Shown one piece after another: positions 1-64,000 of a stretch of 64,000 nucleotides of DNA; position 1 is the stretch's first letter, and each line of letters starts with the position of its first letter. Location of the stretch: contig NZ_JACJSP010000011.1 in assembly GCF_014698235.1 (NCBI RefSeq), positions 62,001 to 126,000 of the forward strand. Direction: 5' to 3'. Made by a program: the position numbers and the translations under genes. The notes beneath the pieces are model-generated. The model was not told where the DNA came from. It ran no database searches and saw nothing but the letters and a program-made list of their open reading frames with translations. The stretch comes from Limnothrix sp. FACHB-406 (lineage in GTDB: Bacteria > Cyanobacteriota > Cyanobacteriia > CACIAM-69d).

Positions 1-1
1 G

Positions 2-1132
<1,131 letters not shown>

Positions 1133-1383
1133 CCCTAAGAACCAGTGGCCACAATCATCCCCATCAGGGTTAGTCGCAATCCGTTAACCCTGGGGGGCAT
1201 CTGGCTACGGGCCCTTGCCTGAAAATGCCCTGATTGTTCAGGCTCCCTTTCAACGGCTCAAGCCTGGGGAATGGGGTTGAATTTCTGTTAATATTCTTTG
1301 GCTTTCTACGCCGACGATAGCTCGATCGCCCGCCGATTCTTGCTTGACTAAGTGCGATCGATCCCACAATAGGAGAACCATCC

Positions 1384-1683
1384 ATGAGCCTTACTTTTGA
1401 AGCCCAAGTCCGTCCCGAAGGCAGCAAGCCCGGTGCTCTGCGTCGCGAAGGCTTGATTCCGGCGAACCTCTACGGTCACGACGGCGCAAACTCGGTGTTG
1501 CTGACGATCAACGCCCGGGATTTGGGTTATATGCTGCGATCGGTTAAGGTGGGCGAAACTCCGGTTGAACTCACGATCGCTGATTTGAACTGGAAGGGTT
1601 CCGTGGTGCTGCAAGAAGTGCAAAAGCACCCCTGGAAGTCAACCATGGTCTATCATGTCAGCTTCCTGGCCGCGAAGGGCTAA
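1384..1683 (+). CDS. rplY: 50S ribosomal protein L25 (short form)
   Basis: Binds 5S rRNA in the large ribosomal subunit. The 99-residue product matches the single-domain L25 type and lacks the C-terminal CTC extension. Typical features are the N-terminal RPEGSKPGALRREGLIPANLYG stretch (positions 10-31, given here only as the family hallmark G-L-R-R-x-G-x-I-P-A) and the central VELTI strand. The ATG at 1384 follows AGGAGA at 1371-1376 with a 7-base spacer, which fixes the start. The gene stands alone between purA and a strong terminator. Confidence 0.93.
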   Translation: MSLTFEAQVRPEGSKPGALRREGLIPANLYGHDGANSVLLTINARDLGYMLRSVKVGETPVELTIADLNWKGSVVLQEVQKHPWKSTMVYHVSFLAAKG

Positions 1684-1721
1684 ATCGCCTAGCAATCTAA
1701 CTGGATGCTTGATGAAGCGAG

Positions 1722-1760
1722 AGTAGGGCAATTGAGTTTCGATTGCCCTACTTTGTGTTT
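1722..1760 (+). terminator. Intrinsic terminator after rplY
   Basis: A perfect 11-bp stem, AGTAGGGCAAT (1722-1732) with ATTGCCCTACT (1742-1752), has a 9-base loop and is followed by a T-rich tract. It lies 38 bases past the rplY stop. Confidence 0.85.
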
Positions 1761-1768
1761 TGAACATA

Positions 1769-1823
1769 TTTGGAGTGCATTTGGAACGTATCTGGAACGT
1801 ATTTGGAACCCATCTTGAATTGG
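1769..1823. repeat. 11-bp tandem repeat, five units
   Basis: Five consecutive 11-base units, consensus TTTGGAACGTA, with units 2 and 3 nearly identical and 1, 4 and 5 diverged. They sit in the 300-base gap between rplY and the next gene. The rest of this gap (1684-1983) holds only the rplY terminator and the ribosome-binding site of the following gene. Confidence 0.8.
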
Positions 1824-1983
1824 GAGTCCTGGGCGTTCAATTTGGCTGATTGAGGATTTGTTGAAAGCTTGTTAAGAGCTTGTTGAGCGCTTGTATTGAA
1901 AATTTGTTGCATTGCATTCGCTGCACTGAACCTGTTGAATGCAAGCAGCGAGATTGAGCCAGTCCCCCTCAGGAGTTTTGTGC

Positions 1984-3528
1984 ATGGATTCGACGCTGCC
2001 GCCCTTGGTGCAACAGATGCTTCAGCCGGAGTTCTATCCCCATCCGGTGCAGGAGCCGATCGCCCTGATCCAAACCCACGTTTCCTTTGTGTTTATTACG
2101 GGAGACTGGGTTTATAAACTCAAAAAGCCGGTGAACTTTGGCTTTTTGGACTATTCCACCCTGGAGCGGCGTAAGGAGTTTTGCGCTCAAGAAATTGCGC
2201 TCAACCAACGTAGTGCAGCGGAACTCTATGTGGGCGTAGTTCCCATTATTCAAACGGGCGATCGCTACCAATTGGCGGAAGTGGGCGAAGCTGAAGCCAG
2301 CAATGGGGCGGTGGAATATGCCGTCAAAATGCATCAATTTCCTCAGGAAAATTTGATGAGCGCTCGGTTCGATCGCGGCGAAATCACCGAAGCGGACATC
2401 ATTGAGTTGGCCCGGGTGGTGGCGGAATTTCACCGCACCGCTCCCACCAGCGATTACATCAATACCTTTGGGGAAATCCCGCAAATTAAAGTTTCCTTTG
2501 ATGAGAACTTTCAACAAACCACGGGTTACATTGGCGGGCCCCAAACCCAAGCACAATTTGACCTGACCCAAAGTTGGACGGAAGCTTTTTTTGCGGAAAA
2601 TGGGGAGCTATTCCAAAGTCGTGTGACCGGCGGGTTCATTCGCAATGGCCATGGCGATTTGCACTTGGGCAATATCTGTTGGCTGAACGATCGCCCGCTG
2701 TTGTTCGACTGCATTGAGTTCAACGAACCTTTCCGGTTTGTGGACACAATTTACGACGTGGCTTTTTTGGCCATGGACTTGGAAGCTCGGGGCCGCATTG
2801 ATTTAGCCAATGCCTTTGTCAATGAATATGCGGAGCGATCGGGCGATTGGGCTGGTTTGGCCCTGCTGCCGCTGTATCTGAGCCGCCAATCCTACGTGCG
2901 GGCCAAGGTCACCTCCTTTTTGCTGAATGACCCGGCGATTCCGGAGGCCGATCGAGCCGCCGCCCACGATCGAGCTACCGCCTACTATCGCCAAGCGGCC
3001 AGCTATGCCCAACCCCGATCGGGTCAGGTAATTTTGATGTGTGGCCTGTCGGGATCGGGCAAATCAACCGTGGCTCGGCAATTGGCTCGCCAAACCAACG
3101 GGATTCAGATTCGATCGGATGCGGTGCGCAAACACTTGGGCGCTGTGCCCCTCGACCAAAAGGGGCCGCAATCCCTTTACAGTGCCGAAATGACCGCCAA
3201 AACCTACGATCACCTGCTGCAATTGGGGCTGGATCTGGCCAGTCGGGGCGAAACGGTGATTCTCGATGCCAAATACGATCGCCGAGCCTTGCGCCAAACG
3301 GTGATTGCCGCCACCCAAGAACGGGAATTGGATTTGGAAATTGTCCATTGCCAAGCCCCGATCGAGGTGCTGCGCGATCGACTCAATCAGCGAACCGGTG
3401 ACATTGCCGATGCCACGGCTGATCTGTTGGCGGCTCAAGTGGCGGCCTTCGAGGCCTTCAGCAATGAGGAACGCCTTTGGGTGCGCGAGGTAGACACAGC
3501 CCGGGGGGGCGATTTAAAGTTGCAGTAG
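1984..3528 (+). CDS. Aminoglycoside-phosphotransferase-like / P-loop kinase fusion protein
   Basis: A two-domain protein of 514 residues. Residues about 10-330 form an APH-like kinase fold with the catalytic loop H223-G-D225-L-H-L-G-N230 and a following LLFDCIEF metal-binding strand. Residues about 345-514 form a P-loop kinase domain with Walker A G354-LSGSG-K360-S361, resembling gluconate kinase/zeta-toxin-type ATPases. This fusion is widespread in bacteria as an uncharacterised 'bifunctional aminoglycoside phosphotransferase/ATP-binding protein'; the substrate is unknown. The ATG at 1984 has AGGAG at 1971-1975; an upstream in-frame ATG at 1939 has no such site. It appears monocistronic. It is probably not a drug-resistance gene. 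Confidence 0.85.
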   Translation: MDSTLPPLVQQMLQPEFYPHPVQEPIALIQTHVSFVFITGDWVYKLKKPVNFGFLDYSTLERRKEFCAQEIALNQRSAAELYVGVVPIIQTGDRYQLAEVGEAEASNGAVEYAVKMHQFPQENLMSARFDRGEITEADIIELARVVAEFHRTAPTSDYINTFGEIPQIKVSFDENFQQTTGYIGGPQTQAQFDLTQSWTEAFFAENGELFQSRVTGGFIRNGHGDLHLGNICWLNDRPLLFDCIEFNEPFRFVDTIYDVAFLAMDLEARGRIDLANAFVNEYAERSGDWAGLALLPLYLSRQSYVRAKVTSFLLNDPAIPEADRAAAHDRATAYYRQAASYAQPRSGQVILMCGLSGSGKSTVARQLARQTNGIQIRSDAVRKHLGAVPLDQKGPQSLYSAEMTAKTYDHLLQLGLDLASRGETVILDAKYDRRALRQTVIAATQERELDLEIVHCQAPIEVLRDRLNQRTGDIADATADLLAAQVAAFEAFSNEERLWVREVDTARGGDLKLQ

Positions 3529-3579
3529 CTGATTTTCCCGGTGGCGGCTGTTGGCCCTGCGCAAGTTGCCTGCGGTTAT

Positions 3580-3627
3580 TGGTGCTGAGTAATTTGGCGC
3601 TGAGTAATCTGGCGCTGAGTAATCTGG
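3580..3627. repeat. 15-bp tandem repeat, three units
   Basis: Three 15-base units, TGGCGCTGAGTAATC with one or two changes in the first, at 3580-3594, 3595-3609 and 3610-3624, plus a partial fourth. It lies between two plus-strand genes. Confidence 0.85.
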
Positions 3628-3706
3628 TTCCCAATTCGCACTCAGTGCTTGGCAAACTTGGCAAATTTGGGCAACGGCCGCCCCGATCGCGACAATCCCC
3701 AGACCC

Positions 3707-4015
3707 GTGAGCTATCTGTATCAAGGCTTAGTTTGGTTCTTGCTGTTTTGGCTTGCCCTGGTGGGGGTGGGCTACAGCACACTGTCAGCTTTGGTGCTGG
3801 CGATTTTTGGTGGCGCTGCTGGATCAATTATTTCCGTGTGGTGGCAGCAGCCGGCCGCCGATCCGGTGGTGACGCGGCGAACGTTCGATCGGGTGGAGCG
3901 TGCGCCGCGTCCCTATCCTTACGAAACCCTGGAATCTTCGCGCCTCAAGCGCCAGGGCCGTCGCCGTCGCCAAATTGGCTGGCTAGATCAGTGGTTGCGG
4001 GTGCGGCCTCGCTAG
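3707..4015 (+). CDS. Small conserved membrane protein of unknown function
   Basis: A 102-residue protein with a GTG start. Residues about 7-25 and 27-46 are two hydrophobic helices (FLLFWLALVGVGY and LSALVLAIFGGAAGSI), followed by a basic, Arg-rich cytoplasmic tail with a PYPYETLESSRLKRQGRR segment. The pattern resembles short cyanobacterial hypothetical membrane proteins. No catalytic motif is visible. No good Shine-Dalgarno site precedes the GTG, so the start is uncertain. Confidence 0.6.
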   Translation: MSYLYQGLVWFLLFWLALVGVGYSTLSALVLAIFGGAAGSIISVWWQQPAADPVVTRRTFDRVERAPRPYPYETLESSRLKRQGRRRRQIGWLDQWLRVRPR

Positions 4016-4060
4016 GGTCGAATCACGGCTGATCGGTATTACCCTAGCGGCAGGAAATTT

Positions 4061-4100
4061 TTTTCAGGGTAAGTGCCTTGTTTTCAGGGTAAGTGCATTG
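4061..4100. repeat. 20-bp direct repeat, two tandem copies
   Basis: Two adjacent 20-base copies of TTTTCAGGGTAAGTGCCTTG differ at one position (4061-4080 and 4081-4100). A weaker third copy follows. They lie about 90-125 bases upstream of the diguanylate cyclase start, so they could be a regulatory site or a slippage product. Confidence 0.8.
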
Positions 4101-4186
4101 TCTTAACCCAAGTGCTCTGACTGAGAGCTGACCGTTGTTACGGAGTTCAACAGTCGGCAGCACCCACCGAAGAGGAAACAAGCACC

Positions 4187-6406
4187 GTGTGGCAATGGGG
4201 TCAATGGCGCGATCAACGCCTGCCCTGGCAAACGCGCCAGGTCGCTGATGTTTTGTTGGTGGCGGCGGTGGCCGGTGGCTTGCTGTTGGCTCGCTCTTGG
4301 GGCTGGCTCCAGCAGGCGGAATTGGTGGCCTATGACTGGCTGATTCGGGCCCGATCGACCCCGCCCCTGCGCGATCGGGTGGTGATTGTGGGGGTGGATG
4401 AACCGGATATTCAATTTTTGAAGGTTTGGCCCGCCCGCGATCGAGACTTGGCCAAACTGTTGGAAACACTCGTGGCGGCTCGTCCCGTGGCGATCGGGCT
4501 GGATATTTACCGAGATTTGCCCCTACCCCCTGGTCAGGAACGCCTAGAGGAAATTTTTCAGAACAGTCCTGTCCCGATCGTCGGTATTCGGCTGATGCCC
4601 GACTCGGAAAAAAAAGGAATCCTGCCCGCAGCGTCCCTGGCTCGCTATCAGCAAATTGGGTTTAACAACATCATCATCGATCCCGATCGGCTGGTGCGCC
4701 GCCACATCCTCTATTGGTGGCATACGGATCCAAAAACGCGCCAACGCCAAATGCATCAGAGCTTTGCCTTTGTGTTGGCCCAACTGTATTTGCAACAGCG
4801 CCAAGTGACCCTGACCAAAACCGAAGATCCCAAACAACTGCAACTGGGGCGGCTGCGGTTGTCCCCGATCGACCCCAACAGTGGCGGCTACCAGGGCATT
4901 GATGCCGGTGGTTACCAAATCCTGGCCGATTGGCGGGGCCCCTCCAGAACCGTGCCGGTGGTTTGGTGGCGGGACGTGGTGCAGGGGAAGGTGTCGCCCG
5001 CGCAACTCAGTGGGCGAATTGTGGTCATTGGGGCCATGACCGAAAGCCTGAAGGACTATGCCTACACGCCCTACAGCAACCAAGGACGGGATTCGGCCCA
5101 ACCCATCTTTGGGGTGGAATTGCAGGCCCAGGCGATCGAGCAACTGTTGGAATCCGCGATCGAGGGGCGGCCGCCCATTCGCACTTGGCCCGACTGGGTG
5201 GAACAGGTTTGGATTTTGCTGTGGACCGCGGCCGGGGCGATCGCCGTGAAGCGATCTCGCTCCATGGGCCAGGCGGCTTTTCACCTGGCCTTGGCCCTGT
5301 TGGGCATTGGCAGTTTCACCAGCCTGAGCCTGGGGTGGGGGTGGTGGATTCCAATCGTGCCGGTGGCCATGGGCACGCTGGCCAGCGCCGGGGGGCTGTG
5401 GCTGCTGGCCTTTCAGCGGCAACAGGAACAGACCCGATCGACCCTCTTTTTTCAGCAAGTTTTGGCCGCCATTCCCGAGCCACTGTTTGTGAAAGACCAA
5501 AATCGGCGCTGGATTGCCGTGAATCCTGCCTTTTGCAACTTCACGGGGCTAACCACCACCGATCTGTTGGGTAAAAGAGCAGAGGATGTGTTTTCTGCTG
5601 AGTTGGCCGCTGCCCTCACGGCGGAAGATCAACGGGCGATCGACCAGTTGGGGCCCGCCGAAACCCAATTTGCCTGGCCCGATCCCTTTGGTCGAGAACG
5701 AATGGTGAGCACCAAGCGCACCCTCCACCGCGATCGAGCCGGGAATCAATTCCTGGTGGGGGTGATGCGCGATATTACCGAGCAGTGCCGAGCCGAAGCG
5801 GAATTACGCCGCACCGCCGCCGAACTGCGGGACTATACCCAGCAACTGGAGCTAGCCCACGATGTGTTGCAATACCAAGCTCGCCACGATGGCCTCACGG
5901 GATTGGTGAACCGTAAATATTTCTATGAGCGCTTGGATGTGGCGCTGCAACAAGCCCGCCAGGATCGGTTCATGAGCGCGGTTTTATATCTGGACTTAGA
6001 TGGGTTTAAGGCCGTGAACGATACCTTGGGCCATCGGGCCGGCGATCTGTTGTTGATTGAATGTGCCCAACGCCTGACCCAAAACCTGCGAGGCAGCGAC
6101 ACGATCGCCCGATTTGGCGGTGATGAATTTGTGGCGTTGTTGCCGGCCATTCCTCAAGGGGACGTGGCGGCCAGGGTGGCCGAAAAACTCCTGGCCGCCG
6201 TCAGCAAGCCCTATCGCGTTGAGGGCTGTGATTGCCAAATTACGGTCAGCATTGGTGTGGCCCTGTTTCCCGATGATGCGGAAACGGCCGATCAACTCAT
6301 TGAATATGCCGATTCCGCCATGTTTGCGGCCAAGGGGATGGGAAAAAATGCGTTTTGTCTCTATGGCGAGCTGCCAGCCGAGCCTGATCGGGTTTTGAGA
6401 GGGTAG
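4187..6406 (+). CDS. CHASE2-PAS-GGDEF diguanylate cyclase
   Basis: Predicted to make cyclic di-GMP from two GTP in response to an extracytoplasmic signal. The order is: an N-terminal membrane anchor; a CHASE2 sensor (about residues 40-320) with VVIVGVDEPDIQF near its start; three hydrophobic helices (about 340-415); a PAS domain (about 425-550, beginning VLAAIPEPLFVKDQNRRWI); a short helical linker; and a GGDEF domain (about 570-735). The active-site GGDEF is at 644-648, and an RGSD inhibitory I-site lies five residues upstream, so product feedback is expected. There is no EAL domain. The GTG start is preceded by GAAGAGGA. It is one of three second-messenger synthases in the left third of the window. 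Confidence 0.92.
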   Translation: MWQWGQWRDQRLPWQTRQVADVLLVAAVAGGLLLARSWGWLQQAELVAYDWLIRARSTPPLRDRVVIVGVDEPDIQFLKVWPARDRDLAKLLETLVAARPVAIGLDIYRDLPLPPGQERLEEIFQNSPVPIVGIRLMPDSEKKGILPAASLARYQQIGFNNIIIDPDRLVRRHILYWWHTDPKTRQRQMHQSFAFVLAQLYLQQRQVTLTKTEDPKQLQLGRLRLSPIDPNSGGYQGIDAGGYQILADWRGPSRTVPVVWWRDVVQGKVSPAQLSGRIVVIGAMTESLKDYAYTPYSNQGRDSAQPIFGVELQAQAIEQLLESAIEGRPPIRTWPDWVEQVWILLWTAAGAIAVKRSRSMGQAAFHLALALLGIGSFTSLSLGWGWWIPIVPVAMGTLASAGGLWLLAFQRQQEQTRSTLFFQQVLAAIPEPLFVKDQNRRWIAVNPAFCNFTGLTTTDLLGKRAEDVFSAELAAALTAEDQRAIDQLGPAETQFAWPDPFGRERMVSTKRTLHRDRAGNQFLVGVMRDITEQCRAEAELRRTAAELRDYTQQLELAHDVLQYQARHDGLTGLVNRKYFYERLDVALQQARQDRFMSAVLYLDLDGFKAVNDTLGHRAGDLLLIECAQRLTQNLRGSDTIARFGGDEFVALLPAIPQGDVAARVAEKLLAAVSKPYRVEGCDCQITVSIGVALFPDDAETADQLIEYADSAMFAAKGMGKNAFCLYGELPAEPDRVLRG

Positions 6407-6459
6407 TAGCGCGACATCCTTAAAATATTGGGTCAAAGTTGCGGAGCCAGTCGTGGTAA

Positions 6460-6479
6460 CAAGGGGCTTAAGCCCCTTG
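6460..6479. terminator. Palindromic hairpin CAAGGGGCTTAAGCCCCTTG
   Basis: A perfect 20-base palindrome between the convergent diguanylate cyclase and eno genes, able to fold in transcripts of either strand. Further copies occur at 19947-19966 (one base pair changed), 54896-54915 (identical) and 42455-42474 (degenerate). A second, weaker hairpin (CAGCCTG/CAGGCTG, 6554-6578) lies closer to the eno stop. Confidence 0.6.
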
Positions 6480-6598
6480 CTGCTTAACGATCAAGTGACG
6501 GTAACAGCCATGTCATTTAACCCAGTGAATTAAGGCAGCCATGCTAGTAGGCACAGCCTGAACCGATCGGCCAGGCTGCACCAGCTTTCAGGAGAGGC

Positions 6599-8603
<2,005 letters not shown>

Positions 8604-10319
8604 ATGCTGGTTAAAGCCAAGCCCCAGCCCCTAGCCCCCCGTTGGCAAAAACCCCGATATTCCAGTTGGGAACGGCAGAAGGACGTGACGATCGCAATCG
8701 GGCGATTTGTCTCGGCCCTGTGGTGGGATCGTGTTCGCAAACAAAACAGCAGTGAGCAACGCAGTCGCCGGGCCCAGTGGCTAGCCCAAACCCTGGTGAA
8801 CTTGGGACCCGCGTTTATCAAAGTGGGACAGGCCCTGTCCACTCGCCCCGATCTGTTGCCGGGGGAATATATCACCGCCCTCAGCCGATTGCAGGATGCC
8901 GTGCCGCCCTTCAGCACGGATCTGGCGATCGCCACGATCGAAGCGGAGCTGGGCCAATCTGTTCAAGAACTCTTTCTGGAATTTGAACCGGAGCCGATCG
9001 CGGCGGCCAGTTTGGGGCAAGTTCACCGGGCCGTGCTGCCTGGGGGCGATCGGGTCGTGGTCAAAGTTCAGCGCCCGGGTCTAGAGCCGCTGTTTGATCT
9101 GGATTTCAAAGTTCTACGGCGTTTAATTCACTGGAGCGAGCTGCTCTTTCCCTGGACTCAGCAATACGATTTGGAGTCCATTTATCAAGAATTTTTTCGG
9201 ATTCTTTATCAAGAAATTGACTACGTTCACGAGGCCCACAACGCCGATCACTTTCGCCAAAACTTTCAGGAATTTCAAAACGTCCGAGTTCCCAAAATCC
9301 ATTGGCCCTACACCACTTCCCGTGTGTTGGTGATGGAATATCTGCCGGGAATTAAGGTGGATGACTGCGAGGCGCTGGTGTCCTGTGGCATTGACACCAA
9401 AAAGCTGAATCAGTTGGGCGTTTGTTGCTACTTAAAACAGCTTTTGCAAGATGGTTTCTTTCAGGCAGATCCTCACCCGGGAAACCTGGCAGTGACCCAA
9501 GATGGATCGCTGATTTTCTATGACTTTGGCATGTTTGTGGAAGTGAAATCCCTGGCCAAAGAACAGATGCTGCAAACCCTGTTTGCGGTTCTGAAAAAAG
9601 ATAGTGAATCAGTGTTGGAATCCCTAATTTCCATGGGATTAATTGAGCCGGTTTCGGATATGCGACCGGTGCGGAAACTGCTGCAATTTACCCTGGAACG
9701 GTTTGCGGAGCGGCCGGTGGATGTGAATGCATTCACGGAAATGCGCCGGGAAATTGCCACTTTGTTTGAGCAGCAACCGTTCCGACTGCCGGCCCAAATG
9801 ACTTACATTTTGAAGTCGATTACAACGCTGGATGGCATTGCGCGGCGACTGGATCCGGAATATAACCTGATTGCGCTGGCCAAACCCTTTGTGAAGCAGT
9901 TTGCGGGCATTGATCCCAATCGATCGCTCGCGGAAGGGCCAGGAGCCAACAAAACCCAAAAATGGCTGGGCTTGGCTAAGTTGGCTCTGGATACGGTGCA
10001 AGCGCAACTGAGCAAGCCGAATCCAACGGTGCTGGCAATTCAGCGGCTGGAGCAACGAATTGAACGGGGTGAGCTGGAGCTGCGGGTGCGATCGACGGAA
10101 ACCGATCGGGCCCTGAAACGCCTGAACCTGTCGATCGAATGTTTGATGTACACCTGCTTGGCGGGCTGTTTGTTAATTAGCGGGGCGGTTTTGGTGACGG
10201 GGCCCTTGGCCCACTGGGCGGCCTTTGTGTTTGCGGGGTCGGGAGTGGCGGTGGTGTTGCTGGTGCGGGCGTTGGTGCGGCTGTCGGTGCGCAAGCGGCT
10301 CGATCGATTCATGGAGTAG
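8604..10319 (+). CDS. AarF/ABC1/UbiB family atypical kinase
   Basis: A 571-residue member of the UbiB (ABC1K) family, which in cyanobacteria and plastids supports prenylquinone metabolism and membrane homeostasis. Hallmarks are the KxGQ motif (K73-V-G-Q76 in [16 protein letters not shown]), the alanine-rich loop replacing the normal Gly-rich loop ([11 protein letters not shown]), the VVKVQRPG lysine strand, the QADPHPGN catalytic loop and IFYDFGM as the DFG equivalent. Two C-terminal transmembrane helices anchor it. The frame extends upstream to a TTG at 8526, but the ATG at 8604 gives the family-like N-terminus. ruvC starts two bases after its stop, so the two are probably co-transcribed. 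Confidence 0.9.
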
Positions 10320-10321
10320 CT

Positions 10322-10885
10322 ATGGCCGATCGGGAACGGATTCTGGGCCTTGATCCGGGGCTAGCCATTTTAGGATTTGGGGCAATTAGTGTTCCCGCCG
10401 TTGGGGATCCGGTTTTTGGGAGTGATGGTTCGTTGGGTTGGCGATCGAGCGACCCGGTGGCGATCGACCCGGTGGCGATCGAATTGATCGACTTTGGCAT
10501 CATTGCCACCCCTGCCGGCCAGCCCATTGGCGATCGGTTGGTGACCCTTCACGACGATTTGCACGCGGTCATTGACCAAATTGAGCCGGATCGGGTGGCG
10601 ATCGAAAAACTCTTTTTTTATCGGATGGGCAACACGATCGCCGTAGCCCAAGCCCGTGGGGTGGTGTTGCTGGTTTTGGCTCAACGGCAACTTCCTTGGG
10701 TAGAATTCACACCGGCTCAAATTAAGCAAGCCCTCACCGGCTACGGCAACGCCAAGAAGCCCGAAGTGCAAGCCGCCGTGGCCCGGGAACTGAATTTGAC
10801 CACCTTGCCCAAGCCGGACGATGCGGCCGATGCGTTGGCCGTGGCGATCGCCGCTTGGGGGGCGGAGGCTGCCAATCGCGGCTAG
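10322..10885 (+). CDS. ruvC: Holliday junction endonuclease RuvC with an internal insertion
   Basis: Resolves Holliday junctions together with RuvAB. The acidic catalytic residues are visible: D11 in ILGLDPG, E95 in RVAIEKLFF and the D166-D-A-A-D170 cluster near the C-terminus. Compared with the usual family pattern, where the first strand is quickly followed by VIDFGVIETPAG, there are about 25-30 extra residues at roughly 24-52. Part of this is encoded by a perfect 15-bp tandem duplication (10451-10480) giving DPVAI twice. The insertion lies in a loop between the first two strands, so activity is likely preserved. The start lies two bases after the AarF-like stop. Confidence 0.93.
10451..10480. 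repeat. 15-bp tandem duplication inside ruvC
   Basis: GACCCGGTGGCGATC occurs twice in a row (10451-10465 and 10466-10480), in frame, duplicating five residues in the extra loop of RuvC. It includes a GCGATC half HIP1 site. Confidence 0.9.
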
Positions 10886-10972
10886 GGGCCAAGCGGCTCA
10901 CAGGTAGCGTTAATTGGCTAGAAACCAGTTGGTAGCAGGTTGTTGGAGTTGCAAAGTTGCGGGGCGAGAGCG

Positions 10973-11563
10973 ATGTTGCGAATCAGTCAGGAGCTGGAAA
11001 CACCACAACTGATCACCTCGGGAAACGCTGCTCGCAAAAGCTGCCACATCGATCGCACGCTCCTGGAGCCGGAACACCCCCAACATCAACATTGGATGGG
11101 TCACGCCTTGCAATTGGCCGCCGCCGCCGGGGCCGCCGGGGATGTGCCCGTGGGGGCGATCGTGGTGGATGGACAAGGCCAGGCGATCGCGCAGGCGGAA
11201 AACCGCAAGCAACGGGATGGCGATCCCACGGGGCATGCGGAAATTTTGGCGCTCCAACGGGCCGGGCGATCGCGCCAAAATTGGCATCTAAACGATTGCG
11301 TTCTTTACGTCACCCTGGAGCCTTGCCCCATGTGTGCGGGGGCAATTATTAACGCTAGACTTGGGTTGCTTGTTTTTGGGGCGATCGATCCCAAAGCGGG
11401 AGCCATTTGTTCTGTGCTTAATTTGCCCACCAGTGCCGCTTCCAATCACCGATTGCCGGTTATTGGCGGTGTCTTGGGCCAAGACTGTCAGCAACAATTA
11501 CAAGCCTGGTTTCAACAGAAGCGTCCTGATCGATTCTGTACCCAGCCTTCGGAAAGCACCTGA
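10973..11563 (+). CDS. tadA: tRNA(adenine-34) deaminase TadA
   Basis: Zinc-dependent deaminase that converts A34 to inosine in tRNA-Arg(ACG); such a tRNA is encoded at 32146. With the ATG at 10973 the product has 196 residues; zinc ligands are H88 in the HAE motif (catalytic E90) and C118/C121 in PCPMC. The family core begins near residue 41 (WMGHALQLA), so the first 40 residues are an extension without an evident role. Other possible starts are a TTG at 10940 and an ATG at 11096. It lies downstream of ruvC on the same strand and may belong to that transcript. Confidence 0.9.
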   Translation: MLRISQELETPQLITSGNAARKSCHIDRTLLEPEHPQHQHWMGHALQLAAAAGAAGDVPVGAIVVDGQGQAIAQAENRKQRDGDPTGHAEILALQRAGRSRQNWHLNDCVLYVTLEPCPMCAGAIINARLGLLVFGAIDPKAGAICSVLNLPTSAASNHRLPVIGGVLGQDCQQQLQAWFQQKRPDRFCTQPSEST

Positions 11564-12377
11564 ATAGTATCTTGGAGTACTTGCCAAACGCCAGTTGTTG
11601 TGAAATTAAAAACTGCAGCCTCTTATTTTTACTGCTAGATTCGTTGATTTATAAACTTTTGATATGTCAATTTTGATTTTTCAAATATTCCTATTAGCAC
11701 TATTGTCTCATTCGTTTTAAAAATCTCCAAATTCATCATTTAATGAATAATTCAATCAATTAATTATCAATTTAGTAATTAATTTCTCGGATCAATCTTG
11801 TAAATGAATGTTTAGGATTGATGTTTAAATCCAGAACTAGAAATTACATCTAAACCGATTATCGCGTTACATGGCAAATGCCATCGAGCAGTTAGTTGGT
11901 GTGCAATGATCACCCTCCTGGTTATTGGATCTGAAACTCATTCAAATCAAAATTCAAGAGATCTAATTTTCACTCATTCAGGCTATATCTTCCTTCACTA
12001 ATTAACTCTGAGAAATCTGAAGGGCTGATCGAGAACGAACAAAATTGAAAGAGATAGAAAGCTGCTCTTGGATGATCGTAACTACTTGTGAAGAGATTAA
12101 GTGCTTTTAAGAAAACCTTATTCTGAAAATAATAAAATTATTGTTCACTGCTGAAATGGCGAAAGTTTGATGATGGCTGCCGCAAATCCCCCAACCTGTG
12201 ATCAACGATGCAGAGATAATCGACGCATCGTTGATCGATCGCCAGCCATCTCCCCAACCTCTGAGGCATCGGAACTTCAACCGTTTGCAGGCCCCCACCC
12301 GATCGTCAACAGTGCCAGACAAAACCTGAGCGCCGACCCCGACAAGCCAAAAACTATAGGCTAAAAACTAAAAGATG
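11564..12377. other. AT-rich intergenic region, no gene seen
   Basis: Roughly 800 bases with far lower GC than the flanks and, between about 11570 and 12160, almost no GATCG/HIP1 sites. Long A/T runs give stop codons in all frames and I found no supported coding sequence. It may be a decayed gene or a long upstream region of the GTPase gene. No tRNA or structured RNA was recognised by eye. Confidence 0.5.
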
Positions 12378-12412
12378 CCTGGAATCCTTCCTGGAATCCT
12401 TCAAGGTATAAT
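12378..12412 (+). promoter_or_regulatory. Putative promoter of the GTPase gene with 12-bp direct repeat
   Basis: A perfect TATAAT (12407-12412) lies 32 bases before the ATG. Immediately upstream, CCTGGAATCCTT occurs twice in tandem (12378-12389 and 12390-12401), covering the place where a -35 box would be; no TTGACA-like box is present. This arrangement suggests an activator-type promoter, by inference only. Confidence 0.5.
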
Positions 12413-12444
12413 TTGACTTCGCTGAGACTTGTGTTGGGGGCAAA

Positions 12445-12975
12445 ATGGCAACTATTTCTAAGAAAATTTGTCTGGTTGGCGATTTTAGTGTTGGCAAAAC
12501 CAGTCTAATTCGTAGGTTTGTTGATCGTCAATTTAGTGATCAATATTTGTCAACCGTTGGCGTTAAGATCTCCAAAAAACTAATTGATGCTACTAGCCTT
12601 AAGCTGCCAGAAGGCGACAAGTTTCAATTAATGGTCTGGGATATTGAAGGATGCACAGATTACAAGCCGATCGATGTGTCCTATCTCCGTGGTGCGAGTG
12701 GAATCATTATTGTTTCTGACAGTAGCCGCATGGAAACGGTAGAAAACCTCGATCGTCACCTACAAATGTTTCAGCAAGTTAATCCTAAGGGATCCGTCGT
12801 GATTGCCTTTAATAAGGCAGATCTCATTGAACCAACAATGCTGACTAAGGTTATGGGGTTGCATAGCTTTGCCCATGAGTCTCAGGTGGTGGCGACCTAT
12901 GCCACTTCCGCCAAAACGGGCGATAATGTTGACAAGATGTTCCTAGAGCTATCGCAATCGATGCTCAACGGGTAA
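12445..12975 (+). CDS. Ras/Rab-like small GTPase
   Basis: A 176-residue, single-domain, eukaryote-like small GTPase. The G motifs are visible: P-loop G12-DFSVGK18-T19-S20, switch I threonine near T38 (YLSTVGV), D66-IE-G69 for DxxG, N123-KA-D126, and S155-A-K157. The residue after DxxG, where Ras has its catalytic Gln61, is Cys70, which implies weak intrinsic hydrolysis and dependence on a GAP. There is no C-terminal lipid-anchor cysteine. The cyclase gene begins about 100 bases downstream on the same strand, so a functional link is likely. A GGGGG tract precedes the ATG. Confidence 0.88.
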   Translation: MATISKKICLVGDFSVGKTSLIRRFVDRQFSDQYLSTVGVKISKKLIDATSLKLPEGDKFQLMVWDIEGCTDYKPIDVSYLRGASGIIIVSDSSRMETVENLDRHLQMFQQVNPKGSVVIAFNKADLIEPTMLTKVMGLHSFAHESQVVATYATSAKTGDNVDKMFLELSQSMLNG

Positions 12976-13080
12976 CCGAAGGAGAGCTATAGTCTTCAAG
13001 GTCTTCATGGATGCAATAGTTGGCATCCACAGTGGGTAATTTAAAGTCAACTTTGCTGTTGCTGCGGCCTCTTGAGCAGA

Positions 13081-15156
13081 ATGAAATTATCCTTGCCTCA
13101 GCATATCCAATTGATTGTTGTGAACGAAGCCTTCCAGGTGGTTTCGGTTCAGGGCAATGTGGCTCCTTTGATCGACTCAGGATTGCTGGAGATGTTGGTG
13201 GAGTCTGCGGAGGCGGGAGCGATCGCCCCGATCGAGGCCCCAACGGATGGGGCTGTGGATCACTCCACAGGCCAGTTGGCACCCACTGCCCCGGGTCTCA
13301 GTCCTGAGCAACTGGCTGCGCAATTGCTGGGGCTGGAGATTTATGAACTGTTCCCAGAACTCTTTGGGATTGATGAAATTTTGGTGGAGGTGGCAGCGGG
13401 CGATCGCCCAGAATTCAACATCAAGGGCATTGGCCGTGTCACCGCCCATGGCTCCCCAATCTATTTTGATATTCATATTACGGCCCACCCCAGCCCCACT
13501 CCTGAACACTATTTAATTTTTTTCCTAGAAGATGTAACCGATCGCATGAGCTTGGAACAAGTGTTGGTTCAAGCGACTAATGAAAAACATCTGTTGATTC
13601 GGAATTTAGAGGAAACCAAGCAACAGATTGATCAAATTATTTCAGCCATGAGTGAAATGCTGCTTTTGGTTTCAGAAGCAGGTTTAATTCGGATGGTGAA
13701 CCCGGCCACTCGTCATCTGTTGGGTTACGAAGCTGAGGAGTTAATTGGTCAGCCCATGTCGGCAATTTTGGCGCGCCGAGATGCCCCATCGGCTCCAGAG
13801 CCAGGACACCTGTTGGCGGCGGAGGAAGGGGAAGCAGTTTGCCAAACTAAGACCGGCGCAATTTTGGTGATTGCCTTTTCCCGATCGCGCCTCACCAACA
13901 CCCTAACGGGACAGTTGGGGCGTGCAGAAACGGTTCAAGATTTTCTGTATGTGGGGCGCGATGTTACGGAAGAAAAACGCCGCCAACGATATCAATCGGT
14001 TCAACATTTAATTACGCGAATTATTTCTGAGTCGAATATTGCCACCCAAGCTCTGTCGGCAGTGGTTCGAGCTTTGTGCCAAGAATTTGATTGGCAATTG
14101 GGAGAATTTTGGTTAATCGATCGCACAGACGTTGGCAGCGGAAATCCATCTGCCCACTGCATTGATCACTGGCTTTCTCCCGTACTAGAAATTAGCCACG
14201 ATTGGAAGCCAGTGCGTTGCCTGCGCTTGAATGAAGATCACAGTTTCCTCTCGCAGGTTTGGCAAGAAACGAAGGCTAAATGGCAACAAGATCTTCCGGA
14301 TCAAGCGGTTCCGGCGGGAACTTTGGAAATTCAGAATCTAAACTTCAAAACGGGGTTTGGATTTCCGATTAAAACCGGCGATCAAGTGTTGGGAATTTTG
14401 CTGTTTTTCAAGCAAGCCTCTCAACTCGTGAGTCCTGATCTGTTGAATTTAGGCGAAAGTTTGGGCAGCCAGTTGGGGCAATATGTGGAACGTCGCAAGG
14501 CCGAAGAAGCCCTGTTACTAGAGCAAGAAAAATCTGAGCGCTTGCTGTTAAATATTCTGCCGGAAACGATCGCCCATTGTCTGAAGCGCAATGCCAGAAC
14601 GATCGCAGAACAGTTTGCCGCCGTCACCGTCTTGTTTGCGGATATTGTCGGTTTTACGGAAATCGCTTCAAATTTGAGTGCGATCGAGCTGGTGGAATTA
14701 TTGAATGAAATTTTCTCGGAATTTGATCAGCTCACAGAAATCCATGGCCTAGAGAAAATTAAAACGATTGGCGATTCCTATATGGTGGTGGCGGGTTTGC
14801 CCACCCCGCGCGCCGACCACGCCCAGGCGATCGCGAATATGGCCCTAGACATGCAGTTAGTCATGGGTCGGTTTAACGACAGGCAAAAACGTGATTTTCA
14901 AATTCGCATCGGGATTCATAGTGGCTCCGTGGTGGCAGGCGTGATTGGCCTGAAGAAATTTATTTATGACCTTTGGGGGGATACGGTCAACACCGCCTCG
15001 CGGATGGAATCGCATGGCATTCCAGGGAGAATTCAAACCTCAGCCGCCACCTATGCCCTGCTCAAAAATTCTTACCAATTTGAGCATCGTGGCTTAGTTC
15101 ACATCAAAGGGAAAGGCGATATGGATACCTATTTTCTGTTGGGTCATATGCCCTAA
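13081..15156 (+). CDS. PAS-PAS-GAF class III adenylate cyclase
   Basis: Predicted to make cAMP from ATP under control of several sensor domains. Order over 691 residues: N-terminal PAS-like domain (about 1-155, ending FFLEDVTDR), coiled segment, PAS (about 185-300), GAF (about 310-465), helical linker, and cyclase catalytic domain (about 505-690). Metal-binding D521 (FADIVGFT) and D565 (TIGDSYMV) are present. The purine-selecting pair is K561 and D630 (YDLWGDTVN), the adenylate rather than guanylate combination (family knowledge). The start is the ATG at 13081; a TTG at 13072 is also possible. It follows the small GTPase gene and ends before a strong terminator. Confidence 0.9.
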   Translation: MKLSLPQHIQLIVVNEAFQVVSVQGNVAPLIDSGLLEMLVESAEAGAIAPIEAPTDGAVDHSTGQLAPTAPGLSPEQLAAQLLGLEIYELFPELFGIDEILVEVAAGDRPEFNIKGIGRVTAHGSPIYFDIHITAHPSPTPEHYLIFFLEDVTDRMSLEQVLVQATNEKHLLIRNLEETKQQIDQIISAMSEMLLLVSEAGLIRMVNPATRHLLGYEAEELIGQPMSAILARRDAPSAPEPGHLLAAEEGEAVCQTKTGAILVIAFSRSRLTNTLTGQLGRAETVQDFLYVGRDVTEEKRRQRYQSVQHLITRIISESNIATQALSAVVRALCQEFDWQLGEFWLIDRTDVGSGNPSAHCIDHWLSPVLEISHDWKPVRCLRLNEDHSFLSQVWQETKAKWQQDLPDQAVPAGTLEIQNLNFKTGFGFPIKTGDQVLGILLFFKQASQLVSPDLLNLGESLGSQLGQYVERRKAEEALLLEQEKSERLLLNILPETIAHCLKRNARTIAEQFAAVTVLFADIVGFTEIASNLSAIELVELLNEIFSEFDQLTEIHGLEKIKTIGDSYMVVAGLPTPRADHAQAIANMALDMQLVMGRFNDRQKRDFQIRIGIHSGSVVAGVIGLKKFIYDLWGDTVNTASRMESHGIPGRIQTSAATYALLKNSYQFEHRGLVHIKGKGDMDTYFLLGHMP

Positions 15157-15178
15157 ATCATGATTCGGGATAGTGATT

Positions 15179-15225
15179 GGTTATGTTGATCAAGTCGATC
15201 GGCAACTTGATCAACATAACCCTAA
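15179..15225 (+). terminator. Strong hairpin after the cyclase gene
   Basis: A perfect 17-bp stem (15179-15195 with 15205-15221) and a 9-base loop lie 22 bases after the cyclase stop. The downstream tract is A-rich rather than T-rich, so it may act as a 3' stabilising or factor-assisted structure. Confidence 0.7.
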
Positions 15226-15408
15226 AAACGATAGGTGTTGATAACGCAAGCCGGTATTGTTGGCTAGCCGCTTCCACTGAATTCCTTTACAATGCAGAGC
15301 GGCCCTCAATTTTGATTGAATCTCCCAAAATCAGAATATTCAATCACTGCTAACGATTATTGCGATTAACAATCGCTTGATTTTCAGTCCCCGATCTCTG
15401 CTGTTGTT

Positions 15409-15681
15409 ATGACCCTGCCCTCAGAAGACTCGCCCCTTTATAACCATCCTTTGCCACAAATTGAGACGTGGCTGCTATCCCAAGGTTGCACCCAAGATCG
15501 CGAAGCATTGCATTGTTGGCATATCCAAAAGGATGCTTGGCAGGCAACGTTATATCTAGAAGAAGATCGCCTGACGGTTTACTACTTGGATGCGGATGGA
15601 TCTGGAGAATCTACCCAGCGATCGTTTAAATATTCCTTGAGTCGGCGGGATATTGAAGATGCAATCTTCTCGGGGCCTTGA
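15409..15681 (+). CDS. DUF3143 family protein
   Basis: A 90-residue cyanobacterial conserved protein of unknown function. The family pattern SPLYNHPLPQIETWL at the N-terminus, the central LHCWHIQKDAWQATL and the C-terminal RSFKYSLSRRDIEDAIFSGP are all present. It is soluble, with no signal peptide. It is convergent with uppS. No partner gene is adjacent here. Confidence 0.85.
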   Translation: MTLPSEDSPLYNHPLPQIETWLLSQGCTQDREALHCWHIQKDAWQATLYLEEDRLTVYYLDADGSGESTQRSFKYSLSRRDIEDAIFSGP

Positions 15682-15809
15682 AGCAGAGTCCTGCGCTGGA
15701 ATCTTGATCCGAAGTTTTGTGCGAAAGCCTTGCACGAAATTCTTGAAAATCGCTAGTGAACTTGAGGTTCAACCCGTCATTATTGGGGTGCGAACTTTGA
15801 GCCTGAACT

Positions 15810-16568
15810 TTATTTGGTGCGCACTTTGCCGTAGCGTCGATCGCGCTTTTGATAGCTCATGAGGGCTTGATGGAAAGCGGCGCGATCGAACTCTGGCCAC
15901 AGGGTTTCGGTGACGTAAAGCTCTGCGTAGGCAATTTGCCACAACAAAAAATTGCTGATTCGCATTTCGCCGCTGGTGCGAATGATCAAGTCGGGATCGG
16001 TGAGTTCGCGCGTGTAAAGATGTTGCTCAAAGAGCTGTTCATCAATGGACTCGATCGCCAGGTCACCGCTTTTGACCTGAGCGGCGATCGCTCGGCAAGC
16101 TTGCAAAATTTCTTGTCGTCCGCCGTAGTTGGTGGCTACGGTGAAATTCAGAGCATTGTTGTGGCGCGTAAGGTCTGAAGCATGGGCAATTTCTGCTTGC
16201 AAAGAATCGGGGAGCGCATGGATATTGCCCACAAACCGAATGCGCACCAACTCTTCAATTAATTCTTGAAGTTCTCGCCGCAGAACTTTCTCAAAAAGCA
16301 TCATCAAAAAGTCTACTTCTTCGGCGGGGCGACCCCAATTTTCTGTCGAAAAAGCGTAGACCGTGAGGGCTTGAATGCCCCAATCTTTGCAGCAGCGAAT
16401 TAAGTCTTTAAGGGTATCAACTCCCCGGCGATGACCCATGATGCGTGGGAGGCCGCGCTGCTTTGCCCAGCGGCCATTGCCATCCATAATCACAGCAACA
16501 TGGCGAGGCAACAGCGCTCGATCGAGATCGGCGGGCAATTCACGCGATAGGAGTTGTTTTGCGGTCAT
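15810..16568 (-). CDS. uppS: Isoprenyl (undecaprenyl) diphosphate synthase
   Basis: cis-Prenyltransferase that condenses isopentenyl units on farnesyl diphosphate to make the undecaprenyl carrier for peptidoglycan and polysaccharides. The 252-residue protein shows [14 protein letters not shown] with the catalytic Asp, the GHRRG segment, the STENWGRP motif and the C-terminal [18 protein letters not shown] signature. It follows cdaA on the same strand after a gap of about 290 bases. The cluster lysA-cdaA-uppS recurs in cyanobacteria. Confidence 0.96.
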
Positions 16569-16856
16569 ATGAATCGACGCAAGATAAAGTCTTCACCACC
16601 TCTGCGAATGGAGAACGCAATGGGAGGTGAATTTGAGAGCAGTTGTGCAGGAAGTCTCGTTCAGATTAGCGCGTGTCAACAAAAATTGCTGGCTTGCTTC
16701 CCATGAGCATACCCGAACGATCGCAACTCGACGCTCTCCCCGGGCGGCCCCACGGGGTAGGGGCGTTGGCCGGTGAATCTAGGGGTTGGTTGGGCCGTTT
16801 GAATTGAGGGCCGAAATGGTTGGGTGAGGGGCAGAACTTCCACCGGGCACGGGCAT

Positions 16857-17693
16857 CTATCGCCGCTTGCGCCACAGGCCGGTGAAGAATAGCAACTGTC
16901 GCCGCAACTGTCGCAGGGACGTGACTCGCTGTTCCCGATCGCTGGGCGAGGCGAGCTTGGTTTTCAGAATTTCCCGCAGGCGACTGCTGGCGATCGGGCG
17001 TTCCAGTTGGCCGCGCTCCGCCACGGAAATCGACCCGGTTTCTTCGGAAACGACGATGCAAAGACAGTTGGCCATCCGTTCCGTCACGCCCATGGCGGCC
17101 CGGTGGCGAGTTCCAAGCTGGCGAGAGGCTTGGCGATCGGACAGGGGCAAAATGGCTCCCGCTGAAGTGACCCGATCGCCCTGAATAAAAACCGCTCCGT
17201 CGTGCAACAGGGTGGAGGTTTGGAAAATGGTTTGCAGCAACTCTTTCGAGACTTCCGCATCCAAACGCACCCCAGGCACGGAAAAATCGCGCTCATCGAT
17301 CGTGCCGCTGGTTTCCAAGACTAACAGGGCCCCTGTGCGGTTTTGGGACAGTTCCCGCACCGCGTCTACCAGTTCATCGATCGTGTTGTCGGTGCCTGGG
17401 GCCGTGTCGGGCGATCGGGACAACAACTCCCCCACTTGGCCCCGGCCCAACTTTTCCAACAAGCGCCGAAACTCCGACTGCAACATAACGGCCATGGCCA
17501 CGGCCGCCCCAACCGTCAAGTTGCCCAGGAAAAAACTCAAGAGCGACAGCCCCCAACGCTGGGCCACCGCCGCCGCCAACATCAGTACGACGAACCCGCG
17601 CACCATCCACAGGGTTCGCCGTTCGCCGACGACGGCCAACAGGGCATACGTCAGGAGCAAAACTAGGCCGATATCGATCGCTTGCAGCAGCAA
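16857..17693 (-). CDS. cdaA: Diadenylate cyclase CdaA
   Basis: Membrane-bound synthase of cyclic di-AMP from two ATP, linked to osmotic and potassium control. Three N-terminal transmembrane helices (residues about 5-75, including ERRTLWMVRG) precede the DAC domain, which holds the DGA motif (LLHDGAVFIQ) and RHR motif (LGTRHRAA). The best available start is a TTG at 17693 (MLLQAIDIGLVLL). An in-frame TGA lies only seven codons upstream, and VVRDPLL between them also looks coding, so either the start is non-standard or the beginning is affected by a frameshift. lysA ends about 100 bases upstream. Confidence 0.93.
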   Translation of the reverse strand: MLLQAIDIGLVLLLTYALLAVVGERRTLWMVRGFVVLMLAAAVAQRWGLSLLSFFLGNLTVGAAVAMAVMLQSEFRRLLEKLGRGQVGELLSRSPDTAPGTDNTIDELVDAVRELSQNRTGALLVLETSGTIDERDFSVPGVRLDAEVSKELLQTIFQTSTLLHDGAVFIQGDRVTSAGAILPLSDRQASRQLGTRHRAAMGVTERMANCLCIVVSEETGSISVAERGQLERPIASSRLREILKTKLASPSDREQRVTSLRQLRRQLLFFTGLWRKRR

Positions 17694-17794
17694 CAGCGGG
17701 TCTCGGACAACTCAAGAATCGGTCTACGAAATGGCGCAGGCCCCCAGTGGACAACCGTTGATGAACCCTGGGGGCAAAACGGGGGGCGGGAGGT

Positions 17795-19225
17795 TTAGCT
17801 CAGCCCTTGCAGCCGATCGGGCAGGCGATCGAACCGCAGCAAGTCTTCATCTGTTTCCCGTTCCAGAATCAGATCAGCCTGACCATTGCGCACCAAAACC
17901 GCCGCCGGTCGAGGCACGCGGTTATAGTTCGAGGCCATGCTGGCGTTATAGGCCCCCGTGGCCAACACCACCAACACATCCCCCGTTTCCAGGGCCGGCA
18001 ATTGAGCATCCCGAATCAGCACATCGCCCGATTCACAGTGCTTACCGGCTACGGTAACCGTTTCCGTGCAAGGGGCGCTCATTCGGTTCGCCACCACCGA
18101 TCGATACAAGGATTGGTACGTGATCGGTCGGGGATTATCGGACATGCCGCCATCCACAGAAACGTAGGTGCGGATGCTGGGAACCGTTTTTTGGCTGCCA
18201 ACCCGATAGGCCGTGAGGCAGGAAGACCCCACCAGCGATCGACCCGGTTCGCACAGCAACTTGGGCAGGGGCAATCCCGTCCGATCGCAGGCTGCCGTGA
18301 TCCCTTGGGCGATCGTTTGCACCCACTGCTCAATGCTCGGCGGGTCATCGGATTCCGTGTAGCGAATGCCCAAACCACCGCCCACATTCAACTCCGCCAC
18401 CGGCAGCCCCAACTGCTGGGCCTTAACGAACCACTGCACCAGGGTATCGGTCAAATCGCTGTGGGGTTGCAGCTCAAAAATTTGAGAGCCGATGTGGGCA
18501 TGTAGCCCAATGCAGTGTAAGTGGGGTTGCTGGGCTAAAAACTCCAGCACTTCATCTACTTGGGTTGGATCAAAGCCAAACTTGCTGTCAATGTGGCCCG
18601 TGCGGATGTATTCGTGGGTGTGGCATTCAATGCCGGGCGTGATCCGCACCATCACCCGAATTGGCTCCGAGGTGGAGAAGCTGGCCAAGGTGTGCAAGTC
18701 AAGCCAGTTGTCGGTGATGATGTTGCAGCCCGATCGCACGGCCAATTCCAGTTCAGCCCGGGATTTGTTGTTGCCGTGCAAATAAATCTTGGCGGCCGGC
18801 GTGCCCGCTCGTAGGGCCGTGAGGATTTCGCCCGCCGACACCACATCCACGCCCAAGCCTTCCGACTGGGCGATCGCGCAAATCGCCAAACAGCTCCAGG
18901 CCTTGGAGGCGTAGAGTACCTGGGATTCTCCCGCATAAAACTGCTTGAATGAGTCTCGGTATTGGCGACAGGCCGCCCGCAGTCCTTCCTCATCCAGGAT
19001 GTATAGAGGCGAGCCAAACTGTTCCAGCAGTTCCACCACATCGCAACCGCCCACTTCCAAATGGTCGCGATCGTTCACGCGAGCCGTGAGGGGCATCAAC
19101 AGTTGGTTGGGTGATGGCTCAGGGCCGCCTTCGGATTGGGGGTGAAGATATTGCAGGCTGGAGGTTTGGGAATCCGTCTGATCAGCGTGATTGGTTTGGG
19201 GGCGAGCAGCGGGCGTAGCAACCAT
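17795..19225 (-). CDS. lysA: Diaminopimelate decarboxylase
   Basis: PLP enzyme that converts meso-diaminopimelate to lysine. The 476-residue product has a poorly conserved 50-residue N-terminal extension, then the alanine-racemase-like barrel with the PLP lysine in YASKAW, the HGNNKS loop, GGGLGIRY for phosphate binding and the active-site CESGDVL in the C-terminal domain. It is the first gene of a minus-strand run with cdaA and uppS, connecting lysine and cell-wall precursor metabolism. Confidence 0.96.
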   Translation of the reverse strand: MVATPAARPQTNHADQTDSQTSSLQYLHPQSEGGPEPSPNQLLMPLTARVNDRDHLEVGGCDVVELLEQFGSPLYILDEEGLRAACRQYRDSFKQFYAGESQVLYASKAWSCLAICAIAQSEGLGVDVVSAGEILTALRAGTPAAKIYLHGNNKSRAELELAVRSGCNIITDNWLDLHTLASFSTSEPIRVMVRITPGIECHTHEYIRTGHIDSKFGFDPTQVDEVLEFLAQQPHLHCIGLHAHIGSQIFELQPHSDLTDTLVQWFVKAQQLGLPVAELNVGGGLGIRYTESDDPPSIEQWVQTIAQGITAACDRTGLPLPKLLCEPGRSLVGSSCLTAYRVGSQKTVPSIRTYVSVDGGMSDNPRPITYQSLYRSVVANRMSAPCTETVTVAGKHCESGDVLIRDAQLPALETGDVLVVLATGAYNASMASNYNRVPRPAAVLVRNGQADLILERETDEDLLRFDRLPDRLQGLS

Positions 19226-19700
19226 CGGTTTGTAGCAGTGCGGGTTGGGTGGTTATGGGGAATTGGCAAACGTTGGCAACCATTGGCAACCACAGAACCG
19301 GCGATCTCCATTAGATGCGCTTCCGATGATCCTCTGATGCTCCGATGGGCGATCGATCCAGTGTGATCGATCTAGGGCGATCGGGACACAACCCGATCGA
19401 TCACCAACCTACCGACACCGAATCTACCGAGCTGACGAATATGAACATCAATCCAGAGCCGATGATCATGGTTGCCAACGTTGCAAAACTCGCGATCGAG
19501 ACCAGAGGCAAACCAGCGGCCAACCACAGCATCTGAAGGAGCGATCGCCGTGGATCTAACCATTTCGGCCCCCTGGCCTATCCGGTTAGTTTACTATTGC
19601 GCGGCCTGGCCTGCGTGGCTCCCCAGGGTCTCAATTGATCGAGTATTGTTGAAATCAACGAGCCGATCGAACCCCCAACACAAGATCCCCACCTCTGATC
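19226..19700. other. Upstream region of lysA, no gene seen
   Basis: About 475 bases between the lysA start (minus) and a small plus-strand gene. It contains dense GATCGATC-type sequence and two copies of the phrase GGCAACCATTGGCAACC/TTGGCAAACGTTGGCAACC near 19263-19290. No open frame is convincing. Confidence 0.4.
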
Positions 19701-19817
19701 ATGATTTCTCTGGAAACCTATCCCGGCCTCTATCTGTTTCAGTTGCTGTTTGTGCTGTCCTTCACGGGCGTGATGATTTGGCAGGCGATCGAGTCCATCA
19801 AAACGATTGATCAATAA
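19701..19817 (+). CDS. Putative 38-residue single-helix membrane protein
   Basis: A short frame starting MISLETYPGLYLFQLL and ending AIESIKTIDQ. Residues about 11-29 form one strongly hydrophobic helix (LYLFQLLFVLSFTGVMIWQA) flanked by an acidic N-terminus and a basic C-terminus. The size and layout recall the small one-helix subunits of cyanobacterial thylakoid complexes (photosystem, cytochrome b6f or NDH-1), but I cannot assign it to one. The ribosome-binding site is weak. Confidence 0.45.
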   Translation: MISLETYPGLYLFQLLFVLSFTGVMIWQAIESIKTIDQ

Positions 19818-20130
19818 TCAGAGCCGATCACCAGAGTCGATCACCAAAATCAATCAGTCGATCGTTAATCATCATTGGTCAACATCATCGATCAATGGGA
19901 TCAATGGTTTAGGGAATTGATCAAGCAATCCTAAACAGACTAAAGACAAGGGGTTAAAACCCCTTGCCCCGATGATTTGCCTGGAGATGGTGGTGGATCC
20001 GGTTCGATCGACTTTGATCAATATCGATTTCGATATCGATTTCGATCAATTTTGATCGAACCCGCAGATTGCGATCGCCAACGGCGGCCCAAGTTCTGAC
20101 TTGGGTTCCGGCGTTTTTGAAATTGCTGAA
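19818..20130. other. Repeat-rich intergenic region
   Basis: Dense GATCAAT/GATCGAT motifs fill this stretch. It includes the palindrome CAAGGGGTTAAAACCCCTTG (19947-19966) and a perfect 12-bp tandem repeat ATCGATTTCGAT (20023-20034 and 20035-20046) nested between TTGATCAA-type palindromes. No gene is seen. Confidence 0.6.
19947..19966. repeat. Palindrome copy 2 of the CAAGGGG...CCCCTTG family
   Basis: CAAGGGGTTAAAACCCCTTG, a palindrome with arms identical to those at 6460 apart from the innermost pair. It lies between the 38-residue gene and tRNA-Pro. Confidence 0.7.
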
Positions 20131-20204
20131 TCGGGATGACAGGATTTGAACCTGCGGCATCCTGCTCCCAAAGCAGGCGCGCTACCAAGCTGCGCTACAT
20201 CCCG
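20131..20204 (-). tRNA. trnP: tRNA-Pro(UGG)
   Basis: A 74-base cloverleaf on the minus strand, beginning CGGGATGTAGCGCAG and ending CATCCCGA. The anticodon stem CCTGC/GCAGG encloses the loop TTTGGGA, so the anticodon is UGG. The T arm reads GCAGGTTCAAATCCTGT. No CCA is encoded. Confidence 0.95.
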
Positions 20205-20351
20205 GTGTTGACGGCCAACGTTGATGGCCGGCGCTAGTGGCTTGCACGGGAGAAAGTTCGCCCACAGCCACAGACAAGGCCATCATATCACAGACGCTGT
20301 GAATGCTGAGGCGGAACAGGCGCAGGGACTCCAACCACTGCCCGCTCAGCC

Positions 20352-20876
20352 CTAATCTGGATACCAAAACATGCCTTTAATCCCTTCCGGATCGGGCATG
20401 AACCCCAAACCCTTGTAGAAATCCACCACGTGGGGATCGGCAAAGAGCGTAATGTTGCTGATGTCTTCGCGGCGTAACTGCTCGATCGTTTGGCGCATCA
20501 ACGCCTTGCCAAAACCTCGGCCCTGAAAATCTGGATGCACCACCACATCCCACACGGTGGCGTTGAAAGCATGATCCGACGTGGCCCGCGAAAAGCCAAT
20601 CAGTCGCCGCTTTGCGCCCCGCTGCTCCCACATGGACAGCACCAAGAAGCTGTGTTGAATCGCTTTTTTCACCTTGCGCAAGGGCCGACGGGCCCAGCCC
20701 ACCGCATCGCAAAGCTCTTCAAGGTCGTACAGATCAATATCGCGATCGGTACTAAAGAAAACCCGAATCTCACCCGTTTGCGGATCTCGCTCCAGGGGTT
20801 GATAGCCGGGAACCGCCTCGACCGTTGCGGCCGGGCGATCTCCCTGTGTTCCAAATAAGCTCTTCCAAAACCCCAT
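20352..20876 (-). CDS. GNAT N-acetyltransferase, Ycf52/NSI-like
   Basis: A 174-residue GNAT protein related to the plastid-encoded Ycf52 and plant NSI/GNAT1 acetyltransferases. Matching segments are [54 protein letters not shown], the acetyl-CoA loop [13 protein letters not shown] (R/Q-x-x-G-x-G/A pattern) and [18 protein letters not shown]. Substrates in cyanobacteria are not established; plastid relatives acetylate proteins. It lies just past tRNA-Pro on the same strand. Confidence 0.88.
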
Positions 20877-21712
20877 GTGAGCCTACACGATCTGTCTTAA
20901 CACTTGCCAGCGACAGCCAGTACCCGAGACCAATTCGCCACAACGACGATGCAGCCATGGGGCTAATCACTCAACCGGCAAGGGGCGCGATCGCTCTGCA
21001 CCGTGCGGTGATTACCACGCCATGGTTGGTTGAGGTTGGTTTAGAAAACGCTGTGATTGCGCTCTATTGTGCCATGGGTTGCGCGAAACTTGGATCATTC
21101 CCGGCAACTGGCAACCCAAGACTGAAAAGAAGCCGCCGCAACCCCGAATTCCAACCCAAATTCAGGAGCCGTTGATGAACCTCAGCGATCGATTCAGCGG
21201 TTTCGCCACTGCCCGGCCAGCCCAGCCATGTGCCGGTTTGGCGCTTCTGTGGTTCAAGGGGCGGGGTTGCCCACCGAGCCGTCAATTTCTATGCCAATAT
21301 AGGTTTTAATGGGAACCATAAGCCAAGTCCCTTGGCCTGCCATCGATTGAGATCATCAGGCCATCTAAAAAAGTCCCGCTAAAGAAAGTCCCGTTAAAGT
21401 CGCGTTGCGGAACCGGCGATCGCGCCGTCACCCTTGCTTGTTCTGAGGCTGGCTGGCAAAGCTGGCTGTCTCTGAAGGGTGCTCCCCGTCGCGATCGCCC
21501 ACCGTGGTTATGACGCGAAAGGCGGCCGGTTGGGTTGTGTCAGCCTGTAGAGCGGATGAAGCCAACTTCACCGCCACCCAACAGGATGTTTCCCGATTGC
21601 GGCATTTGTTAGCAAATTGCGGCAATTGCTAGTGGAATAGTGACGGAATGTCAAGATGGATTCAAAGCGCTATCAGCGGTAAAACACGGTGGCAGGTGCG
21701 GTTTCATCCGGT
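20877..21712. other. Intergenic region between divergent GNAT and ACT-domain genes
   Basis: About 830 bases without a convincing gene. A 44-codon frame at 21175-21309 has AGGAG six bases before its ATG, but its composition looks random. AAAAAGTCCCGCTAAAGAAAGTCCCGTTAAAG near 21368 is a short direct repeat (AAAGTCCCG). Promoters of both flanking genes should lie here. Confidence 0.4.
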
Positions 21713-22432
21713 ATGAGTTCGGGTCTCAAGCCCTCAACGCTCGACTTGCTCAAGCGCTTCAACCGGGCCTTTCCGCAATTTTATGAGCAGTTTGTCAGCA
21801 GTGAAATTCAACTGCAAAATCTGCGCTTGGCCTATCAACTCTACAAAACTCGCCAAGCGGTCATTGAACTGAAGCCGGAAGGGGGCAAAAGCGCACTGCA
21901 TTTTGCCTATCGCAACCAATCCTTTCTGCTCAGTGACATTTTTGGGGTGCTGGCGGCCTATGGCCTGACGATCCACAGCTTGAGCCTTTACGGGCAAATC
22001 CACCCGCCGATGCTGGTGTTCATCAAGTTGGTGGTGTCTCGGGGCAGCAAGGCTCTGACGGAGAAGACTTCGGAAAATGTTTGCCGCGCCATTCGTGAAG
22101 CGCTGGCTGGCCACTTCGAGGTGGAAGAGATGCTGGCGGTGGAATTCAACCTGGATGCGGGGTTGGAGCAGGTGGAAACGGAGTTCTATGTGGATCCGGT
22201 GTTCCATTTGCCCGCTCTGTTGATTGAGGCGGATAACCAGCCGGGGTTGTTCTACAAGGTGATGTATGCCATCTGGCAAGAGGATCTGCTGGTGGTGAAT
22301 GCCAATTTGCTGGTGTGGCGGGGACGAACAAGGCTGATTTTGTATCTACTGGGCCCCAATGAGAGCTTGATTCCAGAATATCTGGGTCAACGAATTGCGG
22401 AAGGGGTTCGTCAACGTCTGATGGGGTGCTAA
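21713..22432 (+). CDS. ACT-domain-like regulatory protein
   Basis: A 239-residue protein from the ATG at 21713 (a GTG at 21689 is also possible). After an N-terminal helical segment there are two regions with ACT-like beta-alpha-beta pattern: about 55-140 (LHFAYRNQSFLLSDIFGVLAAYGLTIHSL...) and about 165-235 (ALLIEADNQPGLFYKVMYAIW...VVNANL). The second resembles GlnD-type ACT repeats (DxPGLLxxI). No nucleotidyltransferase or HD domain is present, so it is a stand-alone sensor-like protein. Ligand unknown. A hairpin follows the stop, and hetR lies downstream. Confidence 0.6.
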   Translation: MSSGLKPSTLDLLKRFNRAFPQFYEQFVSSEIQLQNLRLAYQLYKTRQAVIELKPEGGKSALHFAYRNQSFLLSDIFGVLAAYGLTIHSLSLYGQIHPPMLVFIKLVVSRGSKALTEKTSENVCRAIREALAGHFEVEEMLAVEFNLDAGLEQVETEFYVDPVFHLPALLIEADNQPGLFYKVMYAIWQEDLLVVNANLLVWRGRTRLILYLLGPNESLIPEYLGQRIAEGVRQRLMGC

Positions 22433-22445
22433 GTTGGAAGCCCAA

Positions 22446-22473
22446 GGGGAATCACCCATCCGGGTATTTCCCC
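22446..22473 (+). terminator. Hairpin after the ACT-domain gene
   Basis: GGGGAA..ACCC (22446-22457) pairs with GGGT..TTCCCC (22462-22473) around a four-base loop, with a small internal bulge and no T tract. It lies 14 bases past the stop. Confidence 0.45.
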
Positions 22474-22750
22474 CCCAATCTCTGACGATCGCCCTTGGCC
22501 GTCTCAGAGTACCAATGGCACAATGGGGCGATTATTAGAAATTTCCTTCCTGAAGGGGAAATGGGGGCGTTCAGGCGGCGCTGGCGGTTGACTTTACCGG
22601 TTTTTTGGGCCGGTGGGTCTGCGCAGGTTGCTTTGAAGGTCAGTTGCTCGATCGGGTGGCGTTTTTGGCGCGATCGCGATCGGTGATTGTTCCGCGTTTG
22701 CCCATGAAAGCGCTCCCGTGAAAGTTCTATTGAAGCTGGTCTGATATTGA

Positions 22751-23719
<969 letters not shown>

Positions 23720-23723
23720 ATCT

Positions 23724-25016
23724 CTAAGACACAGATGAGCCTTTCAGGGGCTTAATTCGGCCATTGGCATCGGGCTTGACCGGCTCAAATAGTTGGTGGG
23801 CGGTGGCGAAGGAACCGTAGCGATCGGGGTTGGCCGCAATTGCCGCTTGCAAACAACTGGCGGCGCGATCGAGAGCCGTTTGGCGTTCCCAGTCACTGCA
23901 ATCCGATCGCTGGGTTTGCAGCAGGTAGCAACAGGCCTGGCAAAATTGCAACTCCGGTAATGATAGGCCGCGTTCGGCTGCCTTCAAGTAGCTCATCAGG
24001 GCCGCTTCCGGTTGCCGCAGCCGGAGTTGTGCCAGGCCGCGGTTATACCAAGGGGTGGGCTTGGTGGGATCTCGCTTGATCGTTTCGTCGTAGCTTTTAA
24101 TCGCCGCTTGTAATTGCCCGATCGAGAAGAGGGCATTGCCCCGATCGTACCAAGCATTAGGTTGTTCAGGGTTCAGGGTCAAGGAGAGGTCATAGCTGGC
24201 GATCGCCTCCCGAATGCGCCCCAACTGCCGCATCAGGCGGCCGCGATAGTACCAGGTATCCGCATCGGCCGCGTCAAAGGTAATGGCTTTTTGGTAGCTT
24301 TCGAGGGCCCCTGCCAAATCACCTGCCCAACGCAGGGAAATCGCGCGATTATGCCAAATATTGTGGTCGCCATCCCGCAAGCCGAGGGCCTTGTCATAGC
24401 TGGCAATGGCTTCATCGTGGCGCTTGAGATTGTCTAGGACGATCCCGCGCTGATACCAAGTGGCGGCGCTGGCGGGTTCCAATTCCAGGGATCGCTCATA
24501 GCAGGTGAGCGCCTCGCTGTCTCGATTGAGCTTGCGTAAAACCACGCCGCGATTGTGCCAGGCGCGGGGACAGGTGGGATTCAGTTCGATCGACCGACTA
24601 TAGTTATGGGCGGCCGCTTCCCAATGGCCCAGCCGGAAGTGGGTTACGCCCAAATTATTCCAAAGACGATGATCCAGTGGTGCAAAGTTCAGCGCCTTTT
24701 GATAACTGGCTAAGGCTCCCTCCAATTGCCCAGCGCCATCAAGGGCCGTGCCCCGGTTATACCAATAGTGGGGATTTTGCGGCTCCAGCACCAACGCCCG
24801 ATCGTAATAGGTGATGGCATCCTGAAGGCAGCCGGTGCGAGCCAGGGCATTGCCGCAGTCATTCCACAGGGCACTGCAATTGGGAGCGAGGCTAATCGCC
24901 TGGCCAAACAGCTCGATCGCCTCTGTCCATTGCCCCGATCGACAAAGCCCTAGGGCCAAGGTGTAGGATTCCAGGGCAGCAGGCTGGAGAGCAGTGGTGG
25001 CATCGGGGGAATTCAC
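23724..25016 (-). CDS. Tetratricopeptide-repeat protein
   Basis: About eleven consecutive 34-residue TPR units (for example WYNRGTALDGAGQLEGALASYQKAL and WHNRGVVLRKLNRDSEALTCYERSL, quoted as unit hallmarks W-x-N-R-G and A-x-x-x-Y-x-x-A-L), with no catalytic domain, signal peptide or transmembrane segment. It should serve as a protein-binding scaffold. I prefer the GTG at 25016 (MNSPDATTALQPAALESY); the frame extends to a TTG at 25121 through low-conservation sequence. It converges on hetR with a 4-base gap between the stops. Confidence 0.85.
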   Translation of the reverse strand: MNSPDATTALQPAALESYTLALGLCRSGQWTEAIELFGQAISLAPNCSALWNDCGNALARTGCLQDAITYYDRALVLEPQNPHYWYNRGTALDGAGQLEGALASYQKALNFAPLDHRLWNNLGVTHFRLGHWEAAAHNYSRSIELNPTCPRAWHNRGVVLRKLNRDSEALTCYERSLELEPASAATWYQRGIVLDNLKRHDEAIASYDKALGLRDGDHNIWHNRAISLRWAGDLAGALESYQKAITFDAADADTWYYRGRLMRQLGRIREAIASYDLSLTLNPEQPNAWYDRGNALFSIGQLQAAIKSYDETIKRDPTKPTPWYNRGLAQLRLRQPEAALMSYLKAAERGLSLPELQFCQACCYLLQTQRSDCSDWERQTALDRAASCLQAAIAANPDRYGSFATAHQLFEPVKPDANGRIKPLKGSSVS

Positions 25017-25337
25017 AGGATTGTTTCCATCCCAAAAGCGCGTTGAGGGCAGCTTGGAGCAGGGGGGAGCGTGGCCAACCCCCGTAGGCTGGCTAGGGTA
25101 TTCTGTGGCCCTTGGGGGCAATCCAAACAGAAAATTAGCTTCATTCTACGTGGGCATTTTACGTGGGATCTCGGAGGGGCGCTTGTTCGTGCAACGGAAT
25201 TTCACAGCCATCACCCCTAGCTTGGGTTAGGTTGCCCTGGGGTTGGTGTGCCCAGCAACCGAAGATTTCGGTTCGAGACGGCCGGCCGGTTCAGTCGGCT
25301 AGTTCGTCTATTGTTTCAACTGTTTCAACGATTGATA
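25017..25337. other. Intergenic region between divergent TPR and nanE genes
   Basis: About 320 bases, possibly partly coding if the TPR protein starts at 25121. It holds TTGTTTCAACTGTTTCAACG (25312-25331), a 10-bp direct repeat TGTTTCAAC close to the nanE start. No other feature seen. Confidence 0.4.
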
Positions 25338-26042
25338 ATGTTCATGTTAGGGGTTGAGCCGGTGATAACACAATTGCGTGGTGGTTTGGTCGTGTCTTGC
25401 CAGGCCCCGATCGATTCCCCCCTGCGGGATCCTCAGATCATTGCCACCATGGCCCAAGCGGCTGTGTTGCGGGGGGCGGTGGGTATCCGTTTAGACAGTC
25501 CCGAGCATGTGATGGCAACCCGATCGCGCTTGGGGGCCGATGTACCAATTATTGGCCTTTGGAAGCAGGTGCTACACGGCTCCTCGGTTTACATCACGCC
25601 ACGCTTTGCCGATGCCGCCGCGATCGCCGCCGCCGGGGCCGACATCATCGCCATTGATGCCACCCTGCGATCGCGCCCCGAAGGGGACACCGCCGCCCAA
25701 CTGATCGATCGCATCCATCAGGAATTGGGGAAACCGGTGATGGCCGACATTGACACCTGGGAAGCGGCCGAAGCCGCCGCCCAAGCGGGAGCTGACTTGG
25801 TGGGTACAACGCTGTATGGCTACACGGAAGCGACCCAAGATCAGACCCCGCCGGGATGGGATCTGTTAACGCAAATGGTCACGCGCCTGACAGTGCCTTG
25901 CATTTGTGAAGGGGGCATTGCTTCGCCGGCCATGGCCCGGGCTGCGATCGATCGGGGAGCCTTTGCCGTGGTTGTGGGAACTGCCATCACGGGGATCGAT
26001 CTGCAAGTGCAAGCCTATCAACGGGCGATCGCCCTGGAGTAG
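25338..26042 (+). CDS. nanE: N-acetylmannosamine-6-phosphate 2-epimerase
   Basis: TIM-barrel epimerase converting ManNAc-6-P to GlcNAc-6-P. The 234-residue length is normal. Family segments are LRGGLVVSCQAPIDSPL, the barrel lysine strand IIGLWKQV, IIAIDATLRSRP, VMADIDTWEAA and the phosphate-binding CEGGIASPA/VVVGTAITG. ATG at 25338 was chosen; 25344 is also possible. There is no sialic-acid lyase, kinase or transporter beside it, so it may serve amino-sugar recycling rather than sialic acid use. Confidence 0.92.
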   Translation: MFMLGVEPVITQLRGGLVVSCQAPIDSPLRDPQIIATMAQAAVLRGAVGIRLDSPEHVMATRSRLGADVPIIGLWKQVLHGSSVYITPRFADAAAIAAAGADIIAIDATLRSRPEGDTAAQLIDRIHQELGKPVMADIDTWEAAEAAAQAGADLVGTTLYGYTEATQDQTPPGWDLLTQMVTRLTVPCICEGGIASPAMARAAIDRGAFAVVVGTAITGIDLQVQAYQRAIALE

Positions 26043-26163
26043 TCTGAACAGTTTGTTGGGGCTGAGCTGGATTGTTTCGATCGCCTCGATCGCCTCCGAA
26101 ATTCACGGCGGGATCTCGGTTCCAGTCGCTTGCGGATCCCCAAGATTCCACCCCTAAGAGTAA

Positions 26164-26188
26164 TGGGGCGATCGAACAGATCGCCCCA
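26164..26188. terminator. Hairpin between convergent nanE and DAHP synthase genes
   Basis: A perfect 10-bp stem TGGGGCGATC/GATCGCCCCA with a 5-base loop. It has no T tract on either side. Its location between convergent genes suggests a two-way terminator. Confidence 0.55.
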
Positions 26189-26321
26189 TCACTTCACAAT
26201 TGAATTTCAGGCAAAGAGTTCATCACACCCGATTCAACGGGATTGAACCCGATCGGGCTGGGCTGGACTCGGTTGAACCCAAATCACCGCCCGGCCCGAC
26301 TCATCACATGGCAACGGTTAG

Positions 26322-27386
26322 CTACACCAACGCAGGCACAGCCGCCGGAGTGGGCCACCGCTTCAGGGCCCGGCCAAATTCCGCCAACTCCACCATCAAC
26401 GCATCGAACTGATCCGGAGTCAGGGATTGGGGCCCATCCGACAGGGCCTTCTTCGGATTCGGGTGGACTTCAATCATCAGCGAATCACAGCCCACAGCCA
26501 TCGATCCCTTGGCCATCGTGGGTACGAAGTGGGCCCAGCCCGTGCCGTGGCTAGGATCCACCATAATCGGCAAGTGGGTGAGGCGGCGCAGTACCGGCAC
26601 AGCAGCCAGATCCAGATGGTTGCGGGTGTATTGGCGATCGAACGTGCGAATGCCGCGCTCGCAGAGGATCACGTTCGGGTTGCCCGCCGCCATGATGTAT
26701 TCCGCGGCCATCAACCATTCCTCGATCGTGGCAGACATCCCCCGCTTCAGCAGCACCGGCTTATCTTGGGCCCCAATCTGCTTCAGCAGCGAGAAGTTCT
26801 GCATATTGCGGGCCCCCACTTGCAGCACATCCGCCACTTCGTAGATCTTTTCGATGTCGGCCGTGTCCATCACCTCCGTGATGATCCCCAATCCGGACGC
26901 ATCCCGAGCCGCCGCCAACAGTTCCAAAGCACTTTCACCATGGCCCTGGAACGCATAGGGCGAAGTCCGAGGCTTGAAGGCCCCACCCCGCAGGAATTGG
27001 GCCCCGGCTGCCTTGACTCGCAGGGCCGTTTCCACAATCATTTCCTCGTTTTCCACGGAGCAAGGGCCCGCCACCACCGCGATCGGGTGGTTTTCGCCAA
27101 TCGTTACCGGGCCGTTGGGGGTAGGAATCGTAACCTCGCTGGCTTCCCCGTGGCGATATTCCCGGCTGGCCCGCTTGAACGGCTGTTCCACCCGCAGCAC
27201 CTGTTCAATCCAGGGGCTAATTTCTTCCATCCGTTCGGGATCCATGCTGGCCGTGTCGCCCACCAGACCCAGCACCACCTTATGTTTCCCGACGATTTTT
27301 TCGGGATCCAAGCCCCAGCTCTTGAACTCGTCCGCAACGCGATCGATCTCTTCAGCGGGTGCGCCCGCACGCATCACAATGATCAT
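26322..27386 (-). CDS. aroF: 3-deoxy-7-phosphoheptulonate synthase
   Basis: First step of the shikimate pathway, joining PEP and erythrose-4-phosphate. The 354-residue type Ibeta enzyme has an N-terminal ferredoxin-like (FL) regulatory domain (about 1-75, MIIVMRAGAPAEEIDRVADE) and a barrel with VVAGPCSVEN, RGGAFKPRTSPYAFQG, PVLLKRGMSATIEEW and PIMVDPSHGTG. The FL domain suggests feedback by an aromatic amino acid or prephenate. Monocistronic, convergent with nanE. Confidence 0.96.
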   Translation of the reverse strand: MIIVMRAGAPAEEIDRVADEFKSWGLDPEKIVGKHKVVLGLVGDTASMDPERMEEISPWIEQVLRVEQPFKRASREYRHGEASEVTIPTPNGPVTIGENHPIAVVAGPCSVENEEMIVETALRVKAAGAQFLRGGAFKPRTSPYAFQGHGESALELLAAARDASGLGIITEVMDTADIEKIYEVADVLQVGARNMQNFSLLKQIGAQDKPVLLKRGMSATIEEWLMAAEYIMAAGNPNVILCERGIRTFDRQYTRNHLDLAAVPVLRRLTHLPIMVDPSHGTGWAHFVPTMAKGSMAVGCDSLMIEVHPNPKKALSDGPQSLTPDQFDALMVELAEFGRALKRWPTPAAVPALV

Positions 27387-27639
27387 GATTGAAGCCTCTG
27401 TTGATGGGATTTTGAGCGTTTTTAGGAGTGTAGCCAGGCTAGCTGGCAGACCAAAGCCGCGATCGAAACGCCGCCAGGCCCCCCACGCGCTTGCCCAAGC
27501 CCCGCCGTCGAACTGATAACACCACCTGCGTTCCTGACACCCTTGCCCCCGCTAACCCGTTACGGATTGGATCCCACATCCCTAAAGCGCGCGGAGCCGC
27601 CAGGTATCCTGGCAGCCCCGTTCGTCCTCTCTAGTGTAA

Positions 27640-28182
27640 TTAAGATTTTTCTTTGTTTCGGGCTGACTGGGCTGCTCGCCAACCTTCAACCATTCGGCCA
27701 AAGTTCACCCGAAACTCCCCGATTCCCCACAAGCTGCCTGGCGCTGTTTCGTCCCATGACGAAGACAACACCCCATAGCTCAAACCCAACACCCCCAGCA
27801 CCAGGAATCCCAAACTGGACGAAAAAACCAGCACGGTGGGTAAATGGACTTCCGTTCGCGTGTTGACAAAGTAGGCCCCGATGAAGCTGGCAAAGCTCAA
27901 GACCGTCGGGACACCACAAAACACCGCCATCCGTTTGGCCATGCGCTTACTCACCGAATCGGGAATCGCCATTTCCGATCGCGTGTAGACCCGTTTGGGA
28001 GCGGAGTCCGGCTGGGTGGTTTGGGCGGGCTTGGCTTTGGTGGAGGGAGGCAGCGGGTTCAGCTTGCGCGGAGCCGGTGTCGTCGCAGGGGTTGGCTCGG
28101 ATTCAGCCTTGGCCTTGCGGCGTTTTCCCGGTTCAAAGGGCAAGCGATCGCGCGGCGATGGAGAGGGAGGCTCGCCTGACAC
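27640..28182 (-). CDS. PAM68-family photosystem II assembly protein
   Basis: A 180-residue member of the PAM68 (DUF3464) family, which assists photosystem II assembly in thylakoids. The N-terminal half is Pro/Lys/Thr-rich and disordered after the family start LPFEPGKRRK. The core begins IPDSVSKRMAKRMAVFCGVP, has two transmembrane helices (about 92-112 and 118-140), and ends LGLSYGVLSSSWDE...FRVNFGRMVEGWR. It starts at a GTG 15 bases after the rpsO stop, so the two share a transcript. Confidence 0.93.
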   Translation of the reverse strand: MSGEPPSPSPRDRLPFEPGKRRKAKAESEPTPATTPAPRKLNPLPPSTKAKPAQTTQPDSAPKRVYTRSEMAIPDSVSKRMAKRMAVFCGVPTVLSFASFIGAYFVNTRTEVHLPTVLVFSSSLGFLVLGVLGLSYGVLSSSWDETAPGSLWGIGEFRVNFGRMVEGWRAAQSARNKEKS

Positions 28183-28197
28183 GATGGATAGCGCTCC

Positions 28198-28467
28198 CTA
28201 ACCGCGAATGCCGAGTTTCTTGATCAGCGCTTGGTAACGCTCACGATCCTGCTTCAGGATGTAAGCCAGCAGGCGCTTACGGCGACCGATGATTTGCAGC
28301 AGACCACGACGAGAGGCGTGATCTTTCTTGTTCTTTTTCAGGTGTTCGCTGAGTTGCTCGACGCGCGCCGTCAACAACGCCACTTGCACATCCGCCGAGC
28401 CGGTATCGGTGCCGTGGGTTTGGAAGTCATTGATGACGGTTTGTTTGCGCTCTTGTTGCAGGGGCAT
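28198..28467 (-). CDS. rpsO: 30S ribosomal protein S15
   Basis: An 89-residue small-subunit protein that binds 16S rRNA early in assembly. Hallmarks are FQTHGTDTGSADVQVALLT, the SEHLKKNKKDHASRRGLL signature and the C-terminal LLAYILKQDRERYQALIKKLGIRG. It is first in a two-gene transcript with the PAM68-family gene. Confidence 0.98.
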   Translation of the reverse strand: MPLQQERKQTVINDFQTHGTDTGSADVQVALLTARVEQLSEHLKKNKKDHASRRGLLQIIGRRKRLLAYILKQDRERYQALIKKLGIRG

Positions 28468-28659
28468 GACGAATTTGCTTGGGTGTTGCTAAGTACAGAC
28501 AGCAGCTCTCTAGAATATCACGCTCAGACCGGAGTGCAAGGGGACGATCGCTCGATTGCGATCGCCCCCGGGTTCACAGCGGCCGGGAAGCCCAAAGCCG
28601 CCCGGAAGTTGCCTCAAAAACCCCTACAAAACCCCCTAGACCGTGATTTGGGAGACTCC

Positions 28660-30963
28660 CTAAAAGTCACCCTCGGCGCTGGCTGCGGCCGTGGCCGCAT
28701 GATCCAACTTGAGCACCAACACGCCCAACGGAGGCAAGCAGAGGTCGATCGAGTAGGGGCGATCGTGGAACCACCATTCCTCCGCCCATTTGCCCCCTAA
28801 ATTGCCCATGTTGCTGCCGCCATATTTGCGCGAATCGCTGTTGAGCACTTCGCGATAGAAGCCCAACTTGGGAACCCCCACGCGGTAATGGGAATGGGGT
28901 TGCGGCGTGAAATTACAAACCACCACCACAAAATCCTTGTAATCCTTATCCCAGCGCACAAATGAAACCACACTGTGGTTGTTGTCGCTGCAATCAATCC
29001 ACTCAAACCCTTCCTGACGGCAATCTTGGGTATAAAGGCAAGGCTCGTTGCGATAAAGCTGATTCAAATCAGTCACAAACTGCTTCAGCTTCTGATGGGG
29101 TTCGTATTGCAGCAAATGCCACTCCAAATCACCCCAAACATTCCACTCACTCCATTGGCCAAACTCCATGCTCATGAAGAGCGTTTTCTTGCCCGGGTGC
29201 GTGAACATGTAGGCATAGAGACAGCGCAAGTTAGCGAATTTTTGCCACTCATCACCGGGCACTTTTCCGAGCATATTGCTCTTGCCATGGACAATTTCAT
29301 CGTGGGACAGAGCCAGCATGAAATTCTCGCTAAAGGCGTACCAAATGCTGAAGGTGACATTGTTTTGGTGAAATTGGCGGAACCAGGGATCCATCGAGAA
29401 ATAGTCGAGGATGTCGTGCATCCAGCCCATGTTCCACTTCAAATTGAAGCCCAAGCCTCCCACATAGGTTGGCCAGGAAACCATCGGCCAAGCAGTGGAC
29501 TCTTCCGCGATCGAGAGTACGCCGGGATAGTAGCTGAACAACAGATGGTTGGTTTGCCGCAGAAAATCAGCCGCTTCAATGTTTTCTCGACCACCATATT
29601 GGTTGGGCAACCATTCCCCATTCTCGCGGCAGTAATCCAGATACAACATTGAGGCCACCGCATCCACGCGGATGCCATCAATGTGATATTTGTCGAACCA
29701 GAAAAGGGCATTAGCAACTAGGAAATTCCGCACTTCATTGCGGCCATAGTTGAAAATCAAAGTGCCCCATTCCTTGTGTTCGCCCTTGCGGGGATCGGCA
29801 TGTTCATAAAGGCAAGTGCCGTCAAACCCTGCCAAACCATGGCCATCTTTCGGGAAGTGACCGGGCACCCAATCCACAATCACACCAATGCCGTTTTGGT
29901 GGCATTGATCGACAAAATACATGAAGTCTTGAGGCGTGCCATAACGCGAGGTGACGGCGTAATAACCAATGACTTGGTAACCCCAAGATCCATCAAAGGG
30001 GTGCTCTGCTACGGGCAACAATTCCACATGGGTGAAGCCCATCTCTTTGACGTAGGGAATCAGGCGATCGGCCAGTTCTTTATAGGTCAAAAATCGAGTG
30101 CCGGGCTTCAGTTCCGCCACTGAAACCGATTCGGCCGGCGTGCCGTCGTAGTGGGTTCCGGGAAATGCAAAGTTTTCATGCAACCAGGAGCCGAGATGGA
30201 CTTCATAAACCGAAACCGGCTGTTCTAGGGGCGCGGTGTGGCGGCGCTTGTCCATCCAATCGTTGTCGCTCCACTGGTAGTGATCCAGGTTGGCCACGAT
30301 CGAGGCAGTTTTGGGGCGCACTTCCTGCTGGAATCCGTAGGGATCGCTCTTTTCGTAAATGTGCCCTTCCCAGTTTTTGATCTCGAATTTGTAGGGATCT
30401 CCTGCTTTCACGCCGGGGATGAACAAATCCCAAACGCCGCCGTCCATTTTCCGCATTTGGTGCTTGCGGCCGTCCCAGTAGTTGAAATCGCCCAAGACGG
30501 AAACATTACGCGCGTTGGGGGCCCAAACGGCGAAGTAAACACCGCTGACTCCTTCAATTTCCGTGAGGTGGGCCCCCAGTTTTTCGTAAATGCGGTGGTG
30601 ATTGCCTTCGCAAAAGAGGTGAACATCAAAATCGGTGACCAGGGGCGATCGAAAAGCGTAGGGGTCATAGAGTACCCGCTCATGCTCTCCTTCTTGGATC
30701 CGCAGTTGGTAGTTGGCGATTTCGTGACGGGTGATGGTGCACTCAAAAAAGTGCGGGTGATGCACAGAGACCATCGGCACTTCAAGACGTTCTTCGGGAA
30801 AGATCGCCCAAGCGGCGCTGGCGCTGGGCAAATAGGCCCGAATTGCCCAGGTTGTTTCACCATCTTGCTGAAGCACCAGGTGGGGGCCAAGGACTTCAAA
30901 GGGATTGTGATGATGGTTGTGAACAATCCGATCGACTTGATCTTGGGCAATGGTAGGAATCAT
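28660..30963 (-). CDS. glgB: 1,4-alpha-glucan branching enzyme
   Basis: GH13 enzyme that introduces alpha-1,6 branches in glycogen. The 767-residue product has a CBM48-type N-terminal domain ([21 protein letters not shown]), then the catalytic barrel with DWVPGHFP, the nucleophile in [10 protein letters not shown], the acid/base Glu in SIAEEST and the transition-state Asp in [10 protein letters not shown], and a C-terminal beta domain. The ATG at 30963 gives the normal [14 protein letters not shown] start; the frame runs on upstream through hydrophobic, repeat-encoded sequence that is not family-like. Confidence 0.97.
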
Positions 30964-30979
30964 AGGGCGATCTTTTAAA

Positions 30980-31018
30980 ACAACAGTCGAAAACAGTGGT
31001 CGAAAACAACAGTCGAAA
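30980..31018. repeat. 13-bp tandem repeat, three units
   Basis: ACAACAGTCGAAA, ACAGTGGTCGAAA, ACAACAGTCGAAA in a row, just upstream of the glgB start. Confidence 0.85.
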
Positions 31019-31278
31019 AACAGCGGTGACGAACAAAAGGGCGCAGACAAAAACAGCAAACGGCCACTTAGCCTGGGGAGCCACCGAGAGCCGTTTGGGG
31101 GCCGAAACTTGGGCGATCGCGCGCCCAGTGCCAGCGGCCACCATTTACCTTCAGGAGCGTCTGCGGAATGGCTGAGACCTGCACAGTAACTGGGTTAGGG
31201 TTACCAAAAGCGTTTAACAAGGGGCTATTAGCAGGAGGCTTTCAATGGTTGGTTTCCGAGGGGAATTCTCAGTTTTTC

Positions 31279-31369
31279 GGGGTTAATTCTCGGGGCTGAT
31301 TCTTGGAGTTAATTCTCGGGGTTAATTCTTGGGGTGAGTTTTCAGGGCTAATTCTCGGGGTTAATTTTC
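31279..31369. repeat. 13-bp tandem repeat, seven units
   Basis: Seven consecutive 13-base units with consensus GGGGTTAATTCTC and one to four changes each. The array lies about 315 bases upstream of glgB. Confidence 0.85.
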
Positions 31370-31507
31370 AGGAGGACGTTTCAAGGGAGCTGGTCAAAAA
31401 CGCTTGATCAAAAGGGGTATTCATTGCGATCGATGAGTGTTTGTCAACCATTAGCAACAGAAATTTGCACAGGGTTGCACAGACCATAGCAAATGGCTGC
31501 TGTTGTC

Positions 31508-32086
31508 TCAAGGGCGATCGGGGGCCTGGTAGTCGCCAGATTTGCCGCCGGTTTTGGTAATCAGCCGCACGGCCTCAATTTGCATTGACTTTTCTAGCGC
31601 CTTTGCCATGTCGTAAAGGGTCAAGGCGGCTACCGATGCGGCCGTGAGCGCTTCCATCTCTACGCCCGTTTCGGCTTTGGTTTTCACGTTGGCTTGGATG
31701 ATGTAGCCCGGAAGGGCGCGATCGGGCGTGAGGGTGACCTGCACCTTGCTCAGGGGCAAGGGATGACAAAGGGGAATGAGGTTAGCCGTTTGTTTTGCGG
31801 CCATGATTCCGGCAATGCGGGCCGTCCCCAGCACGTCTCCTTTGGGGGCATTGCCAGACTCGATCGCCGCGAGGGTGGCGGGCAGCATTCGGACACGCGC
31901 TTCGGCCAGGGCTTCCCGCGTGGTGGCCGTCTTGGCGGAAATGTCCACCATTCTGGCTTCACCGCTGCCGTCCAGGTGGGTGAGCGAAGGGGCGGCCACG
32001 GCTCGATCGCCCCCCCCAGCGGCCAAATCAACGGCAGTGGCTGGGTTTGGCCCTCGCTCCAAAAAATTTTGGTCGAGACTTGTCAT
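31508..32086 (-). CDS. moaC: Cyclic pyranopterin monophosphate synthase MoaC
   Basis: Second step of molybdenum-cofactor synthesis. The 192-residue protein has [18 protein letters not shown], the central [26 protein letters not shown] signature and [19 protein letters not shown] with the catalytic lysine in the KALEKSM helix. An N-terminal extension of about 45 residues precedes the family start MVDIS. No other moa gene is beside it. Confidence 0.96.
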
Positions 32087-32145
32087 GCTCCGGATAACCT
32101 GTGCTATGATTGTTCGGCGCTAAACGGTTAACCGCCGTCGAGCTA

Positions 32146-32218
32146 GGGCGTGTAGCTCAGTGGATAGAGCACGTGACTACGGATCACGGTGTCGGGGGTT
32201 CGAATCCCTCCTCGCCCG
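32146..32218 (+). tRNA. trnR: tRNA-Arg(ACG)
   Basis: A 73-base cloverleaf. Anticodon stem CGTGA/TCACG encloses CTACGGA, giving ACG. The T arm is GGGGGTTCGAATCCC. Position 6-67 of the acceptor stem is a T-T mismatch. This is the substrate class of TadA (10973-11563). Confidence 0.95.
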
Positions 32219-32565
32219 TTTCAAGAAAACAATACGCTAAAAAGCTCTGGTTCTAAGAACTTTTGCAGTTTTGAGTTTCGGGATTCTCGCGATCCCGCTG
32301 AAATCGGTTGGGTCAGTCAGACTGAGTTTCTGACGAGATAGACCGGGCCTCAGCAAGCCGAGCCTCAGCAAGTCGAGCACCTGAGTTTTGGTTGGGCTGT
32401 TCCTTGGCTCGATCCAGGAACCGAACCAGCGCACAGCGGCATCCCCAGCCCAATGGATCAGAGATGATTTAAAATCCCTGATCGCAAAGGACTGGATTGG
32501 ATTCCATTCCCGAGCCAAGGTTGGGCGATCGGGATGTTGGAGCCATGCAAAGCGCCGAAGTTAGC
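32219..32565. other. Intergenic region after tRNA-Arg
   Basis: About 350 bases between tRNA-Arg (plus) and the end of the DUF2996 gene (minus). It includes a 15-bp tandem repeat, GCCTCAGCAAGCCGA / GCCTCAGCAAGTCGA (32347-32361 and 32362-32376). No gene seen. Confidence 0.5.
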
Positions 32566-33021
32566 CTAGTTGCGTTCGATCCACTTTTGGGCCCGCAACC
32601 GGAGGGCTACGGCATTTACCAACAGGTCTAAGCTCGCCTTCCGCTCATCAATCAAGAAGGGTTCGAGGGTGCTGTGGGGGCCGCCTTTTTCCGTGTAGGA
32701 AAATCCCTTGGTGGCGTTGATGTCGTCTTTGGGGAAATAAACCCGAAATTCCCGATCGCCCCAACTACCAATTACCTGAGAGCACTGGTTGTCTTCCAGC
32801 CCTTTGATGGGAACGGTGGCATTCACAAACTGCAACGCCAAGCCGGCCACACCGCGATCGACCAGGGCCTTTTGCAGGGCGGGCAAATATTCGGTTTCAA
32901 TAAATTCGCCAAAGGGCTTGTCTTCCGGTTTTGGGGCTTTTTCTTTGGCTGGGGCAGCTTTTGGGGCCGCAGCGGGGGCCTTCGCTTGTACTTCCGCTTT
33001 CACTTCCGGATTGTCAGCCAT
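32566..33021 (-). CDS. DUF2996 family protein
   Basis: A 151-residue cyanobacterial conserved protein of unknown function. The first 35 residues are an Ala/Lys/Pro-rich disordered tail. The core has KPFGEFIETEYLPALQKAL, LEDNQCSQVIGSWGDREFRVYFP and the C-terminal LEPFLIDERKASLDLLVNAVALRL, which I recognise as DUF2996. No signal peptide or transmembrane segment. Divergent from the Wzz-like gene. Confidence 0.85.
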   Translation of the reverse strand: MADNPEVKAEVQAKAPAAAPKAAPAKEKAPKPEDKPFGEFIETEYLPALQKALVDRGVAGLALQFVNATVPIKGLEDNQCSQVIGSWGDREFRVYFPKDDINATKGFSYTEKGGPHSTLEPFLIDERKASLDLLVNAVALRLRAQKWIERN

Positions 33022-33444
33022 GATGGTTCAGCAAATATGGTGCAGAAAATAGCGGGGCGATCGGGTTGCCTAGGTTCAACCACCACTGCCGGGACATGAC
33101 CCACAACGGGCGATCGGCAATGTGGGGGTTCTTGCGGGTCTCGAAACCTAAGCAACTGAAATCTAAACAAGTATTGTACGGAGCGGCGGGAAGTTCCGGC
33201 TAGCTTTGGACTTTTGGGCTGATTATCAAACCGATTGGCTAACGCCTAGCGGCCCAGTCGATCCAGTCGATCGGGTGCGGTCGATCGGCTGTGGAACGAG
33301 CGATCGGCCAATGAATCAAGGCCCAGCGATCGGCTGCCATTAGCCCAAACCAGTTCTTGATCTGTTTTCGTCGTCCCTGATCTGTTTTCGTCGCCCTTGA
33401 ATAGGTTTGCTATCGTTGGATCACCCTTTGCTCATTCCTGAATC
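33022..33444. other. Intergenic region between divergent DUF2996 and Wzz-like genes
   Basis: About 420 bases. It contains a 20-bp tandem duplication with the core TGATCTGTTTTCGTCG (33356-33375 and 33376-33395) about 50 bases upstream of the Wzz-like start, plus GATCG-rich sequence. No gene seen. Confidence 0.55.
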
Positions 33445-35667
33445 ATGGCCTCGCCCCTGGTTAAGCGGTTTTCCCTAGCCCTCAAGCGCTATTTGTGGAT
33501 CCTGCCCGTGGGCCCAATTTTGGGGGCCGGCGTTGGTGCGGGACTGTCGTTGTTACCCGTGCCGCCCCCGCGCTATAGCATTTTGGGGGTTTTGTCATAC
33601 CAACGGGCGGGGGTGTCGTTTTCGGAAACGGGAGCGGCGATTGTGGAGCAAGGGCAAACCCTCTCGCCAGACATTTTGACCGCGCCGGACATCATCGCGC
33701 CCGTGGCCAAGGAATTTCGGATGGATCCGGAGTTGTTGCTCAAAAGCCTGCGGGTGCGCGATCCCAACGCTGGTGACGAAAAGGAAAAGAAAAAAGAAAG
33801 CGGCCCGCCAACCTTGGAAGTGCGCTTCACGGATGAGAAAGGGGAGCGGGGCGAAAAGATTACAAACACCCTCATGAAGTTGATGGTGGAGAAAAGCCGT
33901 CAACTGAATGCTGCGCGGGTGAAGGGAATTATTGACGCGATTCGGGCCCGGCTGCCGCAGGTGATTGGAGAACTGCGGGCGGCGGAGCGCAATTTGGAAC
34001 GATACGATCGGGTGGAAGGGGCGGCAATTTTGGCGGCCCAAAATGGGGCCCTGATTGAGTCGATCGCCACGATCGGGAATCAGCAGCGCCAACTGCAACT
34101 GCAACTGGAAGGCGTGACCGCCCAGGTGCGCTCCCTGGAACAGCGGCTGGGCCTGTCGGTAGACGATGCCTATGTGTCTTCGGCCCTCAGTTCCGATCCG
34201 ATGCTGGCCCAGTTGCGGGTGCAGCTTCAGCAGGTGGAGGCGGAACGGCTGCTCCAAAGCCAACGCCTGCGGCCGGAGCATCCCCAAATGCAATTGTTGA
34301 TGCAACGGCAACAGTCCCTAGAGACCCTGTTGAATCGTCGGGCCCAAGAGGTGGTTGGCGGCAGCATGGCGGGGGCAAAACCGCTGGCGGCCACCAGTCG
34401 GATTCGATCGAGCAGCAGCCTGGATCCGGCACGGCAACAGTTAGCTAACAGTTTGGTTTCCCTGAAAACCCAGCAGGAAACCCTGCAACGCCAACTCACC
34501 CTGTCCTTGAAGGCGGAACGGGAACTGCGTCAGGAATATGCAGGCGTGCCCAACAAACAGCTAGAGCGCGATCGCCTGGCTCAGCAGGTGGCCTTGAAAA
34601 AAGCGCTCTACGATCGAATGCAGGCCAAATTAGTCGATTCGGAAGCAGCCGAGGCGGAAACCGTCAGCAGCCTCACGATCGCCCAACCGGCCGCCATTCG
34701 CTCCGAGGAAATTGCGCAAAAGCTCTCCATGCGCTTGACCCTGCCGGCCGGGTTTGCGGGCGGTTTGGTCTTGAGCGGGGCGTTGCTGTTGGTGTTGGGA
34801 ATGCTCGATCGCCGCTACCAGGCCGACAGCGAAATTCGCAGCGCCTTGGCCGAGCGGGATATCAAACTGCTGGGCATTTTGCCGGAATTGGCTGCCCGTG
34901 CGCCGGGCCTGTTGCCGGTGTTGGTGGAACCCTCGCCCCCAGGGGAAGCCTATGAACAATTCCGCAGCAACTTGCGCCGCCTGGATAGCAGCCTGAAAGT
35001 GCTGTTGATGAGCAGTGTGGACGTGGGCGAAGGAAAATCGGTGGTGGCCTATAACTTGGCGATCGCAGCGGCGCGATCGGGTAAACGCACCCTGTTGATT
35101 GAACTGGACTTGCGCGCTCCCTCCGCTGCCAAGGCCCTGCGCGTGGCTCCGGATCCGGATGCGGTTCGTGAACCGTTCCACTACTACAGCAGTTTGAACA
35201 ACTGTGCGCGGATGGTTCCCGAGGTGGAAAATCTCTACATTGCCCCCAGTCCCGGCCCCCAGAATGATTGTGCGGCGATTTTGGAATCTAGCGAAATTCG
35301 GCAACTCCTGCTGGATGCCCGCAGTCGCTTTGATTACGTGATTGTGGAAGCAACGACCCTCAACAATGCCAACGATGCCTTGCTGTTGGAGTCCCAAACG
35401 GACGGGTTGATCTTGGTGGCTCGCCCTGGCCACACCGACAAAACCGCTTTCACTCAGCGGCTGGATGAGTTGACCGATGAGGAAACCAGCACCATTCGCT
35501 TAATTGGTGTTGCCATTGACAGTGCCGATTCGCCCTTTGAGCTGCTGGAAGAAGAACCCCTGCTGGAAGAGGATGCCGAGGCGATCGATCCGATGGCGGC
35601 GGTGGATGAATGGTCGATCGTGCGGCCGTCCTCCAATTCCGTGGCCGCGCGATCGAAACAACGCTAG
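33445..35667 (+). CDS. Wzz/BY-kinase-like exopolysaccharide co-polymerase with degenerate kinase motifs
   Basis: A 740-residue inner-membrane protein of the polysaccharide co-polymerase class, which controls chain length and export. An N-terminal transmembrane helix (about 18-38), a long periplasmic coiled-coil region (about 150-400) and a second helix (about 432-455) precede a cytoplasmic BY-kinase-type ATPase domain. Walker A is V527-GEG-K531-S532; Walker A' reads LLIELDLRAP; Walker B reads FDYVIVEAT with Glu instead of the usual Asp. The C-terminus has no tyrosine cluster. It may bind ATP without autophosphorylating. The neighbours are not polysaccharide genes. Confidence 0.85.
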   Translation: MASPLVKRFSLALKRYLWILPVGPILGAGVGAGLSLLPVPPPRYSILGVLSYQRAGVSFSETGAAIVEQGQTLSPDILTAPDIIAPVAKEFRMDPELLLKSLRVRDPNAGDEKEKKKESGPPTLEVRFTDEKGERGEKITNTLMKLMVEKSRQLNAARVKGIIDAIRARLPQVIGELRAAERNLERYDRVEGAAILAAQNGALIESIATIGNQQRQLQLQLEGVTAQVRSLEQRLGLSVDDAYVSSALSSDPMLAQLRVQLQQVEAERLLQSQRLRPEHPQMQLLMQRQQSLETLLNRRAQEVVGGSMAGAKPLAATSRIRSSSSLDPARQQLANSLVSLKTQQETLQRQLTLSLKAERELRQEYAGVPNKQLERDRLAQQVALKKALYDRMQAKLVDSEAAEAETVSSLTIAQPAAIRSEEIAQKLSMRLTLPAGFAGGLVLSGALLLVLGMLDRRYQADSEIRSALAERDIKLLGILPELAARAPGLLPVLVEPSPPGEAYEQFRSNLRRLDSSLKVLLMSSVDVGEGKSVVAYNLAIAAARSGKRTLLIELDLRAPSAAKALRVAPDPDAVREPFHYYSSLNNCARMVPEVENLYIAPSPGPQNDCAAILESSEIRQLLLDARSRFDYVIVEATTLNNANDALLLESQTDGLILVARPGHTDKTAFTQRLDELTDEETSTIRLIGVAIDSADSPFELLEEEPLLEEDAEAIDPMAAVDEWSIVRPSSNSVAARSKQR

Positions 35668-35719
35668 GCACAGCCGGGCGATCGCCCTGATGCCCCGTCC
35701 TAACGAGCTACCCAAACCA

Positions 35720-35768
35720 AAGCACCCAAGAGATCCCCCTGTTGGGTTGGTCTCTCGGGTGCTTATTT
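35720..35768 (+). terminator. Terminator after the Wzz-like gene
   Basis: AAGCACCCAAGAGA pairs with TCTCTCGGGTGCTT (13 of 14 base pairs) around a 21-base loop that has its own CCC..GGG pairing, followed by ATTTGA. Confidence 0.7.
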
Positions 35769-35804
35769 GAGCCTATTTGAATCAACTACGCTGGAAGCGA
35801 TCGT

Positions 35805-35852
35805 TTAATTCTGGAAACGTTCAATTCTGGAAACGTTGAATCCTGGGAAAGA
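35805..35852. repeat. 16-bp tandem repeat, three units
   Basis: TTAATTCTGGAAACGT, TCAATTCTGGAAACGT and a diverged third unit lie between the Wzz-like terminator and the 66-residue gene. Confidence 0.75.
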
Positions 35853-35877
35853 AACCTGGAAAAAACCTGAGCTAGAC

Positions 35878-36078
35878 CTAGTAAGCAAGGGTTTCCAAGG
35901 TCTCACGCAGATAGCGACGCACCAGCAAATCCGTGACCGTGGGTTGATTGGGCGTGCTGGGTTGTTGTTCCAGCCAGCGTTCAAAACCGGAGCTAGAGGC
36001 GATCGCTTGCACCAAGCTTTCCCAAACGGCGGCGCGATCGGGTAAGGAAGCAGTCGAAGACGCGAGTGAAGGGGCCAT
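35878..36078 (-). CDS. Conserved small protein, 66 residues
   Basis: A short gene with a near-perfect ribosome-binding site: AGGAGG (complement of 36084-36089) five bases before the ATG. The product is soluble and mostly helical: AVWESLVQAIASSSGFERWLEQQ in the middle and LVRRYLRETLETLAY at the end. Short cyanobacterial hypothetical proteins with an 'AIAxSSGFxRW...YLRETLETLAY' pattern are familiar to me, but they have no known function. No cysteine or metal motif. Confidence 0.75.
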   Translation of the reverse strand: MAPSLASSTASLPDRAAVWESLVQAIASSSGFERWLEQQPSTPNQPTVTDLLVRRYLRETLETLAY

Positions 36079-36632
36079 GAAAACCTCCTAACGAGTGAAG
36101 CAATGCAGCAAATCCACTGCCATTGAGCAATTTTGAGAGAGCTAAACCCACCCGAAGGGCGGCGCTAAGGCTCAATTGAGGGGGCAATTGCAATCACGCC
36201 AGGTTGAAGGTGGGCGATCGCGATATCAGAGACTAGCGAAGTTGACATCTTCCCCTGCCTGAGGTCATTGTGACCGTGATGGGTCACGAAATCTGTCAAC
36301 CATGAACCTTGCCACCGACCCATGATTTACCAGTGATTTACCAGTGATCCACCAGGTCATTGCCCCCTGACTCTCTTACTTGTAACGCAAGATTGCAAGG
36401 AAGACAGTGCTGGCCATCACTCCCCATCTTTAAATCCGGAAGCTGACGATGGCCCCATGAGCCGGCCATCCGTCGCTTCAGCCCATTTCCCAGCATTTTT
36501 GAACCGATTGATTGAAAAAGTGGATGATTGCGGTTGATCAACCCCTGTCGATTGGCGGTTGGGGTTTTCAATCCTGAAATGGAGCCTTGCGAAAGAGACG
36601 GTTTAACGCGGGGAATTTGCGACGATTTACCC
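36079..36632. other. Intergenic region upstream of the 66-residue gene
   Basis: About 550 bases between the gatD stop and the small gene, both on the minus strand. It has an 11-bp tandem repeat GATTTACCAGT (three units, 36324-36356). A 101-codon frame at 36338-36643 overlaps the gatD end and looks spurious. Confidence 0.5.
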
Positions 36633-37439
36633 CTACCCCACACTGAGGCGCTGGAGCATGACCGATCGCGCCCGATCGGCCAGAGAATCGTCCAGGCGGT
36701 TCAATGCGCAGGATTCCCCCGTGCGTCGGGCGATCGCCGTTTGGATCATCCAATCAGCCAAAAAGGGATTTTTCGGCAACAGGGGCCCATGGGAATAGGT
36801 GGCGATCGCGTTGCAGTGAAATGCGCCTTCGGTTTGGTCTTCGCCGTTATTGCCCAAGCCGCGCACCACCCGGGCCAGCGGCTCCACTGATCCCAGCTTG
36901 GTGCGGCCCCCGTGGTTTTCAAAACCGATCAGGTAAGGCACATCCCCCAACATCAGCCGCAACTCCCGCGCCAGCCGTTCGGCGGTCACCTCCAGCACCA
37001 GATTGCCGATGCAGCGGGGCGCGTCGGGGCCCGGATGCACAGTCACCAAATCCAACACGCCCAGCCCTTGGATGCGCTGACCTAAACCGGGTTCGTAATA
37101 ATGGCCGAGCAACTGCGGTGCGCCACAGGTGAACACGCCGGGCACGCCGGCCTCGATCGCCCCTTTCAGGGCTGCGGCCTTGGCCCCTTGCAGATCTCGC
37201 ATCACGATTTCCTGTTGGCGATCCTGTGCGCCGCCGCCCACGATCAAGTCCACCTGGGTGAACTGGCTGGGGTCTGTGTCTCGATCGAGCGCTTGAATTC
37301 GCACCGGGATGCCGCGCCATTCACAGCGCCGCTGCAAACAGGTCACATTCCCCCGATCGCCATAGGTGCTCATTAGCTTGGGATAGAGCCAGCCAATCAC
37401 CAGGGGTTCAGAGAGGGTGGGCAAGGCGGAAAGACTCAC
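36633..37439 (-). CDS. gatD: Lipid II isoglutaminyl synthase, glutaminase subunit GatD
   Basis: Class I (CobB/CobQ-like) glutamine amidotransferase that supplies ammonia to MurT, which amidates the second-position glutamate of lipid II. The 268-residue product starts at a GTG (MSLSALPTLSEPLVIGWLYP). Hallmarks are LMSTYGDRGNV, LIVGGGAQDRQQ, the nucleophile in GVFTCGAPQLLGHYY and the histidine in IGFENHGGRTKLG. The open frame runs further upstream to 37901, but this overlaps the preceding gene. It is separated from murT by two glycosyltransferase-like genes, all on the minus strand. Confidence 0.9.
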   Translation of the reverse strand: MSLSALPTLSEPLVIGWLYPKLMSTYGDRGNVTCLQRRCEWRGIPVRIQALDRDTDPSQFTQVDLIVGGGAQDRQQEIVMRDLQGAKAAALKGAIEAGVPGVFTCGAPQLLGHYYEPGLGQRIQGLGVLDLVTVHPGPDAPRCIGNLVLEVTAERLARELRLMLGDVPYLIGFENHGGRTKLGSVEPLARVVRGLGNNGEDQTEGAFHCNAIATYSHGPLLPKNPFLADWMIQTAIARRTGESCALNRLDDSLADRARSVMLQRLSVG

Positions 37440-37482
37440 GGGCAGAAAACCTGGGCAAGGTTGCGGAAGAATCGGAGCCAGT

Positions 37483-39126
37483 CTATCGCGATTGGCGAGA
37501 TGCTGGGTTCGATCGAAACGGTTCAGCGCCTGATCGCACCCAACCCTCCAGCGCCGATCGCACCCGATCGAGGGGTTCCGCCCAACTGCCGGGCCGCGAC
37601 TGCCGAAACAGGCGCATGGTGGGATACCAGGGCGTATCGGGGCGATCGCGTAACCAGCGCCAATCGGCCGCATAGGGCAGCAGCGTCCAAACCGGTTTAC
37701 CCATGGCTCCGGCCAGGTGGCAAATGGCCGTATCAACCGTGACGAGCAAATCGATTTGCGCCAGATCGGCCGCCGTGTCGGCAAAATCCTTGATTTGGGG
37801 CGCGAGGTCAACAATTCCCTGGGCCGCCAGACGCTCGGCTTCGGCCTCGGAGCGATCGACCTGGAAGCTGTAGAGCTGGACACCGGGACATTGCAGGGCA
37901 ATCGCCAAAGGATCCAGTGCCATACACTTGCGGGCCGCGTCTTTCATGTGCGGGCCGCTTTGCCACACAATCCCCACCGCCAAGGCTTGGGAGGTTTGGC
38001 GCGGGAGCGGGCACTGATTCGCCAACGGGGCGATCGGCCGCAGGTAAGGAATCGGGGCGGGAATTTGCTCAACGGTGGTTCTCGCCAACCGAGGCAAGCT
38101 CAACAGCGACACATGGGCACGGTAAGGAATGCGGCAATCATCACCCGCGAAGACCTGATCAACCCCGGCCACCGTTTCCATGAGCCGCACCAGCGATCGG
38201 GGACACCAAAGCACCACCCGATCGCACCGTTGCCGGGCCCAAGCCAGATAGCGGCTAAATTGCAGCGTATCCCCCAAGCCCTGTTCCGTCAGCACCAGCA
38301 ACGTGCCCTTTAAGGGCTGCCCATCCCACTCGGGGCCCGCCGCTTGCACCCAAGGATTTTGATCCGAATACCGCCGCCATTCGTAGGCCCGCCAACCCTC
38401 ATCCCATCGCCCTAGGGAGAGTAAGCAAAGGGCATGGTTGAGTCGCAGGTGCGGATCTTCCGGCAGATGCATCAGGGCCTGTTCTGTGATGGCCAAGGCT
38501 TCTTCAAAACGGTTGTCGTGAGCGAGGAGTTGCCCCAGTTGAGCGGCAGCATTGCCCAATTCGGGATCACAGGCGAGGGCTTGCCGAAAGCATTGTTCTG
38601 CCTGCCTAGGATCAGTGTCATTCCAGGCCAGTCCTTGCCAAAAGGCGATCGCGGCCTGTTGTTTGGGAGCCAGTTGCTGAATGGTTTTCGGGAGTGGGTG
38701 TTGGCGTAACCAGGCGAGCCAAGGTTCTAGGCCTGCTTGCTCTGTCCAAACTTCTCCAAGGGTGGGATAGGTTTCAGGGAGTTCCGGATCCTGGGCGAGG
38801 GCCGTTTGCAACGATCGCAGGGCCGTTTCCCGATCGCCCCGATCGAGCGCCAGCAGTCCGGCGTAGTAATGGGCGATTCCCAGTTGTGGATCCAGGTGCA
38901 AAGCCAAGTCCAGGGCCCGCTCCGCTGGTTGAGTGGCTTGGGTGGCTCGGTAGGTGGCGCAAAGGTTCACGTACAGACCCGCCCAATGGGGATCCTGCTG
39001 AATGCCTTGCTGGTAGTGATGACGGGCAGTTGACCATTGCTCAGCCCCTTGGGCCGCCAAGCCGGCCTGAAGCTGGGCGATCGCCTCGGGAGAATGGGCC
39101 AAAAGATGGCTGTGCGAGGATTGCAT
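37483..39126 (-). CDS. TPR protein with GT9-like glycosyltransferase domain (copy B)
   Basis: About 547 residues. The N-terminal part (about 1-250) is made of TPR-like helical repeats (ARHHYQQGIQQDPHWAGLYVNL...). The C-terminal part is a GT-B domain like ADP-heptose/GT9 glycosyltransferases, with TEQGLGDTLQFSRYL and the sugar-nucleotide site LVTVDTAICHLAGAMGKPVW. It is closely similar to the gene directly upstream, so they are tandem paralogues. The ATG at 39126 was chosen over a TTG at 39183. It may glycosylate a protein or envelope polymer; the acceptor is unknown. Confidence 0.82.
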   Translation of the reverse strand: MQSSHSHLLAHSPEAIAQLQAGLAAQGAEQWSTARHHYQQGIQQDPHWAGLYVNLCATYRATQATQPAERALDLALHLDPQLGIAHYYAGLLALDRGDRETALRSLQTALAQDPELPETYPTLGEVWTEQAGLEPWLAWLRQHPLPKTIQQLAPKQQAAIAFWQGLAWNDTDPRQAEQCFRQALACDPELGNAAAQLGQLLAHDNRFEEALAITEQALMHLPEDPHLRLNHALCLLSLGRWDEGWRAYEWRRYSDQNPWVQAAGPEWDGQPLKGTLLVLTEQGLGDTLQFSRYLAWARQRCDRVVLWCPRSLVRLMETVAGVDQVFAGDDCRIPYRAHVSLLSLPRLARTTVEQIPAPIPYLRPIAPLANQCPLPRQTSQALAVGIVWQSGPHMKDAARKCMALDPLAIALQCPGVQLYSFQVDRSEAEAERLAAQGIVDLAPQIKDFADTAADLAQIDLLVTVDTAICHLAGAMGKPVWTLLPYAADWRWLRDRPDTPWYPTMRLFRQSRPGSWAEPLDRVRSALEGWVRSGAEPFRSNPASRQSR

Positions 39127-39186
39127 GGTTGCCAAGAGTGAGAGCTTCCCAGATGCGGAGTCTCCAAAATTCAGAGTCTCCAAGCG

Positions 39187-40794
39187 TTAGAACTGTTCGG
39201 CCAGCAGGGCCGATCGCACCTGCTGTAAGGGTTCCGACCAGTCACCAGGCTCGGTCTGCCGAAAGAGCCGCATGGTGGGATACCAAGGTGTATCGGGGCG
39301 ATCGAGCAGCCAGCGCCAATCGGCCGCAAAACAGAGCAACGTCCAAACCGGTTTGCCCATCGCTCCGGCCAAATGACAGATGGCCGTGTCCACCGTGATC
39401 AGCAGGTCGAGCTGGGCCAAATAGGCGGCCGTGTCGGCAAAGTCCTTGATCTGCGGAGCCAAGTCAATGATTCCAAATTGAGCCAGGTGGGCCACATCCG
39501 CATCGGAGCGATCGACCTGCAAGCTGTAGAGCTGCACACCGGGCAAATTGAGGGCCGCCGCTAACTCCGGGAGACTGCTGGATTTTTGGCGGTGGACGGC
39601 TTCTAGGCGATCGCCTGATCGAAATCCACTGGCCCAAACAATCCCGACCCGGCGTTGATCCGGTTTCGACACCGGTTTCGGCAGTGGGAGCGGCGCGATC
39701 GCCTCGGTGGCAGTGGGAAACAGGTAAGGAATCGGAGCCGGGACGCGATCGACCGTGGTTTGGGTCAAGCGGGGCAGACTGGACAGGGGTAAATGGGTGT
39801 TGAAATGGAGGGTTTCGCAAACCCCATCGGTGACATATCCCGCCCCTGGAGCCGATCGCATCACCCGCACCAGCGCTTTCGGGCACAGCAGAATCACCGT
39901 TTGGCAGCGATCGGCAACCCACTGAAGGTAGCGGGCCCATTGCAGTGAGTCCCCAAAACCTTGGTCAGCCCAAATCAGAATCGTGCGATCGGGAATTGGG
40001 GTTCCGTCCCATTTCTGACCGGGCAAGTCCTGCTTGGTCATTTGTCCCGATCGCCACTGCCACTCATTTTCCAAAAACCCCTCCGCCCAGCGCCCCAGGG
40101 TGAGCAAACAGAGGGCCCGGTTGTGGCGCAACGTGCCATGATCCGGCCAGCGAGCACAGGCGGCATCCAAAACGGCTAGTGCCTCCGTTAAGCGGCGTTG
40201 TTCCGCCAGGATCAGGCTGAGTTGAATGTGGGGCGGTTGGTAGGTCACCTCATCGGCGATCGCCTGTTGCAACAAAGTTTCTGCCGTGGCCAAATCTCCA
40301 TCAAAGTAATGTTTGAGTCCTTGCCAATAGCCGATCGCCGCGCGATCGAAGGAGGGTAAATTGCGCCAAGTATCAGGCAGGGGGCGAGATCGCACCCAAT
40401 CCATCAACTCGGGAAACTGATCCCGATTGTTTAACCGATGGGCAGCGGCTACGTAGAGGGCTGCGGACTCAGGAATTTGATCCAAAAGATGGTGGCAGGC
40501 TTGAATCGCCTGGGTTCGATCGGCCCAGTCCAACAAGGCTAACCAATTGCGCACCCCGATGGCGCTGTGCGGATCCAGACGCAGCGCTTGGGCGCAGGCC
40601 TGGCGAGCGGCGGCCATCTTGCCCAATCCCTTCAGGGCCGCCGCCAGGTTGATATAAATACCGGGAATTGCTGGATCCAACCGCAGGGCCGCCCGATAGC
40701 CTGCCAGGGCGATCGACCAGTCTGCTGCCGCCAGGGCTTGGTTCGCTTGTTGGGCCAGGGCGATCGCCTGATCTTGGACGCTGCCTTTCACCAC
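39187..40794 (-). CDS. TPR protein with GT9-like glycosyltransferase domain (copy A)
   Basis: A 535-residue paralogue of the downstream gene with the same plan: TPR-like repeats (about 1-260), then a GT-B domain with ADQGFGDSLQWARYL and LITVDTAICHLAGAMGKPVW, and the shared ending DRPDTPWYPTMRLFRQ. The start is one of two adjacent GTG codons (40794 or 40791) and abuts a 15-bp tandem repeat array. The stop lies 61 bases before the ATG of copy B, so the pair is probably co-transcribed with murT and gatD. Confidence 0.82.
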   Translation of the reverse strand: MVKGSVQDQAIALAQQANQALAAADWSIALAGYRAALRLDPAIPGIYINLAAALKGLGKMAAARQACAQALRLDPHSAIGVRNWLALLDWADRTQAIQACHHLLDQIPESAALYVAAAHRLNNRDQFPELMDWVRSRPLPDTWRNLPSFDRAAIGYWQGLKHYFDGDLATAETLLQQAIADEVTYQPPHIQLSLILAEQRRLTEALAVLDAACARWPDHGTLRHNRALCLLTLGRWAEGFLENEWQWRSGQMTKQDLPGQKWDGTPIPDRTILIWADQGFGDSLQWARYLQWVADRCQTVILLCPKALVRVMRSAPGAGYVTDGVCETLHFNTHLPLSSLPRLTQTTVDRVPAPIPYLFPTATEAIAPLPLPKPVSKPDQRRVGIVWASGFRSGDRLEAVHRQKSSSLPELAAALNLPGVQLYSLQVDRSDADVAHLAQFGIIDLAPQIKDFADTAAYLAQLDLLITVDTAICHLAGAMGKPVWTLLCFAADWRWLLDRPDTPWYPTMRLFRQTEPGDWSEPLQQVRSALLAEQF

Positions 40795-40853
40795 TGTGGT
40801 CTCCTGATCTGTGGTCTCCTGATCTGTGGTCTCCTGATCTGTGATCTCCCGAT
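40794..40853. repeat. 15-bp tandem repeat, four units
   Basis: CTGTGGTCTCCTGAT occurs three times exactly and once with two changes (40794-40853), directly upstream of the copy A start codon. Its copy number would alter the distance from any promoter or ribosome-binding site. Confidence 0.9.
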
Positions 40854-40961
40854 CTGTGGCGCAATGGATGGCGCGGTCTGTAGCGCGATTTGTGTTGAAG
40901 CGAAAATTCCTAAGCTAATGAAGTTCCTCAAGACTTTCTCAAGACTTAACTTTCTCAAGAC

Positions 40962-42323
40962 TTAAAGAATGCCGCGACCCGTGAGAATTTCTCGAACTTC
41001 CAGCATGGCGGAATAGGTGGGCAGAACGTAGAGGGTTTCGCCGTCGGGCAGTCGATCGAGGGCGTTTTGGATCGCCGCCTTGAGGTTGGTTTCCACCGAC
41101 AGGGTGGCGGGTCCAGCAGGTTGATCGGGATCGCTGTAGGCCAACCGCAGGGCCATGTCATAGGCTCGATCGCCACTGACCACCAGCGTGGCCCCCGTCG
41201 CCACCAGCCCTTCAGTGTCCGCATCCCAAATCCAAGACACATCGGTTCCGTCCGGTGTGCGATCGTTCAGCACCAGCAACACCGTGGGCGGAAAGGGGCG
41301 ATCGCGTGTCAGTTCCACCACCGTTCGTAGGGTTTCGTTGGTTCCCACCGGGTTTTTGGAGAGCAAAATTTGCACCAATTTTCCCTGCACCGTCAGGGAT
41401 TCCGCCCGGCCAAAAGCCGCTTGGAAATTGCGAATGGCCGCTTGAATGGGTGCTTCGCCAATGCCCAGGGCTTGGGCGGTGGTGGCGGCGGCCATGGCGT
41501 TGTATTGGTTATAGATGCCCACCAATAATTGCGGCCAGTCGCGGCTATTCAGCAACGGGCGCGATCGCGCAAAACCGCAACTGGGGCAGTGATAATCGCC
41601 CAAATGGGATAGATAAACGCCCTCATAGGTCAAAGAGTGACCACAGTTGGGGCAATAGATTGAATCAACGGCGTGGGGAATTTCCGGTAAAAAGCGTTCC
41701 GGTTCGCTGAGGCCAAAGTAGCGAACTCGGGCTAGATCTTCCCATTGGGCTTCCAGTTGTTGTCCAAAGTGGCAAAGGGTGGGGTCATCGGCGCTCAACA
41801 CGGCGATCGTGTGGGAGAGCGGGGCGATCGCCCGTTCCCAGCGGCGAGCAATCGTGTCCACCTCGCCGTAGCGATCGAGCTGGTCACGAAACAAATTCAT
41901 CGCCAACAAGATCCGCGGCCGAATTTGCGGTAGCACCTTGGGCAGGACATTTTCATCCACTTCCAAGATCGCAAAGTCCCGATCGAGCCGCCCCAGCCAA
42001 TTCGCATCCGCCAGCAAAGCCGCCGTCAGACCATTTTCCAGGTTGGCCCCTGTGGCGTTGTGGGTCACCCGATAGCCCTGGTTTTCTAAAATGCTTCGCA
42101 GCAGCAGGGCCGTGGTGGTTTTGCCGTTGGTTCCGGCCACCAAAATCGCGCCCTGTTTCACTTGAGCTGCCAACAGAGCCAAGGCATTGGGCTGAATCTT
42201 GCGAGCAATGCTGCCGGGCAACACACTCCCGGCCCCGCGCCGCAGCAACCGCACGGCTAGGGCGATCGCCCGGGCGGCCATTACTGCCGCTGCTAGTCGC
42301 AAATTGTCGATTGCGCCCGCCAT
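40962..42323 (-). CDS. murT: Lipid II isoglutaminyl synthase, ligase subunit MurT
   Basis: Mur-ligase-family ATPase that, with GatD, converts D-glutamate to D-isoglutamine in the lipid II stem peptide. The 453-residue protein has the P-loop AGTNGKTTTALLL, the VDENVLPKVLP segment, a four-cysteine zinc ribbon inserted in the central domain (YCPNCG ... YHCPSCG) that is specific to MurT, and the C-terminal DUF1727 region (LVLNDRTPDGTDVSWIWD). A hydrophobic N-terminal helix may tether it to the membrane. It heads a minus-strand run whose last gene is gatD. Confidence 0.92.
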   Translation of the reverse strand: MAGAIDNLRLAAAVMAARAIALAVRLLRRGAGSVLPGSIARKIQPNALALLAAQVKQGAILVAGTNGKTTTALLLRSILENQGYRVTHNATGANLENGLTAALLADANWLGRLDRDFAILEVDENVLPKVLPQIRPRILLAMNLFRDQLDRYGEVDTIARRWERAIAPLSHTIAVLSADDPTLCHFGQQLEAQWEDLARVRYFGLSEPERFLPEIPHAVDSIYCPNCGHSLTYEGVYLSHLGDYHCPSCGFARSRPLLNSRDWPQLLVGIYNQYNAMAAATTAQALGIGEAPIQAAIRNFQAAFGRAESLTVQGKLVQILLSKNPVGTNETLRTVVELTRDRPFPPTVLLVLNDRTPDGTDVSWIWDADTEGLVATGATLVVSGDRAYDMALRLAYSDPDQPAGPATLSVETNLKAAIQNALDRLPDGETLYVLPTYSAMLEVREILTGRGIL

Positions 42324-42454
42324 GAACCCCTGTCCGCAAAACCCCCGCTATCCTACCACCCGGCGGCTGGGCCCCCGCGCGGGAGACTGTGAACCTGAGA
42401 CGATGTTTGAAAAGCCACAATTGAGACACCACTTGCCCCAACGATCAATGCAAA

Positions 42455-42474
42455 CAAAGGTCTTAAGCCTCTTG
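42455..42474. repeat. Degenerate copy of the CAAGGGG palindrome family
   Basis: CAAAGGTCTTAAGCCTCTTG keeps the TCTTAAG centre and the flanking CAA/TTG but has lost some pairing. It overlaps the 3' end of the HEAT-GUN4 gene and continues into a CCCCCC tract. Confidence 0.5.
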
Positions 42475-43377
42475 CCCCCCAAGACTATTGGGGTTTGACC
42501 AGGGCTGCAAGATACTTTTCAAACAGTCCTTTAGGAAATCGTGACCAAAGAACGAATCTTGGCTCCAGGTGTAGTAGTAGCGACCAAACCCATAAAACCC
42601 CATTGTTGATTCGGTGTCGGGGCGATCGTACTCGGATTGAGACTCACCCCCACCGAGGGCAAAGGTACTGGGTAAGTGACCGATCGGGGCGCTGAGATCG
42701 TAGGGAATCTTAGTTCGCCGCTTAAAGTCGTAGTCCGGCACATGCCACCCATCATAGGTTTCGACTTGCCAGCCCACAGCATCCCCAAAGCAGTGACATA
42801 AATCCTGGCGGGAATAATTGAAAGGCTTACAGGTTTCTGCTGTGCAAGCATTCCATAATTGGGCTTGGATTGAAAACCCAAAGCGATCGCGACTGTAGAT
42901 CCGCCAGAGGCGATCAATCGCGACCAAACTACTCTGCGGAAAATTCTGAAGATCACTTTTTCGCAACCAGAGATTAGATCGATCGGCGATCGCCTTCATT
43001 AGGGCAATCGTTAAATCATCTGCCGCCTGCCATTGTTGCTTGGCCAGTAAGCTTTGCAACTCGTAATAGCGATCGCGATCGCTCAAGTCAGGTAATTGGA
43101 AATGCTGCCATAAGCCTTCCAATGCGATCGCTTCAGTGCAACCCAAGAGTTGCTCGATCGCCGCTTGTTGCACTAATGGATTTGGCGATTTCAAAGCACG
43201 AACCACTAAAGCAATTCCTTCTAGACCCCGCTGCATGGCAATGGTCACGGCGGAGAGTTGATCGGCTTCTGATCTACTGACAAAGCATTGCAATAGCTCT
43301 GGCAAGCCAAATAGGACGATCGCACTAGAAGCCTGGTAATTCGATTGATGCTCACTCAAAATATCACCCGCTTTCAT
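42463..43377 (-). CDS. HEAT-repeat/GUN4-domain protein
   Basis: About 304 residues. Residues about 15-95 are HEAT-like helical repeats; about 97-240 are a GUN4 domain, which in GUN4 proper binds protoporphyrin IX and Mg-protoporphyrin and stimulates Mg-chelatase. Matching segments are YYELQSLLAKQQWQAADDLT, WLRKSDLQNFPQSSLVAIDRLWRIYS and DRFGFSIQAQLW, then a GDAVGW motif. The C-terminal 60 residues (GFYGFGRYYY) are unusual. It is more likely a GUN4 paralogue than the main regulator. ATG at 43377 preferred over TTG at 43392. Confidence 0.82.
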   Translation of the reverse strand: MKAGDILSEHQSNYQASSAIVLFGLPELLQCFVSRSEADQLSAVTIAMQRGLEGIALVVRALKSPNPLVQQAAIEQLLGCTEAIALEGLWQHFQLPDLSDRDRYYELQSLLAKQQWQAADDLTIALMKAIADRSNLWLRKSDLQNFPQSSLVAIDRLWRIYSRDRFGFSIQAQLWNACTAETCKPFNYSRQDLCHCFGDAVGWQVETYDGWHVPDYDFKRRTKIPYDLSAPIGHLPSTFALGGGESQSEYDRPDTESTMGFYGFGRYYYTWSQDSFFGHDFLKDCLKSILQPWSNPNSLGGQEA

Positions 43378-43599
43378 TGAACAACTTCGCAATGATTGAT
43401 CACTTTGTCGAACTCAAATAGAGATTTTATTTTGATCTTTTTAAGAAAAATTCATAAACAGAAAATAAATAAAAAACTAATTTCAATGAATGGGAGTACA
43501 CAATTGGCCATTTTCTGAAAATATTGGCTATGCTGAGATCAGGCTAGCACAGATCATCTAGTAACCTTCCAAAATTCTGTAGCCTGCCGCAGTCAGACC

Positions 43600-44499
43600 A
43601 TGGGCAAAATCATGAATTACGATGATTCCAGACCAGATCAAGTCTGGCCAGATTCTCCCCAGTCAGTCAATAGTTATCGAAATCAAGACCTGAAAAATTT
43701 TTCCTTTCGAGGCAAAAACCTGGCTAATACAGATTTCAGTTACTCAGACCTCAGAGGATGTGACTTCTCCGATGCAGACCTAAGCAATGCTAATTTTACA
43801 GGGGTCATCACGGGCCAAACCAGTCGCCAACTGCTACGGCAACTGGGTTGTGCAGTCCTGGGGGCGATCGTTCTAATTATCATTGCTTTTGCCTGTGCTC
43901 ATCTGGTGGCTGCACTTGGTCTTGATCAAGTAGGATTTGAGCGACTAATAGGTTTTTTCTCGTTGCTCTTTTGGATATTTTCACAATCAATTCGAAATGC
44001 CATTGAAATTCGTTGGCCAGGCCTAACGCTAATCCTCAATATGGCAGCCGTCAGCCTTCTGATTATGCTGGGGTTGCTATTCAGCCTATTTAGCCTTTCA
44101 TTTACGCTAACTGGCAATGCTCTTGGGCTTTTGGCAGGGTTCACAGGATGGGCAGTTATGGGGGTTGTCGCTCCGTTACTCATTGCAGTCATTGCAGCTT
44201 TCTGGCTCCATCGTCTGATGCAGGAAATACCGGGTACTCTTTTTCGATCGGCCAACTTAACTGGAGCCAACTTCAGCAATGCTCAGTTACAAAATGCGAA
44301 TTTTTTGCGCGCAACTCTAACTGGAATTTGTGTGTTTAACTGGCAGTTAAGTTCCCAAAATTGCTGGACAGACAGTGCCTGTGAGTATCTTTTTTTAGGT
44401 GAAAATTATAGCGATCGGGAGCCAGAGCGTGCCCAGTTTACTCCCACAGCTTGGAGTCAGCACTGCGATCGCCTTGCCAAACCACATCAATCAACCTAA
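43600..44499 (+). CDS. Pentapeptide-repeat membrane protein
   Basis: About 299 residues. A block of A(D/N)LXX pentapeptide repeats (about 31-66, NLANTDFSYSDLRGCDFSDA...) is followed by four to five transmembrane helices (about 82-210) and a second short pentapeptide block (about 217-245, SANLTGANFSNAQLQNANF). Two beta-helix pieces split by a membrane domain is an odd architecture. Function unknown. The sequence is AT-richer than the core genes. It is divergent from the GUN4-domain gene. Confidence 0.75.
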   Translation: MGKIMNYDDSRPDQVWPDSPQSVNSYRNQDLKNFSFRGKNLANTDFSYSDLRGCDFSDADLSNANFTGVITGQTSRQLLRQLGCAVLGAIVLIIIAFACAHLVAALGLDQVGFERLIGFFSLLFWIFSQSIRNAIEIRWPGLTLILNMAAVSLLIMLGLLFSLFSLSFTLTGNALGLLAGFTGWAVMGVVAPLLIAVIAAFWLHRLMQEIPGTLFRSANLTGANFSNAQLQNANFLRATLTGICVFNWQLSSQNCWTDSACEYLFLGENYSDREPERAQFTPTAWSQHCDRLAKPHQST

Positions 44500-44567
44500 T
44501 GACTTCTGATGTAATTCTGAATCGAGATCGCAACTCAAGATAGCCCCAAAATTCATCATCCCTAGCC

Positions 44568-45389
44568 ATGATCGAAATTGTAGATCAAACACCCAATCGG
44601 TTACAGTTGCGCGATCGCGATTGGAATTGGCTGGGTTTAGGATTATTGGGGCTTCCTTTTGTCACCGTCGGTTTGATTGTGGGACTGGCCGTCAGCAATC
44701 GAACCACGCTCAATTGTCAGCGATTGGCAACTAATCCAAAATCAATGATCTGTCAACGAATAATTGATGGCTACTTGGGACAAAATACCCTAATAATTCG
44801 TGAACCCTTGATGCGTGCATCCGTTCGCAGAACCAGCGGCGTTGGTGTAGTTCTATATTTTTCTAAAACACCCGAACTAGAATTAGTTAACCATCGAATT
44901 ATTGTTGGTTACAAACAAGAAATCATTGCCAATAAAATCAATAACTTCATTGAGAACTCTCAGATCAAAACACTCAGCGTTGTCCAAGATGATTATCTTG
45001 AAGGATTAATGAGTGGCTTAATGTTTCTGCTCCCTGGACTATTTTTGATAATTCAAGGAGTGACTACCCCAATGCTGATTACTTGCGCATTTGACAAAAC
45101 CAGCGATCAAGTCACGATCTTCAAACAATACCTATTCAAGATTTCTAAGACTATTGAAGCGCCTCTTGGCCAAATTTCTGAAATCAAGCTCCAAGAATCA
45201 TCGCTCTTTACTAAGAAGCCTTGTTTTTATCTAAGTCTCCATGATCACTCCAATGGAAATCTAAACACTCGCATTCAGTTCCCGACTCAACTCAATCGCT
45301 CACCAATTATTATCTCTGGCTTGCATATCAATCAACACCATCTGTTAACTGTTCGTCGAACCATTCAGCAATTTCTCAATAATTCATAG
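44568..45389 (+). CDS. Membrane protein of unknown function
   Basis: A 273-residue protein that I do not recognise. Two transmembrane stretches are visible: about 23-45 (LGLGLLGLPFVTVGLIVGLAV) and about 145-170 (GLMSGLMFLLPGLFLIIQGV). The C-terminal 100 residues (TCAFDKTSDQVTIFKQYLF...) look like a beta-rich PH-like domain of the YcxB/bPH type. It follows the pentapeptide-repeat gene by 68 bases, so the two are probably co-transcribed. AT-rich with few HIP1 sites. Confidence 0.65.
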   Translation: MIEIVDQTPNRLQLRDRDWNWLGLGLLGLPFVTVGLIVGLAVSNRTTLNCQRLATNPKSMICQRIIDGYLGQNTLIIREPLMRASVRRTSGVGVVLYFSKTPELELVNHRIIVGYKQEIIANKINNFIENSQIKTLSVVQDDYLEGLMSGLMFLLPGLFLIIQGVTTPMLITCAFDKTSDQVTIFKQYLFKISKTIEAPLGQISEIKLQESSLFTKKPCFYLSLHDHSNGNLNTRIQFPTQLNRSPIIISGLHINQHHLLTVRRTIQQFLNNS

Positions 45390-45519
45390 CTCAGTCTGTG
45401 ATCAGAATCCATAACCACATGATCAGGCATTGAGTCGCGCGATCGCGTCGAGCAACCTGCTGGATTTTGCAAGATTTAGTGTTTGATAGACGGAACCCAA
45501 CTTGCTGTATGAGGACGTG

Positions 45520-46374
45520 ATGGCAAAACGCATTCCAGAACAAACGTTGAAAGCCGGTGACTACACCTGGGTCTATCGCGAGGTTGTGCCCGAGTCGCCC
45601 AACGATCGCCCGCCTGTGTTGTTGCTCCATGGGTTGGTGGCCTTTGGCTATAGCTGGCGGAAGGTGTTGCCCGCCCTGGCGGAACAGGGCTTCCGGGCGA
45701 TCGCCCCGGACTTTCCCGGCTTTGGTGCGTCCGATCGCCCCGAGCGGCTGGATTTTGCCTACACGCCCGATGCGCTGATTGGGTTGCTGGAGCAGTTTTT
45801 GGATGCGATGAATCTCGATCGCGTCTCGATCGTGGCCCAGGGATTTTTCGGCTCCCTGGGGATTCAGTACGCCCTGCGCAATCCCGATCGCGTCGAGCGG
45901 CTGGCGATTATCAACGGGCCGATTTTCCCCGAAGCCAAGCTGCCCTGGAAAATTTCCCAAATGGCGATTCCGCTGGTGGGCGATATGATGACCCAAGATC
46001 CGCTGCTGGTCGATCGGCTGTTGGAAGGTGGCGGCCCCTACCAAGTGGATGATGCGGATTTGGATGTCTATCGCCGGCCGTTCCTGACCAGTTCCGGAGC
46101 GGGGCGGGCGCTGCTGGCCGTATTGCAAAACCTGCGGCTGAAACAGACCATGCAGGAAATTACTGAAGGCCTGACCCGCTGGGAAAAACCAACCCTGGTG
46201 GCCTGGGGCACGAGCGATCCTTGGTTGCCGGTGGAAGCCGCCAAGGCCGCCGCCAAAACCATTGCGGACTGCGAGTTTGTGGAGATGAGCGAAACGGGTC
46301 ACTACGCCCAAGAGGACTGGCCAGAAAAGGTATCAGAGGCGTTGATTCCCTTTCTCCGGCGAATGGCGACTTGA
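45520..46374 (+). CDS. Alpha/beta-hydrolase fold protein, nucleophile missing
   Basis: A 284-residue alpha/beta-hydrolase-like protein. The oxyanion segment LLLHGLV, the acid region AWGTSDPWLP and the terminal histidine ETGHYAQEDWPE are in place. The nucleophile elbow, normally G-x-S-x-G, reads V-A-Q-G108-F-F-G, so the catalytic serine position holds glycine. It may be a non-catalytic or unusual hydrolase. ATG at 45520 has GAGGA four bases upstream. psbQ starts 109 bases after its stop. Confidence 0.8.
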   Translation: MAKRIPEQTLKAGDYTWVYREVVPESPNDRPPVLLLHGLVAFGYSWRKVLPALAEQGFRAIAPDFPGFGASDRPERLDFAYTPDALIGLLEQFLDAMNLDRVSIVAQGFFGSLGIQYALRNPDRVERLAIINGPIFPEAKLPWKISQMAIPLVGDMMTQDPLLVDRLLEGGGPYQVDDADLDVYRRPFLTSSGAGRALLAVLQNLRLKQTMQEITEGLTRWEKPTLVAWGTSDPWLPVEAAKAAAKTIADCEFVEMSETGHYAQEDWPEKVSEALIPFLRRMAT

Positions 46375-46409
46375 CAGGCGGGTGGGATGTCGATACATAT
46401 CGTTACAAT
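46371..46409 (+). promoter_or_regulatory. Possible psbQ promoter
   Basis: TTGACA (46371-46376) overlaps the stop codon of the upstream gene; TACATA lies 17 bases further on and TACAAT (46404-46409) 27 bases further on. Neither combination is ideal, so the call is weak. Confidence 0.3.
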
Positions 46410-46483
46410 TCAGTGATCCAACGAATGGCCCACAAGCCTGTTCCTCATTCGATTTTTCCCGCACTTTTTTTAACGAGAACCCC

Positions 46484-46924
46484 ATGATTCGACTCCGTTC
46501 GGCCCTGTTGGCCCTGGTGATGGCGGCGGCGATCGCCCTCACCGGCTTGGGCTTTGCCCCCGTTGCCCAAGCAGAAACCTACTCCAGCGCCCAAAAATCG
46601 CAAATTGAAATTTTTGTACCCGGTGTGCAAGACCTGCGCGATCGGCTGCCGGAACTGGAAAGCTACATCGAAGGTAAGCGCTGGCGTGAAATCCAAACCT
46701 TTATCCATGGCCCTCTGGGCGAGTTGCGCGAACGGTTGAGCCGGGTCAGCCGCCGCCTGAAGGGCAGCGATCGCGCCACCGCCGAAGCTGCCGCCAAGGA
46801 TCTGTTTAAACACCTAGTGGCAATGGATGAATTTGCGGGTCAGTTTGACTACAAACGCGCTGGCAATGAATATTTGGCGGCTGTCAAAGCCTTCGATCAA
46901 TTCCTGAGCGTTGTGCCGCAATAG
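46484..46924 (+). CDS. psbQ: Photosystem II protein PsbQ (CyanoQ)
   Basis: Lumenal extrinsic subunit that stabilises the oxygen-evolving side of photosystem II. The 146-residue precursor has a Sec signal peptide ending near AQA-ET (residues about 1-25), then a four-helix bundle with the family pattern YSSAQKSQIEIFVPGVQDLRDRL and LKGSDRATAEAAAKDLFKHL. Many cyanobacterial PsbQ proteins are lipoproteins with a Cys at the cleavage site; none is seen here. A strong terminator follows. Confidence 0.92.
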   Translation: MIRLRSALLALVMAAAIALTGLGFAPVAQAETYSSAQKSQIEIFVPGVQDLRDRLPELESYIEGKRWREIQTFIHGPLGELRERLSRVSRRLKGSDRATAEAAAKDLFKHLVAMDEFAGQFDYKRAGNEYLAAVKAFDQFLSVVPQ

Positions 46925-46952
46925 TTCGTTTTCGTAAACGATTCCTCAGTCA

Positions 46953-46990
46953 GCCCTTCGATCTCATTAACTTAGATCGAAGGGCGATTT
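46953..46990. terminator. Terminator between psbQ and xisI
   Basis: A perfect 12-bp stem GCCCTTCGATCT/AGATCGAAGGGC with a 9-base loop is followed by GATTTTC. It lies between convergent genes. Confidence 0.85.
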
Positions 46991-47021
46991 TCATGTTCTC
47001 TAAATCTCAAAATCTTGCAAA

Positions 47022-47357
47022 TCAAGCGATCGCATAACCCGTGTGTACGCGAACATGCTCAGGATAAAACGCTAAAACAATTTGATTTTTCGGAATTCCG
47101 GCTGCTTCTAAATTTTCGGTAATGCTGTCTTCAGTACCATCATATTGAATCCAAATTTTGTCATCGATCATTTGAATGTGGACTAGACAATCATGGATTC
47201 GTCGGTGTCCTTCCCAACCCAACATAATGAGCACAAAATTCTTGCGATCTGCATCAATGATAATTTGAGAATTCCCGTTCTCATGGACAGAAAGAGTATC
47301 AGCAGTTTGCTGCAAAACTGATTCAATAACTTGATCCAACTTAATCAATGTATCCAT
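47022..47357 (-). CDS. xisI: XisI family protein
   Basis: A 111-residue protein of the XisI family, first described as an fdxN-element excision control factor in Anabaena and now known as a multicopy partner of XisH in cyanobacteria. Hallmarks are DRKNFVLIMLGWEGHRRIHDCLVHIQMIDDKIWIQ and the ending LAFYPEHVRVHTGYA. It overlaps the xisH 3' end by 13 bases, so translation is coupled. No recombinase or fdxN element is seen. Confidence 0.92.
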   Translation of the reverse strand: MDTLIKLDQVIESVLQQTADTLSVHENGNSQIIIDADRKNFVLIMLGWEGHRRIHDCLVHIQMIDDKIWIQYDGTEDSITENLEAAGIPKNQIVLAFYPEHVRVHTGYAIA

Positions 47358-47758
47358 TTGACGATTTCCTCCGTTACTGGGTCGAAGACAATTAGGCTAA
47401 GCTGACGATTTTCAAGAAAGATTTGACCAATAGGCTCAGAAAATAAACTCCAGTAAATATCGTCGCGAACTGCCAAATATAGTGATCGTTGAATAGACTT
47501 AAATTTCATAATTCCTTGATATAAAACATATTGACCTAAGGCGGCTTCTAGATCTTTCACTGGTGATCGACTTAAAAAGCTCTTGATTTCAACTGCGATT
47601 TGTTTTCCTGCCTTGTCAGCAGTTAACAGCTTTTCAGCACCTAGGTCAATGTAAGTTGATCGTTTACCAATTTGCAAAACCAGTGGATCATCTGTAATCA
47701 CCCAACCATCTTTTTCGAGAGCGACTCGCACGGTGTTATGATAAATATCCTTAGCCAT
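47345..47758 (-). CDS. xisH: XisH family protein (endonuclease-fold)
   Basis: A 137-residue XisH protein. It starts MAKDIYHNTVRVALEKDGW, with a YIDLGAEKLL segment and AVEIKSFLSRSPVKDLEAALGQY, which supplies the D...E-x-K of a PD-(D/E)xK nuclease-like fold. XisH/XisI pairs have been proposed to behave like toxin-antitoxin or mobile accessory modules; this is not proven. The region has AT-richer sequence than its neighbours. Confidence 0.92.
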   Translation of the reverse strand: MAKDIYHNTVRVALEKDGWVITDDPLVLQIGKRSTYIDLGAEKLLTADKAGKQIAVEIKSFLSRSPVKDLEAALGQYVLYQGIMKFKSIQRSLYLAVRDDIYWSLFSEPIGQIFLENRQLSLIVFDPVTEEIVKWIH

Positions 47759-47942
47759 TTATGAATCTTTATTCTTTAAAATGTAGATAGCGATCAATTT
47801 TGCCAAGAAGTGATTTCTGAAAAGTAATTGGTGTTGATACAATACGATTTTGAGAATGAGCTTTTAGCGATGCTCACGAGTCTCTTTCCAAGGAGAACTT
47901 AATCGATATTGTGATGATAACCAGTTTTTGGGGCAGTTGAGG

Positions 47943-49070
47943 ATGTCGCGGATGAGGATTGCGATCGCGGGTGGGGGTGTGGTGGGGGCGATGATTGCTT
48001 ACGAACTGAGCGGGCAGCCGGACTGGCAAATCACGCTGATTGATCCCCAGGCGATCGCGTCGCCGTTGCCTCCCGATCGCCCCACATCCACGGGAGCCGC
48101 CCTCGGCGTTTTGATGGGGATTATTAGTAAAAAAACCAAAGGGCGAGCCTGGAATTTACGTCGCGACAGTATTCAACGCTATCCGAAACTGATTCAAGAG
48201 CTGGAAACCCTGCTCAATCGCCCCATTCCCCATAATCCAAATGGCATTTTGAAGCTGGTGTTTACGGAAGCCGATCGCCCCGGTTGGTCAGCCTTGGCGG
48301 AGCTACGAAAATCTCAGGGATTTGAGCTGGAGTTGCTGTCACCTTCAGCGGTGCTCGATCGCTTCCCGGCGGTGAATTTAGCCGCCATGGATGGGGTCGC
48401 CTTTGGGATCTTTTCGCCCCAGGATTGGCAGGTGCAACCGCTGGCCTTGACGGTGGCTTTGCGGGAGGCAGCGGTGAAACGGGGGGCAACGATCGCCCCG
48501 GCCCAGATCACGGGTGTGCAGACGGCGGGCGATCGGGTCATTAGCCTGACCACCACGGCGGGAGAGCTGGCCTGCGATCGGCTGGTGGTGGCGGCCGGGT
48601 TGGGGTCGGCGGAACTGGCCCGGGCGATCGCCCCCAATGCGGCCAAGCCCCTGAAGTTGCAGCCGGTGTTGGGTCAGGCCCAGCGGTTGCGATTGCCGCG
48701 CCCCCTGAGCGATCGCCCGGAGCCGGTGCTGACAGGCAATGACATCCACATCGTGCCCCTCGGTGGCGGGGACTATTGGGTGGGGGCGACAGTGGAGTTT
48801 CCCGCCGGGGCTGAGCCGCCGATCGCCGATGGGGCCGAGTGGGGGGCGGTGTGGCAAGGGGCGATCGACCTAGTTCCCGCCCTCGCCCAGGCGGAAATGG
48901 TCGAAACCTGGTCGGGGTTGCGGCCGCGCCCGGTGGAGCGATCGGCTCCGGTGATTGAGCCGCTGAACGCCAACAGTTGGCTGGCGACCGGCCACTATCG
49001 CAACGGCGTGTTGCTGGCTCCGGCGACGGCCCAATTGATCCGCGAGGCGATCGCCCAAACCAGCCCCTAA
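47943..49070 (+). CDS. FAD-dependent oxidoreductase (DAO family)
   Basis: A 375-residue flavoprotein of the D-amino-acid/glycine oxidase family. The N-terminal Rossmann motif is IAIAGGGVVGAMIAYELS; the second FAD segment LVVAAGLGSAELARAI and the C-terminal GLRPRPVERSAPVIE and TGHYRNGVLLAPATAQLI are typical. It resembles ThiO/glycine oxidase-like enzymes, but the substrate cannot be told from sequence. Start ATG 47943 (or 47952). Rich in HIP1 sites, unlike the neighbouring xisHI. Confidence 0.88.
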   Translation: MSRMRIAIAGGGVVGAMIAYELSGQPDWQITLIDPQAIASPLPPDRPTSTGAALGVLMGIISKKTKGRAWNLRRDSIQRYPKLIQELETLLNRPIPHNPNGILKLVFTEADRPGWSALAELRKSQGFELELLSPSAVLDRFPAVNLAAMDGVAFGIFSPQDWQVQPLALTVALREAAVKRGATIAPAQITGVQTAGDRVISLTTTAGELACDRLVVAAGLGSAELARAIAPNAAKPLKLQPVLGQAQRLRLPRPLSDRPEPVLTGNDIHIVPLGGGDYWVGATVEFPAGAEPPIADGAEWGAVWQGAIDLVPALAQAEMVETWSGLRPRPVERSAPVIEPLNANSWLATGHYRNGVLLAPATAQLIREAIAQTSP

Positions 49071-49164
49071 ACCGGACGGGTAGGGAAATCCGAAATTTCA
49101 GATCACGGGGCGATCGCGCTAGCCTAGGGCCGTCCCAATTCCCTACACCAACCAGCCGTTTCCT

Positions 49165-51141
49165 ATGAGCAGCGTGCTAAAGAAAGGCAATATCACGGTT
49201 CACACCGAAAATATTTTTCCGATTATCAAAAAGTGGCTCTACTCGGAGCATGAAATCTTCCTGCGGGAGTTGATTTCCAACGCCGTGGATGCGATTTCTA
49301 AGCTGCGGGCGATCGCCATGATGGGCGAAACCAGCGCCGATGTGGGTGAACCGAAAATCACGATCGCCCTTGATAAAGACAACAAAAAGCTCTCGATTAC
49401 CGACACCGGCATCGGCATGACCGCCGAGGAAATCGAGAAATACATTAACCAAGTCGCCTTCTCCAGCGCCGAAGAGTTCGTCGAGAAATTCAAGAATTCC
49501 GATCAGAACATCATCGGCCACTTTGGCTTGGGCTTCTATTCGGCGTTCATGGTCTCCAGCACTGTGGAAATCGATACCCTTTCCTACCAAGAGGGTGCGC
49601 AGGCGGTGCATTGGACTTGCGACGGTTCCACGGAATTTGAAATCGACACGAGCGATCGTACCGAGCGCGGCACAACGATTACCCTCACCCTGCTGGATGA
49701 AGAAGCCGAATATCTAGAAGAGGCGCGGATTCGTGGTTTGGTGAAGAAGTTCTGCGACTTCATGCCCTACCCGATCGAGCTGAACGGCGAACAAATCAAC
49801 CGCCAAAAAGCCCCTTGGAAAGAGTCGCCCAGCAACCTAACCAAGGAAGACTACCTAGAGTTTTATCGCTATCTTTATCCCTTCCAAGATGAGCCGCTGC
49901 TGTGGATTCATCTGAACACCGACTATCCCTTTGTGATCAACGGGATTCTCTATTTCCCGAAACTAAAACCGGATGTTGACCCCACCAAGGGCGATATCAA
50001 ACTGTTCTGCAATCAGGTCTTTGTCAGCGATAACTGTGAAGAAGTTATCCCCAAATTCCTGTTGCCCCTGCGCGGCGTAATCGACAGCACCGACATTCCC
50101 TTGAACGTGTCGCGCAGCTACTTGCAAGCCGATCGCACCGTTCGCCAAATTGCCAACTACATTGCCAAGAAAGTCGGCGACCAACTGAAGGATCTCTACC
50201 GCAGCGACCTGCCCGAATACATTCGTTGCTGGCAAGATTTGGGCACGTTTGTCAAGTTTGGCTCCTTGAATGATGACAAGTTCAAGAAGCAAGTGGAAGA
50301 CATTTTGATCTATCGCACCACAGCTGAATTGGGCAGCGGTAGTGATGCGGTGCAGGTGGAAGTGCAAACGGAGGAGGGCGATGCTTGGTCAAACCCCGCC
50401 GAAACCCAAGAAGCCAAGGATGCTAACGGGTTCTACTACACCACCCTGAAGGAATATCTGGAGCGGAACAAAGAAAAACACGAAAATCGCGTGTTCTATT
50501 GCACCGATCCGGCTTCCCAAGCCACCTATGTGGAATTGCACAAGAGCCAGGGTCTAGAAGTGCTGTTCCTTGACTCGTTCATTGACACGCACTTCGTCAG
50601 TTTCTTGGAGCGGGAATATTCCGAGGTGAAGTTCTCGCGGGTGGATTCGGAACTCGATGAAGTGCTGCTGGATTCCTCTAAGAAAGAGGCGGAAATTGTT
50701 GACCCCAACACCAACGAAACCCGCAGCGATCGGATCAAGAAGCTGTTTGAAGAAGCCCTAGGCAAACCGAGCGTCACCGTGCGCGTGGAAGCCCTGAAAG
50801 CAGAAGAATCCGCACCGCCGGCCATGGTGTTGTTGCCAGAAGCAATGCGCCGAATTCAAGACATGACGGCGATGTTTGAGGGCAAGGCCGCTAGCTTCCC
50901 CGATACCCATGTGTTGCTGGTGAATTCGTCGCACCCGCTGGTGGAAAACCTGTTGAGCCTGAGTGGCAGTTCGATCGCCCTGGCCGATGGCAGCCAATCG
51001 CCGGCCGCCGAGTTGGGCAAGATGCTTTGCAACCACATCTATGACCTGGCATTGATGGCGCAAAAGGGCTTTGATGCGGATGGCATGAAGTCGTTTGTGT
51101 CGCGATCGAACCAAGTGCTGACCCAATTGACCAAGCAATAG
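49165..51141 (+). CDS. htpG: Chaperone protein HtpG (Hsp90)
   Basis: ATP-dependent chaperone of 658 residues, the normal size. The GHKL ATPase domain has EIFLRELISNAVDAISKLR, DTGIGMT and NIIGHFGLGFYSAFMV, followed by the middle domain with the catalytic-loop arginine region (NVSRSYLQADR) and a C-terminal dimerisation domain. No heat-shock CIRCE element was seen upstream. It ends before a strong terminator. Confidence 0.97.
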   Translation: MSSVLKKGNITVHTENIFPIIKKWLYSEHEIFLRELISNAVDAISKLRAIAMMGETSADVGEPKITIALDKDNKKLSITDTGIGMTAEEIEKYINQVAFSSAEEFVEKFKNSDQNIIGHFGLGFYSAFMVSSTVEIDTLSYQEGAQAVHWTCDGSTEFEIDTSDRTERGTTITLTLLDEEAEYLEEARIRGLVKKFCDFMPYPIELNGEQINRQKAPWKESPSNLTKEDYLEFYRYLYPFQDEPLLWIHLNTDYPFVINGILYFPKLKPDVDPTKGDIKLFCNQVFVSDNCEEVIPKFLLPLRGVIDSTDIPLNVSRSYLQADRTVRQIANYIAKKVGDQLKDLYRSDLPEYIRCWQDLGTFVKFGSLNDDKFKKQVEDILIYRTTAELGSGSDAVQVEVQTEEGDAWSNPAETQEAKDANGFYYTTLKEYLERNKEKHENRVFYCTDPASQATYVELHKSQGLEVLFLDSFIDTHFVSFLEREYSEVKFSRVDSELDEVLLDSSKKEAEIVDPNTNETRSDRIKKLFEEALGKPSVTVRVEALKAEESAPPAMVLLPEAMRRIQDMTAMFEGKAASFPDTHVLLVNSSHPLVENLLSLSGSSIALADGSQSPAAELGKMLCNHIYDLALMAQKGFDADGMKSFVSRSNQVLTQLTKQ

Positions 51142-51172
51142 ATTCGGTTTCTTGGTTGTTGTTAGTTGAATC

Positions 51173-51209
51173 ACCCCCGCGATCGCCTAGTTCGATCACG
51201 GGGGTTTTT
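51173..51209 (+). terminator. Intrinsic terminator after htpG
   Basis: A hairpin of CCCCCG..GATCG with CGATC..CGGGGG (one mismatch) is followed by TTTTT, 32 bases past the htpG stop. Confidence 0.9.
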
Positions 51210-51223
51210 GATGGGGCGATCGC

Positions 51224-51943
51224 CTAGGAGTCGATCGCATCAGGATCGATGCCCAATGCTCGCAACCGGGCCGCGAGGCGATCGAGTTGCTGTTCGGCCT
51301 GTTCGGCTCGTTTCTCAGCTTCCATGGCTCGTTGTTCAGCTTGCTCGGCCCGTTGCAATTCTGCGAGCAATGTTGAAAAGGGCAACCCATCGGGCCGAAA
51401 CAGCATCAAGGTTTCTTCAGTCAATTGAAACCGCACACCCAGGCGTGGACTAATCCAATTAGGGGTGGTCTCAAAAACTGGTTGGAGGCTCCCTGGGTTA
51501 GATCGCAACCAAATGCTCAAGTCGTTGCGATCGGGGTCGTAAACGTAATATTCCTCCACGCCATAGGTGTCATAAAAAGCTTGCTTTTTCACCATTTCTC
51601 CAAAGCGATTGCCCGGTGACAAAATCTCAAATACCACTTGCGGGGCAATGTTACCTTCGCGCCATTGCTGATAGGAACCGCGATCGCCCTTGGGCACACC
51701 AAACACCACCATCACATCAGGGGCTTGCCGCAGCGTGTTGTTGCCTTCCATGGGATACCAGAGCAAATCACCCGCCACAAACACTTGTGGATCATGGGCA
51801 AAGATGGCAGCCAGATTACTTTGCAGGATCTGAATCCATTGGAATTGTTTGGTGTTGTCTGCCATCGGCTGGCCGTCGCTGTCGGGATAGTCGATCGGCT
51901 GGGGTGGTGCAACGGGTTCGATCGGGGCGCTGGGGACAATCAT
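51224..51943 (-). CDS. Uma2 family endonuclease-fold protein
   Basis: A 239-residue DUF820/Uma2 protein, an expanded cyanobacterial family with a PD-(D/E)xK nuclease fold and unknown physiological role. Typical parts are FVAGDLLWYPMEGN, the PDVMVVFGVPKGDRGSY motif, VVFEILSPGNR with the catalytic Glu, and KKQAFYDTYGVEEYYVYDP. The C-terminal 45 residues are a coiled coil of AEQRAMEAEKRAEQAEQ heptads, common in this family. Confidence 0.92.
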   Translation of the reverse strand: MIVPSAPIEPVAPPQPIDYPDSDGQPMADNTKQFQWIQILQSNLAAIFAHDPQVFVAGDLLWYPMEGNNTLRQAPDVMVVFGVPKGDRGSYQQWREGNIAPQVVFEILSPGNRFGEMVKKQAFYDTYGVEEYYVYDPDRNDLSIWLRSNPGSLQPVFETTPNWISPRLGVRFQLTEETLMLFRPDGLPFSTLLAELQRAEQAEQRAMEAEKRAEQAEQQLDRLAARLRALGIDPDAIDS

Positions 51944-52096
51944 CGGTAAGTCCTCGCGATCGCAATGGGTTTGATGATGATAACGGACAATCAGATCGGT
52001 CAGGTGAGTAACTGCATCGGATCAATCGATTTCGGGAGGAGTTTACGGTTCTAGATTCCTAATTACTGCGGGGAAATTGATCGATTTAGATCAGCA

Positions 52097-52804
52097 TTAA
52101 TCACTGGAACTCCAGCCGGAATCGCTGCTGGAATAGTCGCTGGAACTACTGGAATAATCGCTGCTGGAATAGTCACTGGAGCTGCTGGAATAATCACTGG
52201 AACTATCGCTCGAATAGTCGCTGGAACTCCAACTAGAATCACTGCCGGAATCACTGCTGGAATAGTCGCTGGAGCTGTCAGACTCGATCGCCCCGCCATG
52301 ATCAGCCGCTGATTCTGCTGCCTCAAAAATATCTGCAAAATTACCCGACTCCGCCGCGATCGGCTCTGGTTCGGCGGTCTGCTCCTCAATCCAATCCTGA
52401 ATTTGTTGGCTCGCAATTTCAGCTAACTCTTCGATCGCCTCATTCACCACAATCTCAGCCGCCTCGCCCACCGCATCAATCACCTGATCCTGATTAATGG
52501 GCAGGGAATCGATCGGGTTGTGAAGGGTCGATCGACTCGATCCAGAAGAACTCGAGCGGTAATTCAAAGGATACGACCCGTAGCTAGCCGATCGCCGCTG
52601 TCGCAGCCACCACCACAGCAACACCAATAGCGCGATCGCCCCGCCGAAACCCGCCGCCACAATCGCGGCCGCCTGACTGCCCGCCGAGGTGGCCACCCAC
52701 CACCAAACCGGGGCGATCGCCGCCGCTAATCCCATGGCTCCGTAGGTTAACCAGCTTTCCAGATCCATTGCGCCCCCCAACTTCAACGCGATCGCTTCCA
52801 TCAT
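52097..52804 (-). CDS. Membrane protein with Ser/Asp/Tyr repeat tail
   Basis: A 235-residue protein that I do not recognise. Two transmembrane helices (about 20-40 and 45-67, the second ending LLVLLWWWLRQRR) are followed by an acidic helical region (about 105-165) and a tail of about 60 residues made only of Ser, Asp, Tyr, Gly and Trp, with SSSDYSS repeated many times. The tail is encoded by a tandem-repeat tract (52098-52280). It may be an extended surface or phospho-acceptor tail; this is inference. Confidence 0.7.
   Translation of the reverse strand: MMEAIALKLGGAMDLESWLTYGAMGLAAAIAPVWWWVATSAGSQAAAIVAAGFGGAIALLVLLWWWLRQRRSASYGSYPLNYRSSSSGSSRSTLHNPIDSLPINQDQVIDAVGEAAEIVVNEAIEELAEIASQQIQDWIEEQTAEPEPIAAESGNFADIFEAAESAADHGGAIESDSSSDYSSSDSGSDSSWSSSDYSSDSSSDYSSSSSDYSSSDYSSSSSDYSSSDSGWSSSD
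52098..52280. repeat. Coding tandem repeat (SSSDYSS units)
   Basis: Units of 12-24 bases based on CTGGAATAGTCGCTGGAACT (minus-strand codons for Ser-Ser-Asp-Tyr-Ser-Ser) recur at least ten times with small changes. It forms the 3' end of the membrane-protein gene. Confidence 0.8.
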
Positions 52805-52901
52805 GGGCGATCAAGCTCAAAATTGCCCAAACCAAAATCGAGACCATTGCCCACCGGCTCCGGTCTCGATCGATTGGGTTCAACGTTTCCAAACGGGGAA
52901 T

Positions 52902-54197
52902 TTAGATGCCCAAACGTTGATAAATCACATCCAAGTTGCGCAAGTGCTGTTGCGGATCAAAGCACTCATCAATTTCCTCTTGGGACAGGAGGGATTTCAC
53001 CGTGGCATCTTGGCAAATGAGCTTATAGAAATCGCCACTTTCATTGTTCCAAGCTTGGTGCGCACAGCCTTGCACGGCCGCGTAGGCATCCTCACGGGTC
53101 AAGCCTTTTTTCACCAAGGCCAACAGCACCTTTTGGCTGAACACCACACCGCCATAGCAGTTCATGTTGCGCTTCATGTTTTCGGGATAAACCAACAGGT
53201 TCTTCACCAAGTTGGTCATTTCCACCACCATAAAGTGCAGCAGAATTGACGAGTCGGGCAGAATTGTCCGCTCCACGGAACTGTGGGAAATGTCCCGCTC
53301 ATGCCAGAGGGCCACGTTTTCCAGGGCCGCCACGGCGTGGCCGCGAATCACCCGTGCCATCCCGGTAATCCGTTCCGATCGCACCGGGTTGCGCTTGTGG
53401 GGCATGGCCGAGGAGCCTTTTTGACCCTTGGCGAAAAATTCCTCTACTTCCAGCACGTCGGTGCGTTGCAGGTTGCGGATTTCCACGGCGAATCGCTCCA
53501 AGGAAGCCGCCACCAGCGCGAAGGTCTGCACGTATTCCGCATGGCGATCGCGCGAAATCACCTGAGTGGAAGCCGTGTCCGGTTCCAGGCTCAGCAGCTT
53601 ACAGGCCAAGGATTCCACGCGCGGATCGATGTTGGCATAGGTTCCCACTGCGCCGGAAATTTTGCCCACAGCCACCCGATCGCGCAATTGCACAAGCCGA
53701 TCGCGGTTGCGCAACATTTCCGCCAGCCAGCCCGCTAGCTTGAAACCAAAGGTCATCGGCTCCGCGTGGATGCCGTGGCTGCGGCCAATGCAAATCGTGT
53801 TGCGGTGTTCCTGGGCTTGGTAGCGCAGGGCTTGGATCAGCGATTCCACCCGCTTGAGCAGCGTATCGATGCTGGCCACCAATTGCAGGGCCAACGCCGT
53901 GTCCAACACATCGGAACTGGTTAAGCCCAGGTGAATGTAGCGACCCGCGTCGCCCACGTACTCATTCACATTGGTCAGGAAGGCGATCATGTCATGATGC
54001 ACTTCCGCTTCAATTTCCAGAACGCGCTGGGGGTCAAAGTTAGCTTTCGCTTTGATCTCTTCGACGGCTTCGGCAGGGATATATCCCAGTTCTGCTTGGG
54101 CTTCGCAAACCGCAATTTCCACTTGCAGCCAGGTTTGCAGCTTATATGCGTCCGTCCAGAGATTGCCCATCTCAGGCAGCGTGTAGCGGTCGATCAT
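52902..54197 (-). CDS. purB: Adenylosuccinate lyase
   Basis: Cleaves adenylosuccinate to AMP and SAICAR to AICAR in purine synthesis. The 431-residue fumarase-superfamily protein begins MIDRYTLPEMGNLW and shows GLTSSDVLDTALAL, GRSHGIHAEPMTFG and the signature GSSAMPHKRNPV. The ATG at 54197 gives the family N-terminus; the frame runs on to 54248. Confidence 0.97.
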   Translation of the reverse strand: MIDRYTLPEMGNLWTDAYKLQTWLQVEIAVCEAQAELGYIPAEAVEEIKAKANFDPQRVLEIEAEVHHDMIAFLTNVNEYVGDAGRYIHLGLTSSDVLDTALALQLVASIDTLLKRVESLIQALRYQAQEHRNTICIGRSHGIHAEPMTFGFKLAGWLAEMLRNRDRLVQLRDRVAVGKISGAVGTYANIDPRVESLACKLLSLEPDTASTQVISRDRHAEYVQTFALVAASLERFAVEIRNLQRTDVLEVEEFFAKGQKGSSAMPHKRNPVRSERITGMARVIRGHAVAALENVALWHERDISHSSVERTILPDSSILLHFMVVEMTNLVKNLLVYPENMKRNMNCYGGVVFSQKVLLALVKKGLTREDAYAAVQGCAHQAWNNESGDFYKLICQDATVKSLLSQEEIDECFDPQQHLRNLDVIYQRLGI

Positions 54198-54314
54198 GCC
54201 TGTCTTGTCGATGTTTCCAGAACACCGTGAAGAGATTAACCGAGTCATTGTACCGGGTTTTGGCGATCGCGCCCGAATGGGATTCCCGGAGCGATCGCCC
54301 CGTTTAGCTCCCGA

Positions 54315-54782
54315 TTAGCTCCCGATCGCGATACTCGGAACCAGCAGCAGGGAACAGGCAATCCCGAGGCCACAACCCACAATCACCTGAAACGGTGTGT
54401 GGCCCAGCAGTTCCTTCAGGCGTTCTTCGCTGAGTTGGTGGTCGCCTTCAAAAAACTCATCAATGATTTGGTTCAAGACCGCGGCCTGTTTGCCCGCGGC
54501 CCGGCGCACCCCGGCGGCATCGTACATGACGATGATCGCGAAGATAGTGGCCATGGCGAATTCAATGCTGCTCCAGCCGACGGTTTGGCCGATGCCCGTG
54601 GCCAGGGCGGCCACGAGGGCGGAGTGGGCGCTGGGCATTCCACCCGTGGTCACCAGGGTGCGCACGTCAAACTTACGCTGGCGAGCAAGTTCCACCACCA
54701 GCTTGATGGCCTGGGCCAGGATGCAAGACCCCAAGGAAACCAGGAGAATGCGGTTATCGAGAATGTGACTAAAGTCGTCCAT
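54315..54782 (-). CDS. Divergent PAP2 family protein (DUF212)
   Basis: A 155-residue membrane protein of the YuiD/DUF212 family, distantly related to PAP2 acid phosphatases. The core motifs are TTGGMPSAHSALVAAL and VMYDAAGVRRAAGKQA. Four hydrophobic helices are visible. It follows crtE on the same strand; this order is common in cyanobacteria and suggests action on a prenyl phosphate, which is inference. Confidence 0.9.
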   Translation of the reverse strand: MDDFSHILDNRILLVSLGSCILAQAIKLVVELARQRKFDVRTLVTTGGMPSAHSALVAALATGIGQTVGWSSIEFAMATIFAIIVMYDAAGVRRAAGKQAAVLNQIIDEFFEGDHQLSEERLKELLGHTPFQVIVGCGLGIACSLLLVPSIAIGS

Positions 54783-54895
54783 GGGTCGAGCGGGGGGCGA
54801 TCGAGTTGGGGACGGTGGGTGAGTAAGCGATCGCGAGGGCCAGATTCAAAGGAGCGAGTCCGGTGGCCGGAGCAAGGGTGGATCCGACAACGGGA

Positions 54896-54915
54896 CAAGG
54901 GGCTTAAGCCCCTTG
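54896..54915. repeat. Palindrome copy 3, identical to 6460-6479
   Basis: CAAGGGGCTTAAGCCCCTTG sits in the gap between crtE and the PAP2-like gene. It could attenuate read-through into the latter. Confidence 0.75.
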
Positions 54916-54963
54916 TCTAGCGGGGGTTGGACGGGAAACCGGAGCCGATCGCCCTCGTGGTTG

Positions 54964-55881
54964 CTAGTTTTTGCGGCTGACGATGTAGTCGGCCAGGGCT
55001 TGCAAAGGGGCCGCGGCCGCGCCGAATTCGTTCAAGCTGGCCTTGGCGCGATCGATCAATTCCTTGGCCATTTCGCGCGATCGATCCAAGCCATAGAGTT
55101 TCGGGAAAGTGGCTTTTTCCACGGCGGAATCCTTACCGGCGGTTTTGCCCAGCTCCTCCGTGGTGGCAGTCACATCGAGGATGTCATCCACAATTTGGAA
55201 AGCTAAACCAATGTCCTGGGCATATTGCGCCAGTTTGCCCACGGTGGCTTCATCGGCTCCGGCAATCGTGGCCCCGGTGGTCACACAGGCTTCCAACAGG
55301 GCTGCGGTTTTGTGGCGATGGATAAAGTGCAGGGTGTCGAGGGAAATGTTCGGGTTGCCTTCGCTGGCCAGGTCTACCACTTGACCACCCACCAGGCCGG
55401 CGGCCCCAACGGATTTTCCTAACAGGGCGATCGCCCGCACCACTCGATCGGCCGGCACGCCTTGGGTTTGGGTTGCCACAAATTCAAAGGCATAGGCCAA
55501 CAGCCCATCCCCGGCCAAAATCGCCACCGGTTCCCCATAAACCTTGTGGTTCGTGGGTTTGCCGCGCCGAAAATCGTCGTTATCCATGGACGGCAAATCG
55601 TCATGAATCAGCGACATGGTGTGAACCATTTCCAGGGCACAGGCCGTGGGCATGGCCGATTCGATCGCCCCACCCACCAGCTCACAGGCCGCCAGACACA
55701 GAATCGGTCGCAACCGCTTGCCCCCCGCCATCAGGGAATAGCGCATCGACTCATAAACGGTTTCGGGATAGACCACCGAGATCGATCGATCGAGGGCGGC
55801 CTCAACCAAAGCTTGGCGTTCGCGAAGATAGCCTTTGAGATCAAAGCCCGTCGAGGGAGCAGTAGGCGCGCTAGCGGTCAT
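54964..55881 (-). CDS. crtE: Geranylgeranyl diphosphate synthase
   Basis: Trans-prenyltransferase making the C20 precursor of carotenoids, phytol and quinones. The 305-residue protein has [16 protein letters not shown], the first Asp-rich motif in [29 protein letters not shown] and the second Asp-rich motif in [10 protein letters not shown]. The ATG at 55881 ([12 protein letters not shown]) gives the family N-terminus; the frame extends to 55938. Palindromic elements lie 330-440 bases upstream. Confidence 0.95.
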
Positions 55882-56420
55882 GGGACAAGCACAACAGAAC
55901 AGCAAGAAATCTTCCTTACCGAACCCGATCGCCGCCACAGGCGGAATCCGGCCTGGTTACGGTGCGCTTTTGGCCTAGCAAAACAACCGCTGAACCACAA
56001 CCACCACCGTCAGAAGTTGGTTTGAGGGGCATTGTACCGCCTGAGGGGATCGCCCCGAGGGGACAGACCAGATTCTGATCAGATTTCGTCAGATTTTGCA
56101 TGAATTTAGGGCTGATTTCGAGCGAATTTCCAGGCCATTCCAGTAATTTTGTGAACCTTTGCAAACCGTTGATTAACGCTCATTGAACTGATACTCATCA
56201 ACCTATTCCGGCTGGATCCACCGCAGCGATCGAGAGGATCTCTGACCCATTCCCCAAAATCCTCAGTTGGTTCAATCCAGCCGGCTGGACAAAGGAAATC
56301 TCAATCCAGCCGGTTGGATGAAGAAAGCCCCGATCCAGAGCATTCAGACACAGAAGATTCCCTGAGTGCGATCGGGACAATTAGTCGGGATAACTTAGTC
56401 GGGATGATTAGTCAGGATAA
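55882..56420. other. Intergenic region between folD and crtE
   Basis: About 540 bases with the crtE upstream region and three related CCGG-centred sequences (56204-56319). A further small repeat, GATTAGTCAGGATAACT / GATAACTTAGTCGGGAT, lies at 56383-56421. No gene seen. Confidence 0.5.
56276..56319. promoter_or_regulatory. Two palindromes centred on AGCCGG(C/T)T
   Basis: TCCAGCCGGCTGGA (56276-56289) is a perfect 14-base palindrome; ATCCAGCCGGTTGGAT (56304-56319) is a near-perfect one, centre to centre 29 bases. Both are preceded by CA(A). A half copy, CCGGCTGGATCC, lies at 56208-56219. They could bind a dimeric regulator or be a small repeat. Confidence 0.45.
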
Positions 56421-57287
56421 CTAGGCCAGGCGGCGACGATAGCTCTCCACGGTGTTGGCCAACAGCATGGTCACCGTCATTGGCCCCACGCCACCCGGAA
56501 CCGGCGTGATTGCGCCGGCCACATCCAACAGGCGATCGAAATCCACATCCCCCACCAGCTTGCTCTTACCGGTCTGATCGGTAATTCGATTAATTCCCAC
56601 ATCAATCACCGTCGCGCCCGGCTTGATGTAGTCCGGGCCAATCATCAGGGGCCGTCCCACCGCCGCCACTAAAATATCGGCTTCTCGGCAAACGGCCGCC
56701 AAGTCCGGGGTGCGCGAATGGGCGATCGTCACCGTGGCATTGGCTTCCAGCAGCATCAGGGCGATCGGCTTGCCCACCAAAATGCTGCGCCCCACCACCA
56801 CGGCCTTTTTGCCAGCCGGATCAATGCCCCCATCTCGCAAAATTTCCATCACGCCGGCCGGGGTGCAACTGCGCAGACAAGGCTCACCCCGCACCAACCG
56901 CCCCAAATTGGCCGGGTGCAACCCATCGGCATCCTTGTCGGGGTCAATTTCCAACAGCAGGGCGTTGCCATCCAGCCCGTCCGGCAAAGGCAGTTGCACC
57001 AAAATGCCATCCACGTTCGGATCGGCATTGAGCTGATGAATGATGGCGGTTAGTTCCGCTTGGGTGGCCGTGGCGGGCAGGTGCTGACCAAAGGAGACCA
57101 TGCCCAAACGTTCGCAGGCCCGTTCTTTGTTGCGGACATAGGCGGCGCTGGCGGGATTGTCCCCGACCATCAACACGGCTAGGCCAGGCGCACGGCCCCG
57201 ATCGGGCTGGAGTTCCGCAATTTCCACCTTCAGGCGATCTTGAATTTTCTCGGCAAGGGCTTTTCCGTCCAGCAGGCGCGCAGTCAT
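56421..57287 (-). CDS. folD: Bifunctional methylene-THF dehydrogenase/cyclohydrolase FolD
   Basis: Interconverts 5,10-methylene-, methenyl- and 10-formyl-tetrahydrofolate. The 288-residue protein shows [14 protein letters not shown] with the catalytic lysine, [29 protein letters not shown] and the C-terminal [16 protein letters not shown]. The gene order folD-crtE-PAP2 is seen in other cyanobacteria. Divergent from the lipoprotein gene. Confidence 0.96.
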
Positions 57288-57500
57288 GAGGGGAGAAATT
57301 CCAGGAAGAACGCTTCAAACTGTAAAGAATTGATCATGCGTTTTGAGCATTTCAGCGTCAAAATCTAAAGGATTTTCCGCACCTCAACGATTTCGTCAAC
57401 CCATGTGAAAACCCATGAAGCAGCCAATGCAAAAGTTAAAGTTAAGAATCGTGGTCACTGAGGGCCCGATTGCGCAACCATAACGAGCAACAGGATCTGA

Positions 57501-57932
57501 TTGAAAATCACCATACCGGCAATGTCTCAGCAGCTCATGTCTCAGATGTTGCGGCGTTTGGCTCCACCCGTCCCACCACGGCTAAAAGGACAAAAAAACA
57601 AGGGGTGGCATGGGTTAGTTCTGGGGTTCACCTGGTTAATGGTGGGCTGCACGCCAACCGTTGCGATCGGGGAGTTAAAACAACAACCGGCTGCATCGCT
57701 CAATGGGCGATCGGTCTATATCCAAGGCAAAGCCGTCGAACGAGTGCCCCTGCTCGACGGCCGCATTTACCGAATTGAAGATCCAACGGGCTGGATTTGG
57801 GTGCTATCTCAGGGCGATCGAACCGAGCTTGAGCTAGGGCAAGTGGTGAAACTCAAGACCTCCCTTCGCTATCAACCGATCCAAGTGGGACAGCAGGAGA
57901 TGGGCGAAATTTACGCGATCGAGGAGCCTTAA
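57501..57932 (+). CDS. Putative lipoprotein with OB-like domain
   Basis: About 143 residues from a TTG at 57501 that has AGGA five bases upstream; an ATG at 57522 is the alternative. A basic, Pro-rich start is followed by a hydrophobic stretch with a lipobox-like WLMVGC (Cys about 50), then a small beta domain (LNGRSVYIQGKAVERVPLLDGRIYRIEDPTGWIWVL, described as OB-fold-like). Function unknown. The Nudix gene starts 7 bases after its stop, so the two are an operon. Confidence 0.65.
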   Translation: MKITIPAMSQQLMSQMLRRLAPPVPPRLKGQKNKGWHGLVLGFTWLMVGCTPTVAIGELKQQPAASLNGRSVYIQGKAVERVPLLDGRIYRIEDPTGWIWVLSQGDRTELELGQVVKLKTSLRYQPIQVGQQEMGEIYAIEEP

Positions 57933-57939
57933 ATTAGCC

Positions 57940-58485
57940 ATGCGTCCATCAGACCCCAGCCCAAGCCCCAGATCCCAATCAGGATCTGAGTTAAACAGGG
58001 ACAGTTCATCCACAGAGTCCGAAACAGGAACGAGATCAGGAATAGAAGCCGTGGCCCTTGCTTTGCTCTATCCTCCCTCGCGCGATCGATTCCTGTTGCA
58101 ACTGCGGGATGATTTTCCCCACATTCTCTATCCCGGTTACTGGGGCCTGTTTGGCGGACACCTGGAGGCCGGCGAAGTGCCCGCAGCGGGTCTGCGGCGG
58201 GAACTGCAAGAGGAAATTGGCTTTGTGCCGCCCCGGTTAAGTCCGTTTCGATCGACCCTGCAAGACAGCGGCCGCCAGCATTTTTTCTTTCACGGATTGC
58301 TTACCGTGCCGCTCACGGAGCTGGAATTAAACGAAGGGCAGGATTTGGCTTGGGGCACGATCGCCGACTTGGAAGCGGGAGAATGTTGGTCGCCCCGTTT
58401 GCAACAGATGCGCCCGATCGGCACACCCCATCGATCGATCCTGTTAGCCCTGCATCAAGACCCAGCCCTCTGGCTCGATGACTAA
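57940..58485 (+). CDS. Nudix hydrolase
   Basis: A 181-residue Nudix protein. After a disordered Ser-rich N-terminus (about 1-35) the Nudix box is complete: G-G-H-L-E-A-G-E..., then R-R-E-L-Q-E-E-I-G (about residues 71-94). The substrate is a nucleoside-diphosphate derivative of unknown identity. Co-transcribed with the lipoprotein gene; convergent with the YkvA gene. Confidence 0.88.
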   Translation: MRPSDPSPSPRSQSGSELNRDSSSTESETGTRSGIEAVALALLYPPSRDRFLLQLRDDFPHILYPGYWGLFGGHLEAGEVPAAGLRRELQEEIGFVPPRLSPFRSTLQDSGRQHFFFHGLLTVPLTELELNEGQDLAWGTIADLEAGECWSPRLQQMRPIGTPHRSILLALHQDPALWLDD

Positions 58486-58522
58486 GGGGAATTGAGGCAG
58501 CCGATCATCACTGATCATTTCA

Positions 58523-58825
58523 TTATTGGCCGTCCATCTTGACGGCGTTCACATCCACCGTAGAGTCAGCCACCGTGGCCGCCGGAGCGGACTTCACCGT
58601 GGGGCGATTTTTAAACCACTCGATCGCGATTTGCGACAGCTCTGCAATCAGCAAGGTCACGATCGCCAAATCATCCAGTTGACCCGCGATCGGCAGAAAG
58701 TCCGGCGCAATATCGATCGGGCTGAGGAGATACACCAGCGTGCCCGCCACAATCCAGAGGCGATATTTCGGGTTCCGAATCGTGTCGCGATACCAACCGT
58801 AAAGGGCGCTGGGGGAGATATTCAT
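58523..58825 (-). CDS. YkvA family (DUF1232) protein
   Basis: A 100-residue protein with the DUF1232 core: YRDTIRNPKYRLWIVAGTLVYLLSPIDIAPDFLPIAGQLDD, in which YLLSPIDIAPDFLP is the family hallmark, then a second hydrophobic segment. Usually a small membrane-associated protein of unknown role. The last 30 residues are a low-complexity tail. Confidence 0.88.
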   Translation of the reverse strand: MNISPSALYGWYRDTIRNPKYRLWIVAGTLVYLLSPIDIAPDFLPIAGQLDDLAIVTLLIAELSQIAIEWFKNRPTVKSAPAATVADSTVDVNAVKMDGQ

Positions 58826-58958
58826 GGCGCTATCCTGCCGCGTGATTGCCTCTCATCTTGACAGGGGCGATCGGGCAGCGTCGAGGGTGACGACCCCACC
58901 GCTCGATCGCGAAACCCGCACCCCTCAGCCAGTTCAGCAATTGCCCCCCGATCGCCCC

Positions 58959-60277
<1,319 letters not shown>

Positions 60278-60724
60278 ATGTGGCCCAGCGCAATTACTGC
60301 CTATTTCCATTACCTCAGCTTCATGTTGGCCTTTGGGGCTGTGGCTGTGGAACTGCTGACTCTCAAAAAAGAACTCTTGATCGCGGAAGCCTGGCGAATT
60401 CTGATTGCTGACGTGATCTACGGCATCTCCGCTTCTCTGGTTTTATTCACCGGAGCGTTGCGGGTTCTTTACTTTGGCAAGGGTGCTGACTATTACCTTG
60501 GCAACCCCATTTTCTATACCAAAGTTGGCCTATTTCTCTTGGTCGGGGCTTTGTCGATTTATCCAACCATTTCCTTTGTGTCTTGGATTGGCAGTTTGCG
60601 AGAAGGCAAGGTTCCCCAACTGGGTCAAACACAATTTCAGTGGCTCTCTTGGCTAATTCGGATTGAGCTGGTGGGCTGGATCAGTCTTCCGTTGTTGGCG
60701 GCACTCCTGGCCCGCAGTGCGTAA
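60278..60724 (+). CDS. DUF2214 family membrane protein
   Basis: A 148-residue protein with four transmembrane helices and the family pattern ITAYFHYLSFMLAFGAVAVE, ADVIYGISASLVLFTGALRVLYFGKG and NPIFYTKVGLFLLVG. Function unknown; family members have conserved histidine and Gly-rich helices that suggest a haem- or quinone-associated role, which is speculative. Confidence 0.85.
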   Translation: MWPSAITAYFHYLSFMLAFGAVAVELLTLKKELLIAEAWRILIADVIYGISASLVLFTGALRVLYFGKGADYYLGNPIFYTKVGLFLLVGALSIYPTISFVSWIGSLREGKVPQLGQTQFQWLSWLIRIELVGWISLPLLAALLARSA

Positions 60725-60898
60725 CCCTCAGTGCCTAGACCGCTATGCTTCAGGCAGTGTTTCATTGGGTATGGCGATCGAATGCCTCAAGGATTGCGAT
60801 CGGGTTGTGATTGCCCATGAAAGTCTGATTGGGGGCCATTTAACGGCTACTGGGTGGCTATCTTGTTGATGGCAATCTCAATTTTTGGTTAAACCCCT

Positions 60899-61843
60899 TT
60901 GAAGAAATTTGGCCGCTGGCTGGTCTTGGGACTAGTCCTCGCTTTTTTGCTGAAAACACTGCTCGATCGGGCGGCGGAAGTTGCCACCTTGCGGTTAACC
61001 ATCCAAGGGTGGGGCTGGTTGGCCCTGTCGTTGGGACTGACGGCGGCGGCGCACTTGTGGTCAGCGGTGGTGTGGGGCTGGCTGTTGCAGGCCTTTGGGC
61101 GATCGGCCCCGTGTGGCTGGGTACTGCGCACCTATCTGGTGACCAATGTGGCCAAGTATTTGCCGGGGAATGTGTGGCATTTCTACGGTCGCATTCGGGC
61201 GGCGGGCCGGGTGGGCGTGGCTTGGCCAGTGGCGGCGGCCAGTGTGTTGCTGGAGCCGTTACTGATGGCGGTGGCGGCTTTACTGCTGGGGGTTTTGGCG
61301 AGCGATCGGGCTTGGTGGGGAGTGCAATTAGCCCTGGCGATCGGGGTGCTGGCGGCGGTGCATCCCCGCATTTTGAATCCCCTGCTGCAACGGTTGGGTC
61401 GTCGCAAACTGCAAACCACCGACAGCAACCCCCATCACCAACCGGCCCAACTGAGCCAATACCCGATCGGTCCGTTGTTCGGGGAAACGGGCTTTTTGTT
61501 GTGGCGGGGCGCGGGCTTTTTGGCAGCTCTGGCGGCCTTTAGTGCCATTAATCCTCTGGATTTGCCTCGGTTGGCCAGTGGGTTTGGGTTGGCCTGGTTG
61601 TTGGGATTGGTCGTGCCTGGTGCGCCCGGCGGGGTTGGGGTTTTTGAAGCGGCGGCGATCGCCCTGTTGGGGTCGATCGTCAATCCAGCGGCTCTGTTGG
61701 CCAGCGTGGCCAGCTATCGATTGGTGAGTGTGCTGGCGGAAACCGGCTTGGGCGGCTTGGCCTGGTGGTTAACGCCTCCTGCCGAACAAATTTGGACTGG
61801 GGAATCTGAATCTCGGGAATCGGAAGCCTCTGAATCGAATTAA
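60899..61843 (+). CDS. UPF0104 / lysylphosphatidylglycerol-synthase TM-region protein
   Basis: A 314-residue membrane protein with about eight transmembrane helices, of the YbhN/AglD/MprF flippase-domain type. The hallmark TYLVTNVAKYLPGNVWHFYGR and the later GLAWLLGLVVPGAPGGVGVFEAAAIALL are present. There is no synthase domain, so it is a stand-alone flippase-like unit. It starts at a TTG (MKKFGRWLVLGLVL) without a strong ribosome-binding site. The C-terminal tail is Glu/Ser-rich. Confidence 0.85.
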   Translation: MKKFGRWLVLGLVLAFLLKTLLDRAAEVATLRLTIQGWGWLALSLGLTAAAHLWSAVVWGWLLQAFGRSAPCGWVLRTYLVTNVAKYLPGNVWHFYGRIRAAGRVGVAWPVAAASVLLEPLLMAVAALLLGVLASDRAWWGVQLALAIGVLAAVHPRILNPLLQRLGRRKLQTTDSNPHHQPAQLSQYPIGPLFGETGFLLWRGAGFLAALAAFSAINPLDLPRLASGFGLAWLLGLVVPGAPGGVGVFEAAAIALLGSIVNPAALLASVASYRLVSVLAETGLGGLAWWLTPPAEQIWTGESESRESEASESN

Positions 61844-62007
61844 CACTTAACCGAAGGCTGAACTTGGTCTCCCTTTGGAGGCGGTTTGCAAACCGGCGAA
61901 GCAAGTCAAAGAGCATCAGCCCTTACATTCAGAGACGATGATTCATTTAGCCAACATTCGCCTGATGCTGAGGCAATTGGCGGAATTGAATACTCTCTCC
62001 TACTTTT

Positions 62008-62457
62008 TCAAACAGCCTCTGATGTAAGGTCTTGGGTCATGGCCTGTTCCCATGTGAAGGGCAACTCAGCGGGAAACAGGGCGATCGGCAAACCAGTTTC
62101 GGCTTGTGCTTTGGTGCGAGCGTCGGCATAAGCTGCCATGGTTCCTTCTGGTAACCAAGCCTTAAAGCTGGGGTTGTCGGCTAACAGGCGCTGAATCTCA
62201 ACCCTTGCGTCAACAATGCTAATCAACCAGGAGCGCGATCTCTTGTCCTGTTGATAATGCCATTTCAGTAAATGTAAATATAAACGAGTGATTTGACTCA
62301 GCAAAGCACGACGTTCTGAGCGTCCCAAGCTTTCTAATTCCTCGGCAATATTTTCAAGATCAAGGCTGTCGAATTGGCGCGATCGCAGTAGGTTAGTCTG
62401 CTGCTGAATCCAGCCATAAAAGTCGGTGTTATAGGAAATAGGAGGATCGGTAGCCAT
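62008..62457 (-). CDS. DUF29 family protein
   Basis: A 149-residue cyanobacterial DUF29 protein: YNTDFYGWIQQQTNLLRSRQFDSLDLENIAEELESLGRSERRAL, of which DLENIAEELESLGRSE is the signature, then LYLHLLKWHYQ and the W(L/I)xSI block. Mostly helical, multicopy in many cyanobacteria, unknown function. It starts 13 bases after the preceding small gene on the same strand. Confidence 0.9.
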   Translation of the reverse strand: MATDPPISYNTDFYGWIQQQTNLLRSRQFDSLDLENIAEELESLGRSERRALLSQITRLYLHLLKWHYQQDKRSRSWLISIVDARVEIQRLLADNPSFKAWLPEGTMAAYADARTKAQAETGLPIALFPAELPFTWEQAMTQDLTSEAV

Positions 62458-62470
62458 AGCATTAACAGCA

Positions 62471-62704
62471 TCAAAGGGTTACATTTCGCCCTGGGTTGCG
62501 ATCGCGCACGTCAGCCCAGGGATCATCGTCACTCCAAGAGTCCCAATCAATGGTGCTGCGCCACTGTTGAAGGCGTTCCCAGAAAGTAGGAACAGGTTGG
62601 ACTGATCGCCCCAGGAGCGATCGCACTAGCTGCCAAATCAGGGCGAGGCGATCGCGCCAAGAGAGTTTCTCGGCTTGTTTGCTCAGGATTTGCCACGTCA
62701 CCAT
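62471..62704 (-). CDS. Small protein of unknown function, 77 residues
   Basis: Supported by a full AGGAGG (complement of 62714-62719) nine bases before its ATG. The product starts MVTWQILSKQAEKLSWRDRL, has an amphipathic helix (LALIWQLVRSLLG) and an acidic Trp/Asp-rich tail (DWDSWSDDDPWADVRDR). The N-terminal pattern resembles small antitoxin-like or addiction-type proteins, but I cannot assign it. It is transcribed with the DUF29 gene. Confidence 0.65.
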   Translation of the reverse strand: MVTWQILSKQAEKLSWRDRLALIWQLVRSLLGRSVQPVPTFWERLQQWRSTIDWDSWSDDDPWADVRDRNPGRNVTL

Positions 62705-62758
62705 ACTCGATCGCCTCCTATTGCCTTAATCCAATTATCGCTGGAGGTTCCTTCGCCG

Positions 62759-63631
62759 CTAGCTCGACAGTGCGCACAACTTATTTCCTTGCCAAGGAGC
62801 TTCTTTAGGACGTGCCCTGAGGTTTTCCTTGAAATAGACGGACGTACCTGATTGACGCGCCTGTAATAGTAAGCTTTCAACCCATGCCCACTCGGGTTGA
62901 AACTCAGGGCCGTGACTTGTTCTGCTTTGACCGCCAACAGCAATCATGTCGAACATTTCTAGGCTACTGAATTGCAGAGGCTCAAGCATTGGCTCAATAG
63001 ATAGCCATTTCACCGTTGCTTCGATATTCCTAAAGGACTTTTCAGCCAAGGCCACCCTGGCTTGGGTATCAACAGTTGTGCCAACCCAAACATTTGCCGG
63101 GAAGCCTCCCAAGCGATCATTGATTTCTTGCAATCGTTGGGGAAACTTGGTCAGGAATAGGAAATTCCATTCTGGTGCAGAACGAACTGAATCGAAAACT
63201 TTGAGAATCCACTCTTCAGGAACCCACTTGCCGAATAAATCAGCCATGGAACAAGTAAAAACGTTCTTGGCAAAGACTTGAGCATCTTCTAGCTTGACCC
63301 GTCTTTTCTTGGCTTCAATCTTGATCTTTTCTGAAGAGAAAGGACGAGTGTTCTTTGGGGCATTCAGGCGATCAGGGTAGAACGTAGGTTCAAACTTTGT
63401 TTCATAGAACCGATTGGCAATGTCGCGAGCGTAGCAATACGGGCAACCATGCCAGCATCCGGTAACTGGGTTCCACGTCCACCAGGCCCAGTCAACCATC
63501 TCATTTGTTGTATTAAAAACTGATTTTTTAGATGAGTTATGAATGATGTAAATCTTGTTTCCATTCTCTGTAATAATTTCCTCCTTGATTTTCTCCTCTT
63601 CGGTCTGACTTAATGACTGAGAATTATCCAT
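62759..63631 (-). CDS. DUF5131 (phage Gp37/Gp68) radical-SAM-like protein
   Basis: A 290-residue member of the Gp37/Gp68 family. The motif T-G-C59-W-H-G-C63-P-Y-C66 is a C-x3-C-x2-C arrangement typical of radical SAM iron-sulfur enzymes. Other family segments are VDWAWWTWNPVTGC, VFTCSMADLFGKWVP, FLFLTKFPQRL, VWVGTTVDTQ and WLSIEPMLEPL. Such genes often accompany tcmP (three-Cys-motif partner). The stretch is AT-rich with no GCGATCGC, and the next gene upstream ends 35 bases before its start. Confidence 0.88.
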   Translation of the reverse strand: MDNSQSLSQTEEEKIKEEIITENGNKIYIIHNSSKKSVFNTTNEMVDWAWWTWNPVTGCWHGCPYCYARDIANRFYETKFEPTFYPDRLNAPKNTRPFSSEKIKIEAKKRRVKLEDAQVFAKNVFTCSMADLFGKWVPEEWILKVFDSVRSAPEWNFLFLTKFPQRLQEINDRLGGFPANVWVGTTVDTQARVALAEKSFRNIEATVKWLSIEPMLEPLQFSSLEMFDMIAVGGQSRTSHGPEFQPEWAWVESLLLQARQSGTSVYFKENLRARPKEAPWQGNKLCALSS

Positions 63632-63666
63632 GATTGTTTTTCCACATGAATTGCTGATACTAAGAT

Positions 63667-64000
63667 TTATGGGAATAGAAAAAGCTGCTTATTTTTTCTT
63701 AGTCGAATAATATCGCTCCGTTCAATTTCCCTGGATCTTGTAGATTTACCGTTTCGTATGATTTCAAAGTCGTTTTCCTGGCGCTTGATATTTAGATACT
63801 TGATGTAATGGTTTGTATTGGCAGGATTTTTCTCCATAGTCAAGGAGCATAACTCTCTGAATGAGAGACCATCAGCAAACTCCCATACAATTCTCTCAAG
63901 ATCATCATCTAATTTTTCGATGCAGAACTCCTCACTAGTCTTGCTGATATCAAATTGCAGTTCAAATTGATTTTCTTGGTAGAAGTCAGATGTTCGAAAT
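63667..64000 (-). CDS. 3' part of an unidentified gene, possibly tcmP
   Basis: An open frame of 110 codons enters from the right edge and stops at 63667-63669. It reads RTSDFYQENQ near the edge, has VWEFADGLSFRELCSL in the middle and ends RKNKQLFLFP. No start lies in the window. The charged helical composition could be a winged-helix-type C-terminal domain. Given the DUF5131 neighbour 35 bases downstream, a TcmP homologue is the best guess; the three-Cys motif itself would be outside the window. Confidence 0.5.
   Translation of the reverse strand, partial: FRTSDFYQENQFELQFDISKTSEEFCIEKLDDDLERIVWEFADGLSFRELCSLTMEKNPANTNHYIKYLNIKRQENDFEIIRNGKSTRSREIERSDIIRLRKNKQLFLFP

What the first reader, a model, noticed from the sequence alone, without database searches (positions are those of the whole stretch)
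36633..42323. murT and gatD split by a tandem pair of TPR-GT9-like glycosyltransferases
MurT and GatD form one enzyme that amidates lipid II and are usually adjacent. Here two paralogous TPR/GT-B genes lie between them, all four on the minus strand with short gaps. This suggests that a glycosyltransferase pair was inserted into, or recruited to, a cell-wall-modification operon. It could modify a peptidoglycan-linked or membrane-associated acceptor.
Basis: partly seen in the sequence, partly recalled or inferred. Interest (0 to 1): 0.6.

Follow-up and report, generated by a model that had tools for sequence, protein, structure and literature searches.

The report
Glycosyltransferase pair inside murT-gatD locus
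In one small group of cyanobacteria, one or two sugar-transferase genes have slipped between the two genes of a cell-wall-modifying enzyme; cyanobacteria separate these two genes in many ways, so this looks like a local rearrangement rather than a new cell-wall pathway.

Summary
On the minus strand the window carries murT (42323-40962), TPR-GT9 gene A (40794-39187), TPR-GT9 gene B (39123-37483) and gatD (37439-36633). MurT and GatD signature residues are intact and all four genes are under purifying selection.

Three species of the genus share the arrangement: two have two GTs, one has a single GT orthologous to gene A. Sister genera have murT and gatD directly adjacent without a GT, or unlinked. 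The insertion is thus genus-specific, and A and B are tandem paralogs.

The premise "usually adjacent" fails in cyanobacteria. Of 59 genomes with this MurT/GatD lineage, only 13 have the genes within 300 bp; others carry unrelated inserts (DinB-like, toxin-like and other genes). TPR-GT9 proteins are near-ubiquitous in cyanobacteria, sit in varied neighbourhoods, and were not found linked to murT/gatD outside this genus.

The block may be partly co-transcribed: gaps are short and it survives rearrangement of its flanks. But gatD has a conserved promoter-like element of its own. A role of the GTs in peptidoglycan modification has no support beyond proximity. Most likely: lineage-specific insertion and duplication of a protein or glycan glycosyltransferase in a loosened murT-gatD locus.

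The parts
40962..42323 (-). murT: Mur ligase-like synthetase subunit of lipid II isoglutaminyl synthase (453 aa)
   Evidence: Pfam MurT_C 4.2e-29 and Mur_ligase_M; P-loop GTNGKTT at residue 64, cysteine tetrad C224/C227/C246/C249, K323-N324-P325, loop RDQ at 146; omega 0.03 between sister species
42332..42364 (-). 33-bp block upstream of murT, promoter-like (TAGGAT as candidate -10)
   Evidence: 31 of 33 bases identical between this genome and G002 while the surrounding spacer has diverged; 0 of 1000 shuffles as good. Promoter function is inferred.
39187..40794 (-). GT-A: TPR plus GT9-like glycosyltransferase (535 aa from GTG), ortholog of the single GT in G002
   Evidence: TPR and Glyco_transf_9; 75% identity to the G002 GT; omega 0.10
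40794..40859 (.). 15-bp x 4.4 tandem repeat at the start of GT-A (five-codon unit DQETT in the GT-A frame)
   Evidence: Tandem Repeats Finder score 118; G001 has one DQETT unit inside a longer ATG-started N-terminus
37483..39123 (-). GT-B: TPR plus GT9-like glycosyltransferase (546 aa from ATG; alternative TTG at 39183)
   Evidence: TPR and Glyco_transf_9; 47% identity to GT-A, sister clade; omega 0.15
37470..37493 (-). 24-bp block spanning the GT-B stop codon, upstream of gatD; candidate -10 TAGACT
   Evidence: AATCGCGATAGACTGGCTCCGATT, 22 of 24 identical in G002 although GT genes and spacer diverged; noncoding part alone p about 0.003. Promoter function is inferred.
36633..37439 (-). gatD: class I glutaminase subunit of lipid II isoglutaminyl synthase (268 aa, GTG start)
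   Evidence: GATase_3 9.7e-26; closest NCBIfam models are GatD, 1.4e-43 and 7.7e-41; C105, H217 and D28 invariant across cyanobacterial homologs

Best explanation
The locus is an ordinary murT-gatD pair into which the ancestor of this genus inserted one member of the large cyanobacterial TPR-GT9 glycosyltransferase family. That member duplicated in tandem (GT-A, GT-B); one of the three sampled species now has only the GT-A ortholog. MurT and GatD still form the enzyme that amidates the D-glutamate of lipid II; proteins made from separated genes can still meet. The GTs are cytosolic, TPR-guided GT-B-type transferases that most likely glycosylate a protein or another glycan unrelated to MurT/GatD. 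They probably read through from the murT promoter, while gatD also has its own promoter. Shown: gene order, homology, genus-restricted insertion, duplication, purifying selection, frequent murT-gatD separation across cyanobacteria. Inferred: transcription, enzymatic activities, lack of a functional link.
For: Genus distribution of the insert: G001 murT-GT-GT-gatD, G002 murT-GT-gatD, G003/G005 murT-gatD adjacent, G004 on different contigs, G040 adjacent. GT-A and GT-B sister; no full-length ortholog in 390 cyanobacterial genomes outside the genus, best 371 bits against 984-1078 within it. Of 82 cyanobacterial genomes with both genes, 34 adjacent, 10 with 0.3-6 kb inserts, 17 far apart on one contig, 21 on different contigs; excluding the divergent f13/f26 group, 13 of 59 adjacent. 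Other inserts are unrelated genes. TPR-GT9 proteins occur in 56 of 59 relatives against 8 of 59 for MurT. Omega for GTs 0.10-0.15 against 0.03 for murT and gatD.
Against: The insert persists in all three sampled species of the genus, and the block stays together although its neighbours in this genome lie on other contigs in G002. That is more conservation than a neutral passenger needs. Enzyme functions were not tested.
Confidence: 0.72

Rival explanations
1. One reading: the GT pair was recruited to the murT-gatD operon because it glycosylates a peptidoglycan-linked or lipid-linked acceptor in the same pathway, and co-expression is selected.
For: Retention of murT-GT(s)-gatD in three species while flanking genes moved; in G002 the GT starts 12 bp after murT and ends 43 bp before gatD; purifying selection on both GTs.
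Against: Unrelated genes occupy the same gap in other cyanobacteria. The GT family sits in varied neighbourhoods; a mur gene was beside it in only one of 27 surveyed loci. In the MurT-bearing genomes that also have a strong GT match outside the genus, the two lie on other contigs or more than 100 kb apart. Closest relatives have MurT/GatD without this GT clade. No signal peptide-like or membrane segment was evident in a hydropathy scan of the GTs.
Confidence: 0.13
2. Regulatory coupling only: murT-GT-GT is one transcript and gatD a second, partly independent one; the insertion was fixed because gatD already had or gained its own promoter, and the neighbours share expression without sharing a pathway.
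For: Conserved blocks upstream of murT and of gatD but none in the murT/GT-A gap. Standalone gatD genes elsewhere in cyanobacteria must have their own promoters.
Against: The simple sigma-70 scan found no more promoter-like sites than chance, and none at these blocks. The block upstream of gatD overlaps the GT-B stop codon, so part of its conservation may be coding.
Confidence: 0.12
3. Assembly or gene-calling artefact.
For: None found.
Against: Same order in G001 (about 96-99% protein identity) and the related order in G002 from separate assemblies; low omega.
Confidence: 0.01

Closest known systems
MurT-GatD lipid II isoglutaminyl synthase (murTgatD), e.g. Streptococcus pneumoniae (PMC6085368)
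   Same: Domain make-up, cysteine tetrad, K-N-P motif, GatD Cys/His/Asp triad equivalents. The paper already notes the operon in some cyanobacteria.
   Different: The genes are not adjacent here, and in cyanobacteria generally they often are not.
Cyanobacterial TPR-GT9 proteins (Pfam Glyco_transf_9 with TPR), single or in arrays of up to about 4000 aa
   Same: Architecture and C-terminal motif (DFADTA..D..I.VDTA..HLAGA.GKPVW...DWRW..DR.D.PWYPTMRLFRQ).
   Different: GT-A and GT-B form their own clade, restricted to this genus among the genomes sampled.
O-GlcNAc transferase / SPINDLY type TPR-GT-B enzymes (GT41)
   Same: N-terminal TPR superhelix followed by a GT domain; the TPR part matches OGT by sequence.
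   Different: The GT part matches Pfam GT9, not GT41, and no solved structure matched it by sequence.

Membership tests
MurT (lipid II isoglutaminyl synthase synthetase subunit) | Mur ligase middle domain plus MurT C-terminal domain | tested here: met
MurT (lipid II isoglutaminyl synthase synthetase subunit) | ATP-binding GTNGKTT, cysteine tetrad, K-N-P motif | tested here: met
   against PMC6085368
MurT (lipid II isoglutaminyl synthase synthetase subunit) | NCBIfam equivalog cut-off for MurT | tested here: not met
   231 bits against 800; the cut-offs appear set for narrower groups, so this lowers only the equivalog label
GatD glutaminase subunit | GATase_3 domain with Cys, His and Asp triad | tested here: met
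   (C105, H217, D28)
GatD glutaminase subunit | NCBIfam equivalog cut-off for GatD | tested here: not met
   149 bits against 450
MurT-GatD enzyme | Amidation of lipid II D-glutamate | not testable with these tools
   needs biochemistry or muropeptide analysis
TPR-GT9 glycosyltransferase family of cyanobacteria | TPR repeats followed by a Glyco_transf_9 domain | tested here: met
   over the curated cut-off for both
TPR-GT9 glycosyltransferase family of cyanobacteria | Glycosyltransferase activity | not testable with these tools
   donor and acceptor unknown
GT41 / OGT | GT41 catalytic domain | tested here: not met
   no GT41 domain reported by Pfam; only the TPR part matches OGT
murTgatD operon | adjacent, co-transcribed murT and gatD | tested here: not met
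   two genes intervene; co-transcription itself untested

The most novel reading that the evidence does not exclude
The GT-A/GT-B pair glycosylates a lipid-linked or peptidoglycan-linked acceptor, or MurT/GatD themselves, and so adds a sugar-based control or modification step to D-iGln amidation in this genus.
Probability: 0.06. Interest if true: 0.55.

Novelty: new variant of a known kind. Interest (0 to 1): 0.22.

Why it matters
It corrects an assumption used in annotation: in cyanobacteria murT and gatD are often not neighbours, so proximity to them is weak evidence of function. It also gives a small natural test case of how an enzyme's two subunit genes can be separated step by step: overlapping, adjacent, one insert, two inserts, unlinked, all within one family.

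Tried and rejected
Structure prediction of GT-A from the two window GTs gave a usable TPR part but a poor GT part (mean pLDDT 56.6), so no fold search was run. PDB sequence searches matched only the TPR part. A MurE-like gene beside a TPR-GT array in G010 looked like a link to peptidoglycan, but it was the only such case in 27 loci. Sigma-70 and terminator scans gave no excess over shuffles. One sequence in alignment A8 (L198:10681-11730) proved to be a RecN/SMC-like ATPase and was dropped from A9. Literature searches found no paper on TPR-GT9 proteins or D-iGln in cyanobacteria beyond a distribution remark in PMC6085368.

Full report
Observation. Pfam assigns MurT_C and Mur_ligase_M to the first, TPR plus Glyco_transf_9 to the two middle genes, and GATase_3 to the last. 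NCBIfam's nearest models for the outer genes are lipid II isoglutaminyl synthase MurT and GatD, though both score below those models' curated cut-offs. The residues expected from the S. pneumoniae structure paper (PMC6085368) are present: cysteine tetrad C224/C227/C246/C249 and K323-N324-P325 in MurT, and C105, H217 and D28 in GatD. The gatD start is GTG 37439, conserved in G002, so the true gatD is shorter than the ORF.

Evolution of the insert. The genome belongs to a cyanobacterial genus with two other held species. G001 has murT-GT-GT-gatD. G002 has murT-GT-gatD; its GT is 75% identical to GT-A and 47% to GT-B. In the same family, G003 has murT and gatD overlapping by about one base, and G005 also has them adjacent, both without a GT; G004 has them on different contigs at internal positions. 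G040, from another family, has them adjacent. A maximum-likelihood tree of GT domains puts GT-B beside GT-A plus the G002 GT (100/98) and apart from the other TPR-GTs of these genomes. On that topology the duplication came before the split from G002, which then lost GT-B. The G002 GT has a C-terminal tail ending KSR and a following block like those of GT-B, as expected if recombination between the similar 3' ends deleted GT-B. This is inference; accelerated evolution of GT-B could mimic it.

Selection. Between G000 and G001, omega is 0.027 (murT), 0.034 (gatD), 0.10 (GT-A) and 0.15 (GT-B). All four are functional genes; the GTs are less constrained.

Is separation unusual? No. In 390 cyanobacterial genomes, MurT was found in 85 and GatD in 87, both in 82. 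Of these 82, 34 have the genes within 300 bp, 10 have 0.3-6 kb between them on the same strand, 17 have them far apart on one contig and 21 on different contigs. Leaving out the divergent f13/f26 group, 13 of 59 are adjacent. Different contigs in draft assemblies do not always prove distance, but the 17 far cases do. Inserts in other cyanobacteria include a DinB-family gene, a 259-aa and a 133-aa protein without a Pfam match, and a MazF-like/BrnT-like cluster. None of the named or sampled loci outside the genus has a TPR-GT between the two genes.

What are the GTs? They are members of a family found in 56 of 59 relatives, with four or five strong members per genome in this family and multi-domain arrays of up to about 4000 aa elsewhere. 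Neighbours of 27 such loci are varied; a few have GT2 or methyltransferase genes nearby. One has a MurE-like gene. The proteins have no evident membrane segment in a hydropathy scan. A cytosolic protein or glycan glycosyltransferase with TPR-based acceptor recognition is the most economical reading, by analogy with other TPR-GT-B enzymes; donor and acceptor are unknown.

Operon or not? For co-transcription: short gaps, one strand, and in G002 the block is kept although the window's neighbours lie on other contigs and the 5.9 kb beyond gatD is unrelated to the window. Against a single simple operon: a 24-bp block upstream of gatD (22 of 24 identical to G002) and a 33-bp block upstream of murT (31 of 33) are conserved, while the murT/GT-A gap is not. 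Both contain a TANNNT hexamer. This suggests, but does not show, a separate gatD promoter. The generic promoter scan did not pick these sites.

Verdict. The finding is a genus-level variant of a known locus.

Noticed in passing
L049:9647-10429 (+) and L051:7491-8435 (-): In two sister genera an orthologous TPR protein with a hydrophobic N-terminus (37% identity) follows gatD directly; no such neighbour was found in other cyanobacteria, and no ortholog in this genus.
   Followed up: partly
window 40794-40859: A 15-bp repeat (4.4 copies), in frame as DQETT, sits at the start of GT-A; the sister species has one unit inside a longer N-terminus, so the start codon of GT-A here may differ.
   Followed up: partly
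window 42394-42537: This stretch (3' part of the GUN4-domain ORF and spacer before murT) has more than ten diverged copies in G002, perhaps a GUN4-domain gene family or a dispersed repeat.
   Followed up: no
L199:6483-18875: A MurE-like ligase gene lies directly upstream of a 3552-aa TPR-GT array in G010; not seen in 26 other loci.
   Followed up: partly
L102 gap 9314-10823: A MazF-like and a BrnT-like toxin gene lie between murT and gatD in Aliterella atlantica.
   Followed up: no
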